Positions 1 through 22,651 of a DNA stretch of 22,651 nucleotides are shown in pieces; position 1 is the first letter of the stretch; each line of letters begins with the position of its first letter. The notes under the pieces were generated by a model. That model searched no databases. It saw only the letters and a list, made by a program, of their open reading frames with translations, and was not told the origin of the DNA. The DNA is taken from the IMG/VR virus record IMGVR_UViG_3300025840_000274, positions 1-22,651 of that record. One strand, 5' to 3'. Position numbers and translations under genes: made by a program. The DNA comes from a virus.

Positions 1-444
1 AAAATTTTTTTGTTCATAACCGTAAGGTAACTTTTTCTTAGGTTCAAAACCTAAAAACTGTAACCATTTTAAAGTTTCCCAATTACGTTCATCTACAAAA
101 TTATAAAGATATTTATAACCTTTACCCATTTCGTTAATCCAATAAGGACATTCTTTTAAGAATTGTCTTACATGGTTTCTGAGTTGGTCGCTTGATAACA
201 TCCATGCAACTCCATAACCTTCTGAAAATTTACATGGAGCAGAACCAAACATTCCAATTACTCCTTCTTCTTCAGTTCCTAAGATTGTGTAGTTTCTTGA
301 GCCTTCATAAGTGAAAGGAAGAACTAATGCTTTTAGTGGACTTAGGTTATCTGAAGCTTTTATTTCACGTCTATCTGCTAGACGCATTTTAGGTGCTAGG
401 TCTACGCAATCTTTTACAATTGCTTCCCTTACGCATTTTTCCAT
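1..444 (-). CDS. gp13-like internal virion protein (partial)
   Basis: The first 148 codons are present; the reading frame is still open at the left edge, so the C-terminus is missing. The segment running from ML-SSDQLRNH through YLYNFVDERNWETLKWLQFLGF matches the pattern of T7 gp13 (VTSDQVWRL, LWNYVWVGNTSHIRFLKTIGA), a small virion protein with a GNAT-like fold needed for assembly. The start at 444 lies one base after the stop of the gp12-like gene, and an AGAAGGA ribosome site sits in the end of that gene. Its place directly after gp12 is the T7 order. Acetyltransferase activity cannot be claimed; members of this virion family are structural as far as known. Confidence 0.75.
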   Translation of the reverse strand, partial: MEKCVREAIVKDCVDLAPKMRLADRREIKASDNLSPLKALVLPFTYEGSRNYTILGTEEEGVIGMFGSAPCKFSEGYGVAWMLSSDQLRNHVRQFLKECPYWINEMGKGYKYLYNFVDERNWETLKWLQFLGFEPKKKLPYGYEQKNF

Positions 445-445
445 A

Positions 446-2938
446 TTACATCCTTCTATTTCTTCTATGATAAAATCCTTCTATTTCTGCTGATATAAAG
501 TGACATGGTAAATGTGAATTTGAAATTAACTTACATACAAACTCAGTGTTTCTACATTGAATAGGAACATTAAAAGTTCCACTAGCAATATTGGGTTGTC
601 CAATTATTGAAGATGCTGAATTAATTACATTTCCAGACATTTCATATGTCGATAAACTTCTACCATTTGGTAAAACTGTAGCTGTAAAGAAACCACTATT
701 TTGGTAGTCAATACTCATAGTTCTTACTTGGAAACGTCCAGAAGTAATAGCTACTTGTCCAGTTGCACCAGATTCTCTTACATATGGTTTTGAAAATTCA
801 TATAAAGATTCAAACGCAGTTCCAAAAATACAAGATGTGTGATTACCTTGTACTACAATTGTTGTACCAGTTTGACTATCAATAGTTAAATCTGCACCAT
901 TAGTTGCGTCAATAGCTATCAATGTTTGATTGTGTTCATACGGTAAAGTAAAAGTAGTTTTGTCTGTATTACTATCGTATGTCCCACTTAATATATCTGT
1001 TTGTAAATCAATACTTATTGGAAAATTTAAATTGTTAAAATTTGGATTTCTTAAATCTATTCTTAATAATTTTAAATTAGTTTTTTCATTTGCTAAAATA
1101 TAAATGTAACTGTCATATGCTTCAGCAGAAACTACTTCCATATTATTTAATGTAAATGTAGACCAAGAAGATTGTACTTTTTTATCTGCATCCCAAAAAT
1201 ATTTATATACAAACATTTTGCTTGAATTAGTTCCAACAACATTTGAACTAGGGGTATAAGGCGCTGTGTTAGTAGTATCTAAAGTATCATGACATAAAAC
1301 AATCATGGTATCTTCAATATTATTTGAAACAATTTTATAAGCGTTGTTAGGTATTAATGTATTAACACCAATAGTAATATCTAAACCATCATTAGTTAAT
1401 GTATCGTCATCAGCAAAATATTCTGTTATAGCAGTTTTATCATTTCTCTTTTGTGCAAAATAAACAAATTTACCTGCCGCTTTAGGTTCAACTTTAATGT
1501 CATGTGAAAACGTACTTGTTTTAGATAACACTGCTGTTGTTGGTGTGATACTATCACCAGAAGATTCTAATATGTATTGAGACTCAGCAGAAAACAATAA
1601 CAACTGTTCGTTAAAATCTATAGAGTTGTAAAGTTTGTTTACAGTTGTACCACTTGCTGCAACATCAATAGGGTCAGTATCTAAAACATCTGTACCAGTT
1701 GTAGCATAGAAATTATAATACTCACCGTTTTCTGACATAATCAAATTTTGTCCAGAAATAATTCCAAATCTATTTTGAAAGAAAGTTAAGTTAGTAATTG
1801 TTTGTCCAACAAAACTTGGTGCAGGGTTTGTAGTTTCATCACCTGCAACTCTGTCAGTATAAGTTTGTTGTGCAAAAGTAAATGTACCATTGTTATTATT
1901 AATTAACGCATGGGGCATTGTGCTATTGTCTAAACCAATTTTTACTCCTGGTCCTACAGTTTCTCGCCAAACACCGTTAGCTACAAATTTTACATAATAG
2001 TCTGAAAGAGTATCACCTTCTTCACCAGTTACTTTAATAATCATATCTGGTTTTGCGTAGTAAGGTAAATCTGTAAAATCAGCTATTTCATCTTTAACAG
2101 CATACATAGCTTCGTTACCAAAACCGTCTGTTGTTTCGACTGTAAAAGTACCACTAGAACAAGTTAGATAAATTGTGTTACCATATTGTGTGTTTGAAAA
2201 TGTTCCAGTAATTCCAGAATAATTAGCTAAACCTTGAGACGTACTTAAAGTTGCGCCTGTGTCTGCTCTTATAGTTTTAAAACCAATTCCATCTGCCGTA
2301 CTTGACCAGTGTGAAGACGCTGTTCCATATAATAATATATGAGCAATCTTTTCTGTATCTCTAAATTTACCATCTGTTGATGCGTCATTACCAGTAGGCA
2401 TTTGAAACAATACTTCTATTGGATATGACCATGTAGAATGATTTAATTTAACACTGTATTGTCTACCGTATTGTGAACTTTTAACATAAACAATTGTTTC
2501 TTGTACCTTGGCTGCTGTAGTAGTTGAGTTTTCTGCTACAGTAGTTTGTCCATTAGATAAAAAAGTATAGTCAGCAATGTTTGTAAATTTAAAATCTTCT
2601 AAAGGGTTTGTAGATGTTAAGTAAGAAGTTCCATCTGGAAAACTAACTGTTTTTTCTACACCATTTAAATCAAAAACTTTAACACCTTGATTATAAAACA
2701 CAGCAACATACTGATTGTTAGCATCTCTATTAATCCATTGTACTGCACAATTATTTGGTATTGCTTGATTAGATAATAAGTTTGCTACAAAATGTGTTCC
2801 TGCTCTTTTAGATAAACCATCAATAATATTTGATTGAAAATTAATTTGATTTTCTGATTGTGATACATTTCGTTGTACCGAGTTTTGTTGGCTTACTCCG
2901 TTAATTAAGTTAGGAATTGACTGAGATATTAATGCCAT
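446..2938 (-). CDS. Tail tubular protein B (T7 gp12-like)
   Basis: An 830-aa protein, close to T7 gp12 (about 794 aa), which forms the nozzle of the short tail. The N-terminus has the typical arrangement of this family: SQSIPNLINGVSQQ, then QSENQINFQSNIIDGLSKRAGTHFV, describing a gene-12 protein that begins by listing out the virion-nozzle strand. Much of the remainder is Thr/Ser/Asn-rich beta-type sequence with no membrane segment. The motif LTFFQNRFGIISGQNLIMSENGEYYNFY in the middle is characteristic of phage nozzle proteins. It follows gp11 by three bases, as expected for two tail proteins that assemble together. Start chosen from the AGGAATTAATCT ribosome site upstream of ATG. Identification rests on motif recognition plus gene order. 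Confidence 0.9.
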   Translation of the reverse strand: MALISQSIPNLINGVSQQNSVQRNVSQSENQINFQSNIIDGLSKRAGTHFVANLLSNQAIPNNCAVQWINRDANNQYVAVFYNQGVKVFDLNGVEKTVSFPDGTSYLTSTNPLEDFKFTNIADYTFLSNGQTTVAENSTTTAAKVQETIVYVKSSQYGRQYSVKLNHSTWSYPIEVLFQMPTGNDASTDGKFRDTEKIAHILLYGTASSHWSSTADGIGFKTIRADTGATLSTSQGLANYSGITGTFSNTQYGNTIYLTCSSGTFTVETTDGFGNEAMYAVKDEIADFTDLPYYAKPDMIIKVTGEEGDTLSDYYVKFVANGVWRETVGPGVKIGLDNSTMPHALINNNNGTFTFAQQTYTDRVAGDETTNPAPSFVGQTITNLTFFQNRFGIISGQNLIMSENGEYYNFYATTGTDVLDTDPIDVAASGTTVNKLYNSIDFNEQLLLFSAESQYILESSGDSITPTTAVLSKTSTFSHDIKVEPKAAGKFVYFAQKRNDKTAITEYFADDDTLTNDGLDITIGVNTLIPNNAYKIVSNNIEDTMIVLCHDTLDTTNTAPYTPSSNVVGTNSSKMFVYKYFWDADKKVQSSWSTFTLNNMEVVSAEAYDSYIYILANEKTNLKLLRIDLRNPNFNNLNFPISIDLQTDILSGTYDSNTDKTTFTLPYEHNQTLIAIDATNGADLTIDSQTGTTIVVQGNHTSCIFGTAFESLYEFSKPYVRESGATGQVAITSGRFQVRTMSIDYQNSGFFTATVLPNGRSLSTYEMSGNVINSASSIIGQPNIASGTFNVPIQCRNTEFVCKLISNSHLPCHFISAEIEGFYHRRNRRM

Positions 2939-2941
2939 AGA

Positions 2942-3553
2942 TTAATTCCTTGATGAACGTTTATTGCCACGATTAGTAATGTAGTTCATGTTGTATTCAT
3001 CTTTTAAGATGTTTGCGTCCATTGCTCTTGAGTCTGCTTGTTCAAAAGCTACATGAGCTTCATTCTCATCTAAGCCTGCTAATTTAACTAATTCATTTGC
3101 ACCAATGTAACGAGCTGCAAATCTTCTAGAAGCTTTAACTACAATGTATCGTCTTGCGTATTCTGGAAGATGTTCAAATTGTTGTACTAAAACTTTGTCT
3201 ATTTGTGGATTGTATGTAAATACATCTGTATGATTTTTTAAGTCATATAAAAATCCATTACGAATTGTGTATTGATAAACGTATTGATACGGTGATGATG
3301 CTTCAGCTTGAACACAGTTTGCGTCTAGAGGTACTTTATTATTTGAGTCTCTATTCTGTGTTACTTCAAATTCTCTATTAAAAAACCATCCTTGTGATTG
3401 GACACTCATAGACGTTTCATCTAAAATATTTTTAGCTACAGCAACGTCAGTACCAATGTTACCTGTAATGGCTGACACTGGTGCTTCACCGATAAAACTT
3501 AACATAGTGTTTATCGCTTGTAATTCTGTTGTTGGTGTAATTTGAGTTGTCAT
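2942..3553 (-). CDS. Tail tubular protein A (T7 gp11-like)
   Basis: A 203-aa protein, close to T7 gp11 (196 aa), the adaptor ring between portal and nozzle. The N-terminus TTELQAINTMLSFIGEAPV is the family signature, followed by a central QSQGWFFNREFEV and the motif YARRYIVVKASRRFAARYIG. The start has a good AAAGGATAATC ribosome site. It sits between capsid and gp12, as in T7. It is separated from the capsid gene by a strong hairpin (3575-3606), so its transcription probably depends on partial read-through or on a separate promoter. Confidence 0.9.
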   Translation of the reverse strand: MTTQITPTTELQAINTMLSFIGEAPVSAITGNIGTDVAVAKNILDETSMSVQSQGWFFNREFEVTQNRDSNNKVPLDANCVQAEASSPYQYVYQYTIRNGFLYDLKNHTDVFTYNPQIDKVLVQQFEHLPEYARRYIVVKASRRFAARYIGANELVKLAGLDENEAHVAFEQADSRAMDANILKDEYNMNYITNRGNKRSSRN

Positions 3554-3574
3554 GATTATCCTTTGTATAATTAA

Positions 3575-3606
3575 AGTGGGGGATTAAGTCTCCCTCTTCC
3601 CCCACT
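3575..3606 (-). terminator. Terminator-like hairpin after capsid gene (T7 Tphi position)
   Basis: A perfect 9-bp inverted repeat, AGTGGGGGA and TCCCCCACT, encloses a 14-nt loop. On the minus strand it is followed by TTTAATTAT, a short and interrupted U-rich tail. It lies 28 nt after the capsid stop codon and before gp11. T7 has its only strong phage-polymerase terminator, Tphi, at exactly this point, where it sets the capsid-to-tail ratio. The weak U tract suggests partial termination. Confidence 0.75.
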
Positions 3607-3633
3607 CCTTATAAGTATAAAGATACTTAAAAA

Positions 3634-4614
3634 TTAAGCGTCTTTAATTCCTACTGCTGCTTCCGGTCTTAATACACCATGTCCCATAGCGTATTTAGCA
3701 ACCATTAGCGTACCTTGTCTTCTGATGTCGTATTCCATCTCAGTAGCCAAGTCCATTAACTTCACAGTTCCAATTGCACTAGGGTGAGATACCAAACCTT
3801 CGTAGTTTGCTAAGTTAACAGCTTGAGGTGTTGAACCACCTTGAGTTGCTGAACCTGCATCTGCACCAGTAGTGATGTTAGAAGCAACGAAATGAGGTAC
3901 AGGGATTAATGTAATTCCTGCAATCATCGATACTTTACCTTCAGCAATTGAACCTCTACCACTAAAGTCAACATTGATTGCGTTTGTTGCGTTAGCTAAT
4001 TTGTAATACATTTCTGGTTTTAAGAAACATACTCTTCCTTCAGACGGTACATAGTTGTTGTCTAAAGTTTTAGCTGCATCAAATAATGAATCAATGAATC
4101 CATTAGCAGAAGTTGAAGCAGTTGCACTAGCAATTGCAGTGTTAGTTAACACTGTACCTGTAGGGTACGATGTGTCAGCAACGTTTGCACTTGTAGTTTG
4201 TGCTGCTTGTCCGATTGTTTGTAAGATATGTTTATCTTTTTGGAAAGCTAATGCTCTTCCAATTTCGCTTGAATACGCTGACCTTACTGACCAGTGATTC
4301 TTTGCTTCCTCAAGGTTACTTAAAAACACATGAGATATTAGTAAATCGTTAATTGTGATAACCTTTTCATTGTGGTTAACATTCAATCCAACGATTTCTG
4401 CGCCAGGTGTGTGATACTCAGCACCGACTCTTCCCATTACTGGGAAAGTTGCTGACTTACCAGAAGCGATACTTCTGACCATGTCTGCACCTTCAGTTTT
4501 TGACGCTCTTTCGAATGAAGTAAGAACTTCTCCGGAAAAAACCTTCAAAAACAAAGCATCTTCAGCACCACCAGTATTCACTCGACCTATTGCGGCTGGG
4601 TTTCCTACTGCCAT
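3634..4614 (-). CDS. Major capsid protein (T7 gp10-like)
   Basis: A 326-aa HK97-fold type capsid protein of the T7 family (T7 gp10A is 345 aa). Recognisable parts are the N-terminal ALFLKVFSGEVLTSFERAS, then SGKSATFPVMGRVGAEYHTPGAEI and LISHVFLSNLEEAKNHWSVRSAYSSEIGRALAFQKD. It ends with TVKLMDLATEMEYDIRRQGTLMVAKYAMGHGVLRPEAAV, a typical podovirus capsid C-terminus. The start has a strong AAAGGAGAAAAAT ribosome site. It follows the scaffold gene and a 48-aa basic protein, after a 138-nt leader with several hairpins and a promoter-like repeat. No slippery frameshift extension like T7 gp10B was recognised. Confidence 0.93.
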   Translation of the reverse strand: MAVGNPAAIGRVNTGGAEDALFLKVFSGEVLTSFERASKTEGADMVRSIASGKSATFPVMGRVGAEYHTPGAEIVGLNVNHNEKVITINDLLISHVFLSNLEEAKNHWSVRSAYSSEIGRALAFQKDKHILQTIGQAAQTTSANVADTSYPTGTVLTNTAIASATASTSANGFIDSLFDAAKTLDNNYVPSEGRVCFLKPEMYYKLANATNAINVDFSGRGSIAEGKVSMIAGITLIPVPHFVASNITTGADAGSATQGGSTPQAVNLANYEGLVSHPSAIGTVKLMDLATEMEYDIRRQGTLMVAKYAMGHGVLRPEAAVGIKDA

Positions 4615-4680
4615 ATTTTTCTCCTTTATAGCTTTGTTGATTTAAAAGCCTTCACTCAGTCTTATCCTTCACAAGATTGT

Positions 4681-4716
4681 CGTTCCTCGGAACGGTCAAG
4701 TTAATGTACTTAACTT
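4681..4716 (-). promoter_or_regulatory. Tandem hairpins in the capsid mRNA leader
   Basis: Two perfect inverted repeats sit side by side: AAGTTAA tgtac TTAACTT (4698-4716) and CGTTC ctcg GAACG (4681-4694). A third palindromic stretch, TAGC...GCTA, lies just upstream at about 4722-4734. Neither hairpin has a U tract, so they are more likely 5' stabilising or processing structures than terminators. The function is inferred from position only. Confidence 0.45.
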
Positions 4717-4732
4717 TGTGTTAGCAAGTTGC

Positions 4733-4746
4733 TACCTATAGAGGTA
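4733..4746 (-). promoter_or_regulatory. Promoter-like repeat upstream of capsid (element 5)
   Basis: On the minus strand this reads TTACCTCTATAGGTAGC, a short hairpin of TACCT, a 4-nt loop and AGGTA. It starts 7 nt after the stop of the small basic gene. It shares TACCTCT-TAGGTAG with a site before primase-helicase (16515-16529), and the core TACCYCT...TAG with three longer repeats at 7862, 17648 and 20174. By position it would correspond to T7 promoter phi10 before the capsid gene. Inference from repetition and placement. Confidence 0.45.
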
Positions 4747-4752
4747 ACACAA

Positions 4753-4899
4753 CTATGATTTGGCAGTCTTTGCAGCTCGTTTAAAATTTGCTGCTGTTGG
4801 TGCGCCTTTACTTCCAGGCTTTCTCATTTTTTCACCACTGCCACTTTTGATTCTTTGTCGTTTAGCATGAATGTTTGCGTATAGTCCACGTTTTGCCAT
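4753..4899 (-). CDS. Small conserved basic protein, 48 aa
   Basis: Direct translation gives a 48-aa, strongly basic protein starting MAKRGLYANIHAKRQRIK, followed by SGSGEKMRKPGSKGAPTAANF and a Lys/Ala-rich end. I recognise this as a small protein recurrent in T7-like marine phages (cyanophages and pelagiphages) next to the capsid gene; its function is unknown. Its ATG overlaps the scaffold stop codon as TAATG, which indicates translational coupling. The basic charge would suit DNA or scaffold binding in the procapsid, but that is a guess. Confidence 0.85.
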   Translation of the reverse strand: MAKRGLYANIHAKRQRIKSGSGEKMRKPGSKGAPTAANFKRAAKTAKS

Positions 4900-5639
4900 T
4901 ACAACCTACTATTCTTTATTTTAGCTTGAACATCAGCTTGATAAGCTTCGTCTTTTGCATATCTTGGGTCAGACATTGCTGCTGTTACTTCAGCCCATGA
5001 ACGATAGCCACTTGCATTACTTGTGCTTGGTCTATCACCTTTTGCTAAACTTGGTTCTACACCTTCAGCATTTTTATATTTAGCATTCAATCCTGCGATT
5101 GCTAATTTAGTTGCTTCGATGTCTTTACCGTTTACAGTTCTATTGTAAGCGCTGATTTCAGCTTCACTTAAATTTTCAGAAGCCCATGTCATCATGTTTT
5201 TATATGCTTCGTCACCACCAACTTCTTGTTTTAAAGTATTAGCAGTTTGTGTAGCTATAGCTTCTTGTCCTTTAATAAAAGCATCCACATAATCTTTAGG
5301 TATGCCTGCTTTTTCTAAAGCTTCATAAGATTTATCATTAAGTTGTCCACTCTCATTATATTCTTGTTGTAGAGTTTCCATACTTAGACCTGCATTTTCA
5401 ACTGCTTTTTCAGCTTTGTCGATTGACAAGTCATCTTCTTTTTTAGTTTCTGTTTCTTTTACTTCTTCTTGTTTAGGCTCTGATTGTCCTAATTTAGTTT
5501 CTAATTCACCGTAAGCTTTAGCCATATCTTCTGGTGATTTAAATTTTTCAGGTAACCATTCTGGTCTATTTACTTTAGACTCTTCTATTGGTTTATCTGC
5601 TGTTTCTTCTGTAGGTTTTATTTCTACTTGTTCTACCAT
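4899..5639 (-). CDS. Capsid assembly scaffolding protein (T7 gp9-like)
   Basis: A 246-aa protein, acidic in its N-terminal half (many Glu, Asp and Lys) and probably mostly helical. The motif NRPEWLPEKFKSPEDMAKAYGELETKLG is the hallmark of podovirus scaffolding proteins. The C-terminal part, YRSWAEVTAAMSDPRYAKDEAYQADVQAKI, is also typical and contains the capsid-interacting helix in this family. It lies between portal and capsid, as in T7. A clear AGAGGATAATTAA ribosome site precedes the ATG. Scaffold directs assembly of the procapsid shell and then leaves. Confidence 0.9.
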   Translation of the reverse strand: MVEQVEIKPTEETADKPIEESKVNRPEWLPEKFKSPEDMAKAYGELETKLGQSEPKQEEVKETETKKEDDLSIDKAEKAVENAGLSMETLQQEYNESGQLNDKSYEALEKAGIPKDYVDAFIKGQEAIATQTANTLKQEVGGDEAYKNMMTWASENLSEAEISAYNRTVNGKDIEATKLAIAGLNAKYKNAEGVEPSLAKGDRPSTSNASGYRSWAEVTAAMSDPRYAKDEAYQADVQAKIKNSRL

Positions 5640-5643
5640 TTAA

Positions 5644-7203
5644 TTATCCTCTTGGTTTTGTAACATTGTCTGCAACTTTAGGAGCAACATTTTGTGCTGT
5701 CTCCATCATCATTTGTTGTTGTTGCATTTGCATTTGTTGTTCTTGTTCTGCTTGTAACTGTTCTGGGGACTTGATTAGATTTTCTGTTTCTATTCCATGA
5801 CCTGTAGCAAGTCTTTCAATTAAATCACCGATGTTTAACATCTGTACTGCTTGTGGGTTCATTTGTGCTAACTGTCCTATTTCAGATACAAACTCTCTTA
5901 GTTTCTGTAAGTCATTACCTCTACCTAGTGCTTCAACACCAGTAATAATAGTTGGTCTTACAGAACCTTTTGGAAGTTTTGGTATTTCATTTTTACTTCC
6001 CATTCTTGTCATTAACAAAGAGACTAAAGGCAATTGTAATTCTTGTGATAATAAAGAATAAATTCCACCCATAGCTGTTTCAAGTTCATTAGCCATGTAT
6101 CTAATTTCTTGAGCAGTAACTCTTTCTGCTTGACGTTGAATTGCTGTATTAAGTAAGAATGCATATGCTAGTCTTTCTTCAAGTCTACCAATTGCTTTTT
6201 CTACTGTTTGTAAATCATAAAATTTCTGTGCTTGTAACACGCTAACATCATCTTGATTTCCAGATATAATGTCACCGTTACGTGCTACTGCTAAATCTCT
6301 TTTCTTTGTTGTTGAATTTGGTTTGACCATAAATACCATTTTAGAAGAAGCCGCAGCACTTTCGACAAGTGATTGTGATAATCCTTCAAGGCTCTTCAAG
6401 TCACCAATAAATTCCTCTACGTAACTTCTTCCATAGTCCTCAGAATCTACACGTACCATTCTTAAACAAATCCATGGTAATTGGTCTTCAGCATATTCAC
6501 CAATTGATGTAGGAATTTTAATTCCTTTTACTTCTTGGCAAACATAAAACTTTTTATTATCTAGTTTGTAAATGTGTGTATACAAATCGCATGAAGTTTC
6601 AGACTTAGCGTCTTCTTTACTCATTTGTTGTAACACTATTTCTCTAACTTCTGGTTCTAAACTTAGAACCGATACATTTTCTTTTACAACTATTTCTAAT
6701 AAATTTCCGTCACCATCCCTTTTACATACATATTGATTTAATGGAAAAACTCTCATTGAACCTTTTTTCGGCAAATGACAAAGTACATTGCCACCAACAA
6801 TTAAATGTTTTATAGCTTCAAAGATTGGAACTCTAATTGCAAGAGACTCTATTTTACCCATAACTTCTCTTTCAATTTTTGCTAAAGATTTTTCAATCGC
6901 AGTTTTAAGTTGTGGTTGTTCTTCAACTTGTTCTTTAGCTTTACCTTGAATAGCTAATCTAAAAAATGGTTGGTTAGGGGGAAGTAATAATAGTAAGAGT
7001 TTACTAGCTAAGTTATTAACACCTCTGCTTCCAACTGATTGGAAGGGGCTATAGAAATCTTGTGTAGGTGTAAATGAATTTTCTGGAATTAAAGTTGGTA
7101 TCGTCAATTCACTACACTCACGTCCACGTTCTAAAAAGTGTTCTCGTTTTTCTGACAGAGCATTATATCGACTTTCTGCCGAGTTAATTAAATTTTCTGC
7201 CAT
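5644..7203 (-). CDS. Portal / head-tail connector (T7 gp8-like)
   Basis: A 519-aa protein; T7 gp8 is 536 aa. It forms the dodecameric ring through which DNA enters and leaves the head. Typical motifs are RYNALSEKREHFLERGRECSELTIPTLIP near the N-terminus, FQSVGSRGVNNLASKLLLLLLPPNQPFFRL, then the middle DQLPWICLRMVRVDSEDYGRSYVEEFIGDLKSLEGLSQS and VTAQEIRYMANELETAMGGIYSLLSQELQLPL. The last 40 residues are low-complexity Gln/Met-rich. It is followed by scaffold after four bases. It starts the core head genes after three small proteins. Confidence 0.93.
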   Translation of the reverse strand: MAENLINSAESRYNALSEKREHFLERGRECSELTIPTLIPENSFTPTQDFYSPFQSVGSRGVNNLASKLLLLLLPPNQPFFRLAIQGKAKEQVEEQPQLKTAIEKSLAKIEREVMGKIESLAIRVPIFEAIKHLIVGGNVLCHLPKKGSMRVFPLNQYVCKRDGDGNLLEIVVKENVSVLSLEPEVREIVLQQMSKEDAKSETSCDLYTHIYKLDNKKFYVCQEVKGIKIPTSIGEYAEDQLPWICLRMVRVDSEDYGRSYVEEFIGDLKSLEGLSQSLVESAAASSKMVFMVKPNSTTKKRDLAVARNGDIISGNQDDVSVLQAQKFYDLQTVEKAIGRLEERLAYAFLLNTAIQRQAERVTAQEIRYMANELETAMGGIYSLLSQELQLPLVSLLMTRMGSKNEIPKLPKGSVRPTIITGVEALGRGNDLQKLREFVSEIGQLAQMNPQAVQMLNIGDLIERLATGHGIETENLIKSPEQLQAEQEQQMQMQQQQMMMETAQNVAPKVADNVTKPRG

Positions 7204-7213
7204 TTGGAATTCC

Positions 7214-7423
7214 TTATATTATTGTTCCACTAGAACCTGGAATATTTAAGTCAGTTTGCATAGCTACTGTACCTTTTTTTGATTTCTTCTTTTTTGCTAT
7301 TTCCATAGAATCTTCAGAAGCTAATTCAATAGAAGGTGCTAATTCATCACCTGATTGTACAGCCTGTCTTACTGGCGTAACTGTTTCTTGTACAGGTGGT
7401 TGCGATGGACTACTCATACACAT
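7214..7423 (-). CDS. Small virion-type protein, T7 gp7.3-like position (69 aa)
   Basis: A 69-aa protein starting MCMSSPSQPP and ending in a Lys-rich run followed by TDLNIPGSSGTII. The basic segment with a Gly/Ser/Ile C-terminus resembles the end of T7 gp7.3 (KKSLSVARSSGGGINI), a tail assembly and host-range protein encoded just before portal. It shares the N-terminal MC-SS and a C-terminal DL-IP with the next gene upstream (7439-7651), so the two look paralogous. A good AAGGAGAAATAACT ribosome site precedes the ATG. The gp7.3 link rests on tail motif and position, so it is tentative. Confidence 0.6.
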   Translation of the reverse strand: MCMSSPSQPPVQETVTPVRQAVQSGDELAPSIELASEDSMEIAKKKKSKKGTVAMQTDLNIPGSSGTII

Positions 7424-7438
7424 AGTTATTTCTCCTTG

Positions 7439-7651
7439 TTAATATGAAGGTATCGTTAAATCAGATGATTGACTTGTCGTTATGTCTGAACTTTGCGATA
7501 CACTGCTTTTCTTTGTTGTTTCTTTCTTCACTGGTGTTTTATCTATTTCTGGTGAAGAATCTTTAGGGTCAAATACATTCCCATCGACATATTTTATATT
7601 TGGGTCTGGTCTAGTTATAACTGGCGCAGACTTTGTCGATGATATACACAT
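7439..7651 (-). CDS. Small protein, paralogue of the 69-aa neighbour (70 aa)
   Basis: A 70-aa protein beginning MCISSTKSAPVITRPDPN. It has a Lys/Ser/Thr-rich second half with two near-identical repeats, SQSSDITT and SQSSDLTI, and ends in IPSY. No enzyme motif, signal peptide or membrane segment is visible. The MCISS start and the DLTIP end parallel the MCMSS start and DLNIP end of the next gene, so a duplication is plausible. The ribosome site is AGGGAGTAAATAAT. It lies in the T7 gp6.7-7.3 position, where small virion proteins are encoded; its role is otherwise unknown. Confidence 0.6.
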   Translation of the reverse strand: MCISSTKSAPVITRPDPNIKYVDGNVFDPKDSSPEIDKTPVKKETTKKSSVSQSSDITTSQSSDLTIPSY

Positions 7652-7652
7652 A

Positions 7653-7853
7653 TTATTTACTCCCTAATAAATTATTTTCATTTCTTTTTTTCAATTCAAT
7701 TAACCAATTGACTACACTTCGTTGTCCTGCTTTGTGCCAGACAGTTTTTTCATTGTCTTTTAAATCAGGCGCTTTTTCTGGAAAAACTTTATCTAAAAGA
7801 TTAATTAATTCGTCTACTGTGTAGGGTAATTGAATGTCATCTAAATGGTTCAT
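7653..7853 (-). CDS. Conserved hypothetical protein (66 aa)
   Basis: A 66-aa soluble protein. It has the pattern YTVDELINLLDKVFPEKAPDL, an invariant-looking WHKAGQRSVVNWLIELKKR, and a short tail. I recognise this arrangement from small uncharacterised proteins of T7-like marine phages but know of no function. It is the first gene after the promoter-like repeat at 7862-7889 and so would be the leader gene of the structural transcript. Its stop falls two bases before the next start. The ribosome site is AGAAGGAAAAAGGT. Probably an all-helical, nucleic-acid- or protein-binding module, but nothing in the sequence proves it. Confidence 0.7.
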   Translation of the reverse strand: MNHLDDIQLPYTVDELINLLDKVFPEKAPDLKDNEKTVWHKAGQRSVVNWLIELKKRNENNLLGSK

Positions 7854-7861
7854 ACCTTTTT

Positions 7862-7889
7862 CCTTCTAATATGGGTACTATTAACCCCA
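7862..7889 (-). promoter_or_regulatory. Promoter-like hairpin repeat at nrdB/structural boundary (element 1)
   Basis: The minus strand reads GGGGTTAATAGTACCCATA then TTAGAAGGA. It shares GGTTAATAGTACCC-TATTAGAA with copies on each side of the RNA polymerase gene. Here the stem is TATGGG/CCCATA, where the other copy has AGGGGT/ACCCCT; the paired change suggests a conserved hairpin. The nrdB stop codon TAA lies inside it. It would mark the start of late (class III) transcription. Confidence 0.55.
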
Positions 7890-8831
7890 TAAATTTCCAG
7901 TCATACTTCCTTTTGCATATTCTGTTGCTCTGTTTTCAAAGAAATTTGTATGCTCTACACCATTTAAAACCCAATCAAGCCAAGGTAATGGATTATCTTT
8001 AACAGCAAAATTAGGTTTTAAGCCTAGCTGCAACAGTCTTCGGTCTGCAATATGACGGATGTATTGTTTAATTTGGTCTGGCTCTATACCTTCCACACCA
8101 CCTTGTTCAAATGCTAAATCAATAAATTTATCTTCTAATGATACCATGTCTCTAGCAATGTCGTATAAAGTTTTCTTAAAATCATCATTCCAAATGTGTT
8201 TGTTTTCATCAACTAATGCATGAAATAATTTTATTAAACAATCAACATGATGGCTTTCATCTCTTATGGACCAGGTAACTATTTGGCACATTCCTTTCAT
8301 TTTTCCAAATCTTTGAAAATTTAAAAGCATTACAAATGAAGCAAACAATTGTAGTCCTTCACCAAACGCTGAGAATGTTGCAAGTTCTCTTGCCATGCCT
8401 TCAACACCTTCACCTTTATTTCTAAATAAATAATCGTGTTTGTCAGCCATAGCTTTATATTCTTGAAAAGCTTTGTACTCACTATCTGGTAAACCAATTG
8501 TATCATTTAATAATGAATAAGAGTGTGCATGATTAGCTTCACTTGTAGCAATTGAAGATAACATCATTCTTATTTCTGGTGGTTTAAATTTTGGAATATA
8601 ATTATCAAGGTACGCTTGAGCAATATCTACATCGCCTTGCGTAAAGAATTTTAAAATCTGTGTAATTAAATTCTTTTCCTTATCAGTTAATCTTTCATTC
8701 CAATCTCTAACGTCTTCTGCTAATGGCACTTCACTTGGAAGCCAGTGCATTTTTTGTTGTTGGTCGTAAGCTTCAAAAGCCCACGGATATTGAAATGGTT
8801 TGTAATATTCTCTAGTTTTTAATAGACTCAT
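7881..8831 (-). CDS. nrdB: Class I ribonucleotide reductase small subunit
   Basis: A 316-aa ferritin-like R2 subunit that holds the di-metal/tyrosyl-radical cofactor for reduction of ribonucleotides to deoxyribonucleotides. All six metal ligands can be placed with E. coli spacing: D67, E98, H101, E158, E192 and H195. The radical tyrosine is Y105 in SEANHAHSY, so this is not a tyrosine-less class Ic type. It is shorter than E. coli NrdB (376 aa). The C-terminus ends FFENRATEYAKGSMTGNLWG; the tail would dock with NrdA. Its ATG overlaps the speD-like stop as ATGA, so the two are translationally coupled. It supplies dNTPs for phage replication from host RNA. Confidence 0.95.
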   Translation of the reverse strand: MSLLKTREYYKPFQYPWAFEAYDQQQKMHWLPSEVPLAEDVRDWNERLTDKEKNLITQILKFFTQGDVDIAQAYLDNYIPKFKPPEIRMMLSSIATSEANHAHSYSLLNDTIGLPDSEYKAFQEYKAMADKHDYLFRNKGEGVEGMARELATFSAFGEGLQLFASFVMLLNFQRFGKMKGMCQIVTWSIRDESHHVDCLIKLFHALVDENKHIWNDDFKKTLYDIARDMVSLEDKFIDLAFEQGGVEGIEPDQIKQYIRHIADRRLLQLGLKPNFAVKDNPLPWLDWVLNGVEHTNFFENRATEYAKGSMTGNLWG

Positions 8832-9196
8832 TTTTCCTCCTCTATTTTGATTAAATTTTTTCTATCTAAAATTGCGTATGATAAATTTATTGGTTCAAAT
8901 TCATTAAGATATTTAAAAACAATTTCTTTATCTAATGTACTACAAGTGTAAACATCCAATTGCACAATGCTTGGGTTTGTTTCATCCCATGAATGCATTG
9001 CAATGTGTGATGTCTCAATACAAGACACACACGTTAATCCTCTATTGCCTTCTTTATTACAGTAAACTGCAATTGGCTGTCCCAATCGTTTCATACCAAT
9101 AGATAAAATTAATTTTTTTATCCATTTTTTTATTTTACGAATATCTGTAGGAGGTTGCTTAACTTCTGCTCTTATAATTATATGTCTATGTTCCAT
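8828..9196 (-). CDS. speD: S-adenosylmethionine decarboxylase-like proenzyme (SpeD family)
   Basis: A 122-aa protein of the short bacterial SpeD type. AdoMet decarboxylase makes the aminopropyl donor for spermidine and self-cleaves to form a pyruvoyl group. The core CIETSHIAMHSWDE followed by LDVYTC matches SESHLTIHTWPE and DVFTC of the family. S63 (pyruvoyl precursor), H68 and C85 are in register with the B. subtilis enzyme (S63, H68, C83). The residue before S63 is Thr62 rather than the usual Glu, so processing or substrate may differ; some SpeD relatives are ornithine or arginine decarboxylases. It starts in a TAATG overlap with the 56-aa gene and ends in an ATGA overlap with nrdB. Confidence 0.85.
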   Translation of the reverse strand: MEHRHIIIRAEVKQPPTDIRKIKKWIKKLILSIGMKRLGQPIAVYCNKEGNRGLTCVSCIETSHIAMHSWDETNPSIVQLDVYTCSTLDKEIVFKYLNEFEPINLSYAILDRKNLIKIEEEK

Positions 9197-9366
9197 TAAA
9201 AATTATTTAATAATTCAATTCCTTCAATCAAAATTATCACTCCTAATTCTAATGCTAAAATTGTATGGTAGATTGTCCACAAAACTGTTTGCTTTTGTTT
9301 TTTGTGACAACTACAACATTTCTTTTTTGGTTTATCTAAACCATCAAATATACTACTGTCGGTCAT
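9196..9366 (-). CDS. Small membrane protein with CCxC motif (56 aa)
   Basis: Direct translation gives 56 codons: an acidic start (MTDSSIFDGLD), a basic, cysteine-rich KPKKKCCSCHKKQKQ, then one hydrophobic segment from about residue 28 to 52 (TVLWTIYHTILALELGVIILIEGIE). The C-C-x-C-H cluster could bind a metal or be redox active. Its ATG overlaps the previous stop as ATGA, and its own stop overlaps the speD-like start as TAATG. This double coupling is the main reason to call it real. Function unknown; single-span topology with the cysteine cluster probably on the cytoplasmic side because of the flanking Lys. A holin-like role is possible but the context argues for a link with the RNR genes. 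Confidence 0.7.
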   Translation of the reverse strand: MTDSSIFDGLDKPKKKCCSCHKKQKQTVLWTIYHTILALELGVIILIEGIELLNNF

Positions 9367-9530
9367 TTTTTTCCTTGCCCTCTATATTTAAGTTGTTTTC
9401 TTGTTCTGCCTTTACGTTTACTTTTGTTAAGCATACTAGTGCTAGGGTTTTTACCTATGCTAGTTTTTTTATATTTAGACCTAGTCTCGTGTGCTTCTAC
9501 ATTAAGTAAATTCTTTTTAACTTTTGCCAT
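9363..9530 (-). CDS. Small basic protein (55 aa)
   Basis: A 55-aa, highly basic protein starting MAKVKKNLLNVEAHET, then KKTSIGKNPSTSMLNKSKRK and ending KYRGQGKK. The KTSIGK and KKYRGQG-type ends are familiar from short marine T7-like phage proteins of unknown role. Its ATG lies one base after the nrdA stop, and its stop overlaps the next start as ATGA, so it belongs to the same coupled transcript. Basic charge suggests nucleic-acid binding. No ribosome site is needed beyond coupling, though the nrdA end offers a purine-rich stretch. Confidence 0.7.
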   Translation of the reverse strand: MAKVKKNLLNVEAHETRSKYKKTSIGKNPSTSMLNKSKRKGRTRKQLKYRGQGKK

Positions 9531-9531
9531 A

Positions 9532-11289
9532 CTATGCTTGACAAGCTAGACACTCGTCTTCTGCGTCTGGTCTAACTACCCTTTCTATTTTTGTTGAAAT
9601 TATTTCTGCTCTTTTAATTGCTTCTGAACGACAATAGTAAAGTGTCTTCAATCCTTTTTTCCAGGCTGACAAATGTAACAAATGTAAATCTTTAATGTTA
9701 ACATCAGCAGGCACAAAAATATTTACACTTTGTGATTGGCAAATATATTGTTGTCGGTCAGCAGCTAAATCAATAATCCATCGTTGGTCTATTTCAATAG
9801 CTGTAGCAAATACTTCTTTTTCTAATTCAGATAATTCTTCTAAATGTTTTACTGAACCACGTTTAGCTAAAATACTTTTCCAGGTAGTATCATTATCAAT
9901 GCCTTTTTCTTTTAATATTTTTTGTAAATATTTATTTTTCATTAAAAATGTACCACTCATAGTTTTTTGACTGTAAACATTTGCTCTCATAGGTTCGATA
10001 GATGGACTGGTGCTGCCACAAATAATACTGCTTGTTGCGTTTGGTGCGATAGCTAACAAGTGAGCATTACGCATTCCAGTACCTACCATGTCTGGCGCTT
10101 CACCTCGTTCTTTACCTAATGATTTAGAAGTTTCTTCTGCTTGTTTTTTAATATGCGAAAAGATTATTTTGTTTTGGACTTTAGCCATAACACTTTCAAA
10201 AGGTATGTTTTTACTTTGTAGATACGAATGAAAACCCATTGTCCCAAGTCCAATGCTACGCTCACGCATAGCTGAATACTTAGCACGATGCAGAAAATCA
10301 TTAGCGTTGTTAATAAAATACTCCAATACATTATCGAGGAAACGAACCACGTCAGGTATGAAGCTACTGTCTTCTTTCCATTCATCATATTTTTCTAAGT
10401 TAAGAGAAGACAAACAACACACTGCTGTTCGTTCTTCATTTGTTGGTAATGTAATTTCACTACATAAATTTGAGTGATGTACTTTTAATCCAATTTTCTT
10501 CTGAGACTCCGGCAAAGACTTTTGCACTGTGTCAATGAAGCAGATGTAAGGTTCACCAGTTGCCACTCTAGTCTCAAGAATTTTTTGCCATAATTTTTTA
10601 GCAGAGACTTTTCTAACAACTCGTTTTGTGTGTGGGTCAATAAGTTCCCAAGTATCATCGGCACTAGGATTAATAGTGCAATTGTCAATAATAGACATAA
10701 ACTTATCACTAATGTTAATACCATGATGAAGGTTAAGACATTTACGATGAACGTCACCCCCACTAGGTTTACGCATTTCAATAAACTCTTCAATTTCTGG
10801 ATGAGATATATCTTGGTATGCAGCATAACTTCCTCTTCTTGTTTTACCTTGTGAGAACGCTAACATTTCTGAGTCAACTACGTGCATGAATGGTATTGAG
10901 CCAGTAGATATAGAGCCACCAGAAGTTTCAGTTCCATCACTTCTAATGTGTCCCCAATGTCCACCGATACCACCACCCACTGTAGCTAACCAAGCATTCT
11001 CTGTGTAATGTTCTGTTAATCCTATTCGACTATCTGGTACGTAATTTAAAAAGCACGAAATAGGCATTCCTCTTTTAGTTCCACCATTTGTTAAAATGGG
11101 TGTAGAAAACATAAACCATAGATTAGACGCATATTTATAAATACGTTCAGCCATTTCTGAGTTATCAGAAAATGTTTTAGAAACTCTATAAAAAGATTCT
11201 TGAGGGCTAGTTTCTTCATCTGTTAAATATCTATCTTTTAATATTCTTAACCCTGCGTCTGATAATAATGCGTCTTTACTGTAATCCAT
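9532..11289 (-). CDS. nrdA: Class I ribonucleotide reductase large subunit (no ATP-cone)
   Basis: A 585-aa catalytic R1 subunit, shorter than E. coli NrdA (761 aa). The radical site is N274-C276-E278 in HSNLCSEI; the substrate-reducing cysteine pair is C79 (PISCFL) and C291 (AVCCLS). The radical-transfer tyrosines Y551-Y552 are in LYYCRSEA, and the C-terminal redox CxxC is C580/C583 in CLACQA. The N-terminal ATP-cone that lets dATP shut off cellular enzymes is absent: the reading starts close to the first core helix. This would suit dNTP overproduction in infection. It is the first gene of the block nrdA, 55 aa, 56 aa, speD, nrdB and starts 6 bases after the DUF3310 gene. Confidence 0.95.
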   Translation of the reverse strand: MDYSKDALLSDAGLRILKDRYLTDEETSPQESFYRVSKTFSDNSEMAERIYKYASNLWFMFSTPILTNGGTKRGMPISCFLNYVPDSRIGLTEHYTENAWLATVGGGIGGHWGHIRSDGTETSGGSISTGSIPFMHVVDSEMLAFSQGKTRRGSYAAYQDISHPEIEEFIEMRKPSGGDVHRKCLNLHHGINISDKFMSIIDNCTINPSADDTWELIDPHTKRVVRKVSAKKLWQKILETRVATGEPYICFIDTVQKSLPESQKKIGLKVHHSNLCSEITLPTNEERTAVCCLSSLNLEKYDEWKEDSSFIPDVVRFLDNVLEYFINNANDFLHRAKYSAMRERSIGLGTMGFHSYLQSKNIPFESVMAKVQNKIIFSHIKKQAEETSKSLGKERGEAPDMVGTGMRNAHLLAIAPNATSSIICGSTSPSIEPMRANVYSQKTMSGTFLMKNKYLQKILKEKGIDNDTTWKSILAKRGSVKHLEELSELEKEVFATAIEIDQRWIIDLAADRQQYICQSQSVNIFVPADVNIKDLHLLHLSAWKKGLKTLYYCRSEAIKRAEIISTKIERVVRPDAEDECLACQA

Positions 11290-11295
11290 GTGTTT

Positions 11296-11505
11296 CTATT
11301 CCTGTTTTTTTAATTGTTTGTTAATGATAAAGTCGATGTACTGTTTTGCTTTTAATAAATCTTGAACACCGTTTTTCTTTTTGTGTCTCAATAAATATTT
11401 AATTACGTTGCCAGTACAAAAGTCTAAGTTGTTAGCAATTATAAAATCTATAGGTTCGATTTTATGTTGCGTGTAGTGTGGAGGTTCTTTGATTAAATCT
11501 GCCAT
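11296..11505 (-). CDS. DUF3310 family protein (69 aa)
   Basis: A 69-aa protein with the DUF3310 signature: PPHYTQHKIEPIDFIIANNLDFCTGNVIKYLLRHKKKNGVQDLLKAKQYID. In T7 a domain of this kind is part of gp1.7, a nucleotide kinase; whether the isolated domain has that activity is not known. Lying between exonuclease and nrdA, it fits nucleotide supply. The start overlaps the end of the exonuclease gene by 13 bases. High confidence in family, low in function. Confidence 0.85.
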   Translation of the reverse strand: MADLIKEPPHYTQHKIEPIDFIIANNLDFCTGNVIKYLLRHKKKNGVQDLLKAKQYIDFIINKQLKKQE

Positions 11506-12239
11506 CTAGTAACCTCACCAGTTTTCATGTTGTATTCACCGTGTCTTAATATTCTAGCAACTTGTGCTTGTTGAAAAGCATCGTGTTCAAACAAACCTTT
11601 TTTCTCATAGGTCTTAACAACTAAATCCCATTGTTGTCTTAATGGTAATTTTTTATCTTTAAGTATTTTTTGTGCAGTCACTGTGCCAATAGAAGGACAG
11701 CCAGAAAAACCATCAACAGCATCACCAGTAAGTGTCTGTACTAAATGCCACCAGTCACATTCAGTTTTATTTCTTTTGACAATTGTTCTACCGTCTTGAG
11801 AAAGTTTACCTGGAATTTGTCTTAGGTCTTTATCTAAAGAACAAATAATTCTTTCTTCTTTTTTCTGTGGTTCAGTAGCTAATATACCTAGTACGTCATC
11901 AGCTTCTAAATTTGGATAAATGATTGCATCGTATTCATCAATCAACCATTTTCTAATTGCCCCTAATATTAAAGGCTTACGTTTTTGTTTACGATTATCC
12001 TTATAGCTAGGTAAAATGTCTTTTCTAAAATTAACATTATCAGTTAGTGCAATTGTAATACTATCAGCTTGTAGATTTTCTTTTAAATCTTCTATCTCGG
12101 ATAGTGCGAGATATTTTCCTTGGTTTTCATCTGCGTGTAAAGTCCAAATAGTTGAGTCTTCCCATTTGATACTATGCTCTGACATAGTTGAAGCTTTGTA
12201 CGCAATAATGTCACCATCTATTAAGAGTCTTCTCTTCAT
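11493..12239 (-). CDS. 5'-3' exonuclease (T7 gp6-like, FEN family)
   Basis: A 248-aa protein of the 5' nuclease family. N-terminal LLIDGDIIAYKAS holds the first metal-binding Asp; LEADDVLGILA and ICSLDKDLRQIPGKL hold the middle acidic cluster; and LTGDAVDGFSGCPSIGTVTAQKIL is the helix-hairpin-helix DNA-binding element with its acidic residue. T7 gp6 degrades host DNA, removes RNA primers and acts in recombination and concatemer processing. It is somewhat shorter than T7 gp6 (300 aa). It follows the PD-(D/E)XK gene and precedes DUF3310, matching the T7 replication order. Confidence 0.92.
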   Translation of the reverse strand: MKRRLLIDGDIIAYKASTMSEHSIKWEDSTIWTLHADENQGKYLALSEIEDLKENLQADSITIALTDNVNFRKDILPSYKDNRKQKRKPLILGAIRKWLIDEYDAIIYPNLEADDVLGILATEPQKKEERIICSLDKDLRQIPGKLSQDGRTIVKRNKTECDWWHLVQTLTGDAVDGFSGCPSIGTVTAQKILKDKKLPLRQQWDLVVKTYEKKGLFEHDAFQQAQVARILRHGEYNMKTGEVTRWQI

Positions 12240-12263
12240 GGATTATATCCTCCTACGGATTGG

Positions 12264-12641
12264 TTATGTTAAATTTTTTGATTGGAATAATTCTTTTAAA
12301 GGAATCAAAATGCATTTACTTGCATTGTTGTCACCAATCATTCTGTAATTTTTCTTAAACTTTTCTGTTATCTTTTTAAGTTTAGGTACTTCAAAGATTA
12401 ATTTACAATAATCATCTTTACCTAAAGATAAAATATGAACCCAGTAGTCAGCTTGTGTTACAGATAAACCAGAAGGCTTACCCCAACATTCAATTTCTAT
12501 TGCAATGTTACCAGTCTTTGCCCACCAGTCTCTTTCAGTTTTTACTTCTATTTTATTTTTGTCCTGGTCCAGTAAAGATACTACTTTCTGTTCTCTTTCT
12601 TGACCGTACTTTAAATCAATGTCGAACTTATTATTTTTCAT
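12264..12641 (-). CDS. PD-(D/E)XK nuclease-like protein (125 aa)
   Basis: A 125-aa protein with an N-terminal helix containing E15, a D25-D27 turn and the strand KIEVKTERDWW, giving the E32-x-K34 pair of PD-(D/E)XK nucleases. It continues GNIAIEIECWGKPSGLSVTQADYWVHIL, as in Holliday-junction or recombination-type endonuclease relatives. It has no T7 counterpart; the gp3 endonuclease is separate at 16534-16953. Its ATG overlaps the DNA polymerase stop as TAATG. It may act with the polymerase or exonuclease in DNA processing. Specific substrate unknown. Confidence 0.65.
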   Translation of the reverse strand: MKNNKFDIDLKYGQEREQKVVSLLDQDKNKIEVKTERDWWAKTGNIAIEIECWGKPSGLSVTQADYWVHILSLGKDDYCKLIFEVPKLKKITEKFKKNYRMIGDNNASKCILIPLKELFQSKNLT

Positions 12642-14350
12642 TAGTGTGTTTCACTCCAATTGTTTCCTATTTTATATTCGCCTGTTAATGGCACTCTTAA
12701 TTGGAAGTGTTCGCCAGTGCGTTTAATACATTCGACAGCTAACTCTCCTATTTCTTTTGCTTTGTCTTCATCACATTCAACTTGTATCTCGTCATGAACC
12801 CATAACAATTGTTGAACGCCAGACATATTTTTAACAGCGTTGTCAAACTCAACTAACCACCTTTTGCAAACGGCTGCGCCTGCCCCTTGTAAAAGTGTAT
12901 TTAAAGAACTGAAAGTATTTCTTACTTTAATCTTTCTTTTATCAAGACCGATTAAGTAACCACGTTCAGCAGAAAGTTGTACTTGTTTGATAAGTTTATT
13001 TAATGCAGGTAGTCTATCCAAGAAACGCTTCTTTACTTTGGCAGCTTCTTTGTTTGACTTGCCAGTTACTTCTGCAATTTTTGAAACACCTGCTCCGTAA
13101 AGCCATGCGTATAAAAATCTTTTACTTTGGTCTCTGGTTTCTAAACCTGCGTTGTGTTGATTAGTAGTGTGTATGTCACCGTTAACAACTATGTCAGCGT
13201 ATTCACCACCATCAAATTTTGCAATGTAGTGTCCAAGTAAACGTAACTCTAGTCCACTTACATCTATTCCTATTAATACTTTACCTTTTGGAACAGTAAA
13301 TAATTCTCTAAATTCTTTTCCATAAGGTACACTGACAGAGGGTACTTGTTGTAGATTAGGATTCATGGCTGTTGCTCTGCCAGTTACAGCATTATTAGTA
13401 TTTACAGTACCGTGTAATCTTCCATTCCGTTCTAATTTTAAATAAGCTTGATTACCTTCTGCTAACATTCCTATTCTTTTTTCTAATAAAAAATATTTAG
13501 CTAACAATTTTGCTTCTGGATATTCTAAACTATTTAAAACTGTATCATCTACTTTTGGTTTACCGTCTGGTGTAAAGTCTTTTGGTTTCCAATTGTATTT
13601 TTCAATTAATCTTTCTGCAATATGCATTCTGCTAGAAGGATTAAACTCAACAACTTTATCCTTTAATGGTTTACCAGTTTTTTCTGATACTCTTTTAATA
13701 ACTTTTGGTTTAAAAGTTTCTTCCATTTCTCTTTTAATCTTGTCTCGTTGTGCTGACAGATTAGCATAAAGTTTACTGGCTTTGTTTTTGTCAAACAAAA
13801 TTCCATACCTTTCTTGCCTAGAAATTAATTCAGAAACTGAATGCTCAAGCGCTAAAGCTTGTTTAGAATAATTATAATCTACAATTCTTTTATATAAATC
13901 ATGTGTAACTTCTACATCTTGTACACAATACTCTAACATTTCATCTGTAAACTCTTGCCAATCAGTTTCAAATTCTTGTTTGTAATTCCCTAGTCTAACA
14001 CCCCACGCTTTAAGACTATGTTTGTTGACTAATTTTCTTGGGAAATCTTTTGTATGCACACGCTTCATATCCGACTCCATTAAGTCAGACCAAATCAAAC
14101 GTGTAGCCACCAAAGTGTCAAACACTTTAGCTTTTGTTTTAAAGTTATATAATTTTTCTAACACAGGAATGTCAAACTTAATTATGTTGTGTCCGATAAT
14201 AAGTTCTGCATTACTAAGTTTGTTTATGGCTTCATCATTAGATAAAGTTAAAACTTTTTCAGTGTCTATATCTTTTAAGACTATGCAATGAACCTTCGTG
14301 CAATCTTCTAATAAGTTATCTGTTTCTATGTCAAAACAGTATTTACTCAT
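12641..14350 (-). CDS. Family A DNA polymerase with 3'-5' exonuclease (T7 gp5-like)
   Basis: A 569-aa replicative polymerase; T7 gp5 is 704 aa. The exonuclease site has D7 and E9 (CFDIETDN), then GHNIIKFDIPVLEKL, and YCVQDVEVTHDLYKR. The polymerase site has motif A D363 (DVSGLELRLLGHY), the O-helix R406 to G419 (RDQSKRFLYAWLYG) and motif C H519-D520-E521 (WVHDEIQVE). The O-helix position equal to E. coli 762 is Tyr414, as in T7. Like T7 gp5 it would use a thioredoxin clamp, but the thioredoxin-binding loop is not clear. It is followed directly by the PD-(D/E)XK gene. Confidence 0.95.
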   Translation of the reverse strand: MSKYCFDIETDNLLEDCTKVHCIVLKDIDTEKVLTLSNDEAINKLSNAELIIGHNIIKFDIPVLEKLYNFKTKAKVFDTLVATRLIWSDLMESDMKRVHTKDFPRKLVNKHSLKAWGVRLGNYKQEFETDWQEFTDEMLEYCVQDVEVTHDLYKRIVDYNYSKQALALEHSVSELISRQERYGILFDKNKASKLYANLSAQRDKIKREMEETFKPKVIKRVSEKTGKPLKDKVVEFNPSSRMHIAERLIEKYNWKPKDFTPDGKPKVDDTVLNSLEYPEAKLLAKYFLLEKRIGMLAEGNQAYLKLERNGRLHGTVNTNNAVTGRATAMNPNLQQVPSVSVPYGKEFRELFTVPKGKVLIGIDVSGLELRLLGHYIAKFDGGEYADIVVNGDIHTTNQHNAGLETRDQSKRFLYAWLYGAGVSKIAEVTGKSNKEAAKVKKRFLDRLPALNKLIKQVQLSAERGYLIGLDKRKIKVRNTFSSLNTLLQGAGAAVCKRWLVEFDNAVKNMSGVQQLLWVHDEIQVECDEDKAKEIGELAVECIKRTGEHFQLRVPLTGEYKIGNNWSETH

Positions 14351-14628
14351 ATTTTTATTTTCCTTACTTTTAATACGTTAACAGTAGGCATGGTTGTAAC
14401 GTTACCTACATCACCTAAACTTCCATCATCATTAAAATTAACATCGCCTACAATGATATGAACATCTTTGTCTGCTCTAATTAACCATCCACTTGTAATA
14501 CAAATTGTAACTTTACTTTGTTTAGCTTCTTTTAAATTTAACCAAGCTGCATTAGAATTTATATCTTTCCAATACACGTGAACGAATGGTGCGTTTAATA
14601 ATTTTTTATGTATAGTTGGTAGTTTCAT
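14347..14628 (-). CDS. Conserved hypothetical protein (93 aa)
   Basis: A 93-aa protein, probably all beta. It contains FVHVYWKDINSNAAWLNLKEAKQSKVTICITSGWLIRADKDVHIIVGDVNFNDDG, the V-x-W-x-D...W...S-G-x-L pattern of short phage proteins whose function is unknown to me. Its stop overlaps the DNA polymerase start as ATGA, so it is made in step with the polymerase. Its start follows the previous stop with no gap. A role in replication is suggested only by position. Confidence 0.7.
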   Translation of the reverse strand: MKLPTIHKKLLNAPFVHVYWKDINSNAAWLNLKEAKQSKVTICITSGWLIRADKDVHIIVGDVNFNDDGSLGDVGNVTTMPTVNVLKVRKIKI

Positions 14629-14841
14629 TTAATGTACCGTTGCCTGTTCTACAGTGACTCGACAAGCAGCTTCGTCATACATTGATAATTCATTCAACAT
14701 CATTTCTGCTGCAAGTCTAACCATTGTGTTAGGCACATGAATTGTTGCCATCTTGTCTGGATTTTTTCTGCAAAGTTCTATAGCGTCACTTACCTCATTG
14801 GTAATGTTCCAATTTTTCTTTGTTTTAAAAATCTCTTTCAT
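14629..14841 (-). CDS. Hypothetical protein (70 aa)
   Basis: A 70-aa mostly helical protein (MKEIFKTKKNWNITNEVSDAIELCRKNPDKMATIHVPNTMVRLAAEMMLNELSMYDEAA...). No recognised domain, membrane segment or signal. It overlaps the end of primase-helicase by 17 bases and abuts the 93-aa gene. Being between primase-helicase and DNA polymerase, it is a plausible replication accessory, like the small genes between 4 and 5 in T7, but nothing more can be said. Confidence 0.6.
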   Translation of the reverse strand: MKEIFKTKKNWNITNEVSDAIELCRKNPDKMATIHVPNTMVRLAAEMMLNELSMYDEAACRVTVEQATVH

Positions 14842-16405
14842 GTCCTTCCTTTACTTCTACTAGACAAGCTGTGTCGTTATCAAAAAACAACGTTCCACAT
14901 TTGCCAGTATCACCGGTGTATCTATTTTTTAATACACGTACTGTTGTGTAGTTTTTATTTTCATCATCGTTTTGATTTCTTTCCAATGCAATCACACTGT
15001 CACTCAATTGAGATATTGCATGACTACCACGTAAAGAATTTAATGATGTTTGTATGCCGTCTTCGTAACCTTTGTTACCTTCTGGTCTTCTTAAATGACT
15101 AACTAAAATTAAACCAATGCCAGTTGCTTCAACTAAACTTCTTAATTTAGTCATGGTGACATCAATTAATTTTCTTTCGTCATAACTTTCTAAACCACTA
15201 ATAACAATAGAGAGGTGGTCAAGTATAACCCAACGAACACCCAAACCTTTTGCAAGGTATCTAATTTTAGAAAGTAAGTTTTCACTTTCCGTGCTACCAA
15301 AATGGTCAAAAAGATAAAGCAAACCACTGCCAACTGTTGCAGTAAAACTGTTTCTAAACTCATCTTTATTAACTCCTTCTTTTGATAGATGTAATGGACG
15401 TTTTAAATCTATACCCATTATTCCAAGCGCAGTTCTTTTAACGCTTTCTTCTAATGCAATGTAACCAACACACTCACCTTGCTTGATTAAATGGTGAGCA
15501 ATTTGTCTACATAATTGTGACTTACCTTGTCCAGTACCACTTGTTACTGTTATTAGTTCACCCCTTCTCATGCCTAAAGTTTTTGTATTTAAACATTCAA
15601 AAGGATATGGAATTGTTTCTGTCTTATCTTCTTTAGATAACAATTCAAAAATTTCTGTTCCAGATATAATTCCATCTGGTCTATATGTTTTTGCACTCCA
15701 CATACAATCAATTAGTTTTGCAGTTTCGCCCTGGACCAACATTTCGTTAGCATCTTTTCTTGGGAGCGTTGCAATTTTACATTTTCCAGGTGTAAATAGT
15801 TTAGAACATTCTTGAGCTGCAAGTTTTCCAGGCTCATCGTTATCAAACATCAACACAATCTCTTCAGCTTTTTCAAGCCACTCGATTTGTTGTTGTAAAT
15901 CTTTCTTTGCGCCTTGGCTTCCAGTCTTAACTGAAACACAAGCCCATTTATTATTTTGTACTTGCGACATAGACAGTGCGTCTAGTTCGCCTTCTAAAAT
16001 TACAATTTTTTTATTTGTGTCACGCCATAAGTTTTGTCCAAACAGTGTAGCTTGTTTGCTATCACCTAACCATTGAAATGATTTATCTGGGTAACGTAAT
16101 TTCTGTGCAACTAATTTATTATGTTTGTCATAGTAGTTTGCAATTTGAACTGTCTTCCCATTATGTTTACCAATTTGATAATTAAACTTGGTTACTGTTT
16201 CTAAATTTATGTGTCTTTTGTTTAAAGGTTTGTGTTCACCTTCAATTAAATTTGTTTCCAATATTTTTTCCTCTTTGTTTTCATAGTTGTGATAGTAATG
16301 CCCACAACCAAAGCAATGCCCATGTCCATCCGAAAACACACCCACATTATCTTTGCTGTGACATTCGGAACATGGAGCGTGATACAGAAAATCACTTTTT
16401 TCCAT
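14825..16405 (-). CDS. Primase-helicase (T7 gp4-like)
   Basis: A 526-aa bifunctional protein (T7 gp4 is 566 aa). The N-terminal zinc ribbon has C12, C15, C31 and C34 with the same spacing as T7 gp4. A TOPRIM primase domain follows, with IVILEGELDALSMSQ and EIVLMFDNDEPGKLAA. The RecA-like helicase domain has the Walker A ITVTSGTGQGKSQLC, then VGYIALEES, WVILDHLSI (Walker B) and LILVSHLRRP. It unwinds the fork and primes the lagging strand. The start has an AAGGAAATATCAAA ribosome site and is preceded by a terminator-like hairpin and a promoter-like repeat, unusual for the middle of a replication module. Confidence 0.95.
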   Translation of the reverse strand: MEKSDFLYHAPCSECHSKDNVGVFSDGHGHCFGCGHYYHNYENKEEKILETNLIEGEHKPLNKRHINLETVTKFNYQIGKHNGKTVQIANYYDKHNKLVAQKLRYPDKSFQWLGDSKQATLFGQNLWRDTNKKIVILEGELDALSMSQVQNNKWACVSVKTGSQGAKKDLQQQIEWLEKAEEIVLMFDNDEPGKLAAQECSKLFTPGKCKIATLPRKDANEMLVQGETAKLIDCMWSAKTYRPDGIISGTEIFELLSKEDKTETIPYPFECLNTKTLGMRRGELITVTSGTGQGKSQLCRQIAHHLIKQGECVGYIALEESVKRTALGIMGIDLKRPLHLSKEGVNKDEFRNSFTATVGSGLLYLFDHFGSTESENLLSKIRYLAKGLGVRWVILDHLSIVISGLESYDERKLIDVTMTKLRSLVEATGIGLILVSHLRRPEGNKGYEDGIQTSLNSLRGSHAISQLSDSVIALERNQNDDENKNYTTVRVLKNRYTGDTGKCGTLFFDNDTACLVEVKEGHERDF

Positions 16406-16458
16406 TTTGATATTTCCTTAAAATTTTTTTGACCCAAAATATTTGGTACGAAAAGAAA

Positions 16459-16485
16459 GACCCCTTTGATGTTATCTCAGGGGTC
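16459..16485 (-). terminator. Intrinsic terminator-like hairpin before primase-helicase
   Basis: A perfect 7-bp stem, GACCCCT and AGGGGTC, with a 13-nt loop that can form a further GAT/ATC pair. On the minus strand it is followed by TTTCTTTT, a convincing U tract. It lies about 50 nt after the endonuclease stop and 53 nt before the primase-helicase start, and would end part of the transcript made from the polymerase side. Confidence 0.7.
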
Positions 16486-16514
16486 ACTACAAAAGGCAGT
16501 GCATATGAACTCAC

Positions 16515-16529
16515 TACCTACGAGAGGTA
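16515..16529 (-). promoter_or_regulatory. Promoter-like repeat after endonuclease gene (element 4)
   Basis: On the minus strand it reads TATACCTCTCGTAGGTAG, a hairpin TACCT-5 nt-AGGTA, starting 4 nt after the endonuclease stop. It matches the site before the capsid gene (4733-4746) in TACCTCT and TAGGTAG, with one or two loop bases between. It sits upstream of the terminator-like hairpin at 16459, so if it is a promoter its transcript must pass that hairpin. Confidence 0.4.
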
Positions 16530-16533
16530 TACC

Positions 16534-16953
16534 CTAATTTAATTCATTAATCCACTCTTTTGGAATGTAACAATCAGCGTATTTAAATCCGTGCTTGTCA
16601 CACCACATTGCGTATGTTGTTTTGGATTTTTTTGAAATCCTAGTTTTTGAATTTGAAAATACAAATCGTAAATCTAGATTAGGGTATTGATTTTTAACAA
16701 GTAAAGATTTTTGTTTGTCTACTGTTAAAAACCTACCTTTGCCCTCAATGTACATAGGCTCACCGTTTTTTTTAATAAGAATAAAATCTGGTGTATACCT
16801 ATGTACTTTTTCAGGTTTCGTATATTTTAAAGTCGTTGTTTCATACTCGAACTTGATATTTTTTAATTTCAATTGCCGAGCAATTTGTTCTTCTAAACCA
16901 CTTCTATATTTAGAAGTCGTCTTTATCTTCTGATACCTCGGTCTTAGAATCAT
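16534..16953 (-). CDS. Endonuclease I, Holliday junction resolvase (T7 gp3-like)
   Basis: A 139-aa protein when started at the ATG at 16953; T7 gp3 is 149 aa. The motif YRSGLEEQIARQL carries the catalytic Glu (T7 E20), RYTPDFILI carries the Asp (T7 D55), and MYIEGKGRFL carries the E-x-K pair (T7 E65/K67). The C-terminal MWCDKHGFKYADCYIPKEWI mirrors T7 (FCEKHGIKFADKLIPAEWI). The enzyme cuts branched DNA during host degradation and packaging. A longer start at 17040 would overlap SSB by 131 bases; the 16953 start leaves 44 and gives the T7-like distance to the RSGLE motif. Confidence 0.9.
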   Translation of the reverse strand: MILRPRYQKIKTTSKYRSGLEEQIARQLKLKNIKFEYETTTLKYTKPEKVHRYTPDFILIKKNGEPMYIEGKGRFLTVDKQKSLLVKNQYPNLDLRFVFSNSKTRISKKSKTTYAMWCDKHGFKYADCYIPKEWINELN

Positions 16954-17542
16954 CTTGTTCAAACTCCTCAGTCGATTTTGTTTCTGAGTGTTCATATCCT
17001 TCTTCTTCTTTAAAACCGTAACCAGAAGAATTTGAGCCACCTTCTATTAATTTAATTATTTGTGCAGCTCTAAGTCTCATGCTAACGCCTGCGCCTACCA
17101 TTGCTGTAAAGTAGGGAATTAGTTCAGCACTTACTTTAATTTCTGAACCACCCCATACATTTACATTAAGCATTGGTTTACCTTTTGCGTCAAACAAAGT
17201 TGGTTTGTTTTCAAAACTTTCACCACTTTTAGTTGTAACCTTTGCTTTACATTTGAATTTGAAAATGACATTGCCAGTTGGCTTACCTTCATCATCAACC
17301 TCATCATAGTAAGGTGCGTCAGCTTGTTTAACTTTCTTACCGTTTGATTTTTCGGCAGCTAGTTGAACGCTTTCGTTTCTTGCATTATCAATCATCTTGA
17401 TAATTTCTTCAGCATCTTTTTTGCTGACAATAAGATTTGTTTTATATTCACCAATTTCGCTAAACTTAGTATCTGGACTTGATAGCCAAGGGTACTGAGC
17501 CACGCCTATAGGTGTAACAATCTTTGTGTACTTATTCTTCAT
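16910..17542 (-). CDS. Single-stranded DNA-binding protein (T7 gp2.5-like)
   Basis: A 210-aa protein (T7 gp2.5 is 232 aa). The opening TPIGVAQYPWLSSPDTKFSEIGEYKTNLIVSKKDAEEIIKMIDN is typical of the family. The oligonucleotide-binding fold follows, with NVNVWGGSEIKVSAELIPYFTAMVGAGVSMRLRAAQI, and an acidic tail ending EVSEDKDDF. In T7 the acidic tail with terminal Phe contacts polymerase and helicase. Its ATG lies inside the end of the 33-aa gene, in a different frame, so the two are coupled. Confidence 0.9.
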   Translation of the reverse strand: MKNKYTKIVTPIGVAQYPWLSSPDTKFSEIGEYKTNLIVSKKDAEEIIKMIDNARNESVQLAAEKSNGKKVKQADAPYYDEVDDEGKPTGNVIFKFKCKAKVTTKSGESFENKPTLFDAKGKPMLNVNVWGGSEIKVSAELIPYFTAMVGAGVSMRLRAAQIIKLIEGGSNSSGYGFKEEEGYEHSETKSTEEFEQDDSKTEVSEDKDDF

Positions 17543-17633
17543 CGTTGTTATCCTCGTTTACTGTTTCATTGTCTAAATAGCCTTTTTCAATTAAAGCTAC
17601 GCCTTCATCTAAAGGCATTTGAACTTCCTTCAT
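17532..17633 (-). CDS. Small acidic protein (33 aa)
   Basis: Direct translation gives MKEVQMPLDEGVALIEKGYLDNE followed by an acidic Asn/Asp/Glu tail. It has a fair ribosome site, GGAGTAAATT, and overlaps the SSB start by 11 bases. It is the first ORF after the promoter-like repeat at 17648. The length is below usual gene cut-offs, so it may be a leader ORF for SSB translation rather than a working protein. Confidence 0.5.
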   Translation of the reverse strand: MKEVQMPLDEGVALIEKGYLDNETVNEDNNDEE

Positions 17634-17647
17634 AATTTACTCCGTTA

Positions 17648-17689
17648 GTTCTAATAGGGGTACTATTAACCCCTTAGTGGATTGGTTTA
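17648..17689 (-). promoter_or_regulatory. Promoter-like hairpin repeat after RNA polymerase gene (element 2)
   Basis: Minus-strand core GGGGTTAATAGTACCCC then TATTAGAAC, with a 6-bp stem AGGGGT/ACCCCT. It shares about 40 bp of near identity with the copy before the RNA polymerase gene (20174-20215), including the AATCCACTAA-type flank. The RNA polymerase stop codon lies at its upstream edge. It could be the first class II promoter for the phage polymerase, or an RNA-processing hairpin. Confidence 0.6.
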
Positions 17690-20134
17690 TGCAAAGAAAA
17701 ATTCACTCTTTAAAACTTCTTGTATATCAAAGTCCCCTTTTTCAGGAACTGTAGGAAGTTTCTCTTTTTCTTTGTCTGTAAGTATTGGTAACATTGACTG
17801 TTTGAAATCTTCTAACGGACAAGATTGCGAATACAAATCAACAAAAGTTTCTCTAATTGTATCTGCAAGTGTCTGGCTGTCTGCCGCCAATGTTCCAAAA
17901 GAGTCATGAACATTACAAAAATGTGAGACTCCTTTGTCATACGCTTTAACTACAGTCATAAATAAATGCGCTGAGTCTTGAGCGTGTATATAATTTGGTG
18001 GACAACTATTCTTAGCTTTATGTATAGAGTATTTTTCTGTCTCTACATTTATTCTAGGTTTAATCACTTCACCAAATAATTTTGTTTTAACTCTCATAGA
18101 TTTAAATTCTGGATAATCTTGTATCACTGGAAATCCAACTGGATTGTTCCAACGTACAGCGTGTCCAGATTTTGCTAAAACTTTTGCACAATCTTGCAAA
18201 AAAGACATTCCTAATCTTGCAGAAGATAAAACTTCACCCATTGAGTCCCAAATAACACCTGCCAAAAAAGTACAAGCTTGAAAAGCTGAACTTCCAAACG
18301 GATGTATGTCCCCCTGGTCCTTACGTTTTATTAAATCTTCATCTACAAAATCACTACAAGAATATCTTGTTGAGCCATATGGACTAGTCATGATTGCTCT
18401 TTTAACAGTTGAACGTTTAACTCCAAATTGTAACCAAAGTTTTGCAAATTCACTATCAGTCATAGTTTTTAAATTTTCTATAACTTTATCTTTAACTACA
18501 GTGTAAACATCTTGTGGTCTTTCACTGTGTGCTAAATTTACTGCTCTAGCAGAAGGCGTGTGTTTTAAAATTCCACTGTAATGCTGTATTCCGTTACAAC
18601 TTCCGTCTTGGTTACAAATAAAATGACTTTCGTAACCATAACCTTTTTGTTTAAACTCACACCATTCATTTACCCATGCAAGAAATTGAAAAGGTTTGTC
18701 TGCGTGTTCCCAATCTCTAAATGTAAATGGGTCAGATTGTATTTCATCAAACATTTTTTGATTACCCATAACCCATTCTAATTGTTCTTTACGACTGACC
18801 TTGTCTATTCCAAACAGTGCAGCTCCAGTTACAGCTAACCAAAATTCACCGTTGTTTTCTTTTGTAATTTTTTTACCAGTTCCAAACAAATGTAAAGCTT
18901 TTGCAAAGTCAACACCTTGTCCATTTAAATAATTAGTTACATGATAACATCTGCTTCTAAAATCTAAAGTGTGTGCATGATAAAATATTCTGTCTCTAAA
19001 CATATCAGCAATCCACAAAACTTTTGCAAACAATAATCTTTTAGATTTTTGTCTTGCGTTTTCTGTGTGGACCAGGACAGCTTTTTGTCTGTACTCTCGT
19101 CTTGCTTCTTTGTTTGTATCTATATCATGAGGTTTGTTTGGCAAATCTTCTAGTTCAGCTTTTGGTAAACCACCAATAGAAATATTTTTGTCCCATGCTT
19201 TTTTTAAAACATTAAAAACAAAATGATTTATTTTATAGGGTGTCGATTGCATTGCATTAATACCTTTATAAATGATTGGCATTTTTACATCTTTAATTTG
19301 CTGTAAGTTTTCTCTCTTACGATACTTAACTAAGTTTAATGGTTTTATATGTCTTGAATAATAACCACCACCGGTCACTTTTCCCTCTTCCCACATTCTT
19401 GGTGGAACAATTGTCGGAAAATATTCTGGTGCTAAAACTTCTAAAAAATCATTTCGATTGTTTATCCATTCCAAAGTTTTCTCTGTTGGTAATAAAACTT
19501 TTTCTTGTCTCTTTCTTTTTAATTGTGATTTAACTTCACATAATCCAGTAGACAAAACCATAAGTTCTATAAGTTTATAACCTACGTGTACTTTTTCACT
19601 TCGAGTCCACAAAACCCATTCGAGTTCATTCTTTTGTGCTGACTCTCTAAGTTTTCTTCTTTTGTACATATAGCCAAACGACCTTTTGTCTAGGTCTGCT
19701 TTTACAATGCCATAATGTTCTGGTCTGGACTCTTCAAAAGTTCTTAACGCAACTTCGTCCTCAATTTTACTTGCAACGTTTATAGCTGCACTGGTTAATT
19801 TTCTTGCGATTGTGATTGAATTGATAATTGACTTGGCTGTTATTAATGAAGCTATGTCTGGCTCTATTAATGACAGTAATCTTTTGGCAATGGGTTGAAC
19901 ACCCTTCTTGTCATCCTCTTCTACAAATGATTTGATTGCTTCAGAAAGAGGTCTGATTGAATTAGATAATAAAGTTTTACCATAATTAGTAAAACTCTCT
20001 TCACCTCTCTTTTTGTGGTCTTGTAGTCTCTTTTGGAAACGATTAATACCACGATTTCTCATATCCTTTTCTAATTCCAATTGCTCTTTCAAAGATGAAA
20101 AAGGCAATGTGATGTACTTACTTGATTTCAACAT
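17687..20134 (-). CDS. T7-like single-subunit RNA polymerase
   Basis: An 815-aa polymerase (T7 gp1 is 883 aa). The catalytic residues are D510 (DGSCNGIQHYSG), K578 and Y586 (VKRAIMTSPYG) and D744 (VHDSFG). The C-terminus, DIQEVLKSEFFFA, mirrors the T7 ...ESDFAFA end, and the distance from D744 to the end equals that from T7 D812. The specificity-loop region, about residues 670-688 (VIQDYPEFKSMRVKTKLFG), differs from T7, so a different promoter is expected. Start has an AAAGGAGTCGT ribosome site. A promoter-like repeat sits on each side of the gene. It would be made early from host transcription and then drive the rest. Confidence 0.96.
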   Translation of the reverse strand: MLKSSKYITLPFSSLKEQLELEKDMRNRGINRFQKRLQDHKKRGEESFTNYGKTLLSNSIRPLSEAIKSFVEEDDKKGVQPIAKRLLSLIEPDIASLITAKSIINSITIARKLTSAAINVASKIEDEVALRTFEESRPEHYGIVKADLDKRSFGYMYKRRKLRESAQKNELEWVLWTRSEKVHVGYKLIELMVLSTGLCEVKSQLKRKRQEKVLLPTEKTLEWINNRNDFLEVLAPEYFPTIVPPRMWEEGKVTGGGYYSRHIKPLNLVKYRKRENLQQIKDVKMPIIYKGINAMQSTPYKINHFVFNVLKKAWDKNISIGGLPKAELEDLPNKPHDIDTNKEARREYRQKAVLVHTENARQKSKRLLFAKVLWIADMFRDRIFYHAHTLDFRSRCYHVTNYLNGQGVDFAKALHLFGTGKKITKENNGEFWLAVTGAALFGIDKVSRKEQLEWVMGNQKMFDEIQSDPFTFRDWEHADKPFQFLAWVNEWCEFKQKGYGYESHFICNQDGSCNGIQHYSGILKHTPSARAVNLAHSERPQDVYTVVKDKVIENLKTMTDSEFAKLWLQFGVKRSTVKRAIMTSPYGSTRYSCSDFVDEDLIKRKDQGDIHPFGSSAFQACTFLAGVIWDSMGEVLSSARLGMSFLQDCAKVLAKSGHAVRWNNPVGFPVIQDYPEFKSMRVKTKLFGEVIKPRINVETEKYSIHKAKNSCPPNYIHAQDSAHLFMTVVKAYDKGVSHFCNVHDSFGTLAADSQTLADTIRETFVDLYSQSCPLEDFKQSMLPILTDKEKEKLPTVPEKGDFDIQEVLKSEFFFA

Positions 20135-20173
20135 ACGACTCCTTTGATTATAGAGGGACTTGTAGCCCCCTTG

Positions 20174-20215
20174 GTTCTAATAGGGGTACTAATTAATCCC
20201 TTACTGGATTGATTA
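20174..20215 (-). promoter_or_regulatory. Promoter-like repeat before RNA polymerase gene (element 3)
   Basis: Minus-strand core TTAATTAGTACCCC then TATTAGAACC; flanked by AATCCAGTAAGGG. It differs from element 2 by one inserted base and a weaker stem. It lies 40 nt upstream of the RNA polymerase start. Position would allow autoregulation of the polymerase or processing of the early transcript. Confidence 0.55.
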
Positions 20216-20241
20216 TAAAAAATTTTTTTAAATGCCTAGAA

Positions 20242-20391
20242 AGTGTTAAAAGATAGTAATATCAGTGGTAAAACATTAAACACACCGATGGGCTTTATAT
20301 ACCACCAACTGATTAGAAAACCGATGCTCTATCCAACTGAGCTAAGAGCGCAATTTTATCTATCCGATGGTTTACTATATCTTTTAACACT
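20242..20391. repeat. Long inverted repeat enclosing the attachment core
   Basis: AGTGTTAAAAGATAGTAA (20242-20259) is repeated in inverse orientation at 20372-20391 with two extra bases. The arms enclose the tRNA-like core at 20313-20351. Inside there are three direct copies of CCGATG (20285, 20321, 20364). The arms could be integrase arm-type sites or, in RNA, a long stem that closes off the transcript after the integrase gene. Confidence 0.6.
20313..20351 (-). other. attP: attP core: 5' half of tRNA-Arg(UCU)
   Basis: On the minus strand 39 bases read as the start of a tRNA: acceptor strand GCGCTCT, TA, D-stem GCTC, AGTTGGATA, GAGC, A, then anticodon arm TCGGT and loop TTTCTAA with anticodon TCT. 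The sequence then leaves tRNA pairing: no anticodon 3' strand, T arm or acceptor 3' strand follows. It is thus not a tRNA gene but a tRNA-identical attachment core, next to the integrase gene. Break point in or just after the anticodon loop. Confidence 0.8.
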
Positions 20392-20414
20392 AATCCAAAC
20401 ATTTATTCAATCCG

Positions 20415-21317
20415 TTAAGAGGTTTTACGCAACGGTTCTTTACTGTCCGTTGGTTCAATCTCTTTAGTGGATTGTGGTTCTAATACGTTAACAAACGAAG
20501 TTAATCGTGTGCTAAGTACAGTACCGTAACGTTCAATCATTCGGTCATCTTTATGTCCGACCCACGACTGAACAGCTTTAGAAGGAACATCAGCATTTAA
20601 TAATCTGTGTACTAAAGTTCTTCTACAAGCATGAATACCAAATCTTTTGTCATGCTCTAAGTTCATTGCTTTACGAACTTTACGCCAACTAGAGTTTGGT
20701 CTCCACTGAGCAAAATGTCGAAACAATCTTTCACCTGGTTTTTTATCATGTGAAAATCTTTCAACAATTTTTTGACAACGCTTTGTTAATGGAACGCCCC
20801 TTGACTCATTATTTTTTGTATGAGTTAAGACAATTCTATCTTCATAGCAATCACCAACTTTAAGATTTTGCAGCTCAGACAATCTCATTCCAGTATCAAT
20901 TAACATGATAAAGAAATCAGCGTCATCTTTCATGTTCCAAGAACGTAACAAAGAGATTAATAAACTTTCTTCTTCTAAAGTTACAAATCTTAATTCATGT
21001 TTCGGTTCTTTCAACCAACTTATGTATGGCTTTCTCTTCAATTGATAAACTCCATGTCTTCTTAAACAAAAAGTTATCATTGTAGACAAAGCTGACAAGT
21101 ATCTATTAATTGTTGCATTCGATAAATTTCTATCTCTTAACTCTGCAACTAGACCGTCAATCATACTTTCGTCAACGTCAGTTATAAAAGTGTCCTCGCC
21201 CCAAAACTCTATAATCTTTTTTGCACGGTCTTTGACGCTTTCATCTCGCCCCAAATCCCATTGTGTCTTGCAAACTAAATTATAAATTTCTTGCAGCTCT
21301 TTTGGATTAGCTTTCAT
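20415..21317 (-). CDS. int: Tyrosine recombinase / integrase
   Basis: A 300-aa site-specific recombinase that would integrate the phage at the tRNA-Arg site. Catalytic residues are R145 (DTGMRLSELQ), H229 and R232 (IHACRRTL), H255 (SWVGHKDD) and Y264 (MIERYGTV); a likely catalytic Lys is in the HTKNN turn near 168. The N-terminal 100 residues form a SAM-like core-binding domain. The start is placed at 21317 because AGGAAGGAGGTATATA directly precedes that ATG; an in-frame ATG 48 bases upstream (21365) would overlap the MarR-like gene and has no comparable site. The attachment core lies 63 nt after the stop. Confidence 0.93.
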   Translation of the reverse strand: MKANPKELQEIYNLVCKTQWDLGRDESVKDRAKKIIEFWGEDTFITDVDESMIDGLVAELRDRNLSNATINRYLSALSTMITFCLRRHGVYQLKRKPYISWLKEPKHELRFVTLEEESLLISLLRSWNMKDDADFFIMLIDTGMRLSELQNLKVGDCYEDRIVLTHTKNNESRGVPLTKRCQKIVERFSHDKKPGERLFRHFAQWRPNSSWRKVRKAMNLEHDKRFGIHACRRTLVHRLLNADVPSKAVQSWVGHKDDRMIERYGTVLSTRLTSFVNVLEPQSTKEIEPTDSKEPLRKTS

Positions 21318-21348
21318 TATATACCTCCTTCCTATGCTAGATGTAATG

Positions 21349-21666
21349 TTAACTAATTGCAGCATACAATTTTTTTCCTCTGTTAGTTAACTTAACAAGC
21401 TTTCTTCTACGTTCCATGGGGTCTTCTAGGGCTTCAACAAAATTTAACCCTTCCTTTCTTGACCAACTCCATTTTGATAAAAGAGAAACATTACGACTCA
21501 CGGAACTCTGAGCCATATTTAGTTCTGTTGCAATTTTAGTCATAGGAACACCCTCGTTACTTTCGTGTATTCCAACATATAAAAAAACTGCAATAGTTTG
21601 GCTTTGTATGTCTGCATCGAATTTTCTAAAACTTTCGATATGTTTTAGCAGAATAATAGCATTCAT
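21349..21666 (-). CDS. MarR-type winged-helix regulator
   Basis: A 105-aa protein with the MarR-type helix-turn-helix GVPMTKIATELNMAQSSVSRNVSLLSKW, a wing region and the ending KLVKLTNRGKKLYAAIS typical of the family. It is shorter than cellular MarR proteins (about 140 aa), with reduced dimer helices. It lies upstream of integrase and downstream of the early promoter; an inverted repeat sits just before its ribosome site (GAGGACAACTA). No CI-like or Cro-like gene is visible, so this is the best candidate lysogeny regulator in the window. Confidence 0.8.
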   Translation of the reverse strand: MNAIILLKHIESFRKFDADIQSQTIAVFLYVGIHESNEGVPMTKIATELNMAQSSVSRNVSLLSKWSWSRKEGLNFVEALEDPMERRRKLVKLTNRGKKLYAAIS

Positions 21667-21682
21667 TAGTTGTCCTCAGTTA

Positions 21683-21720
21683 TTGTTATTTATTAATTTT
21701 ATCAGCACGGTAAATAACAA
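21683..21720. promoter_or_regulatory. Inverted repeat upstream of MarR-like gene (candidate operator)
   Basis: TTGTTATTTA (21683-21692) and TAAATAACAA (21711-21720) are perfect 10-bp inverted arms with an 18-nt spacer, ending 17 nt before the MarR-like start. TTG...CAA ends are common in MarR-family operators. In RNA it would form a hairpin just before the ribosome site, so translational control is an alternative. Confidence 0.5.
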
Positions 21721-21736
21721 AAGTCGTACTTAAACG

Positions 21737-21865
21737 TTAATACAAAAAGACTCTCCAAAACGCAAAATCTATTATGTATTCATTATTGTCACGTTTGCAT
21801 TCAAAATTACTCCATTTACTATATTTTTCAATATAGACTTTAAAGAGAATAAAATTAATATACAT
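21737..21865 (-). CDS. Small protein (42 aa)
   Basis: Direct translation gives MYINFILFKVYIEKYSKWSNF, then ECKRDNNEYIIDFAFWRVFLY. A near-perfect ribosome site, AGGAGGTAAGT, precedes the ATG. Rich in aromatic residues; the first 12 residues are hydrophobic but too few for a sure membrane span. No family is recognised. First well-supported ORF of the early transcript before the MarR-like gene. Small early phage proteins often act on host functions; that is only a general inference. Confidence 0.55.
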   Translation of the reverse strand: MYINFILFKVYIEKYSKWSNFECKRDNNEYIIDFAFWRVFLY

Positions 21866-21874
21866 ACTTACCTC

Positions 21875-21952
21875 CTATATGACCATTGTTAGTAATTCAT
21901 TGCTGTACAATCCCAAAATGCCGTTTCGCAACACTTCTTTTGGTTTGTGCAT
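21875..21952 (-). CDS. Very short ORF (25 aa) with strong ribosome site
   Basis: MHKPKEVLRNGILGLYSNELLTMVI, preceded by AAAGGAGGGTAT. Its stop lies inside the ribosome site of the 42-aa gene, so it could serve as a translated leader. The strong Shine-Dalgarno match and position right after the early promoter favour translation; a protein function is unproven. Confidence 0.35.
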   Translation of the reverse strand: MHKPKEVLRNGILGLYSNELLTMVI

Positions 21953-21986
21953 ATACCCTCCTTTCATTTAAATGTTAAAGTAAATT

Positions 21987-22015
21987 ATTCTATAATTTGC
22001 ATAGAATTTTGTAAA
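21987..22015 (-). promoter_or_regulatory. Host sigma70-type early promoter
   Basis: On the minus strand: -35 TTTACA, 17-bp spacer, -10 TAGAAT, each matching consensus at five of six positions. It faces the two small ORFs, MarR-like gene, integrase and RNA polymerase. A palindromic AAAATATATATTTT lies upstream (22051-22064) and may be an UP-like element. It is the best host-type promoter in the window and would start the early transcript that includes the phage polymerase. Confidence 0.6.
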
Positions 22016-22094
22016 TCACTATAAAAGTGTCTTCGCCCCTCGCCCCTCTGAAAATATATATTTTTTTCAATTGCAGCTCAAAAAATTCTTTCAT
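21990..22094 (-). pseudogene. Internally deleted remnant of an integrase N-terminus
   Basis: A 34-codon frame, MKEFFELQLKKIYIF, then RGARGEDTFIVIYK, shows blocks in the same order as the integrase start (MKANPKELQEIY ... GEDTFITDV). At the DNA level ATGAAAG, GAGCTGCAA, GGGGCGAG and a 20-bp block (19 of 20 identical; 22020-22039 versus 21183-21202) are collinear, with the intervening bases shortened. Its stop overlaps the -10 box of the early promoter. It has no good ribosome site. Interpreted as a decayed duplicate or the scar of an integrase exchange. Confidence 0.55.
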
Positions 22095-22114
22095 ATCTCA
22101 ACGTACAGAGGGTT

Positions 22115-22136
22115 TTAGGGTCTATTACGACCCTAA
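22115..22136. repeat. Perfect palindrome after the 113-aa gene
   Basis: TTAGGGTC and GACCCTAA, 8-bp perfect arms with a 6-nt loop, 15 nt after the stop of the gene at 22151-22492. Neither strand has a U tract after it, so it is a weak terminator candidate; a protein-binding site or processing hairpin is equally possible. Confidence 0.45.
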
Positions 22137-22150
22137 GTACCCCCACGTTT

Positions 22151-22492
22151 TTAGTCATTTATGATTTCTTTTATTCGTCTTATTTTTTCTTGATACTTTA
22201 AACTTGTCTGTACGTATTCATCAGCCAAGTATTTTTCGTTTTTGTTTTTGTCATCAACGTAAACAACAAAACTGTCACCGTCTGTTGAATTTACTGAATG
22301 AGACCAAGACCCTTGTTTTCTAAACTGTCTGTAATATTTAAACTTTGGGTTTAAAAATTTTCGAAACAGTTTGATAAACAATTCGCCTTCAATGTCATTA
22401 GGCACTCCATAAAAAAGATAGTTTCCTAAACCTTCTTTATTTACTGGATTGGCTAACAACCTCGCTTGAAACTTGTTTATAGTTTCGCTCAT
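22151..22492 (-). CDS. Hypothetical protein (113 aa)
   Basis: A 113-aa protein with many aromatic and charged residues (MSETINKFQARLLANPVNKEGLGNYLFYGVPNDIEGELFIKLFRKFL...; YYRQFRKQGSWSHSVNSTDGDSFVVYVDD). No recognised family. An almost ideal ribosome site, AAAAGGAGTAACAT, fixes the start. It overlaps the methyltransferase end by 56 bases in another frame. Located in the early region with the methyltransferase, so host take-over or anti-restriction are possible roles, without sequence proof. Confidence 0.7.
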   Translation of the reverse strand: MSETINKFQARLLANPVNKEGLGNYLFYGVPNDIEGELFIKLFRKFLNPKFKYYRQFRKQGSWSHSVNSTDGDSFVVYVDDKNKNEKYLADEYVQTSLKYQEKIRRIKEIIND

Positions 22493-22651
22493 ATGTTACT
22501 CCTTTTGTAGTTATGTTTTTAAATATATGAGCAATCACATCAACCGTCCAACCATTGCCAAGCATTTTGTATCTTTGAGTATTTGATACTCCAAGCGTGT
22601 AATTATCTGGAACAGTTTGTAAACGCTCACATTCCAAAGGCGTAAGTTTAC
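22437..22651 (-). CDS. DNA (cytosine-5-)methyltransferase, C-terminal part
   Basis: Partial gene entering from the right edge. The visible end reads KLTPLECERLQTVPDNYT, then SNTQRYKMLGNGWTVDVIAHIF, which are motifs IX-X of C5 cytosine methyltransferases (LTPxECERLQ and the QRYKxxGNG(W)xV motif). The catalytic PC and ENV motifs would be outside the window. Phage-borne enzymes of this type mostly protect phage DNA from host restriction. The last 25 residues are an extra tail that overlaps the next gene. Confidence 0.88.
   Translation of the reverse strand, partial: KLTPLECERLQTVPDNYTLGVSNTQRYKMLGNGWTVDVIAHIFKNITTKGVTYERNYKQVSSEVVSQSSK

Follow-up and report, generated by a model that had tools for sequence, protein, structure and literature searches.

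The window analysed here, 22,651 nucleotides of the virus record IMGVR_UViG_3300025840_000274, is a piece of an autographivirus genome, with the uncultured phage MedDCM-OCT-S42-C7 (Sieqvirus) as a near relative: the RNA polymerases (RNAPs) of the two are 90% identical across 652 residues. Along the direction of transcription, it encodes a MarR-type regulator, an integrase, the RNAP, SSB and other replication proteins, ribonucleotide reductase (RNR), portal, scaffold and capsid, where genes without a label of their own were named by synteny. The RNAP matches T7 RNAP in PDB with an E-value of 2e-120, and the catalytic motifs are kept in the alignment. The MarR-type protein is 92% identical to the product of an annotated MarR gene and has as homologues P-SSP7 gp0.7 and the LUZ100 regulator. 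The features pertinent to what follows are:

21349 to 21666, minus strand: gene for a MarR-type regulator of 105 aa, which matches phrog_9665 (transcriptional regulator) with E 5e-28 and is a candidate to bind the dyads
20415 to 21365, minus strand: tyrosine integrase gene (Pfam Phage_integrase)
20457 to 20473, no strand assigned: AATCCACTAAAGAGATT, a weaker dyad that lies within the integrase gene at its 3' end and may be another operator
20195 to 20210, no strand assigned: dyad AATCCAGTAAGGGATT abutting promoter site 1, candidate operator by its association with MarR genes
20174 to 20194, minus strand: predicted promoter site 1, preceding RNAP and running from about -17 to +4 (+1 predicted at 20177), from its match to the core
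20154 to 20170, minus strand: G-rich stem-loop predicted for the 5' leader of transcripts from site 1, folded from the predicted +1
17687 to 20134, minus strand: T7-type single-subunit RNA polymerase, 815 aa (Pfam RNA_pol and RPOL_N)
17668 to 17683, no strand assigned: dyad AATCCACTAAGGGGTT, with the RNAP stop codon on one side and promoter site 2 on the other, candidate operator
17648 to 17668, minus strand: predicted promoter site 2, between RNAP and the SSB/replication genes, running from about -17 to +4 (+1 predicted at 17651)
7863 to 7883, minus strand: predicted promoter site 3, between RNR-beta and the portal genes, running from about -17 to +4 (+1 predicted at 7866)

The +1 positions were assigned by aligning the core of the repeat to T7 and LUZ100 promoters.

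Rfam and tRNA scans of the window gave no match. A partial tRNA-like sequence, GCGCTCTTAGCTCAGTTGGATAGAGCATCGGTTTTCTAATC, nevertheless lies between the integrase and RNAP genes (20243-20390, minus strand, the tRNA-like part being 20311-20351), with inverted repeats GTGTTAAAAGATA and TATCTTTTAACAC on either side. A 29-mer of this tRNA remnant occurs in 78 stretches, mostly of Pelagibacteraceae genomes, and a 39-mer has no exact match in genome_contigs. The stretch is a candidate for an attP site.

The core of the repeat, AGTACCCCTATTAGAAC, lies on the minus strand at both 17648-17664 and 20174-20190. An earlier reading of the DNA from sequence alone had described two elements flanking the RNAP gene that agree over about 40 bp, and so they do (37 of 43 aligned columns are identical, with one gap). 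The elements are not limited to two, however. A third copy, AGTACCCATATTAGAAG, occupies 7863-7879, where a gap of 27 bp separates the RNR-beta gene (7881-8831) from the ORF that comes next (7653-7853) and the small genes ahead of portal. This makes three in the window, and complete genomes have five. The pattern AGTACCCNTATTAGAA, allowing up to two mismatches, is thus found three times in the window where 0.05 occurrences are expected, and none of 100 shuffles reached three. It had also been claimed that the repeat is absent inside coding DNA, which is true of the core within the window. In its general form, the core is close to WAWTAGTACCCNTATTA followed by GAA, spanning about -17 to +4.

A repeat of about 20 bp with this core sits at the starts of operons, always on the coding strand, at five places per genome. 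Each of six complete relatives has five copies: before RNAP, after RNAP, between RNR-beta and the portal genes, before the tail fibre, and after terminase. The place before RNAP is kept in all examined relatives that have that flank, and in about 50 IMG/VR loci the core was found before or after RNAP. The sequence-only reading had staked itself on the presence of the motif near the RNAP genes of close relatives, and a search found it there. Genomes were also scanned with matrices from whose training the target genome was left out (for five HTVC120P-type genomes, training used the other clade only). The five sites took the top five ranks in five of the six complete genomes, and in the remaining one they ranked 1-4 and 6. 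In exact-pattern scans, 2.9 million viral contigs yielded 102 sites, which represent 64 distinct contexts. Of the sites, 99 fall at the five places; the remaining three represent two distinct, closely alike sequences with no match to any reference gene. HTVC019P has a clear site neither upstream of RNAP nor directly downstream of terminase.

Could these be host sigma-70 promoters, or sites of a host DNA-binding protein, that the phage carries? Their surroundings are AT-rich, and early phage genes need the host polymerase. Even so, we consider this very improbable, as the core is absent, allowing up to one mismatch, from 26 SAR11 host genomes (those with titles naming Pelagibacteraceae or Pelagibacterales), no intact core is found in HTVC010P, which has no annotated RNA polymerase, and the motif varies with the lineage of the phage RNAP.

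This variation follows the polymerase. The specificity loop of T7 RNAP touches the part of the promoter from -9 to -7, and across pelagiphages, the residues of the RNAP specificity loop covary with promoter letters at about these positions, a correlation over a handful of RNAP lineages. The loop IKPRI goes with CCC at -9 to -7, FAPQI with ACA (in HTVC019P, at four sites of the genome), and IQ-type loops with TGCAC, TGCCC or TCTCCC. The sites within a genome may also change in concert: in the loci L062 and L070, four sites have cores that read TATATGAA in place of TATTAGAA. Unlike these, the pre-fibre-type site in the records of L062 and L072 (G001:3240 and G003:26241) keeps TATTAGAA; possibly this promoter was exchanged along with the tail-fibre module.

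The covariation bears as well on what the sequence-only reading gave as its main alternative, a stem for RNA processing, in which a GGG...CCC hairpin would serve as an RNase III-like cutting site or as a protected mRNA end, with no promoter. The copies after RNAP and before portal are indeed able to pair as a short GGGG/CCCC or TATGGG/CCCATA stem. However, the core persists where there is no stem, at the pre-fibre site (in the closest complete genome, there is essentially none) and after RNAP in L046-L056, where the upstream GGG arm is missing; individual bases stay fixed at positions that pairing by itself would leave free to drift; and it is with the DNA-reading loop of the polymerase that the core covaries. 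Processing would thus be a scarcely credible function of the repeat, and an RNase III-type stem was rejected as a class for it, as was the hairpin as a conserved feature, since the core also occurs without one. Even the label of hairpin misleads, given stems as weak as those measured (z of -0.6 and -1.4). What was called a hairpin is mostly something else, and is probably better read as a DNA operator dyad of the MarR-type regulator, discussed below.

The cores resemble known promoters of single-subunit RNAPs to a moderate degree, so the case for a promoter rests on synteny and covariation. The T7 promoter, TAATACGACTCACTATAG, has the same length and layout as the pelagiphage core and is identical to the three window sites at 9, 11 and 12 of 18 positions. 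Among 25 offsets, the T7 register comes first for two of these sites, and for the third it is second, by one. In that register, the core has the form found in the T7 group (an AT-rich end, a specificity block, a melting block and a purine at +1), but its letters differ from those of T7 at -12, -11 and -8, it continues from +1 as GAAC rather than GGGA, and T7 has a larger set of promoters than the five present here. The sequence-only reading had seen in the ACCC core a likeness to the promoter of Syn5, another marine phage with a single-subunit RNAP (ATTGGGCACCCGTAA; PMC3950665). Both do have ACCC in mid-promoter, but when both are anchored at +1, that of the window is two positions off, and the TAATA end found in the window core is not part of the 15-bp Syn5 promoter. 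The likeness, at 9, 9 and 8 of 18 positions, is weak and no better than that to T7; assignment to a Syn5 type, with ATTGGGCACCCGTAA immediately before +1, was rejected on these matches of 8-9 of 18 and on the different register of ACCC. The sites fit the layout of T7 and LUZ100 as well as, or better than, that of Syn5.

The comparison with the Pseudomonas phage LUZ100 is the more informative, because its promoters phi1-phi8 were mapped experimentally, by ONT-cappable-seq (PMC10134795), while the start sites of pelagiphages are predicted from sequence. The LUZ100 RNAP is related (36% identical), and four of the five pelagiphage places have a counterpart: phi1 precedes RNAP and phi2 follows it, phi6 precedes the connector gene, and phi8 follows terminase. 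The LUZ100 motif and the pelagiphage core have the AT-rich end, A-10, C-9, C-7 and the G at +1 in common, but the LUZ100 promoter, AATTACCACACAG, differs from the core in the specificity region. Since a matrix trained on LUZ100 does not recover the pelagiphage sites, likeness of sequence across families was left out as proof. Similar elements occur around RNAP genes elsewhere: Roseobacter phage CRP-403 has TTAATAACCCTTACTAGAAA after RNAP, and Rhizobium phage RHEph01 has variants of ATTACCCCTC(A/C)CTTA three times around its RNAP gene, which resemble the T3 promoter. The literature searched contained no promoter for the RNA polymerase of any pelagiphage. The five syntenic sites per genome, the covariation with the loop, the concerted change, the absence from host genomes and the places matching those of LUZ100 all bear out the proposal of the sequence-only reading: the phage-encoded single-subunit RNA polymerase very probably has its cognate promoter in the core of the repeat.

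Transcripts predicted to start at site 1 would begin with GAACC and enter a stem-loop within about 8 nt, as seen in all five sequences folded (the window and four relatives). The stem is reminiscent of the T7 phi10 leader. The leader after site 5, past terminase, folds in a weaker or variable fashion. A G-rich stretch right after the promoter is seen at the pre-RNAP and post-terminase sites only (e.g., L028 33842-33870). Separately, the early region contains strand-biased clusters of GGGGCGA (winRC 606-613 and 1400-1450; L028 36424-36583 and 38422-38448; L029 1701-1788; L053 6083-6230 and 7844-7881). They are also found just before the pre-RNAP promoter in L046 and L053, which lack MarR, and are absent from HTVC019P and Eistla.

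The two promoters that flank RNAP have something more. At both, an approximate palindrome of 16 bp, AAYCCANNNNTGGRTT, abuts the core, and allowing up to one mismatch, it occurs nowhere else in the window. There is no dyad of this type beside site 3, nor was it seen at the portal, fibre or terminase promoters of relatives. Dyads like AATCCACTAAAGAGATT lie at the 3' end of integrase also in L028, L019, L029-L033 and L062. HTVC019P-type phages have a related dyad, CTATGCA....TGSATAG, just after RNAP. In form, a palindrome of about 16-20 bp near a promoter is what MarR-family operators look like.

The distribution of the dyad follows that of the regulator. Eistla-type phages without MarR lack the dyad, and so do L046-L056, in which neither a MarR nor an integrase gene was detected (the upstream reach of some of these contigs is short). 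The half-site after RNAP is present in 41 of 45 distinct contexts with MarR and in none of four without (Fisher p 0.0003, uncorrected for phylogeny, with a pattern set after inspection); lineages lacking MarR are few, and the consensus of the dyad was likewise fixed after looking at the sequences. The half-site pattern was unmatched in four distant phages with MarR, though by eye a similar dyad appears in three. Since the dyad is present with a MarR-type gene and missing in lineages without one, the MarR-type regulator probably uses it as its operator.

The integrase gene, however, is missing in the same lineages as MarR, so perhaps the core is a phage promoter and the dyad belongs to another protein, integrase for example. 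Or perhaps it acts in RNA, as a weak terminator: one copy is placed right after the RNAP stop codon, as a terminator might be, and pairing in RNA is possible. Either seems unlikely. No run of T follows the dyad, and it is found also before RNAP and, in weaker form, within the 3' end of integrase, while unseen at three other promoters. The locus L020 keeps most of integrase, yet its MarR gene is undetectable and the pre-RNAP dyad is gone (the post-RNAP dyad remains). Finally, a related dyad lies inside both mapped host promoters of LUZ100. The merged consensus WATSCAYTAGTGSATW, which has no match in the window, matches LUZ100 (L082) eight times where 0.05 are expected, at 377, 578, 6690, 11570, 13196, 14660, 34512 and 35001; one match is just after RNAP and two are inside the host promoters P1 and P2. 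These dyads are candidates for MarR operators across the LUZ100 genome.

A role for MarR-type proteins here has precedent. Small homologues of the window protein are encoded in temperate T7-like phages just before integrase and RNAP, and repression of the RNAP promoter by such a regulator was proposed for these phages in the model for LUZ100, whose authors treat MarR-type control in general terms (PMC10134795). The pMarR of P-SSP7 was shown to act on a host gene (PMC9692554), whereas the candidate operator described here abuts two phage promoters.

Taken jointly, the observed positions, conservation and synteny of the sites, the covariation with the loop and the association with a regulator gene are in all likelihood best explained by a core that is the promoter of the phage RNAP and flanking dyads that are probable MarR operators, together controlling the start of the lytic cycle. 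According to this model, the host polymerase would read the early region, most likely reaching the RNAP gene by read-through. The phage RNAP would bind and start at the predicted points, firing site 1 to transcribe its own gene, in positive autoregulation, and site 2 to transcribe replication genes, while sites 3-5 would serve structure and packaging (the head genes, the tail-fibre genes and, for one, the region past the terminase gene). In a lysogen, the MarR-type protein would bind the two dyads directly, block sites 1 and 2, and keep the prophage silent, and upon its loss, autoregulation of RNAP would set off the lytic programme. We lean, if only slightly, toward a broader version, that a MarR-type repressor silences T7-type prophages through operators abutting the RNAP-flanking promoters, and that an operator close to ATnCACnnGYGnAT just after the RNAP stop codon is common to temperate T7-like phages infecting SAR11, Pseudomonas and Rhizobium.

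Few viruses of the sea are as abundant as pelagiphages. The motif would provide a first transcription map for them as well as a new pair of polymerase and promoter, and the matching variants of loop and promoter would constitute a natural series for studies of specificity. The adjoining dyads make the proposed MarR control of temperate T7-like phages testable on short, defined DNA, and if they do bind the repressor, then the choice of these phages between killing the host and dormancy would become testable as well.
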